This document shows, one piece after another, positions 1 through 64,000 of a stretch of 64,000 nt of DNA (within the stretch, counting starts at the first letter, position 1; every line of letters starts with the position of its first letter). Origin of the DNA: Bacteriovoracaceae bacterium. GTDB lineage: Bacteria > Bdellovibrionota > Bacteriovoracia > Bacteriovoracales > Bacteriovoracaceae. Position numbers and translations under genes: made by a program. The stretch covers positions 1 through 64,000 of the forward strand of contig JAEUWD010000017.1 in the NCBI GenBank assembly GCA_016786485.1, given 5' to 3'. The notes under the pieces were generated by a model. That model was not told where the DNA came from. It worked only from the letters and a program-made list of their open reading frames with translations, and made no database searches.

Positions 1-1
1 T

Positions 2-724
2 TATGATTCACCCGAAATGAAACCAGAGCAAATTCGTGAAGTGAATGTCGTCGGAAATTTGAACAATCAAGTGAATCAAAAAGGAATTGAAGGAGTGGAA
101 AAAGGTTTATTTTACTCTATTCTTAATTCGTTGTTCTTTAACGATGGCGAAATGATTGTCGGTTTTTTACGTTCGCGTGGAGTAGGGATTCGTTTCAATA
201 AAGAAGTTATTAATAAACCAAAAGTGAAGCTACTCGAAAAATATAAAGACTTCTTGGCCACTACCCATTCAGCAAATGCTCCTGGTTCGCCACTAGCGCC
301 TGCTGATGAAACAGCAAGAACACAAGCACGAGCACTTATGAAGGAACCATTTTTGGTCGAGTCCCCATTGGTTAAACGTATCAAAGAAAAAGATAAATTT
401 TACTGGAAAGTTGATTCAGACAATTTCAGTGCTTATTTCACCAATGAGAAACGTGCTTTTGAGCGACTTGATCTGCATACGAGTTGGGGTAATTTAACAG
501 TGTACTGCAAAGACTATATGCTATTTGATGGCGTTCATGAGTTTCCAAAATATATGTACTTTAAAGATCTTAATGGTGTTTTTTACCAAATTGAATGGCT
601 ATCGATTAAGTATTACAGCAGCAAAGAAGACAATAGTAAGTCGACTGAAAAATACTTAGAAGCGCTTAAGAAAAATCAAGAAACAGAACGGGAATTGTTT
701 TTTAAACCTAGTTTTATTTTATAA
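2..724 (+). CDS. Unrecognised protein, probably 5'-partial
   Basis: The frame is open from the first bases of the window. The first ATG (17) has no Shine-Dalgarno sequence, so I think this is the C-terminal 240 or so residues of a longer protein. There is no signal peptide or membrane segment in the visible part. It is lysine- and aromatic-rich, with a Pro/Ala-rich linker about 90 residues in and a beta-rich C-terminal half that ends in a charged tail. The stop TAA (722-724) directly abuts the priA ATG, so the two genes are probably cotranscribed. I do not recognise the family and propose no function. Confidence 0.6.
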   Translation, partial: YDSPEMKPEQIREVNVVGNLNNQVNQKGIEGVEKGLFYSILNSLFFNDGEMIVGFLRSRGVGIRFNKEVINKPKVKLLEKYKDFLATTHSANAPGSPLAPADETARTQARALMKEPFLVESPLVKRIKEKDKFYWKVDSDNFSAYFTNEKRAFERLDLHTSWGNLTVYCKDYMLFDGVHEFPKYMYFKDLNGVFYQIEWLSIKYYSSKEDNSKSTEKYLEALKKNQETERELFFKPSFIL

Positions 725-2692
725 ATGAATTACTACTTAATTGCCGTTAATTTTCCTGCGCGAGTGAATGTTCTCACTTACCAGTCTGAACACGCGTATG
801 CTCCAGGTACATTGGTTAAAATCCCACTCGGTCGTCGCTCTGAGAGCGGTTGTGTGATAGGGCCTGCACCAAAGCCAGATTATAAAACAAAAGATATTAC
901 CGAACAGATTTCACCAGAACTTAGTCTGAATGCACTCGAGATAAAACTTTATACTTGGATTTCTCAGTATTATCATTATCCCTTAGGACAAGTGATCTTT
1001 GATTGTTTACCTAAGAGTTTAAAGCGTCCCCGGGAAATAAAATTTGCGATTGGCGAAAATCAAGCCTTAGAATACGATCTTTCAGCTGACCAAGCCAAAA
1101 TTTTTATGTCATTAAAGGCGCAGCTTGATACGGGCTTTTCCAAACATCTCATCCATGGGATTACTGGAAGCGGAAAAACAGCTATCTATTTAAAATTAGC
1201 GCTCGAAAAAATCGCTAACAAGCAATCCGTACTTTTTTTATTACCAGAAATTAATTTAACGCCGCAATTTACTGAGTTTTTTCAAAAACATGTCAGTTGT
1301 GAGATCTGTACCTATCACAGTGGCGTGAGCGATTCTGAAAAATATCAGATCTGGAAAAAGTGTAAGAATGGAACTGGGCCCATTTTAGTTCTGGGTGTAC
1401 GTAGTTCTATTTTTCTACCGATTACTAACCTCGGTTTAATTATTGTCGACGAAGAGCATGATCATTCCTTCAAACAAGATGATCGCTGTCCCTATAACGC
1501 TCGTGATATCGCAATCAAAAAAGCCAGTGATATGTCCTTTCCTATTATTCTGGGATCTGCTACTCCCATGATCGAAAACTATTACAACTATAAAGAAAGC
1601 AAAAATTATTATCCTATCACTAAGCGTGCCGCTATAGGTGTATTGCCGAAAGTTGAATTGGTCGATTTACGAAATGAAAAAGAAGATCGTGAACATTGGC
1701 CTTTTCGGAAGGAAACGCTTGAGATTATAAAAAAAGCCTTCGATAAAAATGAACAAGTTTTGGTTTTTATTAATCGTTTAGGTTTTTCAAATTTCATGCA
1801 ATGTTCAAGTTGTGGGCAACAATTTAATTGTCCTAATTGCAGTGTGACTCTTACCACTTACCGAAAAAGAAATATGCTCGAGTGTCATCACTGTGAGTAT
1901 AAAACACCGATTCCAACGTCATGTCCAAAGTGCTCTTGTTTAACTTTGATTCATCGAGGCTATGGTACGGAAAAAGTAGAAGAAGTTTTAAAAAATAAAT
2001 TTCCGAAACAAAAAATCGAACGTTTTGATCGCGATGAAATAAAAACTTTAAATGATCTTAAAGATAAACTGGACCGCTTTCATGCCCACAAGATTGATCT
2101 TTTTGTAGGGACCCAAATGTTATCCAAGGGTCATAACTTTCGTCGTGTGAATACAGTTATTATTTTAGGTGTAGATGCACTTCTCAATTTCCCCGATTTT
2201 CGATCCGAAGAACGTGTCTTTCAATTAGTTACGCAAGTTATCGGGCGCGCTGGTCGCTTTGGTCCTGAAAGTAGTGTTTATATTCAAACCTTCAATCCAG
2301 AAATGGATTTATTTAAGCAGATTCAATCTCATGAGTTTAATGCTTTTTACGAGTCAGAGTTGATTATTCGTCGGGCCGCTCATTGCCCACCGTTTACAAG
2401 ACTGGCGATGTTGTATTTCACCCATAAAAATAAAGAATTATTAGAAAGCTATGTCACAAAAGAATCAGTTAAACTAAAAAAACTAGTTTCCGACCATTTT
2501 AATCAGGTAAGTTTGTGGGGACCGCGTGCCGCCATGATTGAAAAACGTGCCAATCACTTCACATGGAGTTTGATGATTAAGTCGACAGAAGTCTCTCAAC
2601 TCCATCAATTCCTTAGTACTTTTGAAAAGAATGTGGAAGTCCCGACTGGCATGAAATTAAAAATCGATATTGATCCTTATTTTCTCAGTTAA
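725..2692 (+). CDS. priA: Primosomal protein N' (replication restart helicase PriA)
   Basis: PriA is the superfamily 2 DNA helicase that recognises abandoned forks and reloads the replisome. Seen here: an N-terminal 3'-DNA-binding region, Walker A GITGSGKT near residue 145, Walker B DEEHD near residue 241, the paired-cysteine zinc module (CSSC, CPNC, CHHC, CPKC) around residues 360-405, and the helicase C-terminal segment with QVIGRAGR. At 655 aa it is slightly shorter than the E. coli protein (732 aa) but complete. Its ATG follows the preceding stop with no gap, which implies translational coupling. Confidence 0.96.
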   Translation: MNYYLIAVNFPARVNVLTYQSEHAYAPGTLVKIPLGRRSESGCVIGPAPKPDYKTKDITEQISPELSLNALEIKLYTWISQYYHYPLGQVIFDCLPKSLKRPREIKFAIGENQALEYDLSADQAKIFMSLKAQLDTGFSKHLIHGITGSGKTAIYLKLALEKIANKQSVLFLLPEINLTPQFTEFFQKHVSCEICTYHSGVSDSEKYQIWKKCKNGTGPILVLGVRSSIFLPITNLGLIIVDEEHDHSFKQDDRCPYNARDIAIKKASDMSFPIILGSATPMIENYYNYKESKNYYPITKRAAIGVLPKVELVDLRNEKEDREHWPFRKETLEIIKKAFDKNEQVLVFINRLGFSNFMQCSSCGQQFNCPNCSVTLTTYRKRNMLECHHCEYKTPIPTSCPKCSCLTLIHRGYGTEKVEEVLKNKFPKQKIERFDRDEIKTLNDLKDKLDRFHAHKIDLFVGTQMLSKGHNFRRVNTVIILGVDALLNFPDFRSEERVFQLVTQVIGRAGRFGPESSVYIQTFNPEMDLFKQIQSHEFNAFYESELIIRRAAHCPPFTRLAMLYFTHKNKELLESYVTKESVKLKKLVSDHFNQVSLWGPRAAMIEKRANHFTWSLMIKSTEVSQLHQFLSTFEKNVEVPTGMKLKIDIDPYFLS

Positions 2693-2734
2693 GTCCGATC
2701 AAATTAATCAGTTATTATGTAAATAAAAAAATTT

Positions 2735-2761
2735 TCAGTGTTTTAAGAAATCAACCGATAA
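2735..2761 (+). promoter_or_regulatory. Possible sigma-28 (FliA) promoter, weak -35
   Basis: ACCGATAA at 2754-2761 matches the sigma-28 -10 element GCCGATAA at 7 of 8 positions. The octamer at the correct spacing (TCAGTGTT, 2735-2742, N11) is only a 4/8 match to TAAAGTTT. Predicted transcription would begin near 2768, about 13 nt before the ATG at 2781, leaving just room for the GGAG. Support comes mainly from better sites elsewhere in the window. Confidence 0.35.
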
Positions 2762-2780
2762 CTTGGATGGAGTATATTAT

Positions 2781-4916
2781 ATGAAAAAACTATTTTTGTT
2801 ATTTTTGTTAGTCACTCATTTCGCATTTGCGCAGCAGGAAGCCGTCGACATTACGAAACTGACTCGCAGACAATCTGAGAAATCTCCAGCAAAAGAAACA
2901 TTAAAATCTCAAACCGCTAAACCGGTAGCAAGCAGTGATAAGCCCTGTACTTTAGCTGATAATGAAAGAAAACTAAGTTTAGCTCGAGTTCATTTACAAA
3001 AATTATTCCAAGATGAGAAAAATGGTGAATTTTTTGTTGAAAATAATGGAACGGAAATCAGTTTAAATTCCTCACCAATCGCGATTAACTGTCGTGAAAT
3101 GATGGAGATTCAATTGAATCCTCCGACAGATGATAGCAAATTTTATTCGTTTGAAGCCAAAATCTCAAAACCAGTCGACGCAGTCATGGTGGCAACAGTG
3201 GAAGAGTGTGAAGGAAAAGAAAAATGCTGTTACCGAGCGGAAGAAAAAGATGTTCCGATTTGTGGTTACAAGTACTACAAAAAAGAAAATGGCGATATTA
3301 AAGAAGGTTATGAATTCTTTGCAGCCAACGCCGCCGGATTTTCAAGATGTCTCGAGCACTCAGGCGTCATTGATCGTACCAGCGGTTCGATGATTGAAGA
3401 CAATATGTATTTTGAAAGTATTGGCCCAAAAGTTTTCAAGCCAGCTGAAGTGGTGACTTCAGATGTTATGTGGAAGTCCGATCGTCTACTTATTGGCGGA
3501 GTAAATTCTCTTTATTCAACCGATGTTCAATATGATGGTTGCTACGCCTACGAAAAAATGGAAATCACGCCAATTGAAATTATTTCAAAATCGGATCTGA
3601 ACGAGCGCAGTCGTCGAAAGCAATTAGAAGATGAATTTCAAAAATTATGTGAACAAAAAGAATTTGATAAAATCTACAATCAACACAAAAAATATGATGC
3701 TGTCCTTGGTGATGTGAAGAAAATTGTCAATCAAGTGATAGAGTCTGATTATAAAGAATACGCTCAGAGCGCTTCGAGCAGAAGTCGCGAGGGAAAAAGC
3801 TTAAAAGAGCTTAATAGCGATAAAATCAAAGACTTCAGAGAGTACGTGATTGATCCACTAATCGAAGAGATGGTGGAACTTGCAGATACCATTTATGAAT
3901 TGAAAGAAGGCGAAACAGATAAGAAGACAAAAAAGACTAGAGAAGAACTGGTTTCTGAATTGGCCGGTCTTGAAAATAAATTAAAAAGTTATAGTAAAGC
4001 TCCTTACTTAACAATTGCCGATAGAAATAAATTTGCTGAACAAAAAGCTTATGATGCAGCTTATGATTTAACGACGGTTCTTAATCGTATTGATAAGTTT
4101 AATGCCAAAGAGTTAATTTCGGATGGCAGCGATGAAATTTGGCAAGATGTGAAAAAAGATAATCAAAAATATGCCGGTATCGTCGAAGAAGTGCAAAATA
4201 GTGAAGATCGTAAGGCAGGTTTGAGACCACATGATGCTGAGATGGCAGAAGAAAATGCAGCCTATGAATTACAATTATTAAAGAGCATCGAAGCTGATTA
4301 TCAAAGTAGTTTCAAGATGGCGATGATGCAAATTCAGCGTGAATGTCCTTATATGTCGACTGTAAAACCGGATCAAGCAGAAACGATGATGAGTCGTTAC
4401 GGTTATTGTCCAGCTTACGATCAAGCGGCAATGTTAGCAGAAGAAATGAAAGAAGCCCTCGCTGAGCAAAGTAAAGTAGTTAAAGAGTGGCAGGAAAAAG
4501 CGAAGCAATATCGAGCTGAACATAATGCTGCTACCAAGAAAGATGGCCTCAAAGGCGATAGCAAGTCTCGTTTAGAACAATATCGTTCACGTCTTGAGCG
4601 TTATTCATCAGATAGTAGTTCGAATTATAATCTCGATACACGTTATAATTACAACATGACTTCAAACCCAAATTTAAATATGTGGTCAAATAACAACTAC
4701 TTTAATGGCAGCAGTCCGTTTATGAATAATTCAAATTATCATAATGGTTATAACGGAAACTTCTCGAGCCCATTCTATCAAAGCTCACCTTATCAACAGA
4801 TGATGAATCCTTCGATGGGATTTAATCTAAATTGGGGTGCGGGATCGATGAACCGTATGCCGGCTTATTATAATAATCAGAATGCCATGGGTTCGTATAA
4901 TCTCTGGAATAGCTAG
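2781..4916 (+). CDS. Large secreted coiled-coil protein, function unknown
   Basis: 711 aa. I use the ATG at 2781 rather than an in-frame TTG at 2763, because GGAG at 2769-2772 is well spaced and the protein then begins with a clean signal peptide (MKKLFLLFLLVTHFAFA, cleavage before QQ). An N-terminal domain carries several cysteines (near ECEGKEKCC, DVPICG, YDGCYAYE). Long charged helical stretches follow, from about residue 270 to 620, likely coiled coil. The last 90 residues are strikingly rich in Asn, Tyr, Ser and Met. No known family is recognised. A periplasmic or outer-surface structural role is only a guess. A sigma-28-like -10 element lies just upstream. It is convergent with the next gene; the two stop codons share CTAG. 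Confidence 0.85.
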   Translation: MKKLFLLFLLVTHFAFAQQEAVDITKLTRRQSEKSPAKETLKSQTAKPVASSDKPCTLADNERKLSLARVHLQKLFQDEKNGEFFVENNGTEISLNSSPIAINCREMMEIQLNPPTDDSKFYSFEAKISKPVDAVMVATVEECEGKEKCCYRAEEKDVPICGYKYYKKENGDIKEGYEFFAANAAGFSRCLEHSGVIDRTSGSMIEDNMYFESIGPKVFKPAEVVTSDVMWKSDRLLIGGVNSLYSTDVQYDGCYAYEKMEITPIEIISKSDLNERSRRKQLEDEFQKLCEQKEFDKIYNQHKKYDAVLGDVKKIVNQVIESDYKEYAQSASSRSREGKSLKELNSDKIKDFREYVIDPLIEEMVELADTIYELKEGETDKKTKKTREELVSELAGLENKLKSYSKAPYLTIADRNKFAEQKAYDAAYDLTTVLNRIDKFNAKELISDGSDEIWQDVKKDNQKYAGIVEEVQNSEDRKAGLRPHDAEMAEENAAYELQLLKSIEADYQSSFKMAMMQIQRECPYMSTVKPDQAETMMSRYGYCPAYDQAAMLAEEMKEALAEQSKVVKEWQEKAKQYRAEHNAATKKDGLKGDSKSRLEQYRSRLERYSSDSSSNYNLDTRYNYNMTSNPNLNMWSNNNYFNGSSPFMNNSNYHNGYNGNFSSPFYQSSPYQQMMNPSMGFNLNWGAGSMNRMPAYYNNQNAMGSYNLWNS

Positions 4917-6379
4917 AAAACTAAACCAAGATTTAAACCAACAATGTAACTGTTAGTCGTCGCGAGATTACCAGCACCGGTGAAACCATAGTAATCACCA
5001 GTCATGTGGTAACCGAGAATACCACCAAGGGTAATGCTTGGATTCCAGCGATAATCAAAACCGAAATCAAACTCATAGCCTAGGTCATTTTTCTGATCGA
5101 CCCCAGCGGCAGCGCTTGAAAGTTGTCCTTTTACGTGGTTGAAATAAGTTGAGCCGGCCTTAGCTGTTTCTACCGCAGTTGCGTAGATCATGGCCATTTT
5201 CCAAGTCCAGTTTTCAGCATTGTAATCAGCGTAGAATTTTAAGAAGTTCGCGTTGGTAATTGATGAAGCAAAAACATCACTATTAGCATCGTTTAAATCT
5301 TCAATCGCCATTTTGTTATAACGGAACATGAGATATGCCACCTGATAATTTGGGTTAGCATACATCGCTCCAAATTCACCTACATCATCGCCACTTGCAC
5401 CTGAAAGATGACCGGCATTAAGACCAAGTTTCCAGGTTGGAGTAAGTTTATAGCTTGTCTCAACGATGTAAGCTGAAGCTTTATAACTTGAATTGGTCGG
5501 AGCGCCTGTACCGTATGGGTCTTGCACGTCACCGGTGTAGCTAATGGCTTCCGCACCGATGCTAAATTTCTCCCAATTCTTTTTTGCGTAAAGATCAATG
5601 ATGGTTAAACTAGTAGCTCCAATGCTATTTAAATCAGTTGCAGGATCAGTTCCACCTGGTGCTAAACGCATGTAGTAGCTATTTGCGCCGCCAGCTTTTC
5701 TTGAGCCGTAATAGATACCGCCCATCGTGTTTGAATTTTTATTATCGTAAAGAAGTGAAACACCGGTTTCTTTAACGTCAGTTTGAGAAGTTAAATTTTC
5801 GGTATTAATTTTCGCCCACTGTGGAGTGAAAACAAAATTTCCAATGCGGTAATCAATTTGAATACCATCGTAAACAGTTAAGTAACGATCCCAAACATCC
5901 TGACCGTCATCGAATAATAAACCAAGACCCCATGATTTTGTATGGCGACCAATACGATAAATAGCGGTATCAGCATAGAGTTCAGCATAAATTTTATTGG
6001 CCACGAGTGAACCTGAAGTAGCTGGACGAGTAAAATGAGTGAAGCCGTTTGTTGCTAGTTGTGCAGTGGTTGTGTCATTGTTACCGAGCTGACCACCACG
6101 GTTTGGACCCATACTAAATTCACCTTTAATTGTGGCGGCATCGTTAACAATAATTTTTGGTTCAAGACGAAAAATAAAACTTTGGAATTTTGCGTTTTCA
6201 GAAACCCCATCAAGTGCCACACTGTCAGGATCGTATGTTGGAGAAACACCTTCTGCGCCGTGGTACTTGTTAATTCTCATCGTATCAACTGCAAAAACAC
6301 CTGACCATTCGATCGGCAGACCTGCTTGAACCTCGTGGGCCAAGAGTACAAAGGTAAGGCAAATGAGTAAGTGTTTCAC
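4913..6379 (-). CDS. Outer-membrane beta-barrel protein (porin-like)
   Basis: 488 aa with a GTG start. AAGGAG lies 5 nt upstream. The N-terminus is a typical signal peptide (MKHLLICLTFVLLAHEVQA-G). The mature part alternates short amphipathic aromatic strands with Asn/Asp/Gly turns and ends in ...GLVF, the terminal Phe expected for BamA-assembled barrels. No catalytic motif is visible. Lengths of this order suit a 16- to 18-strand barrel. It is divergent from the PBP gene, with a 52-bp shared upstream region, and overlaps the convergent 2781-4916 gene by 4 bp. A porin or alginate-porin-like channel is likely, but the substrate cannot be told. Confidence 0.8.
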   Translation of the reverse strand: MKHLLICLTFVLLAHEVQAGLPIEWSGVFAVDTMRINKYHGAEGVSPTYDPDSVALDGVSENAKFQSFIFRLEPKIIVNDAATIKGEFSMGPNRGGQLGNNDTTTAQLATNGFTHFTRPATSGSLVANKIYAELYADTAIYRIGRHTKSWGLGLLFDDGQDVWDRYLTVYDGIQIDYRIGNFVFTPQWAKINTENLTSQTDVKETGVSLLYDNKNSNTMGGIYYGSRKAGGANSYYMRLAPGGTDPATDLNSIGATSLTIIDLYAKKNWEKFSIGAEAISYTGDVQDPYGTGAPTNSSYKASAYIVETSYKLTPTWKLGLNAGHLSGASGDDVGEFGAMYANPNYQVAYLMFRYNKMAIEDLNDANSDVFASSITNANFLKFYADYNAENWTWKMAMIYATAVETAKAGSTYFNHVKGQLSSAAAGVDQKNDLGYEFDFGFDYRWNPSITLGGILGYHMTGDYYGFTGAGNLATTNSYIVGLNLGLVF

Positions 6380-6431
6380 GTGATCTCCTTAAATGAGATA
6401 TTAAAATCAATTATTAAGTGATAAAAATATT

Positions 6432-8375
6432 ATGATAACGATAAACTGGCAAACCACACTTACGAAAATGATGAGAAAATTCCTTCAGGATAAAAATAAA
6501 TTTCTAGTTTCTGTGGCGCTTATAGTCATTCTCGCGATGGGTTTGGTGTTAGCACAACTTATTTACATGATTTTCCATGTGGAATCAGTCATGAGCCTTC
6601 ATAGTGCACAAGAGCAACAACAAACTATGAAAAGCAAAGATCTGATTGAGAGTGAAAGTCTTGTTCGAGTCAATGATCTGAATTATTTTTTGCTTTTTTT
6701 AGACTCATCACAAGCACCTATCAAAAATCCTCTCCAGGAAGCTTTGGGCGAGATTGCGACCGTTAGTGAAGATCTTCCACTTCCACCGCTTTTAAAAAAT
6801 GATTGTGAAGAACTTTATTGTTTTCAATATAAAGCGGGTTTTGAAAAAATTCCATCGAGCTTATGGCGTGGTCTGATTGGGATTGAAGATGTACGCTTTC
6901 TCGAGCACCAAGGGATCGATTTTAAATCTATTTTTCGTGCGCTTTGGATAGATTTAACTCAACTTAAAATGGCGCAGGGTGGATCAACCATCACACAGCA
7001 ATTATCAAAAAATCTTTTTTTCTCGAATGAAAGATCAATTATTCGGAAAATTAAAGAAGCAGTCTATTCACTTTATATCGAAACCAAATTTAGCAAAGAA
7101 CAAATTATTAATGCCTATTTAAATGAAGTTTTTTGGGGCAGTTTACAGGGTGTACAAATTAAAGGCTTTTATGCTGCGGCTTTGGCTTATTTTTCAAAAT
7201 TACCAGAAGACTTATCTGATTACGAAGTTTCGATTCTGATTAGTATGTTAAAGGGACCTTATTATTATTCACCTTTATTACATCCAGATAGGTTACGTGA
7301 ACGTGCCAATTTAGTTTATAAAATTTTGGGTGATTTAGAATTATTAGTGTATGCCGAAAATGGTGTTTGGAGTGATAAGGATTGGTCGCGCTGGCTGAAA
7401 CAACTCGAGCGACAAAATAACCGTAAAAATTTCCGTGCTATCTGGCGGACCACACGTTCTGAAAGTTCACTTTTAAGTTCGTATGAAGAATATATTTTTC
7501 ATCTCTCTGTTTTTGAAGCTTTGAGAAACGTTAGTACGCAAATTAAAGATAAAGATATTGCCATTAAGGCGATGATAAATCAGGTTTCATGTCCGGGTAA
7601 TTGCGAACCAGCTTTTGGTTATTATTCAAAAATCGAACGCAACAAAGAGAAAGCACTCGACGGTGAATTTCATCAGGTGGGTAGCGTGCTTAAGCCCATT
7701 TTTTATCAAATTCTCTTAAACAACGGTAAAAAAATTGATGAAGAAGTTTCTACCTCTCCGATTACGCTTCAATTGAAGTCAGGTGAGTGGACACCGAAAG
7801 AAAGTCATCCTCCAGAAGCTGAAAGTGTGACTGTTTTGCGTGCGTTACAGGATTCAAAAAATATTCCCCTCATTCGTCTTGCCCAGTCGGTGGGCTTTGA
7901 TAAAATTGAAAACGAAGCCCTGCTTTATTTACCGGAACTCAAAACTCCGCTAAGTGAGTATCCTTCACAAATGCTGGGTTCGGTCGAAATGTCGGTAAAA
8001 TCTGTTTCGGATACCTATCAACAATATATTCAGAACGAATGTAGTAAAATTAGTGATGGTGAGTACGATTTTGAAGACGGAATTCTCTATCAACTTTCAC
8101 GACACGGTGAAACGACTATTTCCAAGGCCATTTCTGAACGTCTTAAGGATGTGCCCTTCTTTGGTAAGACAGGAACTACTAATTCGGGTTTGGATAATTG
8201 GTATGTGGCCTATGATGGTCACTGGAATTATGTTTTCTGGCTTGGCTTGGAAGGTAATCGGATTGATCAGAAGTTAGCACTGTCTGGGGCTTGGACTTCT
8301 TTTCAAATATTTCAGAATTTTTACCTTTTTAGGGGAAAACGCTTCGTCGACCTTGCCTGCCCCGTCGAACTCTAA
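6432..8375 (+). CDS. Class A penicillin-binding protein (PBP1-type glycosyltransferase/transpeptidase)
   Basis: 647 aa. There is a cytoplasmic N-terminus and one membrane anchor (about residues 25-48). The GT51 glycosyltransferase follows, with EDVRFLEHQGID (about residue 151) and GGSTITQQLSKNLFF (about 182). The transpeptidase has the three active-site motifs: SVLK with nucleophile Ser near 418, SKN near 475 and KTGTT near 579. It polymerises and crosslinks peptidoglycan in the periplasm. No clear Shine-Dalgarno precedes the ATG at 6432; ATG 6468 or 6471 are alternatives. The transpeptidase domain is compact. It is followed by tRNA-Gln after a 75-bp gap. Confidence 0.93.
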   Translation: MITINWQTTLTKMMRKFLQDKNKFLVSVALIVILAMGLVLAQLIYMIFHVESVMSLHSAQEQQQTMKSKDLIESESLVRVNDLNYFLLFLDSSQAPIKNPLQEALGEIATVSEDLPLPPLLKNDCEELYCFQYKAGFEKIPSSLWRGLIGIEDVRFLEHQGIDFKSIFRALWIDLTQLKMAQGGSTITQQLSKNLFFSNERSIIRKIKEAVYSLYIETKFSKEQIINAYLNEVFWGSLQGVQIKGFYAAALAYFSKLPEDLSDYEVSILISMLKGPYYYSPLLHPDRLRERANLVYKILGDLELLVYAENGVWSDKDWSRWLKQLERQNNRKNFRAIWRTTRSESSLLSSYEEYIFHLSVFEALRNVSTQIKDKDIAIKAMINQVSCPGNCEPAFGYYSKIERNKEKALDGEFHQVGSVLKPIFYQILLNNGKKIDEEVSTSPITLQLKSGEWTPKESHPPEAESVTVLRALQDSKNIPLIRLAQSVGFDKIENEALLYLPELKTPLSEYPSQMLGSVEMSVKSVSDTYQQYIQNECSKISDGEYDFEDGILYQLSRHGETTISKAISERLKDVPFFGKTGTTNSGLDNWYVAYDGHWNYVFWLGLEGNRIDQKLALSGAWTSFQIFQNFYLFRGKRFVDLACPVEL

Positions 8376-8404
8376 GAAATTCCGTATATTGCAGCGAACA
8401 TTTA

Positions 8405-8433
8405 TTGCAAAACGGTCATGACCATAGTATTTT
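8405..8433 (+). promoter_or_regulatory. Sigma-70-type promoter for tRNA-Gln
   Basis: TTGCAA (8405-8410), a 17-bp spacer and TATTTT (8428-8433) lie about 17 nt before the mature tRNA 5' end. The spacer contains a perfect 10-bp palindrome, GGTCATGACC (8414-8423), which could be an operator or chance. Confidence 0.45.
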
Positions 8434-8450
8434 TTGTCCATCCATACAGT

Positions 8451-8525
8451 TGGGGTGTCGACAAGCGGCAAGTCAGCAGATTTTGATTCTGCCATCCGAA
8501 GGTTCGAATCCTTCCACCCCAGCCA
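8451..8525 (+). tRNA. tRNA-Gln (anticodon UUG)
   Basis: A complete cloverleaf is visible. Acceptor stem TGGGGTG (8451-8457) pairs with CACCCCA (8515-8521), followed by discriminator G and encoded CCA (8523-8525). The anticodon stem GCAGA/TCTGC encloses the loop TTTTGAT with anticodon TTG at 8483-8485. The T arm contains GGTTCGAATCC. The first pair is U1-A72, typical of tRNA-Gln. prs begins 24 nt downstream, so the two are probably cotranscribed. Confidence 0.97.
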
Positions 8526-8549
8526 TTTTTAAAATGAATTCAGGAGGCC

Positions 8550-9497
8550 ATGTTGAGAAGAATTGTACTAGTTTCGGGCTCCTCAAATCCATCACTTGCT
8601 AAAGCTATTTCGGAATCTCTAGATGTCGCACTAGTGAATCCGCAATTGCGTCGTTTTGCTAACGGTGAAGTTTACTGTGAGATTGAAAAAAACGTTCGCG
8701 GTGCTGATGTTTTTATTATTCAGTCCACTTGTACACCGGCCAATGAAAACCTAATGGAATTATTGATTATGATCGATGCTCTTAAGCGAGCTTCGGCCAC
8801 ATCAATTACTGCTGTTATGCCTCATTACGGTTACTCAAGACAAGATCGTAAGGTTCGTCCGCGGTCTCCGATTACTGCGAAACTCGTAGCTGATTTACTA
8901 ACTTCAGCCGGTGCTACACGAGTGATTACGATGGATTTACATGCTGGTCAGATTCAAGGTTATTTTAATATTCCATTCGATAATATTTACGCTTCACCAG
9001 TTTTTGCAAAATTTATGCAAGAAGAACTGCCGCAGAAAAATTTGATCTGTATTTCGCCTGATTCAGGTGGTGTCGAGCGCGTTCGTCATTACGCTAAGAT
9101 GTTAAATGTTGATTTAGCTTTAATTGATAAGCGTCGAACAGCTCCTAACGTGGCGAAGGCCATGAACGTCGTTGGGGACGTGGCGGGTAAAGATTGTGTC
9201 ATTATTGATGATATGATCGATACAGCAGGGACATTGGTTCAGGCTGCAGAAGCGCTGAAACGTGAAGGTGCGCTTCGCATTTTTGCGTGCGCTACTCACG
9301 GTGTTTTCAGTGACCCAGCTTTGACCAGAATTGCTGAGTGTACTGCTTTAGAGCAAGTGATTGTAACTGATACGATTCCCTTGAGTCCTGAAGGTCGCAA
9401 GCTTTCAAAAATCAAAGTTCTTTCAACCAGTGAAATTTTATCTAAGGCCATTCACCGTACATTTAACAATGATTCGGTAAGTTCGCTTTTCGTCTAA
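8550..9497 (+). CDS. prs: Ribose-phosphate pyrophosphokinase
   Basis: Prs makes PRPP from ribose 5-phosphate and ATP for nucleotide, His and Trp synthesis. The 315 aa are full length for class I enzymes. Seen: NENLMELLIMIDALKRAS, YGYSRQDRK, the DLHAGQIQGYF metal/ATP region, SPDSGGVERVRHYAK and the PRPP loop DDMIDTAGTL near residue 220. AGGAGG (8542-8547) lies only 2 nt before the ATG but 5 nt before the next codon, TTG at 8553. The real start could therefore be that TTG, one codon shorter. It forms an operon with pth (1-nt gap) and ychF. Confidence 0.97.
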   Translation: MLRRIVLVSGSSNPSLAKAISESLDVALVNPQLRRFANGEVYCEIEKNVRGADVFIIQSTCTPANENLMELLIMIDALKRASATSITAVMPHYGYSRQDRKVRPRSPITAKLVADLLTSAGATRVITMDLHAGQIQGYFNIPFDNIYASPVFAKFMQEELPQKNLICISPDSGGVERVRHYAKMLNVDLALIDKRRTAPNVAKAMNVVGDVAGKDCVIIDDMIDTAGTLVQAAEALKREGALRIFACATHGVFSDPALTRIAECTALEQVIVTDTIPLSPEGRKLSKIKVLSTSEILSKAIHRTFNNDSVSSLFV

Positions 9498-9498
9498 C

Positions 9499-10074
9499 AT
9501 GATAAGACTAGTCGTAGGCCTCGGAAATCCAGGAGCACAGTATGAATTAACCAGACACAATGTGGCTTGGTTGGTGATGGATTCCATGAAGGAACTCGAT
9601 AATGCTAATTGGAAGAATAAATTCAAAGGTGAATATACTGAAATTGAACTCAAGGGTAATAAATGTGTCTTTCTTAAGCCACAGACTTTCATGAATCTTA
9701 GTGGTGAGAGTGTCCAGCCTTTATGTGCTTTCTATAAAATTACACCCAGTGAAATTTTAGTCGTGCATGATGAAGTTGATTTGCCTTTTGGGCAAGTCGG
9801 TTTTAAAAAGGGTGGAGGCTTAGCCGGTCACAATGGGTTAAAATCCATTGCACAACAGTTAGGTACGCAAGACTTTTTACGGCTCAGAGTGGGCGTTGGT
9901 CGACCGGTTCATGGCGAAGTGAAGAATTGGGTTTTAACCATTTTTCCGAAGTCAGAAGATCATCTTTTAGGTAAGGTGCTTCAAGGCTCGGCGGATGCGA
10001 TTGCTCATGCGATTGAGTTCGGCTTTGAAAAAGCCGCGAGTAAATTTAGTAAGAAAAACTTTTTAGAGGGATAA
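9499..10074 (+). CDS. pth: Peptidyl-tRNA hydrolase
   Basis: Pth recycles peptidyl-tRNA dropped from ribosomes by hydrolysing the ester bond. 191 aa, family length. The signature GLGNPGAQYELTRHN places the catalytic His at residue 20, as in the E. coli enzyme. PQTFMNLSG and the HDEVDLPFG...GGGLAGHNGLKS segment are also present. It lies between prs (1-nt gap) and ychF (3-nt gap), a common bacterial gene neighbourhood. Confidence 0.97.
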   Translation: MIRLVVGLGNPGAQYELTRHNVAWLVMDSMKELDNANWKNKFKGEYTEIELKGNKCVFLKPQTFMNLSGESVQPLCAFYKITPSEILVVHDEVDLPFGQVGFKKGGGLAGHNGLKSIAQQLGTQDFLRLRVGVGRPVHGEVKNWVLTIFPKSEDHLLGKVLQGSADAIAHAIEFGFEKAASKFSKKNFLEG

Positions 10075-10077
10075 ATT

Positions 10078-11187
10078 ATGGGATTACAGTGTGGTATCGT
10101 AGGTCTTCCAAACGTCGGAAAATCAACTATTTTTAAAGCAATTACTTCGGCGCCAGCTGAAGCAGCTAACTACCCGTTTTGTACCATTGAACCAAATTTA
10201 GGTATTGTTGCTGTCCCTGATAAACGTTTACAAAAAATTGCCGACCTTGTAGGCCCAGAAAAAACTATTCCTGCTATCGTCGAGTTTTTAGATATTGCAG
10301 GGCTTGTTAAAGGTGCCAGCAAGGGTGAAGGATTAGGTAATCAGTTTTTAGGCCATATTCGCTCTGTTGGTGCGATCGTGCACGTGGTTCGTTGTTTTGA
10401 AGATAACGATATCATTCACGTTCACGGCAAAGTAAATCCAGCCGACGATATTGAAACAATTAATATTGAATTGGCCCTAGCGGATCTTGAATCAGTTCAG
10501 AAAAAATTAAATGGTTTAGATAAACTTTTTAAATCGCAAGATAAGCAAGTCCAAACAAAAGCTAAAATTGCTCAACCAGTTTTACAAAACTTGGTGAAAG
10601 TTCTCGAGCAAGGTAAAGCAGCACGTACTATGCCAATGGATAAAGACGAGCGTGAAGCCATTGCTGATTTACAATTAATCACGATGAAGAAAATTCTTTA
10701 TGCGTGTAACGTGGATGAAGAGACAATTTTTAAAGATAATGAACATGTGCAAAAAGTGCGTGATATAGCTCAGAAAGATGGTGCGAAAGTAGTTAAGATA
10801 TGTGGAAAAATCGAATCAGAAATTTCGACCTTAGATACAGAAGCTGAGAAAAAAGAATTCCTCGATTCACTAGGAATCGAAGAATCTGGCTTAAGCCAAC
10901 TTATTACGGCCGGTTATGAACTCTTAGATTTAAGAACTTATTTTACCGCTGGTAAAAAAGAAGTACGCGCTTGGACATTTCACGCTGGTGCCAAAGCCCC
11001 GGAAGCCGCGGGTGTTATCCATAGTGATTTTGAAAAAGGGTTTATCCGCGCAGAAGTTTATCATTGTGATGACCTGTTCAACCTCGGCACTGAAGTTAAA
11101 GTTAAAGAAGCTGGAAAATTTAGGGTAGAAGGTAAGGAATACGTCGTAAAAGATGGCGATGTTATGCACTTTCGATTTAACGTCTAA
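10078..11187 (+). CDS. ychF: Ribosome-binding ATPase YchF (OLA1 family)
   Basis: 369 aa. P-loop GLPNVGKST is near residue 8, the Obg-like G3 motif DIAGLVKGASKGEGLG follows, and in place of the GTP-specificity NKxD there is NVDE, as expected for this ATP-preferring family. The TGS domain is at the C-terminus (LRTYFTAGKKEVRAWT to the end). It is the third gene of the prs-pth-ychF operon. Its 3' end overlaps the convergent transglycosylase gene by 11 bp. Confidence 0.96.
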   Translation: MGLQCGIVGLPNVGKSTIFKAITSAPAEAANYPFCTIEPNLGIVAVPDKRLQKIADLVGPEKTIPAIVEFLDIAGLVKGASKGEGLGNQFLGHIRSVGAIVHVVRCFEDNDIIHVHGKVNPADDIETINIELALADLESVQKKLNGLDKLFKSQDKQVQTKAKIAQPVLQNLVKVLEQGKAARTMPMDKDEREAIADLQLITMKKILYACNVDEETIFKDNEHVQKVRDIAQKDGAKVVKICGKIESEISTLDTEAEKKEFLDSLGIEESGLSQLITAGYELLDLRTYFTAGKKEVRAWTFHAGAKAPEAAGVIHSDFEKGFIRAEVYHCDDLFNLGTEVKVKEAGKFRVEGKEYVVKDGDVMHFRFNV

Positions 11188-13273
11188 AGCCTAACATAAT
11201 ATCGTAAATTTCATTCGGTTGAGATGAATCTACTGTTTTTAGATCTTCGTGCATTAATTTATAAAAGAAAATATTTCGGAAAATAAGTTTTACATACTTT
11301 CTCGTTTCTTCAAAGGGAACATTCTCAATATTATGGAGAATCGAATCTGATTTGAAATAATCCGCGCGCCATTTTGTTACGCGTGATTCACCGGCATTGT
11401 AGGCAGAAAGAGTGTAAACCAGGTTACCTTCGTATTTCTCATAGAGATACTGGAAGTAGCGGCTACCAATATTAATATTCGTTTCAGGATTATTTAAAGA
11501 AGCATCTTTAACTTTGCGTTCGATTGTTCTAGCGGTCGCCGGCATTAGTTGCATTAAACCGCGCGCACCCACTCGTGATTGTGCAAATGGATTGAAAGCC
11601 GATTCTTGTCGAATAAGCGATAAAAGGATAATGGGATCAACCGTTCCGCTGGCAATATTTCTGACAGTGGCAAAATACGGTTTGGGGAACAGAGCGTGTA
11701 AAACATTTTTTGAAAGTGAAAGATTTTTTCTTTCTAATTCTTCATAGATAATCTTGAAGCCAGCTACATAATTATTCTCACGACCCAAAACACTTGAAAC
11801 AATAATGGCGAGGTTGTTTCTAAGGTAATTTTCATCGTAATCAATTTCAGGATTTAAAACGGTCTTAGGATCAGATTCAACTAGTCCTAAATAATCTGAT
11901 TCAATAAAAGGTGCATAGTCGATTTGTCCCCATGCTTTAATGCGCTTAATACGTGATATCGCCAACGGACTTAATTCTTTTGGCGAAAGGATAATACCAC
12001 TCGCACTTAAGTTAACTTCAGTGACGTAAAAGTTTTCATTATTATTATTCAAGTTTTTAATTTGCTGAATATTTTTGGTCGCCATAATTCCGTAGTAACT
12101 TAACGGGTGATTGTGAATTAATTTTTTGAAATAACTTATCGCTGATGAGTTATCACCGGTTTTCATTAAGGTATAGGCAATCCAGAATTGAATCCGTGAA
12201 TCAAGATAATCAAAATTAGTTAATAAATCATGGGCGAGCATAAATTTATGAGCTTCACTAAAATTATGATCGTTTAAATATGTCCATAGATACTGAAAAA
12301 TAGCTTCGTCTTTCTGCTCACCGCGCGTATTAAGCATGACGTAGTTAAAAGCTAGTCGAGCTTCTTCATAACTGTTTCTACGCATAAAGTACCGACCGAC
12401 GGAAAGGACACTATTATACGCACTTTCTTCAGGTAGATAGCTTTTGTTGATTTCGACGAAATTTAAAATAGTATTAACTTCAGCTTTGAAATTCTTATTC
12501 GAAGTTTTATCTTCGTAGTTCCGGTAAATCGCATTCACCATATCTTTTAATTCAAGTTGGAAAATCTTTTTCGATTCGATACTCGCTAAACCCTTAAGTT
12601 GAATATAACGTGTTAATTCAGGGCCAATTTCAATTTTTTCTAAAAGTTCAGGTGTTGGAGTTAGATTCTTATTAATAATATGATTTCCAACTTCTTTTGA
12701 GAATTCATTAAAAGGAGCTTTGAAAGCTGAAAGCTTTGTCACAAAACGATAAAAGTGTTCGCTATTCGTTGAGTTTAAAAAATATTCAAGGTGGTCCAAA
12801 ATATATGAGTTTACATTTTTTGGGTAAAGCCCGTTGTTTTTAATATTGTTTGATGAAATATCGAGTGCTTGACGATGACATAAATGCATCAGGTGTGATT
12901 GCAATTTAACTTCTAATTTATCCTTGTGGGTCGGTTTTTCAATTTTTTCACAATATTCAAGAGCTTGTGCCACATTAGAAAAACTACCGATGACTTTTAT
13001 CGAATCAATCCAAGCATTAAAAGGTGCATACATTTTTGATTTACTAACTTTCTGCTCGAGATTGATCATGGCAGGCATGTGAATGCTTTGCACTTTTAAT
13101 TTTTTAAATGCTTCAACCAGATCGTGAGAAAGACTCACCTCAGTTTTACTCAATTCAAAAGCTTTGTTTTCGATCACGCTTTCGATCGGATAAAGCGCAG
13201 GTTGCAGTGTCACTACATTGCTGTCGATGGCTTGAACATTTGAGCTAAAAATTAACCAAAGAAATGTAAACAA
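11177..13273 (-). CDS. Soluble lytic murein transglycosylase (Slt70-like)
   Basis: 698 aa. The C-terminal SLT (GH23) domain has RQESAFNPFAQSRVGARG with catalytic Glu at about 557, then LMQLMPATA and AYNAGESRV. The long N-terminal part is helical and solenoid-like, as in the Slt70 superhelix. It cleaves the MurNAc-GlcNAc bond with 1,6-anhydro product formation. The start is TTG: AGGAGG lies 4 nt upstream, and only this start supplies the leader MFTFLWLIFSSNVQA. That leader unusually lacks a positive charge. An upstream in-frame TAA rules out longer forms with ATG. Confidence 0.92.
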   Translation of the reverse strand: MFTFLWLIFSSNVQAIDSNVVTLQPALYPIESVIENKAFELSKTEVSLSHDLVEAFKKLKVQSIHMPAMINLEQKVSKSKMYAPFNAWIDSIKVIGSFSNVAQALEYCEKIEKPTHKDKLEVKLQSHLMHLCHRQALDISSNNIKNNGLYPKNVNSYILDHLEYFLNSTNSEHFYRFVTKLSAFKAPFNEFSKEVGNHIINKNLTPTPELLEKIEIGPELTRYIQLKGLASIESKKIFQLELKDMVNAIYRNYEDKTSNKNFKAEVNTILNFVEINKSYLPEESAYNSVLSVGRYFMRRNSYEEARLAFNYVMLNTRGEQKDEAIFQYLWTYLNDHNFSEAHKFMLAHDLLTNFDYLDSRIQFWIAYTLMKTGDNSSAISYFKKLIHNHPLSYYGIMATKNIQQIKNLNNNNENFYVTEVNLSASGIILSPKELSPLAISRIKRIKAWGQIDYAPFIESDYLGLVESDPKTVLNPEIDYDENYLRNNLAIIVSSVLGRENNYVAGFKIIYEELERKNLSLSKNVLHALFPKPYFATVRNIASGTVDPIILLSLIRQESAFNPFAQSRVGARGLMQLMPATARTIERKVKDASLNNPETNINIGSRYFQYLYEKYEGNLVYTLSAYNAGESRVTKWRADYFKSDSILHNIENVPFEETRKYVKLIFRNIFFYKLMHEDLKTVDSSQPNEIYDIMLGFRR

Positions 13274-13361
13274 AAGGCCTCCTGTGCATGGGAGCTCTTC
13301 GGTAATATTTTAGCAAAATTTGAAAGGATATGATCAAAGGGAAAAATTAACTCTAAACAAG

Positions 13362-13934
13362 TTATATTTCTGGTTCAAAACGGTTTTTTACTTGGGTTAA
13401 ACGGGTAATAATTTCGTTGATAACGGGCTTTTTATCCTCGGGAACGATCAGCTCGATGTTCTTTAAATACGGTATAACTTCTTCTAGGTATTTGGTGTCT
13501 TCTAAGTGCTGATTTTTTAAAGCGGCAAGTGCGGCATTGTACTGCTCTTCAATTTCCATGAAATAATCACCCTTTCTAAACTTGATTGTTTCAGGCGGGT
13601 TTCCTTCAGCAATGTTACTCAGGTAATTTTTTAATTTATATAATGGTCCAGCAATTTTATGGCCAATAAAAATCATGACCATATAAATTCCGGCCAGGTA
13701 TAAAAACTCGTAAGAAAAAAGAATCCAGGTCAATGTTCCTAAAAGGGGATCGTATTTATTTTTTAAAGCAGGTACCGCATGGAAAAATTCCTCAAAAACA
13801 GTGATGATGGCAATAGGGTAAACCAAGTTAGAAACAAGAATGACCGAACAAACAATAAACGCCAAGCGCGTTTGAAATTTCGGATTAATTAAAAGAATTT
13901 TACGTTTGTAGCTCATACCCATTATCATACGCAC
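13362..13934 (-). CDS. Two-helix membrane protein with HAMP-like linker
   Basis: 190 aa. Two membrane segments (about residues 24-48 and 65-92) flank a periplasmic loop. A HAMP-like segment, GHKIAGPLYKLKNYLSNIAEGN, is followed by an acidic/helical cytoplasmic tail. There is no kinase, methyl-accepting or cyclase domain, so this is a stand-alone sensor stub, perhaps acting with a partner. The longest frame starts at GTG 13934; ATG 13916 (MSYKRK) is equally plausible because no good Shine-Dalgarno is seen. It is divergent from the Mrp gene. Confidence 0.75.
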   Translation of the reverse strand: MRMIMGMSYKRKILLINPKFQTRLAFIVCSVILVSNLVYPIAIITVFEEFFHAVPALKNKYDPLLGTLTWILFSYEFLYLAGIYMVMIFIGHKIAGPLYKLKNYLSNIAEGNPPETIKFRKGDYFMEIEEQYNAALAALKNQHLEDTKYLEEVIPYLKNIELIVPEDKKPVINEIITRLTQVKNRFEPEI

Positions 13935-14014
13935 TATTTTGAAATCTTACTAGGATGCTTTTTAATAACTGCTATTCCTGATAATTTTTGTTATATTTCC
14001 GTATGGAGAAAACT

Positions 14015-15193
14015 ATGATTGATAAAATTACCACGCTACTGGCCAATATAAAAAACCCGCACACCGGATTAACTCTTCGCGAAGAAAATCGCTGGCTTAA
14101 TTTCGAACTTAAAGATGAAAAATACTACATTAAGTATAAAAGAGACGGAATTGGTCCATTAGATAAACGAAAAATTGAAGAAGATATCTTAAGCGCGCTT
14201 CGTGAACATATCGAACCAGAAAAAATTTTAGTTCTTACCGTTTCAGAAAGATCAGAAGAAGTTTTTAAATCACTTAAGGCTGGCGAAACCAAAACGGAAA
14301 CCCCTGCAGCAGCTCCGGCCAAAGGTACTCAAGAGGCACAACTTAAAGTTGGTCACGGCACAGTGGGAAATAAACGAAAAATTGAAGGTGTTAAAAATAT
14401 TATCTGTGTTGCCTCTGGAAAAGGTGGCGTAGGTAAATCGACCGTCAGTGCGAACCTCGCTGTAACTTTAAATATGCTTGGGAAAAAAGTCGGTTTGATT
14501 GATGCCGATATTTATGGGCCCTCGCTACCGATGATTATGGGTAAACGTGGGGAAAAACCATTTTCAAATTCTGAGAAAAAAATCGTTCCACTGGAAGCTC
14601 ATGGTGTTAAATTTATGAGTTTTGGTTTTTTTATCGAAGAAAATGAGCCGGTCATTTGGCGAGGTCCGATGTTGGGTGGAGTTCTGAGCCAATTTCTTTT
14701 TGATGTAGCATGGGGAGAACTAGATTATTTAATTATCGACCTTCCACCAGGTACAGGTGATATGCAATTATCAATGGTGCAAAACGCTCATTTGACCGGA
14801 GCGATTGTGGTTTCAACTCCGCAAGACGTGGCACTCTTAGATGCGACCAAAGGCTTAGAAATGTTCCGCAAGGTCCAAGTTCCAATCATTGGAATGGTGG
14901 AAAATATGAGTACATTCATCTGTTCAAAATGCGGTACGGCCCATGATATTTTTGGCCACGGTGGTGTTGAAGTAGCCACGAAAAAACTTGGAGTTCCTTT
15001 TTTAGGTTCGATTCCATTAGAGTTAGAATTAAGAACGGCCAGTGATACAGGTCGCCCCTATATGGCCCAAAATCAGTATGAGAGCCGCGCCGTTTGGAAG
15101 TCCTTTATCCATTTGGCCAAATCGATGATTGAAGAAAATAACGAAACTACAGATAATAAGGCCAAGGGTCTTTTTAAACGGATATTTAGTTAA
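14015..15193 (+). CDS. Mrp/ApbC family iron-sulfur carrier ATPase
   Basis: 392 aa. The start is ATG 14015: GGAG lies 6 nt upstream, whereas the longer TTG frame lacks a site. A short N-terminal MIP18/DUF59-like domain and a Pro/Ala linker precede the deviant Walker A GKGGVGKST (about residue 135), DADIYGPSLPMIMG and DLPPGTGD. A CxxC (CSKC, about 303) may ligate a bridging Fe-S cluster. Family members bind and transfer [4Fe-4S] clusters. The stop overlaps the next start (TAATG), so the two are coupled. Confidence 0.94.
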   Translation: MIDKITTLLANIKNPHTGLTLREENRWLNFELKDEKYYIKYKRDGIGPLDKRKIEEDILSALREHIEPEKILVLTVSERSEEVFKSLKAGETKTETPAAAPAKGTQEAQLKVGHGTVGNKRKIEGVKNIICVASGKGGVGKSTVSANLAVTLNMLGKKVGLIDADIYGPSLPMIMGKRGEKPFSNSEKKIVPLEAHGVKFMSFGFFIEENEPVIWRGPMLGGVLSQFLFDVAWGELDYLIIDLPPGTGDMQLSMVQNAHLTGAIVVSTPQDVALLDATKGLEMFRKVQVPIIGMVENMSTFICSKCGTAHDIFGHGGVEVATKKLGVPFLGSIPLELELRTASDTGRPYMAQNQYESRAVWKSFIHLAKSMIEENNETTDNKAKGLFKRIFS

Positions 15194-15735
15194 TGGAATT
15201 ATCCCAATTTTTTGAATTACTTGATGAACAAGTGGTAGTGAAGTTCACTGGTCGAATTAATGTTCTCGATCAGATAACCAACCAACATTTTGGTCATATT
15301 TTTATTCAAGAAGGGGAGTTTGTTCATATTACTTATCGCCAACATATGGGTCAGAAAGCTTTTTATTATTTAAGTTTTGATTTGGATGAAAAAAAACGTC
15401 TAAAAATTGTGATTGAGCCTGAGCTTTTAGGCGAGGTTCAGCGTAATTTACACTATCCTTATGCCCAACTCAAAAGCAAAGTGGCTGAGGCGCTTCAGCG
15501 TTTTCGCATTTCCAAAAAAGGTCGCCCACCTGAGCATATAAAGCTGATGCTGATGCCGGAGTTCATTCATAAAGGTACTGAGATTAGCTCTACGGAGTTT
15601 GACACTATGTGTGTAGTTTCAGACTTTAATTTGGTCCGCGATATCTATGAAAATACGAATCTATTGGATTTTGAAGTCACCGACGCGCTAGTTTCTTTGA
15701 GACAAAAGGGTGCAATTAAGGTTATAAAACCCTAA
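15193..15735 (+). CDS. DUF4388/PATAN-like domain protein
   Basis: 180 aa, no signal peptide. The N-terminal half (GHIFIQEGEFVHITYRQ, MGQKAFYYLSF) resembles the DUF4388/PATAN fold found in delta-proteobacterial regulators. The C-terminal half resembles a winged helix (LVRDIYENTNLLDFEVTDAL). The TAATG overlap with mrp implies coupling. It may be a small signalling adaptor. The domain match is from memory of the family pattern, so treat it as tentative. Confidence 0.72.
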   Translation: MELSQFFELLDEQVVVKFTGRINVLDQITNQHFGHIFIQEGEFVHITYRQHMGQKAFYYLSFDLDEKKRLKIVIEPELLGEVQRNLHYPYAQLKSKVAEALQRFRISKKGRPPEHIKLMLMPEFIHKGTEISSTEFDTMCVVSDFNLVRDIYENTNLLDFEVTDALVSLRQKGAIKVIKP

Positions 15736-15758
15736 TAAAAAGTAACAGGAGCTTAAGC

Positions 15759-15950
15759 ATGAAAACACAAAAACATAATGAAGGTGAGCTAAAAGACTTA
15801 AACGTCAAAATAGAAAAAAATCTGGTCGAAAGTTTAGATATCATGTCAAAAAATAGTGGTTTACCTGTCGCTGATATTGTTGCGATAGCGGTTAAGCGCT
15901 TTCGTTCAAGTCACGCTGATTATATGGGAATTCTTCCGAAGTCTGAATAG
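15759..15950 (+). CDS. Small ribbon-helix-helix-like protein
   Basis: 63 aa. AGGAG lies 9 nt before the ATG. The middle reads as a ribbon-helix-helix fold: strand LNVKI, helix EKNLVESLDIMSKNSG, turn LPVADI and helix VAIAVKRFRSS. It could bind DNA as a dimer or be an antitoxin-like element, but no toxin partner is adjacent. It is the last gene of the mrp operon. Its stop is one base from the convergent amidotransferase stop. Confidence 0.65.
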   Translation: MKTQKHNEGELKDLNVKIEKNLVESLDIMSKNSGLPVADIVAIAVKRFRSSHADYMGILPKSE

Positions 15951-15951
15951 T

Positions 15952-16848
15952 TTAAGCAGCTGCTTTCGCAGGAGCAACTTCTTTTAACGTTTTGTAATCA
16001 ACGACAGATACATTCTGTTTATCATCAACAATCAAGAAGTGATTGGTTGGAACTTCTTTCCAATCTTTTTTAATATTCGTTAATTTTTCAGAAACGATCA
16101 GCACAGAGTGCTCATCTTTTTTTGTGATGTCACGCATACGGCAAACACCGTCGGAACATTCATAACGTGAACCCTCTGAGAAGTAGAGTGTTGATGCTGC
16201 TTCTGAGGTATCGGTAATGTATCGAAGAGCGATCAATCGATGACCGTCTGATAAAACGATATTAATATAATCATTTGAAGTTACGCCAAATTCTTTTTTC
16301 ATTTCGACAATTTCGTCAATGGTTTGTTTTAAAACTTCCACCATTTGAGTGGCGGTTGGATTGTTTTTATATTTTTGGTGTAAATTATGAATGAAGAGAG
16401 CAAAAATATGTTCACTATCAGTTGAACCTCTAACCCAATTATAAACTTCATCTGATAATTTTCGCTTAAGATAACGTTTGATTGTTTGAAAATCATCAAC
16501 AGAACCGTTATGCATAAACAGAAAGTTTTTGTATTGAAATGGGTGGCAATTTGCTTCCGATACTTCGCCAACATTAGCGGCACGGACGTGAGCAAAAAAA
16601 CAATTAGATAAAATTTTCTTCGAAAGCGAGGTTAGATTTCTATCATTCCAAGCTGGTCGAATTGAAGTGTACAAAGCTGGTTCATTATCCAGGCTATGTT
16701 CATACCAACCAATACCAAATCCATCACCGTTGAGTGGTTCTTCTGCTTCATTGGCCGCAATACTTTGCTTTATAAGCGAATTTTTTGGCCCATACAGTAA
16801 ATCATACATTAATAATGGTTTACCGCTGTAAGCAAGAAATCGGCACAT
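15952..16848 (-). CDS. Class II glutamine amidotransferase (YafJ-like)
   Basis: 298 aa. MCRFLAYSG places the N-terminal nucleophile Cys at position 2, exposed after Met removal. HVRAANVG, NCHPF and HNGSVDDF are the Ntn-hydrolase glutaminase motifs. There is no synthase domain, so this is a stand-alone GATase of the YafJ/Egt-C-like type that hydrolyses gamma-glutamyl amides; the substrate is unknown. AGGAGC precedes the ATG. A good sigma-28-type promoter lies at 16885-16911, which would tie this metabolic-looking gene to motility or attack phase. Confidence 0.9.
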   Translation of the reverse strand: MCRFLAYSGKPLLMYDLLYGPKNSLIKQSIAANEAEEPLNGDGFGIGWYEHSLDNEPALYTSIRPAWNDRNLTSLSKKILSNCFFAHVRAANVGEVSEANCHPFQYKNFLFMHNGSVDDFQTIKRYLKRKLSDEVYNWVRGSTDSEHIFALFIHNLHQKYKNNPTATQMVEVLKQTIDEIVEMKKEFGVTSNDYINIVLSDGHRLIALRYITDTSEAASTLYFSEGSRYECSDGVCRMRDITKKDEHSVLIVSEKLTNIKKDWKEVPTNHFLIVDDKQNVSVVDYKTLKEVAPAKAAA

Positions 16849-16884
16849 ATTCAGCTCCTATCCAGATTTAGTATCCTACTAATC

Positions 16885-16911
16885 TTATCGGTTAATTAGG
16901 CTTAGACTTGA
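16885..16911 (-). promoter_or_regulatory. Sigma-28 (FliA)-type promoter
   Basis: Read on the minus strand: TCAAGTCT, exactly 11 bp, then ACCGATAA. This is 6/8 and 7/8 against TAAAGTTT-N11-GCCGATAA. Predicted start of transcription is near 16878, giving a leader of about 30 nt for the amidotransferase. Confidence 0.6.
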
Positions 16912-16970
16912 GCCCCCTTTTATCTTGTGTTTTCCACGAGATGGCCTTAATTTTATTATAGGCAAGAAAT

Positions 16971-17273
16971 ATGACTTACTTACGTTTAATTTCATTGATT
17001 GTTCTCTCGTTTTACATCGCGGTCAATGTCACGATAAAAACACGCGTTCACACCGTCGTAAAAACCAATTTTATTATCGAAAAAACGATTAAACCTATAG
17101 ATGCTAAGGCCACATCAGCAGCAGAGGAAAATGCAGAAGTCATAGAATATTTTGAAAATTTCGATGGATTAGTTAGTCTTCACAAAAGCCTCGATCAGTT
17201 GCTGTACTGGAACTACGTTAAAACCTACAAACTCTATCTCATTCACGGAATAGGTAACGGTCCACCAGCTTAA
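16971..17273 (+). CDS. Small secreted or membrane-anchored protein
   Basis: 100 aa. A hydrophobic N-terminus (LRLISLIVLSFYIAVNV) acts as signal peptide or anchor, followed by a short soluble part ending in GNGPPA. No family is recognised. It sits 53 bp upstream of dabA on the same strand and might be part of the same transcript. Nothing in the sequence gives a function. Confidence 0.55.
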   Translation: MTYLRLISLIVLSFYIAVNVTIKTRVHTVVKTNFIIEKTIKPIDAKATSAAEENAEVIEYFENFDGLVSLHKSLDQLLYWNYVKTYKLYLIHGIGNGPPA

Positions 17274-17285
17274 CTTCCAATTTTA

Positions 17286-17304
17286 GTTTAAATTAATATT
17301 AAAC
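17286..17304. promoter_or_regulatory. Inverted repeat upstream of dabA
   Basis: GTTTAA and TTAAAC are separated by 7 bp, 22 bp before the dabA start. The geometry is reminiscent of LysR-type operators (such regulators control carbon-uptake genes in autotrophs). The site is very AT-rich and could be chance. Confidence 0.25.
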
Positions 17305-17326
17305 CTTGAAGAAAATGGAAGTTGAT

Positions 17327-19750
17327 ATGGATAATCTGAAAACGTATGTAAACGATGTTGCCAAGTTTCTCCCAAATATAAGACCTTTGAATGAATTTTT
17401 ACATTTGAATATGTTGCCGGGCCTACAGACAATGCCTTTCTGGCAAGCTATGCGTGAGTCTGCGCTTAAATATTCTCACCTGCCTTTTATGCCCATATCT
17501 TTTTATCAAAACAAATTAAAGTCAGGTGCCATTGATGTCCATATCCTCGATGCTGAAATAAGAGCAGAAGCTAAAGATGAAAAAAGTCAAAATGAAATAC
17601 GAAATACGATTCAGCGAGAAGCTAAAGAATATTATTTCCCAGAAAAAACGTTTCGTCCGATACAAAAGTACATCAGTGAAGAAATTAATCATTCATTGGG
17701 TGAATTAACCGAACCGCTTTTGATTCGTTTACTATCAAGTTTTTATGACCAAGGTTTTTCGTTTTGGAATGTTCCCAAAGCGAATGAAGGTTTTTGGAAG
17801 TGTTTTGTAAACTTAGTAACCAATTCATATTTACCGATTTATCCAATCGATAAAGAACAACTTGTGCACTTCAAAGATAAAACACCAATAGAAGTTGTCA
17901 GCCTTTTATTGCCACAAATTGTTGAAGAAGAATTAGCACAGCTTTATATCGAAGAGAGTTTGCTGAGTTTAAAGGGTTGGTCAGGTTTTATCCAGAATAT
18001 AAATCTTGAGCCTAAGCTTTTAACCGATGAGCGCCACGCTGATCTTTATGACTATCTAGCAGTGAGAATGGTGATTGAGTTAAACTGGATCAGAAAAATT
18101 AAGCCAAGTTTTCAACCAGTTATAAAGTCACAGTTAGGCGCAAACTATCTCAAAAAACGTGAAGTTATGTCTCAAGTTGAATGGCAAGCCTACAAAGTTA
18201 TTCATGAAGCCTATGAAAAAACTTATTACCAAAACATCATTATCAAAATGGCCGAACATGCGAGCAACGCACGTGAAATAAAAAAATGTGAAATACAGTC
18301 ATTTCATTGCATCGATGATCGTGAGTGTTCTCTGATTCGCTTTATGGAAGAATTAGATGATAACTTTAAAGCGTACAGTACACCTGGGCATTTCGGATTA
18401 GACTTTTTCTATAAAGTGTCAGATGAAGCATATCCACAAAAACGTTGTCCCGCGCCGGTTGTTCCCAAATTTATACTTAAAGAAAAAAGAGGCAAGGATG
18501 TTCAGCGTAAAAATAAGATTTATAAATGGCAGAACTCATCCTATCAAAATTTCTTTTTAGAATGGTTCATGTCTTATTTCGATGGTCTTAATTCAATCTT
18601 CAAAATGATTGTTGACGTTTTTCTTCCAACTAAAACGTTTGTACCAAAGTCAGTACGTTTTATGAGAAGTAAGTCAGAAGTTAAAATTTTCAGAAACTCT
18701 GATAACGAAACTTTAAACGGCTTATTTCTGGGTTACACTCACGATGAAGCGGCATTGAGACTTGCAAATGTCTTTAAATCGATAGGTTTAATCCAAGATT
18801 TTGCACCATTAGTTTTTATTATTGGTCACACTTCGACCACGACGAATAATCCGTACTTCACAGCTTATGGTTGTGGAGCATGTTCAGGCCGTAACGGAAG
18901 TTTAAACGCCAAAGTCTTCAGTGAGATCGCTAATGATCCTGAAATTCGAAAAATTCTTAAAGATAATCATGGCGTGCAAATTCCAGAAAATACTATTTTT
19001 GTTTCCGGCGTTCACGATACGTGCAAAGACACAGTGAGAATTTTTAACGTCGATAGGTTAAGTGGTCAACATTATGATTTGGCCAAAAGATTTTCAGAAA
19101 ACCTTAAAATCAGTCTCGCAAAAAATGCCAAACTACGTTGTGCTGATTTTGTGAATGTTCCAAAAGACATTACAGAATCAGAAGCACAAGCATTAACGAT
19201 TGAACGTGCTCACTCAATTTTTGAGCCCCGCCCTGAGTTCGGTCATACACGAAATGCTCTGTGTATCGTAGGCAAGCGCGCTTCGACACGTGGACTTTCA
19301 TTTGATCGTCGAGCATTTTTACAATCTTATGATTACACCATTGATCCAAATGGGGATTATTTGTTGGCAATTCTCGGTGCTGCTATCCCGGTTTGCGGTG
19401 GTATTAATTTAGATTATTTTTATTCACGTATGAACAATCGCGGTATCGGTGCAGGTAGTAAGCTTTCTCATAATGTAACAGGTTTAGTTGCCATTTCAAA
19501 TGGTACTGAAGACGACTTATTAACAGGTCTAGCTCTACAGATGGTTGAATTACACGAACCAATGCGAATCATGTTTGTGGTAACTGTAACGCTTGAAGTG
19601 TTACAAAAAGTACTTAAAGGCAATCAGAACTTATGGGATTGGGTGAATAACGAGTGGGTACGCTTTACGTGTATTGATCCGGTTAAGAAAAAAACATATT
19701 TCTTCCAAAATGGTCAGTTTAGCGAAATTTCTGGGGGCAAATTATGTTAA
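17327..19750 (+). CDS. dabA: Inorganic carbon uptake protein DabA (DUF2309)
   Basis: 807 aa from ATG 17327 (GGAAG 6 nt upstream; ATG 17315 and TTG 17306 are also open). DabA is the carbonic-anhydrase-like cytoplasmic subunit of the DAB complex, which traps CO2 as bicarbonate. Zinc-site residues are all present: Cys328-x-Asp330 (FHCIDDRE), His501 (IIGHTSTTT) and Cys516 (YGCGACSG). Their spacing (2, 171, 15) equals that of the Halothiobacillus protein (C351, D353, H524, C539). It overlaps dabB by 7 bp. Confidence 0.95.
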   Translation: MDNLKTYVNDVAKFLPNIRPLNEFLHLNMLPGLQTMPFWQAMRESALKYSHLPFMPISFYQNKLKSGAIDVHILDAEIRAEAKDEKSQNEIRNTIQREAKEYYFPEKTFRPIQKYISEEINHSLGELTEPLLIRLLSSFYDQGFSFWNVPKANEGFWKCFVNLVTNSYLPIYPIDKEQLVHFKDKTPIEVVSLLLPQIVEEELAQLYIEESLLSLKGWSGFIQNINLEPKLLTDERHADLYDYLAVRMVIELNWIRKIKPSFQPVIKSQLGANYLKKREVMSQVEWQAYKVIHEAYEKTYYQNIIIKMAEHASNAREIKKCEIQSFHCIDDRECSLIRFMEELDDNFKAYSTPGHFGLDFFYKVSDEAYPQKRCPAPVVPKFILKEKRGKDVQRKNKIYKWQNSSYQNFFLEWFMSYFDGLNSIFKMIVDVFLPTKTFVPKSVRFMRSKSEVKIFRNSDNETLNGLFLGYTHDEAALRLANVFKSIGLIQDFAPLVFIIGHTSTTTNNPYFTAYGCGACSGRNGSLNAKVFSEIANDPEIRKILKDNHGVQIPENTIFVSGVHDTCKDTVRIFNVDRLSGQHYDLAKRFSENLKISLAKNAKLRCADFVNVPKDITESEAQALTIERAHSIFEPRPEFGHTRNALCIVGKRASTRGLSFDRRAFLQSYDYTIDPNGDYLLAILGAAIPVCGGINLDYFYSRMNNRGIGAGSKLSHNVTGLVAISNGTEDDLLTGLALQMVELHEPMRIMFVVTVTLEVLQKVLKGNQNLWDWVNNEWVRFTCIDPVKKKTYFFQNGQFSEISGGKLC

Positions 19751-21564
19751 TCAATTATCTTTTCTTAGCTTATTTAGTCCCGTTTATGGCCTTAATTGTT
19801 CTGCTAGTTAAGAAATATTCTGAATCAACAATTCAGCGAATTAGTTTTATTTCAGTTGTGATTCCTTTTCTTTCTAGTGCTGCCTTAGTGGTCGATTATT
19901 TCTTATATAAACGTGGAGTAAGAGAGATTTCATTATTTGAAATTGCCTATGGTGAGCACCATTTTAGTTTCAATCTCTTTGTGGATAAATTAAGCCTATC
20001 GATTCTTTTTTTAACAAGCAGTTTAACATTGTTGGTAATTAAATTCAGTCATACCTATTTACACAAAGAACCAGGCTATCAAAGATTTTTTCGAACAGTT
20101 TCTTTATTTCTATGCGGTCTTTATCTTTTGGCCCTCGCAGGGACGCTCGATCTCTTTTTTGCCGGTTGGGAGATGGTAGGGCTTTCCTCTTTCATGTTAA
20201 TTGCTTTTTATCGCGACCGTACGAGACCAGTGAAAAATGCCTTAAGAATTTTCTCTATTTACCGTCTTTGTGATCTAGGTCTACTCTTCGGTGCCATTAT
20301 CGGTCATCTGCTTTGGGAAGATGCAAATCACTTTTTAACCTTCTTGTCTGAAGGTCGTAACTTACACGAATACGTGGATTATAATTGGGTTCACTTAGTA
20401 GGTTTTCTTTTGATGTTTTCAGCGATTGGTAAGTCGGCCCAATTTCCATTTATCAATTGGCCCGCCCGTGCCATGGAAGGTCCAACTCCATCCAGCGCCA
20501 TTTTTTATGGCGGACTTTCTATTCATTGCGGGGTTTTTTTACTCTATCGGACTTATCCGATTTGGAGTCATTCGTATCTAGTGGTTTATGCTCTGACAGG
20601 TGTAGGTTTATTGACGGCACTATTAGCAACAGGCATTGGGCGTATTCAGCCAAATATTAAAGGTCAGCTGGCCTATCTTTCAGTGGCCCATATTGGTATT
20701 ATGTTTATCGAATTAGCTTGGGGTTTTCATAATTTAGTTATTTTTCATTTTCTTACTCATAGTTTTTTTCGTTGTTACCAAATTTTGACATCTCCATCTT
20801 CAATTGTTGATCATGTGAAAGTTATCGATGCTACTAGTAACATCACGATAAAAAAAGCAATCGAGAATTGGTTACCAATGAAATTGCGGACCACTATTTA
20901 TTCTTTTGCTCTTCAAGAAGGATTTCTTTCAATCTCAGAAAGAGGTTTTTTTCCTTTACCATTCGTACAAATAAAGTTGTGGATGAGAAAAGTTTTTCGA
21001 AGTTACATTACCTTTGCAGTGGTTCCAGTGATCGCTTATTATCTGGCCCATTGGCAGGGACATACAGAAACACATCAAGTTGTGGCTTACATGCTAGGCT
21101 TGCTTGATCTAGTTTTGTCGGCTTCCTGTTTAACTTCGCTAAAAAATCCAAATACGATTTGGAATCGATTCTTAGCAACTCAGATCTTATTTATGGCTTC
21201 AGCTTTTATTTTCAAAGCTCATAGTTATCATGGTGTCATATTGTATTCGATAAGTGCGATTCCGTGTTGGGTGCTTGGTAAGTATGCCTTGATGCAATTT
21301 ACGAACGTCGATATGAAAAAATTCAATGGACTTTACATTACTAATCCTAAAAAAAGTAATCTCTTCTTCATTGCTTTCTTAGGAATGTCAGGCTTCCCAT
21401 TCTTCACGACCTTCTGGGGTGAGGATGTTATTTTTGCGGAAATGTTATTGGAAGGCCCGGTGTTATTAACCATGACGGCACTAAGTATGATGTTTAATGG
21501 ATTAATTTCAGCGCGGATTTTAACCAAAGTTTTTTGGGGTTTTCCAAGTTATATAAAATATTAA
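19744..21564 (+). CDS. dabB: DabB, NuoL-like membrane subunit of the DAB complex
   Basis: 606 aa, about 14 hydrophobic segments and the proton-translocating quinone oxidoreductase signature (GWEMVGLSSFMLIAFYR, SAQFPFINWPARAMEGPTPSSA, HFLTHSFFRC). Family knowledge: DabB is the cation-coupling partner that drives DabA. GGGGG lies within dabA 6 nt before the ATG, and the two genes overlap by 7 bp. The absence of other nuo genes and the adjacency to dabA distinguish it from complex I NuoL. Confidence 0.94.
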   Translation: MLINYLFLAYLVPFMALIVLLVKKYSESTIQRISFISVVIPFLSSAALVVDYFLYKRGVREISLFEIAYGEHHFSFNLFVDKLSLSILFLTSSLTLLVIKFSHTYLHKEPGYQRFFRTVSLFLCGLYLLALAGTLDLFFAGWEMVGLSSFMLIAFYRDRTRPVKNALRIFSIYRLCDLGLLFGAIIGHLLWEDANHFLTFLSEGRNLHEYVDYNWVHLVGFLLMFSAIGKSAQFPFINWPARAMEGPTPSSAIFYGGLSIHCGVFLLYRTYPIWSHSYLVVYALTGVGLLTALLATGIGRIQPNIKGQLAYLSVAHIGIMFIELAWGFHNLVIFHFLTHSFFRCYQILTSPSSIVDHVKVIDATSNITIKKAIENWLPMKLRTTIYSFALQEGFLSISERGFFPLPFVQIKLWMRKVFRSYITFAVVPVIAYYLAHWQGHTETHQVVAYMLGLLDLVLSASCLTSLKNPNTIWNRFLATQILFMASAFIFKAHSYHGVILYSISAIPCWVLGKYALMQFTNVDMKKFNGLYITNPKKSNLFFIAFLGMSGFPFFTTFWGEDVIFAEMLLEGPVLLTMTALSMMFNGLISARILTKVFWGFPSYIKY

Positions 21565-21585
21565 AGAACAAATTTGGAGTCTAAA

Positions 21586-23124
21586 GTGAAAATAAATGAT
21601 GATTTAAAATGCGATATCTCGGCGGGATTTTCCGTTGCTTTGATTGCGCTTCCGCTTTCTATCGGAATTGCTCTGGCGTCAGGTGCACCGGCTTCGTCTG
21701 GGATTATTGCCGCTGTTATTGGTGGGATGATTGGTTCTTGGTTAGGTGGTACACGACTAACCATTAACGGTCCAGCCGCAGGTCTTATCGTTATCGTTCT
21801 CGATGCTATCAACAATATTGGTCAAGGTGATAGCGTGGTCGGGTTTCGAGGTATGCTGGCCGCGGCAGTGGTAGCTGGGGTTATTCAAGTTATTTTTGGC
21901 GCAGTTAAATTAGGTCGCAAAAGTGCCGCATTTCCTGTTTCTGTTATTCACGGAATGATGGCGGCCATTGGGCTTATTATTATAGCTAAGCAAATTCATA
22001 TCTTGATTGGACACACACCAGTCGCAAAAAACCCAGTGATGCTTTTCTTGGAAATTCCAGACGCGATCATGGATTGGCATCCAGTTATTTTGTTAACAGG
22101 ATTAGTGTCGCTTTTTATTATGATATTTTGGCCGAAAATAAAATTTGATCTCATAAAAAAAATCCCGGCTCCGCTGGCAGTTGTTTTGATTGCTTCAGCT
22201 TTTAGTGCGCTACTTTTTTCAGAAGGACAAAACCTTCTAACCATTCCCGGCGATATTACCAGTTGGATTATCTTTCCTGATTTTGGTGCATTAAGCACAT
22301 ACGTTGGATGGAAAGTCGTCATATCATTGGCCTTAGTCGGCTCGCTTGAAACCAGTTTAAGTGCGGCCGCTGTGGATAAATTATCTGATGGCAGAGAACG
22401 TAGTGATCTCGATAAGGATTTAATATCGAAAGGTGTTTGTAATATTTTAAGTGCTTCGATTGGTGGTTTACCAATGATTGCAGAAATCGTTCGAAGTTCG
22501 GCCAATGTTTCTTATGGCGCAAGATCTTGGCGATCAAATTTTATCCATGGATTTTGCATTCTTGTTATGGTTCTGATTCTTCCATCGGCATTAAATTTAA
22601 TTCCGCTTTCAGCATTAGCAGCAGTGCTTATCATGGTTGGTGCACGCTTAGGGAGTCCGGCCCATTTTCGACATGCTTTACATATAGGAAAAGACAATGC
22701 CATCGGATTTTTAGTCACGATGGTGGTAACCGTTGCGGTCGATTTGTTAGTAGGAATTTTTGTTGGAGCTATAGTTCAGTATTTAGTAGGAATTTTACTG
22801 GGGTTGAAAGTTAAAAATACTTTTAAAGCTGACATTATCGAAAATTGCCATGGTAAAACGCTCGAAGTTTTCAAAATTCGCAGTGCTCTTATTTTTAGTA
22901 ATTTTCTAACATTACGTGAAAATTTAACTAAGTGTATGGAGCAAGGTTTGAATGTCGAGCTTGATCTTACAGACTGTGAATACATTGATCACAGTGTCGT
23001 TGATCAATTGGCAGAGCTGGATAAAATTTTTAAAAGTAATGCGAAAACGTTGGAAATTAAGTATTCGCTCTATCATGAGAAGATTGGGATTGATGATAAA
23101 TCAGCTATTAAAAAGCAATCCTAG
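21586..23124 (+). CDS. SulP-family anion permease with STAS domain (possible bicarbonate transporter)
   Basis: 512 aa. GTG 21586 is chosen because GGAG (21576-21579) is 6 nt upstream; a TTG at 21574 overlaps that site. About 10-12 membrane segments open with AGFSVALIALPLSIGIALASGAP, the SulP core. A cytoplasmic STAS domain starts near residue 420 (LDLTDCEYIDHSVVDQL). It lies 21 bp after dabB, so the likely substrate is bicarbonate (BicA-like), though sulfate cannot be excluded from sequence alone. Confidence 0.9.
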   Translation: MKINDDLKCDISAGFSVALIALPLSIGIALASGAPASSGIIAAVIGGMIGSWLGGTRLTINGPAAGLIVIVLDAINNIGQGDSVVGFRGMLAAAVVAGVIQVIFGAVKLGRKSAAFPVSVIHGMMAAIGLIIIAKQIHILIGHTPVAKNPVMLFLEIPDAIMDWHPVILLTGLVSLFIMIFWPKIKFDLIKKIPAPLAVVLIASAFSALLFSEGQNLLTIPGDITSWIIFPDFGALSTYVGWKVVISLALVGSLETSLSAAAVDKLSDGRERSDLDKDLISKGVCNILSASIGGLPMIAEIVRSSANVSYGARSWRSNFIHGFCILVMVLILPSALNLIPLSALAAVLIMVGARLGSPAHFRHALHIGKDNAIGFLVTMVVTVAVDLLVGIFVGAIVQYLVGILLGLKVKNTFKADIIENCHGKTLEVFKIRSALIFSNFLTLRENLTKCMEQGLNVELDLTDCEYIDHSVVDQLAELDKIFKSNAKTLEIKYSLYHEKIGIDDKSAIKKQS

Positions 23125-23356
23125 CTTTATGGCTTAACCTCAAAATATAGTATTTAATAAGCAAAATAAGGGGATTTTGAACTCTTTATTTCAGCCTCAA
23201 TTTCGGCCAGACACCTGTCTAAAACTTAATCATTTTCAGCTTCGGTAATGTCGTAAAATACTTAATAAAATCAGATGGTTGCTGTCTATTTGCGGCCTGC
23301 TTTTATTCCTGTCACCTGGCACTGTGCTTGCAATACTAAGCCTCATCGAGGTGTAT

Positions 23357-24220
23357 ATGATTAAGCAGAAGTCAAAGACGGTATTGAAAAGTGTTTTAGG
23401 GTTTATGGCCCTAGTTCTTTTATTTTCAGGCGTTTATAACGCTATCGTTTTAAACTCTCATAATTTTATGCAAGATAAGGAAATTAAGTTCGTTAAAAGA
23501 CTCGATGAAATCGATGGTGTAGTTAAGAAAGGCAATTTTGTTAAAATTGCTAACGTTCAAACTTTAGTACCTCAAGCTCCTAAAAAAGTTGAAGCAACTT
23601 TTAATACAAATCCGAATACGACAATGGTGGCGGAAGCTCCAATGGTAGCAGGAGCTACACAATCTGCAATTACTAAGCGTCTCGATTTAAAAATGACTGA
23701 GTTTTATAACCAAGAAAAATTCAAGAATCCTTTATCGACAGCTGATTTTGATGGTTCTATTTTTGTTAATGAGGGCATTATTGAAAGTTTAGAAGTAACT
23801 TTACCAAAAGGTGAATCAATCAATATTAGTTATTCAGAAATTTCGGGAAATATTTTTCAATATGAAAGCGAAGGTAATACTTATAGTGGAATGATTTATG
23901 AAGCTGGGACAGATGCATATATGGTGACAATTACCAATGGACCATACCAAGGTTCACGTATGAAATTCCAATCAGCTAATCCTGAAGTCGAAGCCAATCG
24001 TGAAGTGGCTCAAGAAGGTAATGATGCTCAAGAAGTTATCGAACAAGATAGATATGCTAATGACGTGAACTTTGAAATGGAAGTAGCTGAAGCTAATCGT
24101 GAAGTAGCTCAGGAAGTTCAAGAGTTTGTAACGGAAGAAGAAAAAATCGAGCAGTCAGAGATGGCACAGGCCCAGGCAGAAGCAAAAGGGAAGTTTGGTT
24201 TTGATTTTGAAGCTCAATAA
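23357..24220 (+). CDS. Membrane-anchored acidic protein with internal repeat
   Basis: 287 aa. ATG 23357 has GAGG 5 nt upstream; a TTG at 23279 gives a longer frame but no site. One membrane helix (about residues 12-32) is followed by a soluble beta domain and an Ala/Glu/Gln-rich tail. A nine-residue unit, EANREVAQE, occurs twice, 33 codons apart (23990-24016 and 24089-24115). No family is recognised. The downstream gene is convergent, with stops 1 bp apart. Confidence 0.7.
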   Translation: MIKQKSKTVLKSVLGFMALVLLFSGVYNAIVLNSHNFMQDKEIKFVKRLDEIDGVVKKGNFVKIANVQTLVPQAPKKVEATFNTNPNTTMVAEAPMVAGATQSAITKRLDLKMTEFYNQEKFKNPLSTADFDGSIFVNEGIIESLEVTLPKGESINISYSEISGNIFQYESEGNTYSGMIYEAGTDAYMVTITNGPYQGSRMKFQSANPEVEANREVAQEGNDAQEVIEQDRYANDVNFEMEVAEANREVAQEVQEFVTEEEKIEQSEMAQAQAEAKGKFGFDFEAQ

Positions 24221-24221
24221 T

Positions 24222-24848
24222 TTAAAGCGACAGTAATTTTTTTTCGAGTTCTTCGTTTTCAGCGTAGACTTTTAATTTTCCAACTTTAATAACGATTTTA
24301 GTGAAGGGTAGTGGCAGGCGCGCTTGGTTCCAAGCATTTTTAAAAACATATTTCCAACTGACATATGCTCGTAATGGAAAAACAGGTCGTCCAGTTTTTT
24401 CACTGAGTTTAGGAATACCATCTTTCACTTTGTGAAGCGGTCCTCGCGGTCCATCAACGGCCATGGTAAATTTATGGCCTGCTTGAACTTTTCTAACTGC
24501 TTCGATAAAACCTGCGATGGCCCTTCGCGTGGATGAACCACGTACGGTTTGATAACCCAAGTGTCTTAAGGCGGCGTCAGTGTACGAACCATCTTTAGAT
24601 TGTGAAACAAGAACTGCAATATTCGTTTTTTGAAAAAAGCCAATCATACTGTATTCGTCTTGATGAAAAAAAGCATAAAGACAATTTTGACCTGGTCGAG
24701 GTTCACGTGAAGCTAAATCCCACGCCATGATAGCGCGATCAGCCTCATCTTCAAATTCAAGCTTATAACGAAAAGTTGAAGCGACGGCGAAATAAACAAA
24801 GCCGATCATTTTACCAATCAATTCTTCAACGAGGGGATTTCTTTTCAT
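24222..24848 (-). CDS. DUF374 lysophospholipid acyltransferase-like protein
   Basis: 208 aa. It shows FFHQDEYSMIGFF (an H-x3-4-D-like acyltransferase motif), VSQSKDGSYT, GYQTVRGSSTRRAI and AVDGPRGPLHKVKDG, the DUF374 hallmarks of the LPLAT superfamily. Related proteins acylate lipid A-like or glycerolipid acceptors at the inner membrane. It is a single gene with its own upstream region (divergent from 24979). Confidence 0.88.
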   Translation of the reverse strand: MKRNPLVEELIGKMIGFVYFAVASTFRYKLEFEDEADRAIMAWDLASREPRPGQNCLYAFFHQDEYSMIGFFQKTNIAVLVSQSKDGSYTDAALRHLGYQTVRGSSTRRAIAGFIEAVRKVQAGHKFTMAVDGPRGPLHKVKDGIPKLSEKTGRPVFPLRAYVSWKYVFKNAWNQARLPLPFTKIVIKVGKLKVYAENEELEKKLLSL

Positions 24849-24978
24849 AGTTTATTTTAGTCTTTTCAGAGTGAGATGTCGTCCAAGTTTTATACACCGG
24901 CTATAAAAAATTCAAAGTAGATATTCTAAAATTTTAAACTTGATATGATATAACAGTATAAATCTCAAAGGACGGTAT

Positions 24979-25620
24979 ATGAAAATAATTTCTCTAATTT
25001 TAACACTTTTCTTTTCAATGTCTGCGATGAGCCAAGAGAAGGCAACTAAGCCACAACTTAGATTAAATCTAGAGAGTGCAGAGACTGGATATATGACAAC
25101 AGAGGAATTCGAAAACAGTAATATAACCTTAGCGGCATTAGAAAGCTTTTTATACAATCATAACTCTTCACCAGCTTTAATTGTGCGTAAAATTAAAAAA
25201 TTATCACAAAATGTTGAAATGAAATCAATTATCGAAGAAATGCTTAAAAACGATTCGAGTTTGGTGGATGTTCGACTGAATATTATTTTGTCGGATGAAA
25301 TAAGATCAGTTCAAATTCCAACCAGTGATAACAGCATCATGGAAGCTGATTATTTAAAGGTTTCACTTAAAATTGATCTACTACGCAAGGATGACGAGAC
25401 ACTATATTGCACAGATCTTTATACAGAGAGATTGTATTCAGTTGACCTACCTCAAAAAACTTACCTTTCAGATGAGAACGCAGATAATGTTGCTGGAAAA
25501 CTTATTTCAGAACTTCAAAAAAGTCTAAGAGAGTTTTTAGATGGCGAACGTGACTGTATACTTTTAGATACATTTGGAAAATCAAATCAAGAAATCAAAA
25601 TTAAAACGAATAGAATCTAG
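24979..25620 (+). CDS. Secreted protein of unknown function
   Basis: 213 aa with a signal peptide (MKIISLILTLFFSMSAMS-Q). The mature part has an alternating hydrophobic/charged pattern and two cysteines near the C-terminus (LYCTDLY, RDCILL), possibly a disulfide. No family is recognised. GGACGG precedes the ATG. A strong terminator follows directly. Confidence 0.7.
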   Translation: MKIISLILTLFFSMSAMSQEKATKPQLRLNLESAETGYMTTEEFENSNITLAALESFLYNHNSSPALIVRKIKKLSQNVEMKSIIEEMLKNDSSLVDVRLNIILSDEIRSVQIPTSDNSIMEADYLKVSLKIDLLRKDDETLYCTDLYTERLYSVDLPQKTYLSDENADNVAGKLISELQKSLREFLDGERDCILLDTFGKSNQEIKIKTNRI

Positions 25621-25622
25621 AC

Positions 25623-25652
25623 AAAAAAAGGCCGCATAAAGCGGCCCTTTTT
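25623..25652. terminator. Bidirectional intrinsic terminator
   Basis: GGCCGC (25630-25635), loop ATAAA, GCGGCC (25641-25646), with an A-run on the left and a T-run on the right. It can end both the 24979 gene and the minus-strand etf operon. Confidence 0.9.
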
Positions 25653-25654
25653 AT

Positions 25655-26614
25655 TTATTTCCCGAGTAGGGCCTTAAATTCTTGTGTTAACAGTGGAACA
25701 ATTTGAAATAAATCTCCGACAATTCCATAATCAGCTTTGGTGAAAATAGGTGCATCTGGATCAGTGTTGATCGCTACGATACATTTCGAAGTTCTCATCC
25801 CGGCTAAGTGCTGAATAGCGCCAGAAATACCGCAAGCAATATAAAGTGATGGAGAAACGGTTTTACCAGTTTGTCCAACTTGCATCGCATGTGGAGCGTA
25901 ACCAGAATCAACTGCGGCACGTGAAGCACCAACCGTTGCGCCAATGACATCAGCAAGTTCATTTAAAATTTTAAAATTATCTGCGTTCTTCATCGCACGA
26001 CCACCAGAAACAATAATATTGGCTTCTGTTAAATCGACTTTTGAACTCGCACTCTTTACAACTTCTTTTACAATCGCACGAATTGCACCAGCGTTTCCAG
26101 CTACGTCAGCTACAGCACCAGCGCCAGCGGTTGCTGTGCCTAGGCCAAGAGCGTTTGGACGTACCGTAATGAAGTGTGGCTTTGGTCCTTGGATTTCAAC
26201 TTTTGCGTAACACTTACCTGCAAATAGCGGGCGTGTGCCTGCGAATTTATCTCCGTCCATCACAAAGTTTGTTACTTCACTGGCCATACCAGCATCAAAA
26301 CTTCCCGCTACGCGTGGGAATAAATCTTTGCCGAGTGACGTTGCGCCAGCGAAAACGTAATCATAACTTTGTTTTGAAATAAAATCTTTCAAAGCATTGG
26401 CATAACCTTCTGGCGAATATTTTTCTAAACCAGCACCTTTGATTTTGTGAATTTTAGCAGCACCGTATTTGGCTAACTCTTGTACGCCTGTGGCAGAAAT
26501 TTCGCCGATAGCAGCCACTTCAAGTGAATGTCCTGAAAGCTTTGCTAAAATTTCCAGCGTTACGGTCTTAACGTGTTCATTATGTGTCTCTGTGAAAACT
26601 AATATTTTGGCCAT
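25655..26614 (-). CDS. etfA: Electron transfer flavoprotein subunit alpha
   Basis: 319 aa. EtfA binds FAD and passes electrons from acyl-CoA dehydrogenases to ETF:quinone oxidoreductase. The C-terminal FAD domain has SGAIQHLAGMRTS, INTDPDAPIF and DYGIVGD. AAGGAG lies 8 nt before the ATG and overlaps the etfB stop (12-nt gap). It is the last gene of an operon that supplies both ETF subunits plus a dehydrogenase. Confidence 0.97.
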   Translation of the reverse strand: MAKILVFTETHNEHVKTVTLEILAKLSGHSLEVAAIGEISATGVQELAKYGAAKIHKIKGAGLEKYSPEGYANALKDFISKQSYDYVFAGATSLGKDLFPRVAGSFDAGMASEVTNFVMDGDKFAGTRPLFAGKCYAKVEIQGPKPHFITVRPNALGLGTATAGAGAVADVAGNAGAIRAIVKEVVKSASSKVDLTEANIIVSGGRAMKNADNFKILNELADVIGATVGASRAAVDSGYAPHAMQVGQTGKTVSPSLYIACGISGAIQHLAGMRTSKCIVAINTDPDAPIFTKADYGIVGDLFQIVPLLTQEFKALLGK

Positions 26615-26626
26615 GATGTTTACTCC

Positions 26627-27412
26627 TTAAATTGCTTTAGCTTCGTTACGAAGTAGTTGCACTACTTGTTTTACGACGTCTTTTTGTTTTGCAGTATCAG
26701 TGGCATCCATTTTCTTACCAGGTGGTTTTTCTGGTGGTAACTGAAAGTTACTATATTTCACTCTGCGATCAGCATCACTTACACCAACGTCAGCTAATTT
26801 AAATTCAGTCATTGGTTTTTTCTTCGCTTTCATAATCCCTGGAAGTGAAGCGTAACGAGGAGTATTTAAACCTTTGTTACATGCTACGACTGCGGGCTTA
26901 TCAACTTCATAAATCTCAAGTGATCCACCTTCAGTTTCACGCTTAAGTTTCAATTTACCGCCATCTTCAAAACCAACAACCACTGAAACAGAAGGAAGGT
27001 TAAGCATTTGAGCGAGTAATTGCGGAACTTGTAAACAGTCATCATCGATAGCTTGCTTACCAGTTAAGATAAGATCTGGTTTTTTGCCAGACTTATCAAT
27101 CGCTCCTTTAAGTGCTTTTGCAATCATGTATGAATCAAGATTGTCATCAGCTTGAACTAAAATCGCATCGTCTGCACCCATTGCCATGGCAGTTCTTAGC
27201 GCTTCCGTATCTTTCACGCTACCAACTCTTACCACAGTAATATTCGCACTCGCGTTGGTTTGCTTTACTAATAAAGCTTGCTCAACTGCAAATTCATCAT
27301 AGGGGTTCATAATCCACTTGATAGAAGTAGTATCGATAAATGTACCATCGCCACTTGGTTTTACTTTGGTTTCTGTATCAGGAACCTGCTTTACGCAAAC
27401 AAAAATGTTCAT
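26627..27412 (-). CDS. etfB: Electron transfer flavoprotein subunit beta
   Basis: 261 aa, family length. Typical segments: CVKQVPDTETKVKP, NPYDEFAVEQAL, TGKQAIDDDCLQVPQLLAQ (AMP/adenine region) and LNTPRYASLPGIMKAKKKP. EtfB forms the heterodimer with EtfA. GAGGAG precedes the ATG. It sits between the acyl-CoA dehydrogenase and etfA. Confidence 0.97.
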   Translation of the reverse strand: MNIFVCVKQVPDTETKVKPSGDGTFIDTTSIKWIMNPYDEFAVEQALLVKQTNASANITVVRVGSVKDTEALRTAMAMGADDAILVQADDNLDSYMIAKALKGAIDKSGKKPDLILTGKQAIDDDCLQVPQLLAQMLNLPSVSVVVGFEDGGKLKLKRETEGGSLEIYEVDKPAVVACNKGLNTPRYASLPGIMKAKKKPMTEFKLADVGVSDADRRVKYSNFQLPPEKPPGKKMDATDTAKQKDVVKQVVQLLRNEAKAI

Positions 27413-27437
27413 CCTGCGTCTCCTCGTTGATTAATAA

Positions 27438-28577
27438 TTATTTATTTAAAAGTTCTCTTGCAATAACTAGGCGCTGAATTTGCGACGTCCCTTCATAAAT
27501 TTGAATGAGCTTCGCATCCCTCATCAGCTTCTCTACCGGATATTCTTTACTATATCCGTACCCGCCGTAAATTTGTACCGCATCCGTAGTAATTTGCATA
27601 CAAGAGTCTGCGGCAAAAGCTTTGGCGTAAGAGGCGATTTCGGTATTTTTTATTTTTTGATCGGCCATAGCCGCTGCTTTGTAAGTTAAAAGTCGAGCAG
27701 CTTCGGTTTTCATTGCCATGTCGGAAAGCATCATTTGGATGGCTTGATGTTTTCCAATATTCACGCCAAATTGATTTCGCTCTTTTGCGTATTGAACAGC
27801 GAGATCAAGCGCGCGTTGAGCGCCGCCCACAGCGGAAGAAGCCACGAGTGGTCGTGAGTGGTCTAGCGTCGCCATCGCGATCGCCCAGCCCGCGCCTGGC
27901 TTTCCTAACATATTTTCTTTAGGCACCTTTACGTTATTAAAACGAATTCCACGCGTATCAGATGAGCGATGCCCCATCTTATCTTCTTTTTTTCCTAACT
28001 CGATTCCTGGTGTACCTTTTTCCACAACGACGGCAGAAATACCTTTGTGTTTTAAGCTAGGATCAATTGTTCCATACACCACAAAGAGGTCTGCATGTCC
28101 CGCATTAGTAATCCACATCTTGTTGCCATTAATGACCCAGTGTGAGCCTTCGTCTTTGAAAGTGGTTTGGATACCGGCAGCGTCCGATCCGTTATTTGGT
28201 TCGGTTAAGCAGAACGAAGCAATCTTAAAATTTTCAGTAAAGGGTGTTAACCATTTTTGTTTTTGTTCATGGGAGCCGCCAATAACGATTGGAAGTAGTG
28301 CCAAATCGTTGGCCATAAAACTGGTGTTCATGCCCATGCAACCATAAGCTAACGTTTCGCTAATAAGAATTGAATCGACATTAGAAAAACCAGCGCCGCC
28401 GTATTCAGCAGGAATACAAGTATTGATCAAGCCGATTTCCCAAGCTTTTTTAAATTCTTCTTTTGGGAAAATACCTTTTTCATCATACTCTTGCGCTTTT
28501 GGTATGATTTCATTTTTTACGAACTTCAGGGCCAGTTCTTTGATTTCTTTTTGTTCAGTGGTGAAATCGAAATTCAT
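27438..28577 (-). CDS. Acyl-CoA dehydrogenase
   Basis: 379 aa. It has the FAD/substrate signatures FCLTEPNNGSDAAG and WITNAGHADLF, the helical dimer region QFGVNIGKHQAIQ and the catalytic base Glu near 362 in IYEGTSQIQ. The Glu position matches short/medium-chain and butyryl-CoA dehydrogenases. It oxidises acyl-CoA to enoyl-CoA and reduces ETF, encoded next door. AAGGAATTTTT precedes the ATG. Chain-length preference cannot be read from sequence. Confidence 0.95.
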   Translation of the reverse strand: MNFDFTTEQKEIKELALKFVKNEIIPKAQEYDEKGIFPKEEFKKAWEIGLINTCIPAEYGGAGFSNVDSILISETLAYGCMGMNTSFMANDLALLPIVIGGSHEQKQKWLTPFTENFKIASFCLTEPNNGSDAAGIQTTFKDEGSHWVINGNKMWITNAGHADLFVVYGTIDPSLKHKGISAVVVEKGTPGIELGKKEDKMGHRSSDTRGIRFNNVKVPKENMLGKPGAGWAIAMATLDHSRPLVASSAVGGAQRALDLAVQYAKERNQFGVNIGKHQAIQMMLSDMAMKTEAARLLTYKAAAMADQKIKNTEIASYAKAFAADSCMQITTDAVQIYGGYGYSKEYPVEKLMRDAKLIQIYEGTSQIQRLVIARELLNK

Positions 28578-28588
28578 AAAAATTCCTT

Positions 28589-29050
28589 TTACTTGTAGGG
28601 GTGTGCTTCATTATTAAATCTAGTTGGAATAGTAATGCATTTTTGCAAAGTTTGAAAGAACGGTAGCTCCATAAGTGGCAACACAATAAACGAGCGATTT
28701 TTCCATTCTGGATGAGGAATAATGAGTTCAGGTAATTGCACTTCATCCATACCCCAAAAGAGAATATCGAGGTCAATTAAGCGGGGACCTTTTTTAATTT
28801 TTCTGACACGGCCCATCTTTAATTCTATCGCTAAAAGCTGACTGAGCGTTTCAGATGGAGTGAGCTTGGGAATTTTATATTCAATGACTTGATTGAGAAA
28901 TGCTGGTTGGTCAGTGTAATCAACGGCAGCAGATTCGTAGATCTGGCTCTCCTCAACAATTTCGAAAATTTTTGAAAGTTCTTGGCGCGCGCGAGCTAAG
29001 TTTTCTTTACGTTGACCTAAATTAGTTCCAAGAGCAATGATGAGCGACAT
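28589..29050 (-). CDS. folK: 6-hydroxymethyl-7,8-dihydropterin pyrophosphokinase (HPPK)
   Basis: 153 aa. It transfers pyrophosphate from ATP to hydroxymethyl-dihydropterin in folate synthesis. Seen: ALGTNLGQRKENL, the pterin loop with QPAFLNQV, GRVRKIKKGPRLIDLDILF (catalytic DLD) and IPHPEWKNRSFVL-like segment. Its ATG abuts the stop of the upstream 51-codon lipoprotein gene (TAGATG). It sits unexpectedly in an ETF operon. Confidence 0.96.
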   Translation of the reverse strand: MSLIIALGTNLGQRKENLARARQELSKIFEIVEESQIYESAAVDYTDQPAFLNQVIEYKIPKLTPSETLSQLLAIELKMGRVRKIKKGPRLIDLDILFWGMDEVQLPELIIPHPEWKNRSFIVLPLMELPFFQTLQKCITIPTRFNNEAHPYK

Positions 29051-29206
29051 CTAGCTATCTTGCTCTTTCTTTTTTTCTTTATCCACTTTTTTGTAATGGT
29101 CGATAAGAGATGGAAGGGCGCTATCGGCTGGTGGCTTTGGTGGGCCCTTAATACCACAAGCTGTAAGCGTAAACAGAAAGCAAATAATCAGTAGTTTAAA
29201 ATTCAA
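29051..29206 (-). CDS. Small LptM (YifL)-like lipoprotein
   Basis: 51 codons, starting TTG at 29206. AGGA lies 7 nt upstream. The leader NFKLLIICFLFTLTA-C ends in a lipobox with Cys, and the mature protein begins CGIKGPPKPPADSALP, close to the E. coli LptM start CGLKGPLYFPPAD. LptM assists maturation of the LPS translocon LptDE. A Lys/Glu-rich tail ends the protein. It overlaps the upstream outer-membrane gene by 11 bp and abuts folK. It is short enough to be missed by most gene callers. Confidence 0.75.
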   Translation of the reverse strand: MNFKLLIICFLFTLTACGIKGPPKPPADSALPSLIDHYKKVDKEKKKEQDS

Positions 29207-30158
29207 TGGTGAATCCTGCCGCAAAAATATCCGTCCCTACGTCAGCCTTTATAAACCAACCAGGAACTAGGCGACGCATAAAGGTGGCACCAAAAACAAT
29301 TCCATTTTTTTCCATATCAGCTACAAGCGCCTGATCTGCTGGAGTGAGTGTATCGTTAGAGAGTTGGATGCTGACAACTTGATAACCCATGTAAGGCATT
29401 AAGTAAGAATAGAGAGGAAGCTGAATCGCATATTTTAAACGCGCTGACATGCTCGTTGCAGCGGCATTGATTCCATCATTTGGGAAAGCTTGCATTTGGG
29501 AAATTCCGAAAAAACCTTCGAGAAAAATATTCTCTGAAGTTTGATAGGCCCAAGAACCTGACCAGTGACTATAGTTTTGATTTTGTCCGTCTTTATTTTT
29601 TCCGGCGAGTAATCCATAGGTCAGGGAGATTAAATGATCATTAGGAAGAATACGATTTTTATTATCACCTAAACCTAACTCATCAATCGACTTGGTGTTA
29701 TAAAGATCCTCTTCTGAAACAATGCTGCCTTTATCATCGGGGGTTGTTTCGGCTTCGACTTCAGTTTCCGTATTGTTTGCCACTTTTTTATAATAATAGC
29801 TATCGTCACCGCGAAGAACTTGTACATCCAGATTTCGACTAAGTTTTTGCCAGAGCGAAAGCGAATAAATTTTGACGATTTTAATTCCCACTCGATCGTC
29901 ATTCACCTTAGCGACGAGCGCGCGACAAGCTAGATTTCCGTCGAGCAGAATGGAAATAAAGTCGCCTTTATACAGCAATTTATTTTCATTACTGATAATA
30001 AAAATTCTTTTTGAATTTCCGATGGTGTTAATTTTTTCGATGAAAAGTTCGCTAGCTCGCGGGGCAGATTCTTCGGTTATTTCATCCACCACTGATTGGG
30101 TCAAAGCGTCAAATGTGATAAATAAAATAAATAATGTCGAAATGGTAAATCTTTTCAA
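29196..30158 (-). CDS. Outer-membrane beta-barrel protein
   Basis: 320 aa. The frame is open to 30251, but TTG 30158 is preferred. GGAGG lies 5 nt upstream and the protein then begins with a signal peptide (MKRFTISTLFILFITFDALTQ). The N-terminal periplasmic-like part (to about 170) is followed by an acidic linker and a C-terminal barrel of amphipathic strands ending ...GFTIEF, a BamA-type signal. No enzyme motif is visible. It is first gene of the operon running to etfA. Confidence 0.8.
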   Translation of the reverse strand: MKRFTISTLFILFITFDALTQSVVDEITEESAPRASELFIEKINTIGNSKRIFIISNENKLLYKGDFISILLDGNLACRALVAKVNDDRVGIKIVKIYSLSLWQKLSRNLDVQVLRGDDSYYYKKVANNTETEVEAETTPDDKGSIVSEEDLYNTKSIDELGLGDNKNRILPNDHLISLTYGLLAGKNKDGQNQNYSHWSGSWAYQTSENIFLEGFFGISQMQAFPNDGINAAATSMSARLKYAIQLPLYSYLMPYMGYQVVSIQLSNDTLTPADQALVADMEKNGIVFGATFMRRLVPGWFIKADVGTDIFAAGFTIEF

Positions 30159-30181
30159 ACCACCCTCCAGTCCTAAACATT

Positions 30182-30210
30182 TTATTAGATTAACGCATAT
30201 CCGTAAACAA
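30182..30210 (-). promoter_or_regulatory. Possible sigma-70 promoter of the operon down to etfA
   Basis: On the minus strand: TTGTTT (30205-30210), a 17-bp spacer and TAATAA (30182-30187), about 17 nt before the GGAGG of the 29196-30158 gene. The hexamers are imperfect; the spacing is ideal. Confidence 0.35.
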
Positions 30211-30306
30211 TTGACTTTAGGTAATGATAGAAAGTGAAAGATATTCTTCATAACAAGTGGTTGACCAAATTTGTAGGATTTTGTACCAAGATTAGTTAAT
30301 CGGGAG

Positions 30307-30999
30307 ATGAGAATGATTATAGAACAAGCCTATGGAGCACTTACGGGTCAGTCCGCGAATAATAACAAAATGTTTGTTGTCGTTGCAGGAAATATTGGTA
30401 GTGGTAAAACCACTTTGACTGAAAAATTGGCCAAACGACTTTCTTGGAATCCTCATTTCGAATCAGTACAAGACAATCCTTATCTTTCAGATTTTTATGG
30501 TGATATGTCTCGTTGGTCATTCCCGTTACAAGTGTATTTTTTAACTCATCGTTTTAATACGCATAAGACGATTGAAACTTCGAGCATGAGTTCGATTCAA
30601 GATCGTTCTATCTATGAAGACGCTAATATTTTTGCACGTGCGCTTTATGAGCAAGGCAAACTTGATCGACGAGATTATGAAAATTATCGAACACTCTATA
30701 ATTCAATGACCTCATACCTAAGTGCCCCGACTCTCATGATTTTTTTAAAGCGATCTGTGCCTAAGTTGATTGAAAGAATCAAGCAACGTGGTCGTGATTA
30801 CGAGCAAACTATCCCAGTTGATTATTTGAGTCAGTTAAACGTTTATTATGATGATTGGTATAAGAGTTACAATCTAGGGAAATCACTCATCGTCGATACA
30901 GATGATTTAGATTTTGTAGACAATGATTACCATTTTGATCGTTTAGTTCAGAAAATATATGAGTCAATTGATCAACAAAATCTTTTCTCATATTTCTAG
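30307..30999 (+). CDS. Deoxynucleoside kinase (dCK/dGK family)
   Basis: 230 aa. P-loop GNIGSGKTT near residue 28, the substrate segment RWSFPLQVYFLTHRF, the DRS motif in QDRSIYEDANIFA and the LID arginines RIKQRGRDYE are all present. It phosphorylates salvaged deoxynucleosides. In a predator this would use nucleosides from digested prey DNA, which is an inference. It is divergent from the outer-membrane gene, with about 148 bp between starts. Confidence 0.93.
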   Translation: MRMIIEQAYGALTGQSANNNKMFVVVAGNIGSGKTTLTEKLAKRLSWNPHFESVQDNPYLSDFYGDMSRWSFPLQVYFLTHRFNTHKTIETSSMSSIQDRSIYEDANIFARALYEQGKLDRRDYENYRTLYNSMTSYLSAPTLMIFLKRSVPKLIERIKQRGRDYEQTIPVDYLSQLNVYYDDWYKSYNLGKSLIVDTDDLDFVDNDYHFDRLVQKIYESIDQQNLFSYF

Positions 31000-31014
31000 T
31001 TTCTAAATAAAAAC

Positions 31015-31041
31015 TAATATAAAAAATTGCCTATCCGATAG
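31015..31041 (+). promoter_or_regulatory. Possible sigma-28 promoter of the LysM gene
   Basis: TCCGATAG (31034-31041) is a 6/8 match to GCCGATAA. At N11 spacing lies TAATATAA (31015-31022), keeping only the TAA core. Transcription would start near 31048, 41 nt before the ATG. The -10 is also part of a palindrome, CCTATC-c-GATAGG (31031-31043). Confidence 0.35.
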
Positions 31042-31088
31042 GAACTTCGTGAGTATGTTATAATTTGGACATAACAGCGAGGATTGCG

Positions 31089-31784
31089 ATGAAGCATAAC
31101 TTATTAGTTCTCTTTTTAATCTTAACTTTTACTTCATGTTCTGGAACGAAGTCGAGCCAAGATGTAGCGGCCAACGATGCAGGACTTGAGTTGTCTGAAG
31201 CAGAGAACCTGCTAAGTGACGATGACTTTGAAGAAGGAAAGGAAGAACCGGTAGCGCAAACCGAAGAAGTCAAAACCGAAGAAGTTGTTGTGACTGAAGA
31301 GCAACCAACTGAACCTCTAACCGATCCAGCGCTTCAACCAGAAGAGCCGGTGATGAATACTGAAATGGTAACTGAAACTAAGCCTGTCATTAATGATGTC
31401 GGCAGTATGAAGTCTTACACTGTTGGTAAAAATGAAACACTAATGCTTGTTGCATTTAAAGTGTATGGCGATTATTTAAAGTGGAAAGATCTTTTAAATG
31501 ATAACAGCGCTGTTCTTAAAGGAAATCCAGCCAACCTAAGACCTGGTATGGTGCTAAGTCACTACGGCAATGGCGAAGAAATGGTTTGGAATCCGGGTGG
31601 AAATCCGTACTTAATTAAAAACGGAGACACTTTAGGTCTTATTTCAAAAGAAGTTTATGGAACACTTAAGAAGTGGAAAGATATTTGGATGCATAATAAG
31701 CCATTAATCAAAGATCCAAATAAGATTTATGTTGGGTTCACGATTTATTATCTGGATGGGGCAAGAGACGTAGCTTCGCCATAA
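31089..31784 (+). CDS. LysM-domain lipoprotein
   Basis: 231 aa. Start is ATG 31089: GAGGA lies just upstream, and the leader MKHNLLVLFLILTFTSC carries a lipobox; the TTG at 31065 would spoil the signal. A Glu/Thr/Pro-rich linker (to about 105) leads to two LysM-like repeats (SYTVGKNETLMLVAFKVYG and YLIKNGDTLGLISKEVYG). LysM binds peptidoglycan glycan. Likely an outer-membrane-anchored wall-binding protein. It ends before a terminator. Confidence 0.88.
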   Translation: MKHNLLVLFLILTFTSCSGTKSSQDVAANDAGLELSEAENLLSDDDFEEGKEEPVAQTEEVKTEEVVVTEEQPTEPLTDPALQPEEPVMNTEMVTETKPVINDVGSMKSYTVGKNETLMLVAFKVYGDYLKWKDLLNDNSAVLKGNPANLRPGMVLSHYGNGEEMVWNPGGNPYLIKNGDTLGLISKEVYGTLKKWKDIWMHNKPLIKDPNKIYVGFTIYYLDGARDVASP

Positions 31785-31823
31785 TTTGTTTTTGAGTATT
31801 AGTTTTTAACAATAACCAATGAG

Positions 31824-31853
31824 AGTGCAAGCCAGAAAGCTTGCACTTTTTTA
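31824..31853 (+). terminator. Intrinsic terminator after the LysM gene
   Basis: A 9-bp stem AGTGCAAGC/GCTTGCACT with loop CAGAAA is followed by TTTTTT. It ends 2 nt before the next ATG (31856). Confidence 0.88.
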
Positions 31854-31855
31854 TT

Positions 31856-32632
31856 ATGAATGGATGCATAATTATATTGTTACTATTAACAAGTTGTTCA
31901 ACTTGGAACTTCCAAACTAAAAAACAAAGTATCCAAAAATTTGATGAATTACCTGCTGAAAAGTATCTTACCGAAGATTATTTAGCACAGCTTAAGATGT
32001 ACGAGTTGTTTTACACAAATAACTTGGAAATCAAACTCTTAGAGCCTAATAAAACGGTAAATAACTATCTGGTAAAACTCGCCGATGGTATTATTAAGGC
32101 CAACGAATTGTTTTTTGATCAAAAGCTTAAGACCAAAATCACAATTGTAAAGTCGTATAATCCCTTTTATTTTTCATTACCTGACCGAAGTATTTTCTTA
32201 TCAACTGGTTTACTACAGAGATACGTGAAACACGAAGGGATTTTAGCGTCAATAATTGCCTATCAGTTAGTAAGAGCGGAAAAGAGAATTTATAATAGAA
32301 ATATCATAGTTCCGATTGGATATTTTACGACTGAAAAAATGCTGGAGATGTTGAAATTGCCTTTGAAAGAACGAAATGAAATTCACAAGTGGGCCTATCA
32401 CTTAATGAGACGTGCCGGTCATGATGAAGATCAGTATCTGGCGTGGTTACAAATTTTAAACCGTAACAATCACGAGTTCATTGCCCAGCAAGGAGAAGTT
32501 TCTGTTATTGCCAGTGAAGAAGCCAATTTCAAAAGCTTTATTATTAAGTACACAAAAAATAAAAAAAAGAAAAAGCAGTTTTTATCTTCAAAACCCTTTT
32601 ATGAATTTATGCGAACAATTAATCGGATTTAA
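31856..32632 (+). CDS. Lipoprotein with degenerate M48 peptidase fold (pseudo-protease)
   Basis: 258 aa. The leader MNGCIIILLLLTSC has a lipobox. The body follows the M48/Oma1-BepA pattern: NPFYFSLPDRSIFLSTGLL matches the usual NAFALPGGxIFVTTGLL, and HKWAYHLMRRAGHDEDQYL matches the region around the third zinc ligand. The place of HExxH is taken by YQLVRA, so both His and the Glu are lost and it cannot bind zinc the normal way. No Shine-Dalgarno precedes the ATG; TTG 31841 is an alternative inside the terminator. It is followed by amgK with a 2-nt gap. Confidence 0.8.
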   Translation: MNGCIIILLLLTSCSTWNFQTKKQSIQKFDELPAEKYLTEDYLAQLKMYELFYTNNLEIKLLEPNKTVNNYLVKLADGIIKANELFFDQKLKTKITIVKSYNPFYFSLPDRSIFLSTGLLQRYVKHEGILASIIAYQLVRAEKRIYNRNIIVPIGYFTTEKMLEMLKLPLKERNEIHKWAYHLMRRAGHDEDQYLAWLQILNRNNHEFIAQQGEVSVIASEEANFKSFIIKYTKNKKKKKQFLSSKPFYEFMRTINRI

Positions 32633-32634
32633 CT

Positions 32635-33666
32635 ATGAAACCAGAGCAGTCAGAACGATTCTACATTGAAGAACTCTTTAGCCAATCAACGCAGAAAGGC
32701 TTGGTGAAATGTAATCAACTCAAAGAGATTGATAAGTTGACCGGTGATGCTTCAACACGTCGTTATTACCGTTTATTCTGCCAAAATGATTCATACGTTG
32801 TGTGTTTAGATAATCCAACCGTGGATGACATCGCGACGAGCCCCTTTGTAGACATGCAAAAATTCCTCGAAGGTAAAAATATTCGTGTGCCTAAAATCTA
32901 CGATATGAATTTAAAGAGAGGATATCTCCTAGAAGAAGATCTAGGTGATATGACTTTGTTACAAAAACTAGGACAATTAGAAAATATTCAAGCTGAACAT
33001 GAAATTTATCATAAAGTGATTGTTGAACTGGTAAAACTGCATAAGATATCGGCCAAAGATATGGCGGCTAATAATGTCGTTAAACTTTCTTTTGATTATG
33101 AAAAATATAAACAAGAGATTGATTTCACGTTCAAGTTTTACCTTAAATTATTTTTGAAAGTCACGAGCGAAGAAAAACTTGAAGAATTATCGAAATTATT
33201 TGATCCAGTTTTAGAGCGTTTAGCTAATGAAAAACGTGTTCTTACTCATCGCGATTTTCATTCGAGAAACTTGATGGTGAAAAATAATGAATTGGTCGTT
33301 ATCGACTTTCAAGATGCGAGAATGGGAATTCCTCAATACGATTTAGTTTCACTGCTGGAAGATTGTTATTACAAAGTTCATGGTGAAAACAAAAAGAAAC
33401 TCATCGATTTTTATTGGAAAGAAATGTCAGGTGTTGATCATGGTCAGAAAGATTTTAATAAGTTCATGGGATTTTACCATGACATGACTATCCAACGCGT
33501 CTTTAAAGCGATTGGCAGCTTCGCCTATATTTACAATACGAGAAAAGATGAGCGATACTTAAAGTACATCGGATTTGGCATGGAAAAACTTCGTGTGACA
33601 ATGCTCAAGAGCGATATGTACAAAGACTTGAGAAAGTGTTTATTTAAAATCTATTATGAAAACTGA
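32635..33666 (+). CDS. amgK: AmgK-like N-acetylmuramate/N-acetylglucosamine 1-kinase
   Basis: 343 aa, the size of Pseudomonas AmgK (about 340). APH-fold kinase with catalytic loop LTHRDFHSRNLMV (about residue 204), DFQDARMG (about 223, metal-binding Asp) and PQYDLVSLLEDCY. AmgK phosphorylates C1 of cell-wall amino sugars so that MurU can make the UDP sugar, bypassing de novo synthesis. The pairing with a nucleotidyltransferase that overlaps by 11 bp supports this over a generic choline-kinase-like call. Confidence 0.85.
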   Translation: MKPEQSERFYIEELFSQSTQKGLVKCNQLKEIDKLTGDASTRRYYRLFCQNDSYVVCLDNPTVDDIATSPFVDMQKFLEGKNIRVPKIYDMNLKRGYLLEEDLGDMTLLQKLGQLENIQAEHEIYHKVIVELVKLHKISAKDMAANNVVKLSFDYEKYKQEIDFTFKFYLKLFLKVTSEEKLEELSKLFDPVLERLANEKRVLTHRDFHSRNLMVKNNELVVIDFQDARMGIPQYDLVSLLEDCYYKVHGENKKKLIDFYWKEMSGVDHGQKDFNKFMGFYHDMTIQRVFKAIGSFAYIYNTRKDERYLKYIGFGMEKLRVTMLKSDMYKDLRKCLFKIYYEN

Positions 33667-34624
33667 TTATTGTCTTATTCTCTCCGCCGGCTTCGGTACC
33701 CGAATGCGAAGTATTGGTCAGCGTATCCCAAAGCCCATGTGGCCAGTTTTTGAAAAAACCATTATTGAATTACAAATTGACTATGCCCGTATGTTGGGTT
33801 GCAAAGAAATTTTTGTCAACCTTCACCATATGACGGAAGAAGTGCTCAATTATTTTCATCACAAAGAAGAATATGAAGATATTCATTTTTTGATTGAAAA
33901 AGAAATTTTAGATATCGGTGGTGCGATTCATAATCTTGCTCAAAGAGATTTTGTGAATTATAAGGGCAGCCTCATGATTAATAATGGGGACCAGTTCTTG
34001 TTTTTTGACTGGAAAAAACTTAAGGAAATTGAAAAACATTTTTCGAACTATAAAGCAGTACTGATGGCGGTTAAAGTTGATCCGATTTGGGGTCATGGCC
34101 AAACTCTTCTCGATAAAGATGATCATTTAAGTAAAATCATTCCGAATAAAGAAATTACGAGCCAAGATAGTATCTATACATATTCTGGTTTGGGTTTTAT
34201 TGATTTAGCAAAATTAAAGCCCAGCAAAGGTAAGTCAAGTCTTTATGATTCGGTAGTCACCTATAAAACTGATCCGATAAAAATGGTGAAAGTAGATGAA
34301 TATGAATATTGGGATTTTGGAACCATTGATCGTTATTGGCACTCATTATTTCAAATCTTAATCGACGAAAAAGTCAAAAAAGAAAGCAGCTTTATAGAAT
34401 TTCTTCACGAGAAAGGTGCTATCAATCAAGCTAGCCTCAATCTTGAAAAGTTATCTTATAACGCTGATAAATTTTCGATAAACTTAAGTTCACAAGCCTG
34501 GAGTAGTTCAAAGCCAGGTCAAATTGTTTTAGCGAGCCGTCATAAAGCCGTTTCTGCAGAGGGACCAGGTGTTATTTGTGGTGAGCTGTTTGAGAAAGTC
34601 GAAAGTAAAATCAAGTTTCCTTAA
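33656..34624 (+). CDS. murU: MurU-like sugar-1-phosphate nucleotidyltransferase
   Basis: 322 aa. N-terminal pyrophosphorylase signature LSAGFGTRMRSIGQRIPKPM, NLHHMTEEV, GGAIHNLAQ, MINNGDQFLF and a GHGQTLLDKDDHL segment. MurU turns MurNAc-1-phosphate plus UTP into UDP-MurNAc. It is about 100 aa longer than typical MurU, with an extra C-terminal region (after about 235) of no recognised family, possibly a degenerate left-handed helix. It overlaps amgK by 11 bp and the convergent ferredoxin by 14 bp. Confidence 0.82.
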   Translation: MKTDYCLILSAGFGTRMRSIGQRIPKPMWPVFEKTIIELQIDYARMLGCKEIFVNLHHMTEEVLNYFHHKEEYEDIHFLIEKEILDIGGAIHNLAQRDFVNYKGSLMINNGDQFLFFDWKKLKEIEKHFSNYKAVLMAVKVDPIWGHGQTLLDKDDHLSKIIPNKEITSQDSIYTYSGLGFIDLAKLKPSKGKSSLYDSVVTYKTDPIKMVKVDEYEYWDFGTIDRYWHSLFQILIDEKVKKESSFIEFLHEKGAINQASLNLEKLSYNADKFSINLSSQAWSSSKPGQIVLASRHKAVSAEGPGVICGELFEKVESKIKFP

Positions 34625-34793
34625 GCTTAATTGAATCTACCGGACAAACTTCGATACAGATATGACAAAGAGTGCAACTCCAAGTATCGATATAGTACTT
34701 GTTGTCTGTTCTAGTGATGGCCGTTTCGGGACAAATTGTCTTACAATTATCACAAGATATGCAGTTTGAAGTGATTTCAAGATATGGTAACAT
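34611..34793 (-). CDS. 2[4Fe-4S] ferredoxin
   Basis: 60 aa from ATG 34793 (an upstream in-frame ATG at 34829 gives 72 aa). Two clusters of cysteines are seen: CISCDNCKTICP and CTLCHICIEVCP, the classic bacterial ferredoxin pattern. No Shine-Dalgarno is present before either ATG; AT-rich TATATAATT lies just upstream of 34793, so the message could be leaderless. The redox partner is unknown. Confidence 0.88.
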   Translation of the reverse strand: MLPYLEITSNCISCDNCKTICPETAITRTDNKYYIDTWSCTLCHICIEVCPVDSIKLKET

Positions 34794-34844
34794 GTTTATA
34801 ATTATATAATGTATTGAGCGCGAAACCATTAAGGCAAAAAATTC

Positions 34845-35570
34845 ATGAAACTTAAGATCAAAGAACGAAGCCCTATTCTGCTTAACACCTTGGTGTTTAT
34901 TTTGTTTTGTTTCTTGCTTTTACACGTTCTGACTTCGCTAGTGAACGAAGTTTCAAGTTTTCATCTATCGTATTTAAAGCAAAACGTTTTTCGTTTTAAA
35001 TTTATTTTCCTAACCATGATTATTAGTGCTTATTCAGTTTGGTTTATTAAGAAATATTCTGCCAATCTCTTGGCGTTGCTTACCACCATGATTCTTTTCG
35101 AAGGACTAATGGCCATCAGCGAGGACTTTAATAAATTGGTACTCTTCCTACTCTTCGTTTTCTCGATTATATCTTACTATTTTTATCAAATATGGAAGAG
35201 CGAACTCTCTGAGCCGTATTACAATCCTAACTACACTGACACTGATTTGTTTGAACCGATGCTTTATCGAATTAAAGTTGAGCTTATTATCGATGAATCA
35301 ATTCACGCAGGACACTTAACGAATTGGCAAGAAACAGGGGCCTTTGTTTATCTTGAGCAACCTCTAACAAAAGTAAATTTCGATCAAGTGCAGTTACGAG
35401 TGAATTTCATGCAAGAAGATTTCAATGCTCAAGCACAAATCTGTGCCTATAGCAATGATATGCGTGGTTTCGGGATCAAGTTTTCGCAGGTCAAAGAAAC
35501 TGGCTTTTCTTGGGCCGATTTTTTTATTACCAGTTATGATATGGGAATTGATGCCCATCATTTAAAATAA
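34845..35570 (+). CDS. Membrane protein with PilZ-like C-terminal domain
   Basis: 241 aa. Four hydrophobic helices fill residues 10-125, followed by a cytoplasmic domain: LTNWQETGAFVYLEQPL, VQLRVNFM and MRGFGIKFSQ. The order of motifs resembles PilZ, but the N-terminal RxxxR c-di-GMP motif is not clear (only MLYRIKVEL). It may be a degenerate PilZ that binds a partner rather than c-di-GMP. The lipoprotein gene follows after 12 nt. Confidence 0.65.
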   Translation: MKLKIKERSPILLNTLVFILFCFLLLHVLTSLVNEVSSFHLSYLKQNVFRFKFIFLTMIISAYSVWFIKKYSANLLALLTTMILFEGLMAISEDFNKLVLFLLFVFSIISYYFYQIWKSELSEPYYNPNYTDTDLFEPMLYRIKVELIIDESIHAGHLTNWQETGAFVYLEQPLTKVNFDQVQLRVNFMQEDFNAQAQICAYSNDMRGFGIKFSQVKETGFSWADFFITSYDMGIDAHHLK

Positions 35571-35582
35571 GGAATGGTTTCC

Positions 35583-36017
35583 ATGAAGAGTTTTTTAATC
35601 GTCAGTTTGTTTATGACTTTAATTTCTTGTCAGTCACAAAATTCTCCAGAAAATGTTTTATCAAGTTTTGTTAAACAAAATTTTGCAGGAAAATTAAGTA
35701 AAAGCGACTTGTCTGATATGACCACCGGAAAACTCAAAGCTTATATAGATGAATTATCGGATGAAGAATTGGATGCTTATTTAAGCTTAGAAAATAATAA
35801 ATATAATAAGTTAAAAATTCTGCATAAAGCTTGTGAAGCAGAAAAATGTTTTTTAACCTACACCATTAATTATTCAACGACACAAGATGATAAAAAAACG
35901 TTTGAGACTGACACCAAAAAGATTGCGGAGATTGTTTTAGAAAATAAGCTCTGGAAAATTAGCAATATTGAGCATATCAAAACATATCACGATGCTAAAG
36001 AAGAAATCCGACCTTAG
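35583..36017 (+). CDS. Small lipoprotein, unknown function
   Basis: 144 aa. Start is ATG 35583 (AAGGA upstream); ATG 35574 adds three residues before the signal. Leader MKSFLIVSLFMTLISC is a lipobox, then a compact charged helical domain with one further Cys pair (KACEAEKCF). It is adjacent to the PilZ-like membrane gene and probably cotranscribed. The stop abuts the convergent gene's stop. Confidence 0.72.
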   Translation: MKSFLIVSLFMTLISCQSQNSPENVLSSFVKQNFAGKLSKSDLSDMTTGKLKAYIDELSDEELDAYLSLENNKYNKLKILHKACEAEKCFLTYTINYSTTQDDKKTFETDTKKIAEIVLENKLWKISNIEHIKTYHDAKEEIRP

Positions 36018-36725
36018 TTAGGTTCCGGACGCTTTCAAGTAATTATATTCGCTCGGATTATTTCCTGTTGAATTGACTTCACCATAGATAGAAATGTGCT
36101 TTAAATAAAAAGCATATCCAAACATAGCGGAAGTAAAATACCATCCGGCCAAAAATAATAAGCTGGATGAAAGAGCAATCGTTATCGCCCATGAGAAGAA
36201 AAGGATTTCTGCTAAAAAGTTTTTACGAATAGCATTGGTTGTAATTAATAAAGCGGGCTTAATGGACAGTTTGTTATAGTGCATAAGCGGTGCTAAATGC
36301 AGTATGTAAAGCGAAGAAATAAATTCAATCGCAAAACCAAATAAGCCTAATAACATGAATCGTGAATTGTACTCAGCGGCCCAAAAACATAATTGAGCGA
36401 CAGTTGATACGGCCATTTTGAAGTAAGCCAAGGGCAGCATGGATTTAACTAGATTTTTATCAGTTAAAAACCTAAAGAAATGTTTTTGATTATAATTTTT
36501 GTCTTTTATCCAGTGATGAAAGAAATCAAAAAGACTGAGGTAGAGTAGACAATACAAAAAACTCGAAAATAAAAGACCAAAAGCAGGCACAAGTTTAGCT
36601 CCTTGTGAAATCACAAAGAAACACGCACCTACATAGAGAAACGGTTTTTTATAAGTTTTGGTTTCGTGCCAAGCTGTGAAAAACCAGTCCCAACCATGCT
36701 CAAAAGGTATTTTATTTATCTGCAT
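36018..36725 (-). CDS. Polytopic inner-membrane protein, unknown function
   Basis: 235 aa with about six hydrophobic segments (near residues 28-42, 48-70, 98-120, 125-150, 172-195 and 197-215). The N-terminus (IPFEHGWDWFFTAWHET) is cytoplasmic. It resembles EI24-like/CysZ-type membrane proteins only loosely, and I would not assign it. A near-consensus sigma-28 promoter drives it (36763-36789), divergent from the promoter of the next gene. Confidence 0.72.
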   Translation of the reverse strand: MQINKIPFEHGWDWFFTAWHETKTYKKPFLYVGACFFVISQGAKLVPAFGLLFSSFLYCLLYLSLFDFFHHWIKDKNYNQKHFFRFLTDKNLVKSMLPLAYFKMAVSTVAQLCFWAAEYNSRFMLLGLFGFAIEFISSLYILHLAPLMHYNKLSIKPALLITTNAIRKNFLAEILFFSWAITIALSSSLLFLAGWYFTSAMFGYAFYLKHISIYGEVNSTGNNPSEYNYLKASGT

Positions 36726-36762
36726 TATTGCATCCTTGTTAAATATATATTCGTTTCCCTTC

Positions 36763-36789
36763 TTATCGGTTGTTGAGCAAAAAACTTAA
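36763..36789 (-). promoter_or_regulatory. Sigma-28 (FliA) promoter, near consensus
   Basis: On the minus strand: TTAAGTTT, exactly 11 bp, ACCGATAA. This matches TAAAGTTT-N11-GCCGATAA at 14 of 16 positions. Transcription start is predicted near 36756, about 30 nt before the 36018-36725 start. Confidence 0.72.
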
Positions 36790-36812
36790 GTATTATTCTC
36801 GGCCATTATATT

Positions 36813-36839
36813 TAAAGTATTAGTCGATATATCCGATAA
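36813..36839 (+). promoter_or_regulatory. Sigma-28 (FliA) promoter, near consensus
   Basis: TAAAGTAT (36813-36820), exactly 11 bp, TCCGATAA (36832-36839): 14 of 16 positions match. The ATG of the 36847 gene begins 8 nt past the -10, so the transcript would be leaderless or nearly so. It is divergent from the promoter at 36763-36789. Confidence 0.75.
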
Positions 36840-36846
36840 GATAACT

Positions 36847-37380
36847 ATGGGAAGCGACCGTTTTAATGACGATTTTATTACCAAACTTGTAGACGAAACT
36901 CTGAGTGGAGTTGCACTTCGTCCTGATAAAAAGGAACAAAAGAAGCGCGACACTTACTTTGAGAAGAAGCGTATTGGAAAACGATTATCCAAAGGCTTGG
37001 TCAGTTCGATGAAAATCTTCTGCGAAGAACACAATATCTTTAGTAGTTATGGTGAATTCGATGAGAAGTCGGGTTGCTTTCGTTATCAATTAGGTGAAGA
37101 AGAACTCTATATTCCAAGTAATTGGGGTGCTTTTGATATTCATCATATGCCAGAAAAGATCGGCTTATTCTTTAAAATGGAAAAGCATGATCCTAATATG
37201 TTCTTAGAGGTTATCTCTAAGCATGTGGCGCAAAAATTTGTGCAGATTTACTGTTTTAAAGAAAAGGACGAGTTCCTGTTAGTCTTTTTAAATCGGTTTC
37301 ATGCCAAAATGCATGGACCATTTTTCGAAGATGTTTGCGATCATCAATCTGTAGCGGATAAAATAAAAAAGGCCAGCTAA
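36847..37380 (+). CDS. Cytoplasmic protein of unknown function under a sigma-28 promoter
   Basis: 177 aa, no signal or membrane segment. It has a Lys/Arg-rich N-terminal helix (RPDKKEQKKRD...KKRIGKRL), then an alpha/beta domain with aromatic patches (YIPSNWGAFDIHHMPEKIG). No family is recognised. It has no Shine-Dalgarno; the near-perfect FliA promoter puts the mRNA start at the ATG. Its stop codon is the loop of the terminator hairpin. Confidence 0.75.
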   Translation: MGSDRFNDDFITKLVDETLSGVALRPDKKEQKKRDTYFEKKRIGKRLSKGLVSSMKIFCEEHNIFSSYGEFDEKSGCFRYQLGEEELYIPSNWGAFDIHHMPEKIGLFFKMEKHDPNMFLEVISKHVAQKFVQIYCFKEKDEFLLVFLNRFHAKMHGPFFEDVCDHQSVADKIKKAS

Positions 37381-37392
37381 GCTGGCCTTTTT
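37362..37392. terminator. Bidirectional intrinsic terminator containing the stop codon
   Basis: GGCCAGC (37371-37377), loop TAA (the gene's own stop), GCTGGCC (37381-37387), flanked by an A-run and a T-run. It serves the 36847 gene and the convergent endonuclease-IV-like gene. Confidence 0.92.
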
Positions 37393-37402
37393 CTTCTTCA
37401 GT

Positions 37403-38245
37403 TTACTGAAGACTCATATAATATTCTTTCATTTTTACAGCATCTTTTTCAAGGTTTGGACTGTTGCAGATAATATATCCACGACAATCTTCATCTTTAA
37501 GCGCTCTTAATAAATCTTTCCAATTAAAGTCAGATTGATCAAGGTTTAGGTGTTTTAAGTCACCTTTAGAGTTACTGCTAATACCAGAAATATGGATGTG
37601 CATTTGCTTAAGCGCTTTTGCACCCAGTTCTTGCTTAAGAACTTTTAAAACTTCTACAAATTCTTCATAAGTATTGTACTGACCTGAACGAGCGTAAAGG
37701 TGTGAGAAGTCCATACAAGGCTTACAGCTGTTTACTGATTTAGTTAAACTAATTAGCTCTTCAAGTGAACCAAACTGACTTGATTTACCAGTAAGCTCAG
37801 GGCGAAGTTCAATTTCAATATCAAGACGAGAAAGACGTTCTTCAATAACGTTCATACTTTTCTCAACCAGATCAAAAACGTCATATGGCGAATCTTTCAT
37901 GTAGAAAGCCGCGTGGAAGGTCATCGATTCAGCACCGCAAAGATCAGAGATTTTAGCTGTCTGAATGATTCTTTCTACTGAAGAATCGATTTTATCTTGT
38001 TCGCGAGCATTTAAATTAATGTAGTAAGGACCATGAGAAGTAAGTGGAATACCTAGTTCGTAAGAAACTTTACGAAGCGCAGATGAAACTTCTTCTTTCA
38101 TGCGCACGCCATGAGCGAACTCAAGTTGCATACAATCCAGACCTAGTTCATGAATACGCTTAACCCCTTCAACCGGGTTACTTTTTTTCACTGTGCTATT
38201 CGGAACTCCAGCCGTACCAAACAATAAACGTTCAAACATAATCAC
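37403..38245 (-). CDS. Endonuclease IV / xylose-isomerase-like TIM barrel protein
   Basis: 280 aa, a size typical of Nfo. Metal-site segments line up: HGPYYINL, TFHAAFY, ELRPELTG, CMDFSHLYAR, HIHISGI and KGDLKHLNL. The last ligand, normally Glu in an ETP/ESP segment, appears as Asn (IICNSPNL). It may be an AP endonuclease with an altered third-metal site, or a sugar isomerase/epimerase relative. The BFD-like gene lies 7 nt upstream in the same direction. Confidence 0.82.
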   Translation of the reverse strand: MIMFERLLFGTAGVPNSTVKKSNPVEGVKRIHELGLDCMQLEFAHGVRMKEEVSSALRKVSYELGIPLTSHGPYYINLNAREQDKIDSSVERIIQTAKISDLCGAESMTFHAAFYMKDSPYDVFDLVEKSMNVIEERLSRLDIEIELRPELTGKSSQFGSLEELISLTKSVNSCKPCMDFSHLYARSGQYNTYEEFVEVLKVLKQELGAKALKQMHIHISGISSNSKGDLKHLNLDQSDFNWKDLLRALKDEDCRGYIICNSPNLEKDAVKMKEYYMSLQ

Positions 38246-38252
38246 CAGCCTA

Positions 38253-38477
38253 TTAAAATATATTGTCTATCCACGTATCTTTGTTTTTCACACAACTTTG
38301 ACAACCACTACCAAAACCAAATTTTTGTTTAAGTATCTCAAGATCAATTTCAGATCGTTGCTTAAACAAACTTTTAATCTCAGCCACACTAACACAATTA
38401 CACTCACAGATGAGTAAATTGTTATCAAGTAGGTATTTCGTATAATTTAAGTCTAAATGGGCGTTTAACTCATCCAA
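38253..38477 (-). CDS. BFD-like [2Fe-2S] protein
   Basis: 74 aa, TTG start (no ATG is available in frame). CECNCVSVAEIKSL and FGSGCQSCVKNKD give the Cx1C...CxxC arrangement of bacterioferritin-associated ferredoxin and other BFD domains. In BFD proteins this cluster reports on iron status and helps release iron from bacterioferritin, but no bfr gene is in the window. The start is uncertain. Probably cotranscribed with the endonuclease-IV-like gene. Confidence 0.78.
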   Translation of the reverse strand: MDELNAHLDLNYTKYLLDNNLLICECNCVSVAEIKSLFKQRSEIDLEILKQKFGFGSGCQSCVKNKDTWIDNIF

Positions 38478-38598
38478 TGTTTGCTCATTTATGTAAAAAA
38501 TACACAGTCAAAAGTTAATCTTCGAACTTATAGCCTTAAACCAGATTTTTGTCCAATTTTTATAACGAAGTGTGTAAAAAAACCATTTGAGAGAAGCC

Positions 38599-38627
38599 TT
38601 GGTAGAAGCTTGATTTTGCATTAAAAT
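38599..38627 (+). promoter_or_regulatory. Sigma-70-type promoter of the HtpX-like/kinase/lspA-lgt operon
   Basis: TTGGTA (38599-38604), a 17-bp spacer and TAAAAT (38622-38627). It lies about 20 nt before the TTG start of the next gene. It would drive the whole block to lgt. Confidence 0.5.
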
Positions 38628-38648
38628 AAATGAAAACGAGGGCTTATT

Positions 38649-39458
38649 TTGCAGACATTAAAGATTTTAGTTTTTATTTTGTTATCAATATTTATTGGAT
38701 TTCACCTAGGCTACATCCTTTTTCCATACGAATGGCGCTTAGTCATTTTGGCGTTATTGTGTTTGGGGGGAATCGGAGTCATTTTTTATGCTGATAAAAT
38801 CTTGTTGGCGCTTCTGCGCTCAAGAGAAGTTATTGATACCATTGAGCATTCATTTTTTCAGCGAATCAAAAACGTGGCCTTTAAACTAGGAACACCCTCA
38901 CCACGCGTTTTTGCTTATCGCGGAAACGTTTCGCGTATTTTTGCGCTTCAAAGTCGAAAAGATATTTCATTAGTTTTTGAAGCTAAGATCTTAAGTAAGC
39001 TTAGCCCGGAAGAACAGACCGCGCTTATTACTTATATGTTGTTAACTTTACGCGCCGGTGGAGCAAAACGCCGAACTCTTGTTTACGCGATTTCCTCTAT
39101 GCTTATTAATAGTCTCTATTTCTTGCGCGATAAGTTGACGACTTGGATGAAAATCAATTTTGTAAGTAACGCACTGGTGTTTTTGTATGCGTTGATTGTT
39201 CGGCCAATAGTCATCTCGCTTTTTTCGATCGCCTTTACGAAGAAAGAGAAACGTAAGATTAAGGCTTTACTCGCGACACATTTAACAGATAGTGAAATGT
39301 TGAATTCTGCCATGACTAAAATTAGTTATCGTACTTTCAATGAAGATCTGATTGAAAACACACTTATTAATTTCTTAAATCAAAAACCAAGTGATGGGAA
39401 AATCAAAAGATACGTGGATATTTTTGAAGTTTTTCCGGTGCTAGAGATTGATACATAA
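38649..39458 (+). CDS. HtpX/M48-like membrane protein lacking HExxH
   Basis: 269 aa; TTG start with GAGGG 6 nt upstream. Two N-terminal helices (about residues 5-24 and 28-52) are followed by FFQRIKNVAFKLGTPSPRVFAY, IFALQSRKDISLVFEAKILSKLSPEEQTALIT, the usual M48 order around NAFA and the catalytic helix. Where HExxH should lie is TYMLLTL, so the zinc site is gone. Two more membrane helices follow at about 140-200. A regulatory pseudo-protease is possible. It overlaps the kinase frame only if the latter starts at TTG 39448. Confidence 0.75.
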   Translation: MQTLKILVFILLSIFIGFHLGYILFPYEWRLVILALLCLGGIGVIFYADKILLALLRSREVIDTIEHSFFQRIKNVAFKLGTPSPRVFAYRGNVSRIFALQSRKDISLVFEAKILSKLSPEEQTALITYMLLTLRAGGAKRRTLVYAISSMLINSLYFLRDKLTTWMKINFVSNALVFLYALIVRPIVISLFSIAFTKKEKRKIKALLATHLTDSEMLNSAMTKISYRTFNEDLIENTLINFLNQKPSDGKIKRYVDIFEVFPVLEIDT

Positions 39459-39459
39459 A

Positions 39460-41349
39460 ATGCTTAAGCTATTTCAACTTCTCAAAGAAAGATTAAAAAA
39501 AGTTGAATACAATAATTTTTACCCACTTTTTTTTACCATCGTATTTATTCTGATTCTCATCCAATACTCATTCTCAACCTTGGATGCTATTTTTTATGAT
39601 CTATGGATTAAATTTGATTTAGGGCCTAAGAGTAAAGACCAAATTGTTTTGGTTTATCAGAATGAAGAAAGTGACGAATTTTTAGGTGAAATCTATCCTT
39701 ATACTTATGCCACTCACTATCGTGTGGTTGAGAAAATTCTTAAAGATAAACCTTTGGGGCTTAATTATTTGGTGCAACTACTAGAGCCTGAATCAAAGGC
39801 GGAGAAAGAGTATTTTGATAATTTTAAATCAGTACTAGATAAATTTAAAAAAGAAAAAGGCTTGGTCCTTTTTGGGACGGAAATGGATGCTTGGGGTGAG
39901 CAATTACCACCGCAAGAACTCAGAAGTCTCAGTTATTCACTTTCATCTATAAACGTCGATAGTAGTATTTTTGCAAAAGATGATATTTCCAGACGCGCGA
40001 TTCTTAATTTTTCAGGTGAAGATTCTTTGCACTTAATCTCGGCCAATTTTTTGCGTCATCAACGAGGGCTACCTCCCCGAGATGCAAGTGCGTATTGGGG
40101 AAACTATTATAATAAAGAAGCTGATGCAACTTTTGTTCTTTATCGTTTTTTTGATAATCCGAATGAATCCAAGGGAAAAGTTATTTCACTTCCCATTCAT
40201 AGTGTGTTCTCAACACCAGATGATTTTTTCAAGGATAAACTAGTTATTATCGGACCGAAATATCTTTCTAATTCATCTGACTTTGTTTTAACGCCGTTTA
40301 AAAATGAATCGGAAAAAGCTCCTAAGTTGAATGTTCACGCCAATATTATAGAAAGTTTGGCGCAGGATAAAACCATTTTTCAGATTCCTGATTTCGCGAC
40401 TGATATGCTTGCCATTTTATTATCGGTCGTACTTTCATACATTATTTCTCACGTGCGCCCGACACGCGGTTTAATGATTACCGTCGCCATTATGCTGGTG
40501 ATCTTTATTATTTCTTTCACACTCTTTTCCAGTTTTGGTTTATGGCTGCGACTTTCGCATCTTATTCTCAGTGTCTTTGTCGTTTATTATATCTGGGTTC
40601 CTTTCCGAGCGATTGGTGAATATCAAACTCGTTTTGCCATCGAAGAAGAAGCAAAATTATTAAAGCAGGTGGACAATCTTAAGCGAAATTTCATTTCACT
40701 GATGAGCCACGATCTAAAAACACCGGTGGCCAAAATCGCAGGCATTGCTGATATTCTAGCGGTTCAATATCAGAACACTCCAGAGCAAGCGAAGTTGATT
40801 CATAATATTGTGAACTCGACCAAAGAGTTGAATGGATTTATTTCTTCAATTTTAGATTTAACCAAAGTTGAAAGCCAAAACTTATCACTCAAATTAGTCG
40901 CCAAAGATGTTAATATTTTAATTGAAAACGTCGTCGAATTACTTCGTTATGAAGCCACAGAAAACGAGATTGAAGTAAGTCTCCATCTTGGGCCTTTATA
41001 TCCGATAAATGTGGATGTGGAATTGATTAGACGTGTACTGTCGAATCTCATCGAGAATGCGATTAAATATTCGGGCAAAGGTTCTAAGGTTGAAATTGCC
41101 ACAAAAGATGATGACACATGGGTCTATATAGAGATAAAAGATAATGGAATCGGGATTGCTCAGGATGATTTAGAGCATATTTTCAAAAAGTTCTATCGGG
41201 TACAAAATGATTCTAAGCATAGAATCAAAGGTTCTGGTTTAGGCCTCTACCTGGTAAAATATTTTATCGAACTCCACCAAGGTGAAATTCTGGTTGAATC
41301 AAAACCAGGTGCGGGAACAAAGTTTGTGGTTAAGTTAAGAAATAAATAG
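39460..41349 (+). CDS. CHASE2-domain sensor histidine kinase
   Basis: 629 aa from ATG 39460. Topology: one N-terminal helix (about 20-40), a large periplasmic CHASE2 domain, then about three helices (310-385). HisKA follows with SLMSHDLKTPVAKIAG (phospho-His about 417), the N box NLIENAIKYSG, G1 DNGIGIAQDD and G2 GSGLGLYLVK. The response regulator follows after 17 bp, so it is the cognate kinase. The input ligand is unknown. CHASE2 is an extracytoplasmic sensing domain. Confidence 0.94.
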   Translation: MLKLFQLLKERLKKVEYNNFYPLFFTIVFILILIQYSFSTLDAIFYDLWIKFDLGPKSKDQIVLVYQNEESDEFLGEIYPYTYATHYRVVEKILKDKPLGLNYLVQLLEPESKAEKEYFDNFKSVLDKFKKEKGLVLFGTEMDAWGEQLPPQELRSLSYSLSSINVDSSIFAKDDISRRAILNFSGEDSLHLISANFLRHQRGLPPRDASAYWGNYYNKEADATFVLYRFFDNPNESKGKVISLPIHSVFSTPDDFFKDKLVIIGPKYLSNSSDFVLTPFKNESEKAPKLNVHANIIESLAQDKTIFQIPDFATDMLAILLSVVLSYIISHVRPTRGLMITVAIMLVIFIISFTLFSSFGLWLRLSHLILSVFVVYYIWVPFRAIGEYQTRFAIEEEAKLLKQVDNLKRNFISLMSHDLKTPVAKIAGIADILAVQYQNTPEQAKLIHNIVNSTKELNGFISSILDLTKVESQNLSLKLVAKDVNILIENVVELLRYEATENEIEVSLHLGPLYPINVDVELIRRVLSNLIENAIKYSGKGSKVEIATKDDDTWVYIEIKDNGIGIAQDDLEHIFKKFYRVQNDSKHRIKGSGLGLYLVKYFIELHQGEILVESKPGAGTKFVVKLRNK

Positions 41350-41366
41350 GCACGAAGAGAGGATTT

Positions 41367-42857
41367 ATGAACAAAGTATTAGTGGTTGACGATGACAAGG
41401 TTCTTCAAGGATCAGTTCGCCAAGCATTGGAATATCATCACTTCCTAGTCGATGTTGCTGACAATGGTAAAGAAGCCGTTGCGGCTGTTTATAAAGAAAA
41501 ATACGACCTCGTGGTTATGGACGTTAACATGCCTGAAATGGACGGGATACAGGCCCTCGTAGAAATCAAAAAACATGATCCATCAATCATCGTGATTATC
41601 TTAACCGCTTTCTCAAACGTACAAGATGCAGTGAAGGCCGTTAAAGAAGGTGCTTATAATTACTTAGAAAAACCAATCTCTTCAGATAACTTAGTAGCGC
41701 TTATTAAACGTGCGCTAAAAGCTCGCTCACTTGTTGAGACCACAGCGTTCTCAGCTCCTATGTTGTCACTAGGCGACGGACAAAATGACGGAAAATTTGT
41801 AGGTGAATCTAACGTAATGAAAAAAGTTTTTAATATTATTTCCAAGCTCGCAAAAGTTAATACGCCAGTTCTTATTCGTGGTGAATCAGGAACAGGTAAA
41901 GAGCTTGTCGCAAAAGCTATTCACTTCAATGGCCCAAGAAAAGACGAAAAATTTGTCACACTTAACTGTGGTGCCGTGCCTGAAAATTTAATTGAGTCAG
42001 AACTTTTTGGCCACGAAAAGGGAGCCTTCACTGGTGCTTCAGATCGCAAGATTGGTAAGTTTCAATATGCCGATGGAGGAACACTTTTCTTAGATGAAAT
42101 TGGTGATATTTCTCCGGCGATGCAAGTAAAGTTACTTCGCGTTCTTCAGGAGAAAAAATTTACTCCGATTGGCTCTAATCGCGAAGTTTCAAGTGATGTG
42201 CGTATTATCGCAGCTTCACACAAGCCTTTTGAAAAAATGATTAAAGATGGATCGTTTCGTGAAGATTTGTTCTATCGTTTGAATGTTCTTCCGGTTTATC
42301 TACCGCCGCTACGTGAAAGAACTTCAGACATTCCACACTTATCAAATTATTATTTAAATTTTTTCAATTCACATCATGGTTTAAATATTCGTGGTATTTC
42401 GCCTGAGGCCATGAAAATTTTTGAAAGCTATAGTTGGCCAGGAAATATTCGTGAACTTCGAAATATTATTGAACATTGCTTTATTATGGAATCATCTGAT
42501 CAAATCGAAGTAAGCTCATTGCCTTCAACTATGTTTAAAGCGAAAAGCTCGAATGAAAAAGATGATCGCAGCGAAAGCTTGATTGATATTGAAGAAATTC
42601 AAAACTCTGTTTTGAACGAATCTGATAAATCGGGAGATTCAACCAAGTATCAAGTAACAGTTTCAATGAAAAGTCCGGATGGAACTAAGCTTGATTTTCA
42701 AATAGCGAAGGATGAATTTGAAAAAGAATTTATCATTCAGGCTTTAAAAGTGAATAAGGGAAAAATTAATCAAACGGCCCTAAATGCAAATATTCCGAAG
42801 AAAACACTTTTAAGAAAAATAGAAAAATACGAAATCAATCCGAAGACATACTACTAG
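41367..42857 (+). CDS. NtrC-type sigma-54-dependent response regulator
   Basis: 496 aa. Receiver domain with acidic D8/D9, phospho-acceptor D52 (VVMDVNMPEMDG) and K near 104. AAA+ domain with Walker A GESGTGKE (about 172), the sigma-54-contacting GAFTGA loop (about 219) and a DEIGDIS Walker B. C-terminal Fis-type HTH (KINQTALNANIPKKTLLRKI). AGAGGA precedes the ATG. It pairs with the CHASE2 kinase. Targets would have -24/-12 promoters. Confidence 0.96.
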   Translation: MNKVLVVDDDKVLQGSVRQALEYHHFLVDVADNGKEAVAAVYKEKYDLVVMDVNMPEMDGIQALVEIKKHDPSIIVIILTAFSNVQDAVKAVKEGAYNYLEKPISSDNLVALIKRALKARSLVETTAFSAPMLSLGDGQNDGKFVGESNVMKKVFNIISKLAKVNTPVLIRGESGTGKELVAKAIHFNGPRKDEKFVTLNCGAVPENLIESELFGHEKGAFTGASDRKIGKFQYADGGTLFLDEIGDISPAMQVKLLRVLQEKKFTPIGSNREVSSDVRIIAASHKPFEKMIKDGSFREDLFYRLNVLPVYLPPLRERTSDIPHLSNYYLNFFNSHHGLNIRGISPEAMKIFESYSWPGNIRELRNIIEHCFIMESSDQIEVSSLPSTMFKAKSSNEKDDRSESLIDIEEIQNSVLNESDKSGDSTKYQVTVSMKSPDGTKLDFQIAKDEFEKEFIIQALKVNKGKINQTALNANIPKKTLLRKIEKYEINPKTYY

Positions 42858-42863
42858 AATTTT

Positions 42864-43364
42864 ATGATGAATCGTTTTTGGAAATTACTATTATTAATAG
42901 TATTTATTATTTTAACTGATCAGTTCGCGAAAGCGGCGATTCAAACTCATTTGAGTGTGGGGGACAGCGAAGCTGTTTGGGACGGAATATTTTATATTAG
43001 TCATCTTTGTAATTATGGCGCGCTCATGGGTTTTTTATCTGAAGCTCCTAAGTATCTTCGAACTTTTGTTTTTCTTTATATGCCAATTTTGGCCGCGCTA
43101 TTACTTATTGCCATGCTAGTGATGTCACTGAAGCAACGTTTTTATTTAAGCCTGATTTATTCATTGGTTCTGGCCGGAGTCGTTTCAAATACACTTGATC
43201 GAGCAACGTTAGGTTATGTGGTCGATTGGATTTCGATTAAATTCGGTGGTTTTACATTCCCAACCTTTAATCTGGCAGATGCTTCGATTGCCATTGGTAT
43301 TGGAATTATTTTGGTGGATCTGCTTATTGATTTATTTCTTAAGGCACCACCGAAGGACGCTTAG
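42864..43364 (+). CDS. lspA: Lipoprotein signal peptidase (SPase II)
   Basis: 166 aa, four membrane helices. Catalytic aspartates are in NTLDRATLGYVVDW and FNLADASIAIG; the third motif is CNYGALMGFL. It cleaves prolipoproteins before the lipidated Cys. It starts 6 bp after the response regulator and overlaps lgt by one base (TAGTG). Many proteins in this window carry lipoboxes, its substrates. Confidence 0.95.
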   Translation: MMNRFWKLLLLIVFIILTDQFAKAAIQTHLSVGDSEAVWDGIFYISHLCNYGALMGFLSEAPKYLRTFVFLYMPILAALLLIAMLVMSLKQRFYLSLIYSLVLAGVVSNTLDRATLGYVVDWISIKFGGFTFPTFNLADASIAIGIGIILVDLLIDLFLKAPPKDA

Positions 43365-44110
43365 TGTTTCCCATTCTGTTTACATCTGAACATCTGACAC
43401 TTTTTTCTTATCCCTTATTCATGGGTATTGCTTGGGGTTTGGCTTATCACATCTCACACTTGTTCTATTTGAAAAAATTTAATAATACCGTTCATTTTAA
43501 TTTATTTTTTTGGGGAAATTTCGTCATGAGTTGGCTTGGCGCAAAGCTAGCTTTCTTGATGACATATAAAAAAATGGGTGCCACTGAACTTTCACAACAT
43601 CTTTCGTTTTGGTTTGGTGGAGGTTTTGTTTTTTACGGTGGTTTGATCGCGGCTTTTCTATTTACCGCGATCTTTGCGTGGAAAATAAAAAAATGCTCAA
43701 TTGGGAGTTTTTCCTTTTTAGTTATTCCACTATCACTGGGTCATGCTATTGGACGATTGGGTTGTTTTCTAGCGGGTTGTTGTTACGGCTCAGAATATAA
43801 TGGGATTTGTTCGGTCGAAATGCATCAAGCGCTCAGACACCCTGTTCAAATATATGAAGCTGTCGCGCTGACTCTGCTTTTCTTTTGGTCGAAAAAGAAA
43901 ATGCGAAATCTCGAAGCCCATCCTCATCTGATTTCTCAGTATTTGATTTTTTATTCAATCATTCGATTTTCGTTAGAATTCTTTCGAGGTGATATAGTTC
44001 GTGGAAATTGGGGAATCTTTTCTACTTCACAGTGGATATCTTTAGGAATTATTTTACTTTGCCTTGGCTTCCGGTTTTTTTATTCCGGCCGCATCGTAAA
44101 GTTCCGGTAA
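43364..44110 (+). CDS. lgt: Prolipoprotein diacylglyceryl transferase (Lgt family)
   Basis: 248 aa with a GTG start that overlaps the lspA stop. Seven hydrophobic segments. Signature LGHAIGRLGCFLAGCCYGS, HPVQIYEA and RFSLEFFRGDIVRG hold the essential Arg and His. It adds diacylglycerol to the lipobox Cys, the step before LspA. The GCFLAGCCYG variant is common outside enterobacteria. Its 3' end overlaps the convergent ferredoxin by 57 bp. Confidence 0.92.
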   Translation: MFPILFTSEHLTLFSYPLFMGIAWGLAYHISHLFYLKKFNNTVHFNLFFWGNFVMSWLGAKLAFLMTYKKMGATELSQHLSFWFGGGFVFYGGLIAAFLFTAIFAWKIKKCSIGSFSFLVIPLSLGHAIGRLGCFLAGCCYGSEYNGICSVEMHQALRHPVQIYEAVALTLLFFWSKKKMRNLEAHPHLISQYLIFYSIIRFSLEFFRGDIVRGNWGIFSTSQWISLGIILLCLGFRFFYSGRIVKFR

Positions 44111-44461
44111 TTTCTCTTCGTCGACATAAAGTTCTGAAGCAAAATTTTCGTTACCCCAAGCGATGAAAGCATCATCGTGTTCATACATCGTAATGGTTTC
44201 CCACGGGCAATCTTGTGAACAGTTTTGACAGCCAATACAACGAGAGAGATCGATTTCAACTGTTTGTCTGAAACCTGGATTCAGTGGATCTGGTCCTGCC
44301 ACCAGTTCGATTGAGTCAACGGGACAACCAGCAATACAAACCTCACACCCAGTACAGCCACTTTGGTGAACAACCGCCAAAAGTTTTGGTGGACGTTTAC
44401 CCTTACGAACTGGCTTAAAACGCGCTGGATGAAATGGATTTTCTACTTTAATTTTTGTCAT
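44054..44461 (-). CDS. Ferredoxin-like 2[4Fe-4S] protein
   Basis: 135 aa. Two motifs: CTGCEVCIAGCP and CIGCQNCSQDCP, separated by 30 residues. A basic N-terminal extension (ENPFHPARFKPVRKGKRPPK) and an acidic tail (VDEEKLPELYDAAG) flank the domain. The C-terminal 19 codons overlap lgt on the other strand. Redox partner unknown. Confidence 0.86.
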   Translation of the reverse strand: MTKIKVENPFHPARFKPVRKGKRPPKLLAVVHQSGCTGCEVCIAGCPVDSIELVAGPDPLNPGFRQTVEIDLSRCIGCQNCSQDCPWETITMYEHDDAFIAWGNENFASELYVDEEKLPELYDAAGIKKPEAKAK

Positions 44462-44558
44462 ATTTTTCTCAAAAAACTAATTACGTATTACAATTTTATA
44501 AACTATAGTCCTCATCGTGTAAATGTGATAAGAATTTGAATACGACTATTATAACATA

Positions 44559-47500
44559 GTGAAACAAATGACTCAAAGACTTAGATTTGTTACAGCAGCC
44601 AGTTTGTTTGATGGACACGACGTTTCCATCAACATCATGCGACGCCTACTTCAGGCCAAAGGCGTAGAAGTCATCCATTTAGGACATAATCGCTCTGCTA
44701 AAGAAGTGGTGGACGCTGCCATTATGGAAGATGCCCATGCCATTGCCCTCAGCTCATATCAGGGCGGGCACATGGAGTATTTCACTTATATTCGTCAGAT
44801 GCTAAATGAGGCCGGTGCCAAGGATATGAAGATATTCGGCGGTGGCGGCGGGGTTATCACTCCGAAAGAAATCGAAGAGCTCCATAAGCGCGGCATTACC
44901 CGAATTTATGGCCCTAAAGATGGGATGGAACTGGGTCTAGAAGGCATCATCGATGACATGATTACCAAATCGAAATACTCGACTTTGGAGCATTTTTCAC
45001 CAGAGAAGAGTGCTAAAGATTTAAGCTACTTTGATTTGGCAAAGGTGATTAGTTATATTGAAAATGAAAAAAAAGTTCCACCTCAGCAAAAAGCGAAGGC
45101 GATCCCCGTTTTAGGGATTACTGGAACGGGTGGGGCCGGGAAATCGTCGCTGATCGACGAACTATTGCTTCGCTTTAAACGTTATTATCCAAGCGATAAA
45201 ATTGCACTGATTTCTGTTGATCCGACTAAAAAGAAAACTCAGGGCGCACTTTTGGGTGATCGTATTCGCCTGGGAAGCGTGGGGCATGGTCAGTACTATG
45301 TTCGCTCACTCGCCACTCGTGATTCACAAAATGAATTAAGTCCTGAAATTAAAAACGTAATTAGCTTTCTTAAAACACAAGATTTCAAACTTATCATTGT
45401 TGAAACTTCGGGTATCGGTCAGGCTTCTAATGAAATTTCTTCGATTGCAGATAAAAGTATGTATGTCATGACTCCTGAGTACGGCGCTGCTACTCAGCTC
45501 GAGAAAATTGAAATGCTCGAGACGGCAGACTTTATTGTGGTTAATAAATTTGAAAAGCCACGCGGAGAAGATGCTCTTCGAGAAGTTCGAAAACAATATC
45601 GCCGCAATCATAAAATGTTTGGTGAGAAGCCAAGTGATAATGAGCTTCCTATTTATGGTACCATGGCCAGTAAGTTTAACGATTTGGGCATAAATAATCT
45701 TTTTAAAGATATCGCTAAAACTTTTTCGTTACCAAGCACATCCGCAATTGAAGCCTTAAAGATTGAGAAATCCTCATCACTTAAGTCGACCATTATTCCG
45801 ATTGAGCGCATGAATTATCTCTACGATATTTCAAATACTGTAAGAAATTATAATAAGAAAACGGCTGAGCTTGAAAACATTATTGATAAATACGATGCTT
45901 ATAATAAAGCCTCTGAAAAAATCGAAGATAAAACCATCGCAGCTAAACTTAAAGCTGAAGCTACCGCAATAAAAAATGAGATCCCTGAAGATATTTGGAA
46001 AAGTTTAGCTCAATTTGAAGATTTAAAAAAGAGTTATCAATCTGGTAAATATGTTTATCAAGTGCGTGATAATAAGAATGAAGTTGAAACTAAGTTCACA
46101 TCGCTTTCGATGCAGAAAATTTCTCGTATCGCAGTCCCAAACTATAGTTCACTTAAAGATACTTTAAGATTTGTACGCCAAGAAAATTTGCCTGGTTTTT
46201 TTCCATTTGTGGCAGGTATTTTCCCATTCAAACGTAAAGATGAAGATCCGAAGCGTATGTTTGCTGGAGAAGGCGGACCAAGTCGTACCAATGAACGTTT
46301 TCATTTTCTTTCGGCCAACGACAGCTTCAAGCGTTTATCGACGGCCTTTGATTCAGTTACTCTCTACGGCGAAGATCCGGCTGAACGCTTAGATATTTAT
46401 GGTAAAATTGGTGAAGCTGGAGTGAGCATCTGCACCCTAGATGATATGGATCAGTTGTATAAAGGTTTTGATCTTACCTCACCCAACACATCGGTTTCAA
46501 AAACGATTAATGGCCCTGCTCCGATTATTCTCGCAATGTTTATGAACACCGCTATCAATCAGAAATTATCTGAGAAGGATAAAGATTCAGCAGCGAAGTG
46601 TTTAGAGATTATTAAACAAGTTCGCGGAACAGTTCAAGCCGATATATTAAAAGAGGATCAAGCCCAGAACACTTGTATTTTCTCATTGGAATTCTCATTG
46701 AAAATGATGGGAGATGTTCAGGAATATTTTAGCCGTAATAAAATTAAAAATTATTATACCGTTTCGATTAGTGGTTATCATATTGCAGAAGCTGGTGCCA
46801 ATCCGATTACACAATTGGCGTTCACCCTTTCGAATGGCTTTACTTACGTTGAATATTATTTGAGTCGCGGTTTAAAGATTGATGATTTCTGCGAAAATCT
46901 TTCATTCTTTTTTAGCAATGGCTTAGATCCTGAGTACGCAGTTATTGGTCGAGTCGCTCGAAAAATTTGGGCCGTCACCATGAAAGAAAAATATGGAGCG
47001 AATGAGAAATCACAAAAGTTAAAATATCATATTCAAACTTCTGGTCGTTCGTTACATGCACAAGAAATCGATTTCAATGATATTCGAACCACGCTACAAG
47101 CTTTCCTGGCGTTGAGTGATAATTGTAATTCACTTCACACCAATGCTTACGACGAAGCCATTACTACTCCGACGGAAGAAAGTGTACGTCGTGCGATGGC
47201 AATTCAAATGATTATTAATCGCGAATTTGGTATCAATAAATCTGATAACCCACTTCAGGGCTCATACTTGATGCAAGAATTAACAGACTTAGTTGAGTCG
47301 GCGGTATTGGATGAATTTGAGAATATTTCCCGTCGTGGAGGAGTATTGGGCTCCATGGAGAGTATGTACCAACGCTCTAAAATTCAGGAAGAATCACTTT
47401 ATTATGAAACCTTGAAAGATAAAGGTGAACTGCCAATTATTGGGGTAAATACTTATATCGCTAAAGATATTCAGGCCCAAATGAATCGCGAGATTGAATT

Positions 47501-47726
47501 AACTCGCTCTACCAATGATGAGAAAACCCACCAAATTACACGTTTACGTGATTTTCAAAAACGAAATAAAAATCAATCTCAACAAGCATTAGAAAAACTA
47601 AAAAATGTTGTGTTGGATAATAAAAATATTTTTGAAGAACTTTTACAAACTGTTAAGTATTGCAGCCTAGGTGAAATTACCAACATGCTTTACGAAGTCG
47701 GCGGACGTTATAGAAGGAATATGTAA
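44559..47726 (+). CDS. icmF: Fused isobutyryl-CoA mutase IcmF
   Basis: 1055 aa, the length of known IcmF. Order: B12-binding domain (FDGHDVSIN, with the cobalt-ligating His), MeaB-type GTPase chaperone (P-loop GTGGAGKSS about residue 190, NKFEKP), linker, and the mutase TIM barrel from about 530 (FPFVAGIFPFKRKDEDP, KEDQAQNTCIFSLEF). The last segment is IcmF rather than methylmalonyl-CoA mutase. It interconverts isobutyryl- and butyryl-CoA. The start is GTG 44559 or ATG 44568; no Shine-Dalgarno. Confidence 0.95.
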   Translation: MKQMTQRLRFVTAASLFDGHDVSINIMRRLLQAKGVEVIHLGHNRSAKEVVDAAIMEDAHAIALSSYQGGHMEYFTYIRQMLNEAGAKDMKIFGGGGGVITPKEIEELHKRGITRIYGPKDGMELGLEGIIDDMITKSKYSTLEHFSPEKSAKDLSYFDLAKVISYIENEKKVPPQQKAKAIPVLGITGTGGAGKSSLIDELLLRFKRYYPSDKIALISVDPTKKKTQGALLGDRIRLGSVGHGQYYVRSLATRDSQNELSPEIKNVISFLKTQDFKLIIVETSGIGQASNEISSIADKSMYVMTPEYGAATQLEKIEMLETADFIVVNKFEKPRGEDALREVRKQYRRNHKMFGEKPSDNELPIYGTMASKFNDLGINNLFKDIAKTFSLPSTSAIEALKIEKSSSLKSTIIPIERMNYLYDISNTVRNYNKKTAELENIIDKYDAYNKASEKIEDKTIAAKLKAEATAIKNEIPEDIWKSLAQFEDLKKSYQSGKYVYQVRDNKNEVETKFTSLSMQKISRIAVPNYSSLKDTLRFVRQENLPGFFPFVAGIFPFKRKDEDPKRMFAGEGGPSRTNERFHFLSANDSFKRLSTAFDSVTLYGEDPAERLDIYGKIGEAGVSICTLDDMDQLYKGFDLTSPNTSVSKTINGPAPIILAMFMNTAINQKLSEKDKDSAAKCLEIIKQVRGTVQADILKEDQAQNTCIFSLEFSLKMMGDVQEYFSRNKIKNYYTVSISGYHIAEAGANPITQLAFTLSNGFTYVEYYLSRGLKIDDFCENLSFFFSNGLDPEYAVIGRVARKIWAVTMKEKYGANEKSQKLKYHIQTSGRSLHAQEIDFNDIRTTLQAFLALSDNCNSLHTNAYDEAITTPTEESVRRAMAIQMIINREFGINKSDNPLQGSYLMQELTDLVESAVLDEFENISRRGGVLGSMESMYQRSKIQEESLYYETLKDKGELPIIGVNTYIAKDIQAQMNREIELTRSTNDEKTHQITRLRDFQKRNKNQSQQALEKLKNVVLDNKNIFEELLQTVKYCSLGEITNMLYEVGGRYRRNM

Positions 47727-48292
47727 TGAAAATTTATACAAAAACTGGCGACAAGGGTAAAACCAGTTTAGTGTCAGGAACAAAAATCTCCAAAGGTGAT
47801 CTCAGAATTGAATTATACGGTGAAGTGGATGAACTTAATTCGTGTCTCGGTATAGTTTTAAGTTCAATAGAATCAAAAAATGAATTAAAAGCTCAATTTG
47901 CATTGCTCTCAAAAATTCAGCATGCACTGTTTGATCTAGGTTCTAATCTTGCTTGCGAAGCTGATAAGCGCGCTAAATATAAATTACCCACGATTAAAAC
48001 TGTATTAATCACAGGCTTAGAAGAATCGATCGATCAAATGCAGGAAGAACTCCCAGCGCTCAAAAATTTTATTTTACCCGGTGGTGCACTTTCTGCTTCA
48101 TTTACCCATTTAGCCCGTACGGTGTGTCGTCGCGCTGAAAGAAAATTAGTGAATTTTTTCGAGACGAACAAAGATGAAAGCTTTGAAAATTCCATAGAGT
48201 TCTTAAATCGCTTATCAGATTTTTTATTCGTTCTATCAAGATACATCAATTTGAAAGCTGGTACGAACGAAGTGACCTGGTCAGCAAATTAA
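47726..48292 (+). CDS. PduO-type cob(I)alamin adenosyltransferase
   Basis: 188 aa. Signature TKTGDKGKTSLVSGTKISK, YGEVDELNSCLG and LPGGALSASFTHLARTVCRRAER are those of PduO/MMAB. It makes adenosylcobalamin, the cofactor of IcmF next door. TAATG overlap with icmF couples them. Its stop overlaps the convergent FHA gene by 4 bp. Confidence 0.95.
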   Translation: MKIYTKTGDKGKTSLVSGTKISKGDLRIELYGEVDELNSCLGIVLSSIESKNELKAQFALLSKIQHALFDLGSNLACEADKRAKYKLPTIKTVLITGLEESIDQMQEELPALKNFILPGGALSASFTHLARTVCRRAERKLVNFFETNKDESFENSIEFLNRLSDFLFVLSRYINLKAGTNEVTWSAN

Positions 48293-48840
48293 CCAAAAAT
48301 CTTTTTTATAACAGCTTTGATAAAATTAGTTGTGGTGTGCTGATTTTCTTCATGAATACGATCAAGTTTGCGACTTTTCTTGACATCAGTAAAATGACTT
48401 TTACTACCTGATTTATCTAATTCAATTCGCTGCAATTGAGCTGGCTTACTTTCATCAAGATGTAACGCATTATCGTTGATTGTAACAAAGGTGGTTTCCT
48501 TGCGTGCCCCTTTTGAGGTTAACGTTTTAACATCGTCTGGATGCATTTTTTGATCATAAATTTTGATTTTGGTATCACCAATTCTTAAGGTGTCGCCAAC
48601 ATATAAATAACTCTCATAAATAACGTTTTCGTTGATGAAACTTCCATTTTTCGAATCTAAATCTTTTACAATCAGATAACCATTTTCAAATCTAATAGAA
48701 CAATGTTTACCACTGCAGAAATCATCTTTAATAATTAAATTTGATTTGTCTGAGCGACCAATAGTAATAGGCTTGTTAGGTTCTTTGATTTCAAAGAAGT
48801 ATTCTTCTTTAGTATTTTTGAGCTTCATTATAACTCGCAA
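48289..48840 (-). CDS. FHA-domain protein
   Basis: 183 aa. One forkhead-associated domain at residues 15-95: ITIGRSDKSNLIIKDD, SGKHCSIRFENG and DLDSKNGSFINENVI, the phospho-Thr-binding residues (R, S, H, N). The C-terminal part is basic and unstructured. Start TTG 48840 has GGAG 7 nt upstream; ATG 48828 is an alternative. It is last in the ABC1 kinase/GrxB operon; FHA domains bind phospho-Thr peptides. Confidence 0.88.
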   Translation of the reverse strand: MRVIMKLKNTKEEYFFEIKEPNKPITIGRSDKSNLIIKDDFCSGKHCSIRFENGYLIVKDLDSKNGSFINENVIYESYLYVGDTLRIGDTKIKIYDQKMHPDDVKTLTSKGARKETTFVTINDNALHLDESKPAQLQRIELDKSGSKSHFTDVKKSRKLDRIHEENQHTTTNFIKAVIKKIFG

Positions 48841-48843
48841 AAA

Positions 48844-49500
48844 TTATCTCCAAAAATCTTCGTGGTAACTAAAATGACATTGCTTGCCTACCAACTGCAG
48901 GTATTGATGCAATTTTGGATCAAGCTGGTATTCAACCACTGTGTAAAGCCCCCAAAGATGTGATGCTAGCATCACATCAAAAAGACTAATTTCTTTATTT
49001 AAATAATAAGGTTTAAATTTTTTGATAATAGGTGCGAGTAACTTTTCGAGAGGTTCTATAAATTGTTGGCGATTTTTTACCAAATCTTTAAATGGTCCAC
49101 GTTTTTGCTCTTTTTTCTTAACAAAATAATCTCGTGATTCGTTGTTAAACTCTGGTGTCCAGATCCAATAGGGCATGGCCAATGAATGAACGAGTTCACC
49201 TATTTGTTCGATAGATTGAGTTAGTATTTCAAATTCAGGATTGCTTAGGCAGCGCTCAGTATCAAGCATATTGAATTTATCAAAATGTTTGATGATATCT
49301 AGGCTTTCATTCATCACTTTTTGATTCTGTTCAACAATGGGTAGCATCTTTTTCTGGGTTAATTTGATAGGTGTCGCCTCATCATTGTAGGGAAGGACAA
49401 TACTTGTATAAGGCATTTTGAAATATCCAAGGGCCATTCTAACACGAATACAGAAAGGGCAATGGACGTAATGATATAGTTTAAGAGACTTGTCGCTCAT
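48844..49500 (-). CDS. grxB: Glutaredoxin 2 (GrxB family)
   Basis: 218 aa, as in E. coli Grx2 (215). N-terminal thioredoxin-fold motif HCPFC with Cys14 and Cys17 (YHYVHCPFCIRVRMAL), followed by a helical GST-like C-terminal domain. It reduces disulfides with glutathione. The start lies inside the ABC1 kinase 3' end (20-bp overlap). Confidence 0.9.
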   Translation of the reverse strand: MSDKSLKLYHYVHCPFCIRVRMALGYFKMPYTSIVLPYNDEATPIKLTQKKMLPIVEQNQKVMNESLDIIKHFDKFNMLDTERCLSNPEFEILTQSIEQIGELVHSLAMPYWIWTPEFNNESRDYFVKKKEQKRGPFKDLVKNRQQFIEPLEKLLAPIIKKFKPYYLNKEISLFDVMLASHLWGLYTVVEYQLDPKLHQYLQLVGKQCHFSYHEDFWR

Positions 49501-50830
49501 AGATTTTTTTCAAGTAATTAAATTCCTCTCCTAATTTCATGATAGCACTCTTTTCTCGCAGCATTTGATATTTTTTTCGCCCATCATGCCAATTTACTGC
49601 GGCTTGCCACTGCTTAAGTTTTGTAAAAAGTCCGATATTCGATCGATCTAATAAAACAAATTCCTTTAATGGTTCATATTTTTCACGTTTTTCGATACTC
49701 ATAATAAAATCTAAAATCATTTTAAGAGGATTCATTTCCTGTACTGGATAGGCACCTTCAAGCAAAAATGGTCGATAAATTGCCTCAGATAATCCATAGA
49801 TTCGTCTCAGCTGGGCCTGATCATTGTCGTCTTTGACGAGACCTAAGTTCTTAGCGGCATGTTGATAAACTTTGAGATCATTGTGTTCAACCGCTGCACA
49901 AGTCAGAATATAATTATCGATAAAGAAATCGGTAAATGTTTTAGTCGAACCAAAATCTAATAAGATAATTTTTCCATTTTTAAATAAGTAATTACCATTT
50001 TGTGGATCGGTGTGAAGACGATTGTGTACAAAAAGTGAATAAAGAAAGGAATTATAAAGTGTGGTTGCTAACTTTTCTTTCACTGCCTGCGGATAGTTTT
50101 TGCTTTCTTCAAAACTGTCACCTGTTACAAACTCGGTGGTGAGAATTCGTTGGCAGGATAATTCTGGATAGACATTAGGAATATAAATTTCTGGAAACTC
50201 TTGCGCGTACAGTTCTTTAAACTTAATCATTTCATTAAGTTCATTCTGATAATTACATTCGAGTAATAAGTTTTCAGTAATTTCACGAATTAATCCTTTA
50301 ACATTAGGTTTGTGCGGAAAAATAAGTGAAAAGATTTTATCCAGCTGATCCAAATTAGATAAATCACTTTGTATAGCTTTCTCGATATTGGGATACTGAA
50401 TTTTTACTGCGACTTTGTCACCTTGTTTCGTGACGGCTTCGTGGACCTGACCAATTGAGGCAGCAGCAATAGGTTTTTTTGAAAATTCTTTAAAGAGTTG
50501 TGAAGGTGTTTGTTTGAATTCGTTCATGAAAATGTCTTCCACTTGCTGGTAAGACATAGGTGGTGAATTTTTTTGTAAGTCTTTAAACAATGCTGAAATT
50601 TCAGGCGGCAAAATCATGTCATCTGTGATGGACAACATTTGTCCAATTTTCATCAGACCACCCTTAAGTTCACCCATAGAACGAATCAGTTCCTGCGCTG
50701 TTTTTAATTTTTGAGTTGAATCTGCGGCAGTCGTTATGATTTTATCGACGGCATAGCCACCAGCCACTTTTGCCAGCGAAGTGCCAATTTTAGCGAGTCT
50801 TGATAGCCGCGAAGTTCTAATCTTGTTCAT
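49481..50830 (-). CDS. ABC1/UbiB-family atypical kinase
   Basis: 449 aa. The KxGQ motif (LKGGLMKIGQMLS), the Ala-rich loop with AAASIGQVHEA, VAVKIQYP, the catalytic HTDPQNGNYLF and DFGSTKTF are those of the UbiB/ADCK family. No C-terminal membrane anchors are seen, unlike E. coli UbiB. Family members support ubiquinone synthesis or lipid trafficking. First gene of the operon with grxB and the FHA gene. Confidence 0.92.
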   Translation of the reverse strand: MNKIRTSRLSRLAKIGTSLAKVAGGYAVDKIITTAADSTQKLKTAQELIRSMGELKGGLMKIGQMLSITDDMILPPEISALFKDLQKNSPPMSYQQVEDIFMNEFKQTPSQLFKEFSKKPIAAASIGQVHEAVTKQGDKVAVKIQYPNIEKAIQSDLSNLDQLDKIFSLIFPHKPNVKGLIREITENLLLECNYQNELNEMIKFKELYAQEFPEIYIPNVYPELSCQRILTTEFVTGDSFEESKNYPQAVKEKLATTLYNSFLYSLFVHNRLHTDPQNGNYLFKNGKIILLDFGSTKTFTDFFIDNYILTCAAVEHNDLKVYQHAAKNLGLVKDDNDQAQLRRIYGLSEAIYRPFLLEGAYPVQEMNPLKMILDFIMSIEKREKYEPLKEFVLLDRSNIGLFTKLKQWQAAVNWHDGRKKYQMLREKSAIMKLGEEFNYLKKIYERQVS

Positions 50831-50916
50831 ATGGTCTCAAATATAGCAAATAACTAGCTGAAAGCACATAAACAAGACACTCCATAATTGGTTTTTTTTA
50901 TGCTATAGTGTGAGCT

Positions 50917-51267
50917 ATGGAAACGACAACAACAAGTAATAATTTGGTCGAAATTACGCCTAAGGCAGCCGACAAAATTCGCCAAATTTTTGAAGAAAGC
51001 AAGCACCCAGAGCAGGTGGGATTACGCCTAGGCGTGACTGGCGGCGGCTGTTCCGGCTTGTCATATAAAATCGATTTCGGTGAATCAAAAGATAAAGACA
51101 ATATTATTCAAATGTCAGGTTTTAAAGTTTATATCGATCCTAAATCATCAATTTACCTCAAAGGTATTACACTTGATTTTCAAGACGGCCTTAATGGAAA
51201 AGGTTTTGTTTTTGAAAATCCAAATGCAAAAAATACTTGTGGCTGTGGTGAATCTTTTTCTGTTTAA
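50917..51267 (+). CDS. A-type iron-sulfur carrier (IscA/ErpA)
   Basis: 116 aa. The three cluster Cys are seen: Cys45 in GGGCSG and Cys108/Cys110 in NTCGCGESF. It hands Fe-S clusters to apo-proteins. It is followed after 3 nt by a YgfZ-like gene, an apt partner. Many [4Fe-4S] clients lie in this window. I cannot tell IscA from ErpA or SufA. Confidence 0.94.
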   Translation: METTTTSNNLVEITPKAADKIRQIFEESKHPEQVGLRLGVTGGGCSGLSYKIDFGESKDKDNIIQMSGFKVYIDPKSSIYLKGITLDFQDGLNGKGFVFENPNAKNTCGCGESFSV

Positions 51268-51270
51268 ATC

Positions 51271-52797
51271 ATGAATTGGCTCAACCAAATTATCTATTTC
51301 GGCGGCGAATCCTATCTGGCATGGGAAAGCATTAAGGTCTCTGGTCCTGATGCGACAGAATTTTTGAGTGGGCAATTAACTAATGAAGTTAGCACGCTTC
51401 CGAACCAAACCGGAAATTTAAATGCAGCCATCGATATTAAAGGCAAAATTAATGCGTATTTTTTCCTACTCAAAAATGAAAATGAGTATTGGCTCATAAC
51501 TCCTGCAGTATTAAAAGAAGCATTAATTCAACGTCTGGAAAAATTTATTATCATGGAAGATGTAACGGTAAAAAGCTCGGATAAAAAATTTCAAATCAGT
51601 AATAAAAAAGAAGCGCAAGGTTTTCAATGTCAAGTTTCGGGCGAAACTTTCGTTTTAGCAGAAGCTGATTCGCAAAGTGAACTTAACCTCATGATGATGG
51701 ATTACCTTACTTTACTTGGAGTAAATTACGGACATTTAGAAAACATCAGCGAAACAATGTTAACGGATACGCTATTGGTACATAATGCGACATCATTTAC
51801 TAAAGGCTGTTTTTTGGGGCAGGAAATTGTCGCAAAAATTTATAATAATCGCGGTTCGGCCTACGCTTCAGTTTTACTACAAGCGAATGCCACTGAACTT
51901 ATTACGGGTGATTATCTTATTGATAATCGTAAAGCGGGAACGATTGAGCAGTGGATCGAAATCGGTGATGAACAATTCGGAATTGCCACACTTTTTCGCG
52001 ATTTTCGAGTGGATCAAAGAGAGTTTACCATTCAGGCCAACAATTCGAGTCATCGAGTGAAGGTGAAGCTCTATCCTTTTTTTAAATTAACAGCGCCAGA
52101 AAAAGCGCGGCAGTTATATGAAATGGGTCTCGAGGAGTTCACACATAAAAACAATTCAGAAAATGCTATTCAATATTTAAAACAAGCCATCATATGGGAC
52201 GAAAAACTAGCAGATGCTTATGAAACGTTGGCAGTCATTCTCGGTCGTGGTGAAAAATACGACGAAGCTATTCACTGGTTAAAAATTTTAGAAAAGGTCG
52301 CACCGAATTCGGTCATGGTTCATACCAACCTTTCACTTTTTTATATGCGCCAAGGGAAAATTCAAGAAGCTGAAGATGAAAAAGCTAAGGCCACAGTAAA
52401 AAGCTTTGCCATGTTTGGTAATGAAGCAGCTCAAAAGCGCCAACTCGAAAAAGAACGAGAACAGAAAAAAGCAGAACTTTCTCGTCGTGAAGAAATGTTT
52501 AAACAGGTTATTGAAATCGACTCAGATGATACCTTGGCCAATTTTGGTATGGGTGAAATTTCTTATGAGAAAAATGATTATTCAGCTGCCCTAAATTATT
52601 TTGAAAAAGTCCTTTTAGTGGACGCGAAGTATTCAACCGCCTATCTAGGCTTGGTAAAAACACTAACCGCAATTAAGGCTTATCAAAAAGCGAAAGAGAT
52701 CTGTGATCAAGGGATTGTGGTGGCCGCAGCTCGTGGTGATTTTAATACCGCCAATGAAATGCAAAATTTATTGATTAATTTACAATCGAAGATCTAA
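51271..52797 (+). CDS. YgfZ/GcvT-like folate-binding protein fused to TPR repeats
   Basis: 508 aa. The N-terminal 280 residues have the YgfZ fold and the motif KGCFLGQE (Cys about 180), which is needed for Fe-S cluster repair in E. coli YgfZ. From about 285 to the end lie at least four TPR-like repeats (APEKARQLYEMGLEEF, ADAYETLAVILG, TLANFGMGEISYEK, STAYLGLVKTLTAI). Fusion is not usual for YgfZ. It is translationally close to the A-type carrier. Its 3' end overlaps the HExxH gene by 23 bp. Confidence 0.88.
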   Translation: MNWLNQIIYFGGESYLAWESIKVSGPDATEFLSGQLTNEVSTLPNQTGNLNAAIDIKGKINAYFFLLKNENEYWLITPAVLKEALIQRLEKFIIMEDVTVKSSDKKFQISNKKEAQGFQCQVSGETFVLAEADSQSELNLMMMDYLTLLGVNYGHLENISETMLTDTLLVHNATSFTKGCFLGQEIVAKIYNNRGSAYASVLLQANATELITGDYLIDNRKAGTIEQWIEIGDEQFGIATLFRDFRVDQREFTIQANNSSHRVKVKLYPFFKLTAPEKARQLYEMGLEEFTHKNNSENAIQYLKQAIIWDEKLADAYETLAVILGRGEKYDEAIHWLKILEKVAPNSVMVHTNLSLFYMRQGKIQEAEDEKAKATVKSFAMFGNEAAQKRQLEKEREQKKAELSRREEMFKQVIEIDSDDTLANFGMGEISYEKNDYSAALNYFEKVLLVDAKYSTAYLGLVKTLTAIKAYQKAKEICDQGIVVAAARGDFNTANEMQNLLINLQSKI

Positions 52798-53986
52798 TTT
52801 CGTGCTGATTCTTTAGAACTTTTTTTAAATCGTTAATTTTAGCTAATGCTTTTGGACTTAATTTTTTTTCAAATTGAGTGATGCTTACTTGTTGTTTTTT
52901 CAGATTATCCATCATGTGTTCAATCAATTGATAACCTGTAGGCAGAATCAAGCCTTCAGCTTTCATCAAGACAAGATCTGGAATGCAGTAATATAACATG
53001 TGATGTTCTTCGCAGAAGCGTAAAAGAATTTTGTCTTGCTCCGGTTTTGAGAATTTCTCAAGCAACTTAGGTTGAGATAATTGTTGAAACAAATCGAGTG
53101 CCCAATAAAATGTGAAAAAAGCATGATAGATACCACGGACTGGTCGCATAGATTTTCGCCAAGGACTGTAATAAGCTTGCTCTTCCTCTTCGATAATTAA
53201 TTCTTGGGTATTGAGATAATAATTTAAATGATGGTGGCCATTTTCATGGAGTAAATCATCCAGAAGATCCATGTCATCGCGATGATAAAGATTAATAACA
53301 GAGTAGCCGGGTAGCTCTTGTGAAGAGTAGCTCACAATCCCACGGTCATTGATAGGAATAATGTGCGATGTAAAAAGTTTTAGTCGCTCAAAGCTGGCGG
53401 GGACATATTCGGATAATTTTTTAAGTGCAGTATTTAATCTCTTGATATGTTGAGCCTCTTTTTTTGCGTCATTATTTAAAAGGTTGAAATTAAATTCGAG
53501 TTTAATCGGATTATGATTAATTTTTGTCTCTTTGCCATTCACAACATCGCCAATTTCAAAATCGGCTCGATAAGTTTCAGGAACAGTTTTCAAATCCTGA
53601 GCAATATGTAATCTAAAGAAAGCCACTAGTTGTCGCTCGAATAATTCTAAACATTTATACGAAGCCTCTTTTACAGAGCTACGGTTGGAGAACTTTAAAA
53701 AATCTTTAGCAAAAGGGCCGGATTGCCAAACATCAAAAAGAATTTCTTCGTTTTCGCTTAAGTTTTTACTTTTTTCGTCTGAGGTTTCATCAGTGACTTC
53801 GAGAATTTCGAAAAAGTTTTTGTATTGTTGAAACCAATAAAAAGAAATGGCGTCAGTGTGATCAAGATAAACCCAATCATCGGATTCAATCAAAGCTTCA
53901 AAGTAATCAGAATTTAAATCTGAAAGAAAACCATTCCAGAATTTTGTTTTAATTTTTTGATATTCTGTGAGTTGATAAAAGTTCAT
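52775..53986 (-). CDS. HExxH-motif protein of the peptide-modification type
   Basis: 403 aa from ATG 53986 (upstream frame runs through tRNA-Asn and is not coding). LLHENGHHHL gives H247-E248-x2-H251, and 20-30 residues on come AYYSPWR and RPVRGIYHAFFTFYWAL. This HExxH...YSPWR...RP.GG/RG..H layout is that of the HEXXH putative peptide modification family; some of its members are 2-oxoglutarate-dependent hydroxylases acting on ribosomal peptides. No precursor peptide or radical SAM gene is near. The leader after tRNA 3' processing is just 14 nt, without Shine-Dalgarno. Confidence 0.75.
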   Translation of the reverse strand: MNFYQLTEYQKIKTKFWNGFLSDLNSDYFEALIESDDWVYLDHTDAISFYWFQQYKNFFEILEVTDETSDEKSKNLSENEEILFDVWQSGPFAKDFLKFSNRSSVKEASYKCLELFERQLVAFFRLHIAQDLKTVPETYRADFEIGDVVNGKETKINHNPIKLEFNFNLLNNDAKKEAQHIKRLNTALKKLSEYVPASFERLKLFTSHIIPINDRGIVSYSSQELPGYSVINLYHRDDMDLLDDLLHENGHHHLNYYLNTQELIIEEEEQAYYSPWRKSMRPVRGIYHAFFTFYWALDLFQQLSQPKLLEKFSKPEQDKILLRFCEEHHMLYYCIPDLVLMKAEGLILPTGYQLIEHMMDNLKKQQVSITQFEKKLSPKALAKINDLKKVLKNQHEIRSSIVN

Positions 53987-54000
53987 ATGGTGGAAATAAA

Positions 54001-54075
54001 TGGCTGGGGTGGAGGGACTTGAACCCACGACCAATAGATTAACAGTCTACTGCGCTACCACTGCGCCACACCCCA
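54001..54075 (-). tRNA. tRNA-Asn (anticodon GUU)
   Basis: Read on the minus strand: acceptor TGGGGTG pairs with CACCCCA, then G and encoded CCA (54001-54003). D stem GCGC/GCGC, anticodon loop CTGTTAA with GTT, T arm GGGTTCAAGTCCC. The acceptor stem is identical to that of tRNA-Gln at 8451, including U1-A72. Confidence 0.97.
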
Positions 54076-54090
54076 ATGCATTTATAGCTA

Positions 54091-54119
54091 TTTATAATGC
54101 CCGGGTAAAATTTTGTCCA
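54091..54119 (-). promoter_or_regulatory. Sigma-70 promoter of tRNA-Asn
   Basis: On the minus strand TGGACA (54114-54119), 17 bp, TATAAA (54091-54096): 5/6 in each hexamer and ideal spacing, about 16 nt before the mature tRNA. Confidence 0.6.
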
Positions 54120-54188
54120 CTGAAAATAGCACGTGATTTCAAATAGTTACATTTAAATAAAAAAACGCTAGATAATGGACTGAAAAAC

Positions 54189-54216
54189 TCAAGAAATATC
54201 CCAGATCAACCGATAG
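54189..54216 (+). promoter_or_regulatory. Possible sigma-28 promoter
   Basis: ACCGATAG (54209-54216) is 6/8 to GCCGATAA; TCAAG at 54189 lies 12 bp beyond the ideal octamer, a weak -35. The -10 ends 8 nt before the ATG at 54224, the same geometry as the strong site at 36813-36839. Confidence 0.4.
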
Positions 54217-54223
54217 GAATACT

Positions 54224-54886
54224 ATGATGGGCTCTATTGGTTCGATTATTATGAATACACTAAAAATTCTCACGCCACGAGCGATTGATGAACTTTCATC
54301 AAAAGCCGGCTTGAGAGGCAAGCGTGTTTCAAATATTGAGGCGAATCAAATTTCTGAGTTTATGTCGACGAATCTTTCCTCAACGACTAGTAATACGGTC
54401 AATTTTGATACTCGTGAAAAAAAGAAGAAAAAGAAAAAGTCCCAACAGCAACAAGTTGAAGTTCCAACTGACGAAGTCCTGCCTAAGGTTATACCACTAA
54501 ATACCAAGCTACGTGAGGTGCATCAGCAGGAAGAATTAGAGCTCAAAAAAGTTGCGGTGGGAGAAAATTACTATCAAAACACTGAAGAACAAAATCATGT
54601 AAAGTCCTCTTCACTTGAATCGATAGGGGTTATGTCTCATGAAAAGATTCAAAGAATAGAGGAACAGAAGCAACGAACAGAATTAAATAAGCAGCCGACC
54701 TCCACCATATTTTTATTATCAGAAAGAGATCGTCTCAAAGATCTTAATCACCGTATTCATGGACAGCGAGCGATTGAAAGTTATAAGTCGAGTATCGTGC
54801 TTGATATTAAAGCTGATGAAAAACATGAAGAAGAGGGAAAATCCAATCTTACCTCTGGTGTTTTACTTGATAAAAAACAATTCTAA
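54224..54886 (+). CDS. Charged low-complexity protein, unknown function
   Basis: 220 aa. No signal peptide. Lys7 run after about residue 65 (EKKKKKKKSQQQQ), then Glu/Gln-rich helical segments. No family recognised. The upstream element GATAGGAA is both the sigma-28-like -10 and the only Shine-Dalgarno-like sequence (AGGA). Its 3' end overlaps astA by 4 bp. Possibly a scaffold or motor-associated protein, but nothing shows it. Confidence 0.6.
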   Translation: MMGSIGSIIMNTLKILTPRAIDELSSKAGLRGKRVSNIEANQISEFMSTNLSSTTSNTVNFDTREKKKKKKKSQQQQVEVPTDEVLPKVIPLNTKLREVHQQEELELKKVAVGENYYQNTEEQNHVKSSSLESIGVMSHEKIQRIEEQKQRTELNKQPTSTIFLLSERDRLKDLNHRIHGQRAIESYKSSIVLDIKADEKHEEEGKSNLTSGVLLDKKQF

Positions 54887-55893
54887 AGCGGTATTCCAAA
54901 AACAGACGTGTTATTTTTAATTAGCGGATGTGGCTTGGTGATTTTTAATTTATTACCTTCCAAAATTCCTGAGACTTTCATCGCCAGAAATGGATGCTCT
55001 TTCGAATCGACTTCAATGAGGTATTGAGCTTCATTGGCAGCATCAACAGGCGTAATCAAAATTTCAGCTTTAAAAAGTTCTTTAACGGGCTTGATATCAG
55101 CTAGTTTGCATCGATAGTGTGGTCCACCATCGAAAGGATCGACTTGCTGGATATATTTAAAGCCAATATTTTCCAGCATTTTTTTCACCGGTAAAGTATC
55201 TTTTCCAACTTTTCCAATGGCATTACGAGCTTCAACGGGTAGTAGGGTTTGATAGATATTTTCCGATGGGAAAAGATTTAAAATAAATTCTTTATTATCA
55301 CGACTCAGTTTATCGGCTTCGAGATAACCCATATTCATAAAGCGACGGCCAATTGCTTCCCATAAAGGTGAATTACCTTTTTTATCTAATGGTGGCATGA
55401 GTTCAGAGTGAACTGTTTCTTTGAAGCGTTCAGGATGATGACCCATAAAAAGAAAACGAGCAAAAGAGAGTTGTTTGCCTAATTTATCTTTGTTTTGCCT
55501 GAAATCAGGATGTACAACTAAACCACCGATTTCGGTTGGGCCGTCTGTCTCGTAGCCCAGCTTAAGCGTTCCATGCATGAAGCCAGTATTAATGGTTTCA
55601 GAAAATTTCTTTTCTAGCCCAACTTGCAAATAAAAATGAGGTTCATCTTCTGTTCCATGCTGGGCATGGATCATTGAAGCCCCAACCACTCGTTGAGTCT
55701 CAATATCTTCCAAAACAAAAAGATACATATTTTCGCCGAAGTCTTTGGAAGGTTTTTTAAATGAAGTTAAAGCTTTTTTAATTTTGCTTTTGATAATACT
55801 TTTATCATTGGGCAAATTAATAAAGAAAACCATTGAGCTTAGGTCAAAAAGGTTATCTAAATCTTTTTCCGCAACAGAACGAATAATAAACAT
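54883..55893 (-). CDS. astA: Arginine N-succinyltransferase
   Basis: 336 aa, family length. AstA transfers succinyl from succinyl-CoA to arginine, first step of the AST pathway. Seen: MFIIRSVAEKDL, EIGGLVVHPDFRQ, GNSPLWEAIGRRFMNMGY and the hallmark PFDGGPHYRCKL. The other ast genes (B, C, D, E) are not in the window. The upstream gene ends one base before its start, so they are cotranscribed. Confidence 0.92.
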   Translation of the reverse strand: MFIIRSVAEKDLDNLFDLSSMVFFINLPNDKSIIKSKIKKALTSFKKPSKDFGENMYLFVLEDIETQRVVGASMIHAQHGTEDEPHFYLQVGLEKKFSETINTGFMHGTLKLGYETDGPTEIGGLVVHPDFRQNKDKLGKQLSFARFLFMGHHPERFKETVHSELMPPLDKKGNSPLWEAIGRRFMNMGYLEADKLSRDNKEFILNLFPSENIYQTLLPVEARNAIGKVGKDTLPVKKMLENIGFKYIQQVDPFDGGPHYRCKLADIKPVKELFKAEILITPVDAANEAQYLIEVDSKEHPFLAMKVSGILEGNKLKITKPHPLIKNNTSVFGIPL

Positions 55894-56649
55894 TTAACAA
55901 TTCACTTTTATTAGATGAATAGCTTCAACAATTTCAACAGGCTTCATGCAGTAAGGGAAACTAAAGTATATATTATAATTACCAATTTGCCTATTTTGCC
56001 CCAGGACTCCTGCGTGGAAGAGCGCTTCCTGCTTTTCAGGTGACAAATTTAGGAACAGAAAGCGGCCCAGGAGTTTGTGGTCGATTTTCCAACTTTTTAA
56101 CTGTTCTTTGATAAAAGTATGATTCTTTTGTGCAATTTCATTATTTTTTACAAAAAATTCAAAAAAATATCGTGCGATGGGATGAGCTGTTTGTTTAAAA
56201 TTCAATTCGCGATTACTGACAAAAACGTTTTGATTAAGTTCAATGATGGCCGCTTCTTCAGTGGGAAATGCTGAAGTGTGATGACCATAGATGTTTGTCA
56301 GATTCTTAATTTTATCTGAAGTCCCTAGATTTTTATCTAAAACATTCGCAATCTGAATTGATTCAGTGGCGAGTGAGCTTAAATATTTGCTGTCATAACA
56401 AAATAAAGCGCTTTTAAGCAGGTCCTTAGTTTCATTCACAGCTACAAACTCAAGGGGGTGGTTCTGGCCAAAGATATTGGCCGAGTAAATTTGCGATAAA
56501 TTATAAATTTTTTGATTGGCCGAGGTAAGGAATGGACCAAAAGATTCAGGAAATTCAGGATTGAAATTTCTTGCTTGTCCGGTAGCTCCGAGCTTTTTAC
56601 TTTCTACGTTATCAATCAATTTTTTTAGTTTGTTGGTCAAATGGTTCAT
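55894..56649 (-). CDS. Protein of unknown function cotranscribed with astA
   Basis: 251 aa from ATG 56649 (the frame is open to ATG 56667). No signal or membrane segment. Mostly alpha-helical, with a conserved-looking core YGHHTSAFPTEEAAIIEL and FSFPYCMKPVEIVEA. I do not recognise the family; it does not show the AstB signatures. The 1-bp junction with astA suggests a shared role in arginine use. Confidence 0.7.
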   Translation of the reverse strand: MNHLTNKLKKLIDNVESKKLGATGQARNFNPEFPESFGPFLTSANQKIYNLSQIYSANIFGQNHPLEFVAVNETKDLLKSALFCYDSKYLSSLATESIQIANVLDKNLGTSDKIKNLTNIYGHHTSAFPTEEAAIIELNQNVFVSNRELNFKQTAHPIARYFFEFFVKNNEIAQKNHTFIKEQLKSWKIDHKLLGRFLFLNLSPEKQEALFHAGVLGQNRQIGNYNIYFSFPYCMKPVEIVEAIHLIKVNC

Positions 56650-56679
56650 CTTGAAGATTGCTATCAATGTTATAAAATA

Positions 56680-56702
56680 AATAAGATAATAAATATCTTA
56701 TT
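56680..56702. repeat. Inverted repeat in a divergent promoter region
   Basis: AATAAGATA and TATCTTATT (9-bp perfect arms, loop ATAAA) lie between the divergent genes at 56649 and 56725. No T-run follows, so it is more likely an operator than a terminator. Confidence 0.4.
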
Positions 56703-56724
56703 GGACGTTAACATAGAAGCGCAA

Positions 56725-57354
56725 ATGAAGTCACTGCAAGAGCTATATTTGAATAAGGATTATCAGTCCCTCACAGAGCAATTGGTAAAAAGCCGTGAAG
56801 CATTTACTGATGATGCGTATTATTACAACTTAGGCACGGTGAAATTTAAACAAGGCGATATAGCCGCTGCGCGATATTATTTCGAAAAATCGCTCTCATC
56901 TGGGAATTTTTCTTCATCTCTTTTGCATAATTTATTTGTGACGAATAAGAATTTGCAAACGAGCGTTTATGAGGAACCTGTGGTGTACACAGATTATTTG
57001 TATCAATACTCTAGTTTGTATCCGATGGAAGTTTATTTGATGTTGTCTTTAATTCTGGTGACTATCATCGCGAGTTTTAAAAAGTTCTTCTCCAAAAACG
57101 TTTTACTTGCATCGATTACTATTTCATTTATTCCTTTCTTGCTTGGTCTTTATGGTGATCAGTTCGTGAAAAAAGCGATCGTGATGGAAGAAGCTAAGTT
57201 GCGTGAAGGTCCATCGCAAATTTTTTCTGAATCAACACTAGTGCCTTCTGGTCTAAAAATTATTTTAGGCAAGGAAGTCGATGGTTGGTTTTATATTGAA
57301 TCACCTGTGAAATTTTCAGGTTGGGTAAAAAAAGAAAGTATTGGAATACTGTGA
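56725..57354 (+). CDS. BatE-like TPR/membrane/SH3 protein
   Basis: 209 aa. ATG 56725 is chosen (GAAG 6 nt upstream); a longer GTG/ATG frame from 56641 runs into the divergent gene. Order: TPR pair (YYYNLGTVKFKQGDIAAARYYFEKSL), two membrane helices (about 110-160) and a bacterial SH3-like domain (KLREGPSQIFSESTLVPSG, GWFYIESPVKFSGWVKKESIG). This is the layout of BatE, but no batA-D genes are near. It overlaps nothing; the cNMP gene follows after 6 bp. Confidence 0.78.
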   Translation: MKSLQELYLNKDYQSLTEQLVKSREAFTDDAYYYNLGTVKFKQGDIAAARYYFEKSLSSGNFSSSLLHNLFVTNKNLQTSVYEEPVVYTDYLYQYSSLYPMEVYLMLSLILVTIIASFKKFFSKNVLLASITISFIPFLLGLYGDQFVKKAIVMEEAKLREGPSQIFSESTLVPSGLKIILGKEVDGWFYIESPVKFSGWVKKESIGIL

Positions 57355-57360
57355 GGTAAT

Positions 57361-57975
57361 ATGTCGAGTTATGAGAAAGAGCTTCAAGATTTGAACAGTG
57401 AAAAAAAAGAAATTCCCGGGAGAGTACATATCCCGATTTTGCGTTATCTCTGGATGTCGAGTCCGCTTTCTTCTCATAAGCGAGGAGCAATTCCCAATTT
57501 CTTAAGAAACATTGGCGTTCTTAAAAATTTTACTGATAACGAATTAAGAATTTTATCTAAGCATTTACATCAAAGATCATTTTCAGCTAATGAATATATT
57601 TTTAATGAAGGTGATAGTGGTTTCGGTTTCTTTTTCATTCTACAAGGTACAGTTGAAGTTTATATCAAAGGCAAGTCTGCCAGTAACGCTTCAGTCGTTT
57701 TATTACAAGAAGGGGATTACTTTGGTGAGTTGGCGCTCTTGGAAGAAAATAGTAAGCGCAGTGCGAGTGCCGTTACACGAGACGATGTTACCCTGCTTGG
57801 AATTTTTAAACCTGACTTAGATGATCTAATTGAATCCTATCCAGTCGTGGCGGCCAAATTACTTCAATCGATTTCGATTATCATTGCTAATCGTTTGAGT
57901 TTAGTCACAAATGAAATGAAAATTTTAAAAAATAAAATAACAGTACATGATCAGGACGGGGCAGCGCTTGATTAA
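57361..57975 (+). CDS. Cyclic-nucleotide-binding (CNB) domain protein
   Basis: 204 aa. The phosphate-binding cassette reads GDYFGELALLEENSKRSASAVT (Glu and Arg needed to bind the cyclic phosphate are present). A helical capping tail follows and no HTH is seen, so it is not a Crp-type regulator. It may gate a partner protein, for instance the exporter next door. Overlap of 29 bp (ATG 57947) or 8 bp (TTG 57968) with that gene. Confidence 0.88.
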   Translation: MSSYEKELQDLNSEKKEIPGRVHIPILRYLWMSSPLSSHKRGAIPNFLRNIGVLKNFTDNELRILSKHLHQRSFSANEYIFNEGDSGFGFFFILQGTVEVYIKGKSASNASVVLLQEGDYFGELALLEENSKRSASAVTRDDVTLLGIFKPDLDDLIESYPVVAAKLLQSISIIIANRLSLVTNEMKILKNKITVHDQDGAALD

Positions 57976-58999
57976 AAGTAGTACTGCCAGAAAAATTTTC
58001 TTTCTATCAGTCATTTTACTTACAATGATTGTGTTATTTTCACTTCCGAGATTATTATTCCCGCTCGGCATTTCTTATGTTTTATTTTTAGTTATCGAAC
58101 CGATTAAGCCTATTTTTATTAAATCAGACCCGACTAAAAAAGTTTTCGCTATTGTTGGTATCCTGTTTCTGCTTTTTCTTTTTGTATATCCTTTAGCAGA
58201 AATTATCATCACACTCAAACAGGAGAGTGAAAATATCCAAAGCTACTTCCCTAAAATTGAAGTTTATGCTGAACAAAAAGTAGGAGAAGTTCAAACGCTT
58301 CTTTATAAAAGAACAGGAATTAAAATTGAAGGAAAGAAGTTAGCGGCTGAGATGATCCTAAAAGTAAAAAATGGTGTGGGCAGCGCTATTCTCTCTTTCC
58401 CTAGCTTATTAGCTTCCATTCTTGAGTGGAGCTTTTTAATGCCGCTCTTTTTGTTTTTCATGTTGAAAGAAGGACGCAAATTCAAAATTCAATTTCTTAA
58501 AATTGTTCCAAATGAATATTTCGAAAAAACATATTATCTCTTTTCACAATTTAATAAAAAATTTGGTGATTACATTTTTGCCAAGGGCGTGGAAGCCAGC
58601 ATCGTCGGCGGTATTATTACGGTTGTCTTGTTTATTATGGGTTATCCCTTTGCTTTACTACTTGGAATCGTAGCAGGTCTTACGAATATGGTGCCATATC
58701 TTGGTCCTATCCTGGGCTTCATCCCAGCTTTGGTCGTGGGTTTGGTTGAGCAGGATTCCCAGTCGCTGCTGGTAGGAGTGACCATTCTCTATGGTGTCGC
58801 CAATATTATCGATTTGGCCCTGGTTTTCCCAATTTTAGTCTCAAAAATTGTTAATTTGCACCCGATCGTGGTCGTTATTAGCGTTGTGGTTGGCTCTCAA
58901 TTCGGTGGTGTGATTGGAATGGTAATCTCGACACCGCTGGCCGCACTGGTTCAGCTCGTTTTCCGTGAAATTTATAAAGAAATCTATCCAAAATTTTGA
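57947..58999 (+). CDS. AI-2E family transporter (PerM-like)
   Basis: 350 aa, about eight membrane helices with the family's long middle loop and LLGIVAGLTNMVPYLGPILGFIPA, then VVISVVVGSQFGGVIGMVISTPLAA. Start is uncertain: TTG 57968 has AGGACGGGG just upstream and overlaps the CNB stop, ATG 57947 has none. Despite the name, few members move autoinducer-2. Substrate unknown. Confidence 0.9.
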   Translation: MIRTGQRLIKSSTARKIFFLSVILLTMIVLFSLPRLLFPLGISYVLFLVIEPIKPIFIKSDPTKKVFAIVGILFLLFLFVYPLAEIIITLKQESENIQSYFPKIEVYAEQKVGEVQTLLYKRTGIKIEGKKLAAEMILKVKNGVGSAILSFPSLLASILEWSFLMPLFLFFMLKEGRKFKIQFLKIVPNEYFEKTYYLFSQFNKKFGDYIFAKGVEASIVGGIITVVLFIMGYPFALLLGIVAGLTNMVPYLGPILGFIPALVVGLVEQDSQSLLVGVTILYGVANIIDLALVFPILVSKIVNLHPIVVVISVVVGSQFGGVIGMVISTPLAALVQLVFREIYKEIYPKF

Positions 59000-59026
59000 C
59001 GTGTCGGCCCGTCCGAGGTAAATTTT

Positions 59027-59791
59027 TTGAGCATGAAAAAACTCATTCTACTATGCCTCTTATTCGTGTTCTCGTGCGCTACAGATGCGCCTGAAGGCAA
59101 GACTGAAGCCGAAATTCTTTACAAAGAAGCACAGCAATTAGTGGAAGATGGTAGTTATATTCTGGCCCTCGAAAAATTAAATAAACTACGTTCGGAACAC
59201 CCCTATAGTTTTTACGCGACACCAGCAGAATTACTTCAAGCTGATATATTCTTTTTGCAAGAAAGCTATGTCGAAGCAGCGGCTTCGTATTTATTGTTTC
59301 GCGACTTACACCCACGCCACGATAAAGCCGACTATGTTATTTATAAAATTGCGGAATCATACTATCTGCAAATTCCGGATACTTATGATCGTGACTTGAA
59401 CAGCGCTCTAGAAGCTATCAAGTACTACGATGAAATCCTTCAAAAATATCCAAGCAGTGAGTATGCTAAAGATACTCAAGTTAAAATCGACTACTGTCGA
59501 AATATGCTGCGCCAAAAAGAACGCTATATCGCTGATTTTTATTTCAAAACAAAAGTTTATGAAGCTGCTAGATATCGTTACTTGGAAATAATTAAGGCCA
59601 TTAATGAAGAAGGTCTTCGTAAACATTCCATGGTCCGCGCAGTGGAGAGTTCGTTAAAAATGAAAGATTATGAGGGCTGCGTAAAATTCTCGGAAGAGTT
59701 TGTGAGATATGTAACTGGTAAAGATAAAGAAAGTATCGAAGGCAATAAGAGTGAGTGTGCTAAGGAATTAGCAAAATCAAATAAGGGGTAG
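59027..59791 (+). CDS. bamD: Outer membrane assembly lipoprotein BamD
   Basis: 254 aa. The leader MSMKKLILLCLLFVFSC is a lipobox. Five TPR repeats follow (AEILYKEAQQLVEDGSYILALEKL, SFYATPAELLQADIFF, SYVEAAASYLLFRDLHP), as in BamD/YfiO. It is part of the BAM complex that inserts beta-barrels, such as the porin-like proteins here. TTG 59027 has GAGG at good spacing; ATG 59033 is the alternative. The TPR gene follows after 3 nt. Confidence 0.93.
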   Translation: MSMKKLILLCLLFVFSCATDAPEGKTEAEILYKEAQQLVEDGSYILALEKLNKLRSEHPYSFYATPAELLQADIFFLQESYVEAAASYLLFRDLHPRHDKADYVIYKIAESYYLQIPDTYDRDLNSALEAIKYYDEILQKYPSSEYAKDTQVKIDYCRNMLRQKERYIADFYFKTKVYEAARYRYLEIIKAINEEGLRKHSMVRAVESSLKMKDYEGCVKFSEEFVRYVTGKDKESIEGNKSECAKELAKSNKG

Positions 59792-59794
59792 TGA

Positions 59795-60523
59795 GTGAAT
59801 CAACAGGAACTAAATAGATTATTCAATAATGGCAAACTTTGCTTTGAGCAACAAGAGTATCGTAAGGCCCAAATGATTTTTAATGAAATCATTGAAAATG
59901 ATGAGAATAAAACCGAAGCATTCTTTTACTTAGCAAATATTTTTCATATCAAAGGCGAATTAGGTAAGGCGATTAAAGCTTTCCAAAAAGTTTTAACACT
60001 CGACCCAAACTACACTGATGCAGCTATTAGTTTATCGGTTTTATTAAACGATATTGGTCGTTACGAAGAAGCACGTAGTATTTTTGATAGCGCCAATGAG
60101 AAAGTGAAAAAAACCACGCAAGGAATTGAAGATTCTCATATCAATAAAAAGTTTGCGATTAAGCACGAAGAATTAGCGGAATTATATCTTTCATACAATC
60201 GTTACGATGAAGCTGTTTTCGAATTCAATAAGGCGATTGGGCTTAATCCAGAAAATTTAGAACTTCGAATTAAGTTAGCCAAAGTCTATTCAAAGAAAGG
60301 ATTTGTTTCGAAGGCAACTGAAGAACTTAAAAAATTAAAGAATGAATACCCTGGTTATATCCCATGTCGAATTGCACTTGGATTACTTCAATACGGTAAC
60401 GGAAATATTTTAGAAGCTCACACTGAGTGGCAAAATGTTTTATCGATTGAGCCAAAAAATGAAGAAGCTAAGATGTATTTAAATCTTTCTAAAGACGCTC
60501 AAGAAACAAATTTAACGATTTAA
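59795..60523 (+). CDS. TPR-repeat protein
   Basis: 242 aa, GTG start with AAGGGG 6 nt upstream. At least five TPRs in tandem (AFFYLANIFHIKGELGKAIKAFQKVLTLDPN, ELYLSYNRYDEAVFEFNKAIGLNPE) with no signal peptide, so cytoplasmic. It is likely a protein-protein adaptor. It is tightly linked to bamD. Confidence 0.9.
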   Translation: MNQQELNRLFNNGKLCFEQQEYRKAQMIFNEIIENDENKTEAFFYLANIFHIKGELGKAIKAFQKVLTLDPNYTDAAISLSVLLNDIGRYEEARSIFDSANEKVKKTTQGIEDSHINKKFAIKHEELAELYLSYNRYDEAVFEFNKAIGLNPENLELRIKLAKVYSKKGFVSKATEELKKLKNEYPGYIPCRIALGLLQYGNGNILEAHTEWQNVLSIEPKNEEAKMYLNLSKDAQETNLTI

Positions 60524-60539
60524 TTTTAGATTAAAAAAA

Positions 60540-61094
60540 CTACTTATTAAGTTCGGCATTACGAGCACTATCGGCGTTAATTGTCCCAGACGCTATTTGA
60601 GAATTGCTCGCGTTGTCTACATTCGTTCTTTTTTGATCGTTTGAACTGTATGAAACGATGTATTTTTTTAGGTCTTTGTACATTTCGTGCTTAACTGTTA
60701 ACTTGTTGTCTTGAAGAACAATTTGTTTCGCCGCTTTCTTGGCACTGTTGATAACAACTGGTGCTTTAAGATTGGCTGACATTTGTGTGATATCGCTTGG
60801 AATAGTTAAAATACAATAAATTTTTGCAGCTCTTTCACTTTCTAGCTCAAGGCCAGTCAGATCATTTGTCATAAGTTTTGCTGAATAATCTGGCTTAAAG
60901 ATTCTTGGTTCGATCACTGGGAAAGCAATCGCGCCATCTTCTAAAGACTGTAACCAAAGAATAAGAGTATTATCACCTGGATCAACGATAGAGAATTTTT
61001 TTAATTGTTCGAACCCAAGAAGGCCTTCAGAAAAATCAAGAATATCTTCTTTGTTGGCTTCAATTTCACCAAATCTGGATGTTTTTACTTTCAC
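60540..61094 (-). CDS. fliW: Flagellar assembly factor FliW
   Basis: 184 aa (GTG start, GGAGG 5 nt upstream). FliW binds flagellin and CsrA: free FliW releases CsrA from target messages. Seen: GEIEANKEDILDFSEGLLGFEQLKKF, AFPVIEPRIFKPDY, the AKIYCILTIPSDITQMSANLKAPVVIN segment. The C-terminal tail beyond residue 145 is longer than usual and Asn/Ser-rich. It lies just 3' of csrA. Confidence 0.95.
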   Translation of the reverse strand: MKVKTSRFGEIEANKEDILDFSEGLLGFEQLKKFSIVDPGDNTLILWLQSLEDGAIAFPVIEPRIFKPDYSAKLMTNDLTGLELESERAAKIYCILTIPSDITQMSANLKAPVVINSAKKAAKQIVLQDNKLTVKHEMYKDLKKYIVSYSSNDQKRTNVDNASNSQIASGTINADSARNAELNK

Positions 61095-61187
61095 TATAAC
61101 CCTCCAATCGAACTAACAGAATAGTCGATAAAACCCTTTCTCTTATTGATGTTATCAGTCAAATAGATGAATGGGCAAGGAGGAATT

Positions 61188-61418
61188 TTATTTCTTTCTG
61201 AGTTCTTCTTCAAGTTGACGCAACTGGTCTGGTCCAGCTTGGGCAGCTTCAGTGTTCTGATCTCTGATGGCCTGATAAACTTCTTCTCTGTGGATTTTGG
61301 TTTCTTTGGGCGCTTTAATACCTAAGCGAACTTGTTTGCCTTTTATTTGAACAACAACAATCTTAATGTGATCATCAATTGCAATACTTTCGCCAAGCTT
61401 CCTTGTCAGTACAAGCAT
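61188..61418 (-). CDS. csrA: Carbon storage regulator CsrA
   Basis: 76 aa. MLVLTRKLGESIAIDD, VVVQIKGKQVRLGIKAPKE and VYQAIRDQ are canonical. It binds GGA in RNA hairpins and represses translation. A tail of about 20 residues beyond the core is Gln/Glu-rich. SD AAGGAA contains a GGA and so could be self-repressed. FlgL is upstream, fliW downstream, the standard flagellar arrangement. Confidence 0.97.
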   Translation of the reverse strand: MLVLTRKLGESIAIDDHIKIVVVQIKGKQVRLGIKAPKETKIHREEVYQAIRDQNTEAAQAGPDQLRQLEEELRKK

Positions 61419-61448
61419 TGTTTTCCTTATCGTTGCGGCGTGTCGATG

Positions 61449-61461
61449 ACACTTCCGGTGT
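61449..61461 (-). promoter_or_regulatory. Candidate CsrA-binding hairpin in csrA leader
   Basis: On the minus strand ACAC-CGGAA-GTGT, a short stem with GGA in the loop, 31-43 nt before the csrA start. With the GGA in the Shine-Dalgarno it would make a two-site autoregulatory leader. Confidence 0.3.
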
Positions 61462-61551
61462 GCACGAAACTTCAGAATAGATATTACCGATGGTAAGAAA
61501 TTGCAAGAAAAAATTATATATAGAGTAAATTTGAAATACGAAGGTGCTTTT

Positions 61552-62670
61552 TTAGCGAATAAAATCGAGTAGCGTTCTGTTTAATAAGTTCGAACTGGCT
61601 TTGTAACTAGCCTGAAGTACTGAATTCTGTTTTGAAATATCTGAAAATAATTCTGCTACGTCAGCATCTTGGATGCGCGATTTATATTCTTCATTTAGTA
61701 GATTTTCTTTTTCAATATTTCCTTCAGAGTTATTGACTGAGTTGTATAGCGCCCCAACTCGAGTTCGCATTGTTACGAGACGATCAAAGTGTTCGTCGAA
61801 TCGTTCGAGTAGAGTATGGATAACTTCTGGGTTGTTGGCCAATAAGGCGTTTTCCAGCGATTGAAGGTGGTCAAAAATGGATTGGCGCGCAGGGGCTTCG
61901 TCGAAAGTTGTACTTTCAGGATTAATTTTACCGTCAGCGGTCTGTCCCGGCTTTTTGAGTTCTACTTTTTCATTATTATTTAAATTTGAAGCTGGGACAC
62001 GTTCTAATGGATTGACGGCGGTTTCTTCAAGTTCTGGCATCATCTCTGGATTTTCTTTAAACTTCTTTAAATCTTCAAATGGTGTTCCATCCAGTGGTTT
62101 CTTGGTTGAAAGGCTGCGATCGGCTGTTTCATAAAAGATTTCACTACCGTTCATGTTAACTGCCACGAAGAAGTCTTTGCCAACTTCTAAATTAATTCTG
62201 CCATTATCACCACTGTAGGCACCTTTTTCATCAAAAGGTCGCGTAAGTGTTTTAAATCCAGAAAAAATATATCGGTTACCAACACGACGGTTAGCAATAC
62301 CCAATGCTTGTGTGCGAAGCTGGTTAATTTCTTTGGCCACACTTTCTCGAACCTGTGGATTATAAATATCAGAAGATTGACCAATGGCGATTTCCTTAGC
62401 TTTAGATACGAGTTCGGTTAGATCCGAAATCGCTTGTTCAGTGTATTCCAGATACATTTTGGCGTAGTTGGTATTCCGTGTGTACTGATCGTTATCAACT
62501 TTCTTCGAACGAATGGCCATTAATTCAACGTTACCAATAGGATCATCTGATGGCTTTTGTACCTTCTTCAAATTCGAGCCCTTAATTTGTAGATCTTCCA
62601 TGTGGCTCTTAGCTTTTCCTAAGGAAAAGTTAATTGCATGCGATGTACTACCTTCAGAAACTCTGGTCAC
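61552..62670 (-). CDS. flgL: Flagellar hook-associated protein 3
   Basis: 372 aa, GTG start with AGGAG 5 nt upstream that overlaps the flgK stop. The N-terminal D0 helix (MTRVSEGSTSHAINF) and NKTLTRPFDEKGAYSGD-type hook region, plus the C-terminal coiled D0 helix (VLQASYKASSNLLNRTLLDFIR), match FlgL. It joins hook to filament. Its central domain is an Asn/Pro/Glu-rich insert (PEMMPELEETAVNPLERVP) not typical of FlgL. Confidence 0.93.
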   Translation of the reverse strand: MTRVSEGSTSHAINFSLGKAKSHMEDLQIKGSNLKKVQKPSDDPIGNVELMAIRSKKVDNDQYTRNTNYAKMYLEYTEQAISDLTELVSKAKEIAIGQSSDIYNPQVRESVAKEINQLRTQALGIANRRVGNRYIFSGFKTLTRPFDEKGAYSGDNGRINLEVGKDFFVAVNMNGSEIFYETADRSLSTKKPLDGTPFEDLKKFKENPEMMPELEETAVNPLERVPASNLNNNEKVELKKPGQTADGKINPESTTFDEAPARQSIFDHLQSLENALLANNPEVIHTLLERFDEHFDRLVTMRTRVGALYNSVNNSEGNIEKENLLNEEYKSRIQDADVAELFSDISKQNSVLQASYKASSNLLNRTLLDFIR

Positions 62671-62678
62671 CTATGCTC

Positions 62679-64000
62679 CTAACGTTTGATATCCAAAACA
62701 GTTTTAAACATTTCATCCGCCGTTTTAATAACTTTTGCGGATGCATCATATGCATGTTGGAACTTTACTAAGTTCGCTGTCTCTTCATCGATTGAAACTC
62801 CAGAAATACGCTCTTTCACCGTTTTAGCTTGGGAAAGAATACCGAGAGATTGTTCTTTATCAATTTTCGTTTTGCTTGTAACAAGCGCAATTTCTCCAAC
62901 TGAATTCAGGTAACCTTCTTCAAAAGTTGTTGTGCCATCATGTAAAACTTTTTCATGTTGTAGTTTTGAGATGGCGATAGAAATTCGGTTATCACCTGGC
63001 TTGTTTGGTTCAAGTCCAGTGACAATATTATTAACATCTTTTTTTACATCTTCGCTTAAATCTAGATACTCAGCTGCGCGATGCAAATCCAGTGGTTCCT
63101 TAAAGAAATCGATACCAGTGATCTTTCTTTCAGCCGCAATCCCACGATCCAAAACTCGGCCGTTTTCATCGACCTCAAGCGGAACGTTGATATAACCACG
63201 ACGGTGAATTGCATTCACGCTGTGGGTAAGTTCGAAGGCCACGCGATCAAGATGATCTTCTAGTCTTTTAATTTCGTTATTTCGAGTTTCTAAAATTGCA
63301 CCCAGCTTTCCCGACTTCAATTTCGGTGAAACAGGGCCGACAGAGCGATTTTTAAAGAAAATTTCGTAGTGACCAATATCTTCGGTATTTGTATTAATAG
63401 TACCGTGTTTAAGTTCGCTTATTTCACCACCGACAACTAATGAACCAACATTGGTAGCATTGATAACAAAACGATTTCTTTCATCAGCGTAAGTTTGAAT
63501 GTCCATAAGCTCCGACAATTCAAGCACGACTTTATCTCGCTGGTCACGCAAGTCACCTGTTTCATGCGCAATTGCTTCAAGTTCAGCAATTTTTTGGTTG
63601 AGACCTCTCACGTGATGAAGCATGGTATTGATATCTTCAACAGTTGCTTTCATTTTACTATTAATATTTTCTCTTAAATCTTGGAGAGTGCTACGCATAC
63701 GTTTAAAGTCATTAACAACTAAACGCGCATTTTCTCGAACGATTGATCGTACCGTTTCATTTTCAGGCTGGTTGGCCAGTTCGCGGAAAGAGTTAAAGAA
63801 ACGATTCATCAGTTTATTTAAACCATCGGAATGAACTTCGTTAAAAATATCTTCGACTTGAGAAAGTTGGAAACTGCGCTCTTCGTTAAAGTTATGTTGT
63901 GTGACGGCTTGGTGAATACGTTTTTCAACATGTTCGTCGTGAACTCGTTTAACGTTTTTTACATCTGCACCAGTACCAAGAACATAGTTACCTTCTCCAA
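62679..64000 (-). CDS. flgK: Flagellar hook-associated protein 1, 5' end cut by the window
   Basis: At least 440 residues. The reading frame continues past the internal ATG at 63809 to the window edge (GNYVLGTGADVKNVKRVHDEHV, SQVEDIFNEVHSDGLNKLMNRFFN), so the start is outside. The body has ETGDLRDQRDKVVLELSEL and TYADERNRFVINATNVGSLVVGG, and the D0 C-terminal helix ends ADEMFKTVLDIKR. Operon flgK-flgL, 8 bp apart. Confidence 0.95.
   Translation of the reverse strand, partial: GEGNYVLGTGADVKNVKRVHDEHVEKRIHQAVTQHNFNEERSFQLSQVEDIFNEVHSDGLNKLMNRFFNSFRELANQPENETVRSIVRENARLVVNDFKRMRSTLQDLRENINSKMKATVEDINTMLHHVRGLNQKIAELEAIAHETGDLRDQRDKVVLELSELMDIQTYADERNRFVINATNVGSLVVGGEISELKHGTINTNTEDIGHYEIFFKNRSVGPVSPKLKSGKLGAILETRNNEIKRLEDHLDRVAFELTHSVNAIHRRGYINVPLEVDENGRVLDRGIAAERKITGIDFFKEPLDLHRAAEYLDLSEDVKKDVNNIVTGLEPNKPGDNRISIAISKLQHEKVLHDGTTTFEEGYLNSVGEIALVTSKTKIDKEQSLGILSQAKTVKERISGVSIDEETANLVKFQHAYDASAKVIKTADEMFKTVLDIKR

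Follow-up and report, generated by a model that had tools for sequence, protein, structure and literature searches.

A predicted sigma-28 promoter ending at the start codon of a Bacteriovoracales gene whose product has a GAF-like predicted fold

Introduction

Two divergent genes in a Bacteriovoracaceae genome are separated by a short intergenic stretch with a near-consensus sigma-28 (FliA) site directed at each of them, which raises the question of whether these sites are real promoters, what the genes encode, and when they would be expressed. Here, we analysed the locus in its window, the whole 64,000-nt stretch of DNA under study, and in related genomes. Our main reading, to which we give roughly a two-in-three probability, is that a real FliA promoter produces a leaderless attack-phase mRNA, and that the GAF-like protein it encodes is short-lived. 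In this reading we infer the FliA dependence, start, timing, instability and GAF function, and the sequence-based support consists of the sites, their conservation, the fixed spacing, the absent Shine-Dalgarno (SD) sequence, synteny and a conserved C-terminal tail.

Results

Two divergent sigma-28 sites in one intergenic region

The sites and their genes are the following.

36763-36789, minus strand: putative sigma-28 promoter of the membrane gene; -35 TTAAGTTT at 36782-36789, N11, -10 ACCGATAA at 36763-36770; 2 mismatches in 16
36813-36839, plus strand: sigma-28 promoter of the soluble gene; -35 TAAAGTAT at 36813-36820, N11, -10 TCCGATAA at 36832-36839; 2 mismatches in 16
36018-36725, minus strand: membrane protein of 235 aa, remotely BPSS1780-like; SD AAGGAT at 36732-36737
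36847-37380, plus strand: soluble protein of 177 aa with the C-terminus KKAS; undescribed Bacteriovoracales family, GAF-like predicted fold

Pattern matching on the sequence reproduced what the first-pass annotation had described, namely two divergent FliA sites that each match at 14 of 16 positions across an exact 11-nt spacer, and the two open reading frames have the limits and lengths given above, as it had claimed. Both sites also fit a TAAA(G)-type -35 box and a CCGATAA -10 box with 15-16 nt from AAG to CCGA, and they are the only sigma-28 sites with at most two mismatches in the window. When the 121-bp stretch between the divergent genes was shuffled 40,000 times (Markov-1), a site with at most two mismatches arose at a frequency of 2.3e-4 per given strand, and none of the 40,000 shuffles carried sites on both strands. 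Across the 2.98-Mb genome, 16 such sites were found compared with 6 for the reversed pattern, so the pattern alone leaves about one third of single matches as chance. A looser genome scan with TNAAG-N-CCGATA gave, among the first 100 matches listed, an excess at spacers 15 (12 matches) and 16 (13 matches); other spacers mostly had 3 to 9, but spacer 9 also had 12. The AT-rich composition of the stretch (29% G+C) would favour the view that both matches are chance or background, to which we assign a negligible probability, since the plus site is kept across the order at a fixed distance and this already contradicts such a view there.

A third sigma-28-like site lies at 16885-16911 on the minus strand (TCAAGTCT-N11-ACCGATAA, 3 mismatches); the gene for a class-II glutamine amidotransferase (15952-16848, PF13230) begins about 36 nt downstream of it. 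In the same genome, good FliA sites at five loci (L002, L003, L006, L010 and L015) stand 6-36 nt before start codons; the genes behind them, encoding a Ser/Thr kinase (L006) and proteins with no confident family assignment, are candidates for the same regulon.

The plus-strand site is conserved across the order

A FliA site was present upstream of soluble-gene homologues in 24 of 32 genera, or 25 if one weaker copy is counted, and was missing in about seven or eight. For scoring, we gathered 63 named loci through a conserved TIM-barrel neighbour, from relatives named Bacteriovorax, Halobacteriovorax or Bacteriovoracaceae, and searched 4-22 nt before the start codon, with 388 other genes of the same loci as controls. 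A site scoring at least 9 was found in 83% of the loci and 2.1% of the control genes, and one scoring at least 10 in 62% and 0.3%, respectively; these figures slightly favour the targets, because the choice of start among in-frame ATGs was made knowing where the site lay, a bias that the conserved N-terminus of the soluble protein limits. The start codon is secure because a conserved N-terminal motif begins directly after it.

Upstream of the homologues, a -10 box of the CCGATAA type recurred with its end 6-7 nt from the ATG; the distance was 6 or 7 nt in 32 of 52 scored loci. The 35 sites with short spacing share an invariant T at position 1 and A at position 3 of the -35 box, and CGA in the -10 box. 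The conservation data settle the plus site as real, and we conclude from these comparisons that it is a FliA promoter of a new Bacteriovoracales protein family, predicted to depend on FliA in vivo.

The sigma factor itself is encoded in the window's genome (TIGR02479, 265.9 bits against a cut-off of 189.6), and fliA exceeds the cut-off in 120 of 129 genomes. Loss of FliA was rejected as the cause of promoter loss: three promoter-less genomes (G060, G061 and G075) keep fliA, and only two (G120 and G122) have no fliA over the cut-off.

The mRNA of the soluble gene should be leaderless in most genera

36846-36848, plus strand: predicted start of transcription at the ATG or directly beside it, placed from the -10 box ending 7 nt before it

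In C. jejuni, sigma-28 transcripts have been mapped to begin 6-8 nt beyond CGATwt (PMC3847290). Two architectures were distinguished among the homologues. When the site stands 5-10 nt before the ATG, an SD core was found in 2 of 35 loci; when it stands 15-20 nt before the ATG, as in the Bacteriovorax stolpii clade and others, an SD sequence was found in 16 of 17. Given a -10 box that ends 6-7 nt before the ATG and no SD sequence, a leaderless mRNA is expected in the window and in most genera.

In C. jejuni and H. pylori, leaderless genes show little conservation; those of C. jejuni were described with sigma-70 promoters, and 1 of 23 was leaderless in every species (PMC3847290). A sigma-28 promoter joined to a start codon over more than 20 genera is unusual, because leaderless starts were poorly conserved in the group examined for this. 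The clade with the promoter further back and an SD sequence offers a natural experiment on the reason for keeping leaderless translation in non-growing, searching cells.

The putative minus-strand promoter lies before a gene found in the window only

35574-36017, plus strand: small putative lipoprotein, conserved upstream neighbour; in 35 relatives its homologue precedes the soluble gene by 19-97 nt
37403-38245, minus strand: endonuclease IV-like TIM barrel, convergent, conserved downstream neighbour; PF01261 E=4.9e-30, TIGR00587 below cut-off

Upstream of the soluble gene, the order is a LysM protein, a lipoprotein, an AmgK-like kinase, a MurU-like transferase, a PilZ-membrane protein and the small lipoprotein; downstream it is the convergent TIM barrel, a Fer2_BFD protein, an HtpX-like protein, a CHASE2 kinase and a response regulator. 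This order is kept in nearly all of 40 stretches. In relatives the small lipoprotein gene directly precedes the soluble gene, and the membrane gene is inserted between the two in the window only. No homologue of the membrane gene was found in 128 other genomes of the order, and its product has a remote resemblance to BPSS1780 (NF041043, E=3.4e-7, 29.7 bits, below the cut-off of 90).

Because the membrane gene is without relatives, the minus site is supported by its sequence alone. Such a gene brings no help from conservation, and together with the 6 reversed-pattern against 16 real matches genome-wide this leaves room for a chance match with the membrane gene using another promoter. We consider that quite unlikely, given a chance frequency of 2.3e-4 in this stretch, the correct strand, a leader (about 30 nt) that contains an SD sequence, and a position adjoining the FliA site conserved order-wide. 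We regard the minus site as a probable second FliA promoter, specific to this lineage, through which the recently inserted membrane gene comes under the same regulation as the soluble gene. The first-pass annotation had treated the two promoters as equals; this holds for the quality of the match, whereas conservation over the order belongs to the plus site and the minus site serves a gene of this genome only.

Several neighbours deserve separate mention. The TIM-barrel protein is remarkably well conserved, at 83-88% identity in 80 named loci across the whole order, while identity of the soluble protein convergent with it falls to about 20%. The adjacent AmgK-like kinase and MurU-like nucleotidyltransferase (32635-34624, plus strand) are below the NCBIfam cut-offs; they suggest a pair of muropeptide recycling genes kept beside the locus across the order. 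The HtpX-like protein (38649-39458, plus strand) has weak NCBIfam matches (E 7e-9, below cut-off), and may be a degenerate paralogue because its translation is without the usual HExxH zinc motif.

The soluble protein may resemble GAF domains in predicted fold

A single-sequence query identified homologues of the soluble protein in 26 other genomes, and an alignment query in about 97 of the 129 genomes of its family, as a single copy at one syntenic place; the rest of the phylum gave a single marginal match to the alignment query. No Pfam or NCBIfam match exceeded the cut-off, no convincing PHROG or PDB sequence match was obtained, and searches of Pfam, NCBIfam and PDB sequences returned no GAF profile or relative. 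Weak matches to Cas6, the theta subunit and viral structural proteins were discarded.

We then compared AlphaFold2 models of the window protein (pLDDT 82.6) and of the 140-aa form from the B. stolpii clade (pLDDT 73.4) with the PDB by Foldseek. GAF domains ranked top for both, with 4MCW at E 5e-4 and 9e-4, followed by cyanobacterial cyclase GAFs, the Lcd1 GAF (5W10) and PDE GAFs; the TM-scores of the GAF hits are about 0.4-0.5 with high rmsd, and the two models were built from one shared sequence set. The models resemble GAF domains with modest scores, and we take this as a lead only.

A conserved alanine tail suggests a ClpXP degron

37370-37391, plus strand: intrinsic terminator GGCCAGC-TAA-GCTGGCC-TTTTT, predicted from sequence and fold

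A tail of Ala-Ala, Ala-Ser or Ser-Ala ends 53 of 63 family members compared with 4 of 388 control proteins. Ala-Ala itself ends 42 of the 63 and none of the 388; the window protein ends in Ala-Ser. The ssrA tag of the host, GEQNFAMAA, likewise ends in Ala-Ala, and terminal Ala-Ala is the key element for ClpXP (PMC7652416). The tail thus suggests a ClpXP degron that would make the protein unstable.

In the window and in L187, L227, L232 and L245, the last codons of the gene form the 5′ arm of the terminator, with the stop codon as its loop in the window. Since the Ala-Ser codons of the window gene are part of the terminator stem, the tail could owe its sequence to the terminator there. In many relatives the hairpin is a distinct element beyond the stop codon, and their tail still reads Ala-Ala with mixed codons. 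We rejected the terminator as a general cause of the alanine tail for most relatives, while the caveat remains for the window's genome. The tail and the promoter tend to be missing together (Fisher p=0.015 by locus and 0.025 by genus), a weak association that is phylogenetically uncorrected.

The soluble protein is unlikely to be a flagellar or feedback factor

The window's genome encodes nine flagellins and a FlgL-like match. An exact 13-mer, GGCAAAATTTTCC, occurs on either strand 100-170 nt upstream of four of the nine flagellin genes (L036, L039, L040 and L041), with a near copy at L042; about 0.04 copies are expected per Mb, and none was found elsewhere in the 296 kb of own-genome sequence examined. 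It looks like a shared flagellin operator.

The soluble protein might be a structural or accessory flagellar, or a chemotaxis-linked, factor behind a true sigma-28 promoter, and its alanine tail might then be a motif for binding or a side effect of the terminator. Late flagellar genes are the classic targets of FliA, the region also holds flgL, flgK and flgM at a distance of about 25-28 kb, and the terminator arm shared by the window and four other loci would fit such a side effect. We consider this unlikely, since both genes sit outside flagellar operons, as originally noted, and the neighbours of the soluble gene (the AmgK-like, MurU-like, PilZ and endonuclease IV-like genes) belong to cell-wall recycling and other functions, none flagellar; moreover, the family is limited to one order while flagella are not, and the many relatives with a separate hairpin keep the Ala-Ala tail.

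Autoregulated anti-sigma factors such as FlgM are commonly transcribed by their own sigma factor. By this precedent, the soluble protein, which is single copy with no evident signal peptide, could act in negative feedback by binding FliA or FlgM and limiting attack-phase transcription. This is very improbable: 126 of 129 genomes carry a FlgM homologue, and the soluble protein has no similarity to it, a Pfam scan of the protein and its family giving no PF04316 match. In the window's genome flgM is a separate gene (PF04316, G000:C45:64667), so no feedback role is needed for the soluble protein, and its candidacy as a FlgM replacement was rejected.

Discussion

Returning to our main reading, we propose that transcription would begin at the A of the ATG or beside it and give a leaderless mRNA made only while FliA is free, that is, in the swimming attack phase. 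The product would be a small cytosolic GAF-like protein, probably a ligand- or partner-binding sensor module, and the Ala-Ala or Ala-Ser tail would probably permit removal by ClpXP, so that the protein level would track FliA activity closely. A bolder version, which we hold as doubtful, is a timer of the predatory cycle common to the order, in which a GAF-like ligand sensor made from a leaderless sigma-28 mRNA is destroyed by ClpXP and its loss, or its ligand, helps to trigger growth on prey; if true, the soluble protein would exist only while the predator swims.

The timing is taken from Bdellovibrio, in which TTAAG-N16-CCGATA was found in 92 of 140 attack-phase promoters, about two thirds (PMC3627812), and FliA is essential (PMC5430801). 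The premise of the first-pass annotation, that FliA is the attack-phase sigma factor, is true of Bdellovibrio (PMC3627812, PMC5430801); the host here, judging by the names of its relatives, belongs to Bacteriovoracales, to which the role has been carried over. Attack-phase expression of the soluble gene in this order is thus a prediction by analogy.

We regard the soluble gene as a strong order-wide FliA target of unusual architecture and the membrane gene as a plausible lineage-specific one. With its promoter arrangement kept in more than 20 genera, the soluble protein stands out as a candidate that is specific to the prey-hunting phase, and it provides one concrete order-wide attack-phase candidate outside Bdellovibrio with a directly testable promoter. 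The promoter ending at the ATG, the Ala-rich C-terminus and the GAF-like predicted fold are new here, beyond the first-pass annotation.

Comparison with known systems

The closest parallel is the FliA regulon of B. bacteriovorus (PMC3627812, PMC5430801), another predator, with the same promoter type (TTAAG/TAAAG ... CCGATA) and non-flagellar genes of unassigned function placed under FliA. In contrast, our locus belongs to another order, its protein family was not found outside Bacteriovoracales, and the start codon lies where transcription should begin. The AAG-to-CCGA spacer is 15 here and 16 as printed for Bdellovibrio, and both occur in the window's genome.

FlgM, the anti-sigma-28 factor (PF04316), is likewise a small cytosolic protein for which FliA control is expected; it is unrelated in sequence, and the true FlgM is encoded separately. 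GAF domains (the 4MCW GAF/HD-GYP protein, the Lcd1 GAF 5W10 and PDE GAFs) rank first in Foldseek for two family members, although the soluble protein has no sequence similarity to known GAF domains, modest TM-scores, and a stand-alone form without an output domain. The tail is comparable to ssrA-like C-terminal ClpXP degrons (PMC7652416) in its terminal Ala-Ala, an ending that the host tmRNA tag shares, whereas the window protein ends in Ala-Ser and the degron here is predicted from sequence.

Finally, the start resembles the leaderless mRNAs of Epsilonproteobacteria (PMC3847290) and Leptospira (PMC5243855), with a -10 box directly before the ATG, no SD sequence, and relatives that convert between leaderless and leadered forms. 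Unlike the sigma-70 leaderless genes of C. jejuni, the predicted arrangement here involves sigma-28 and is kept in most genera of an order.
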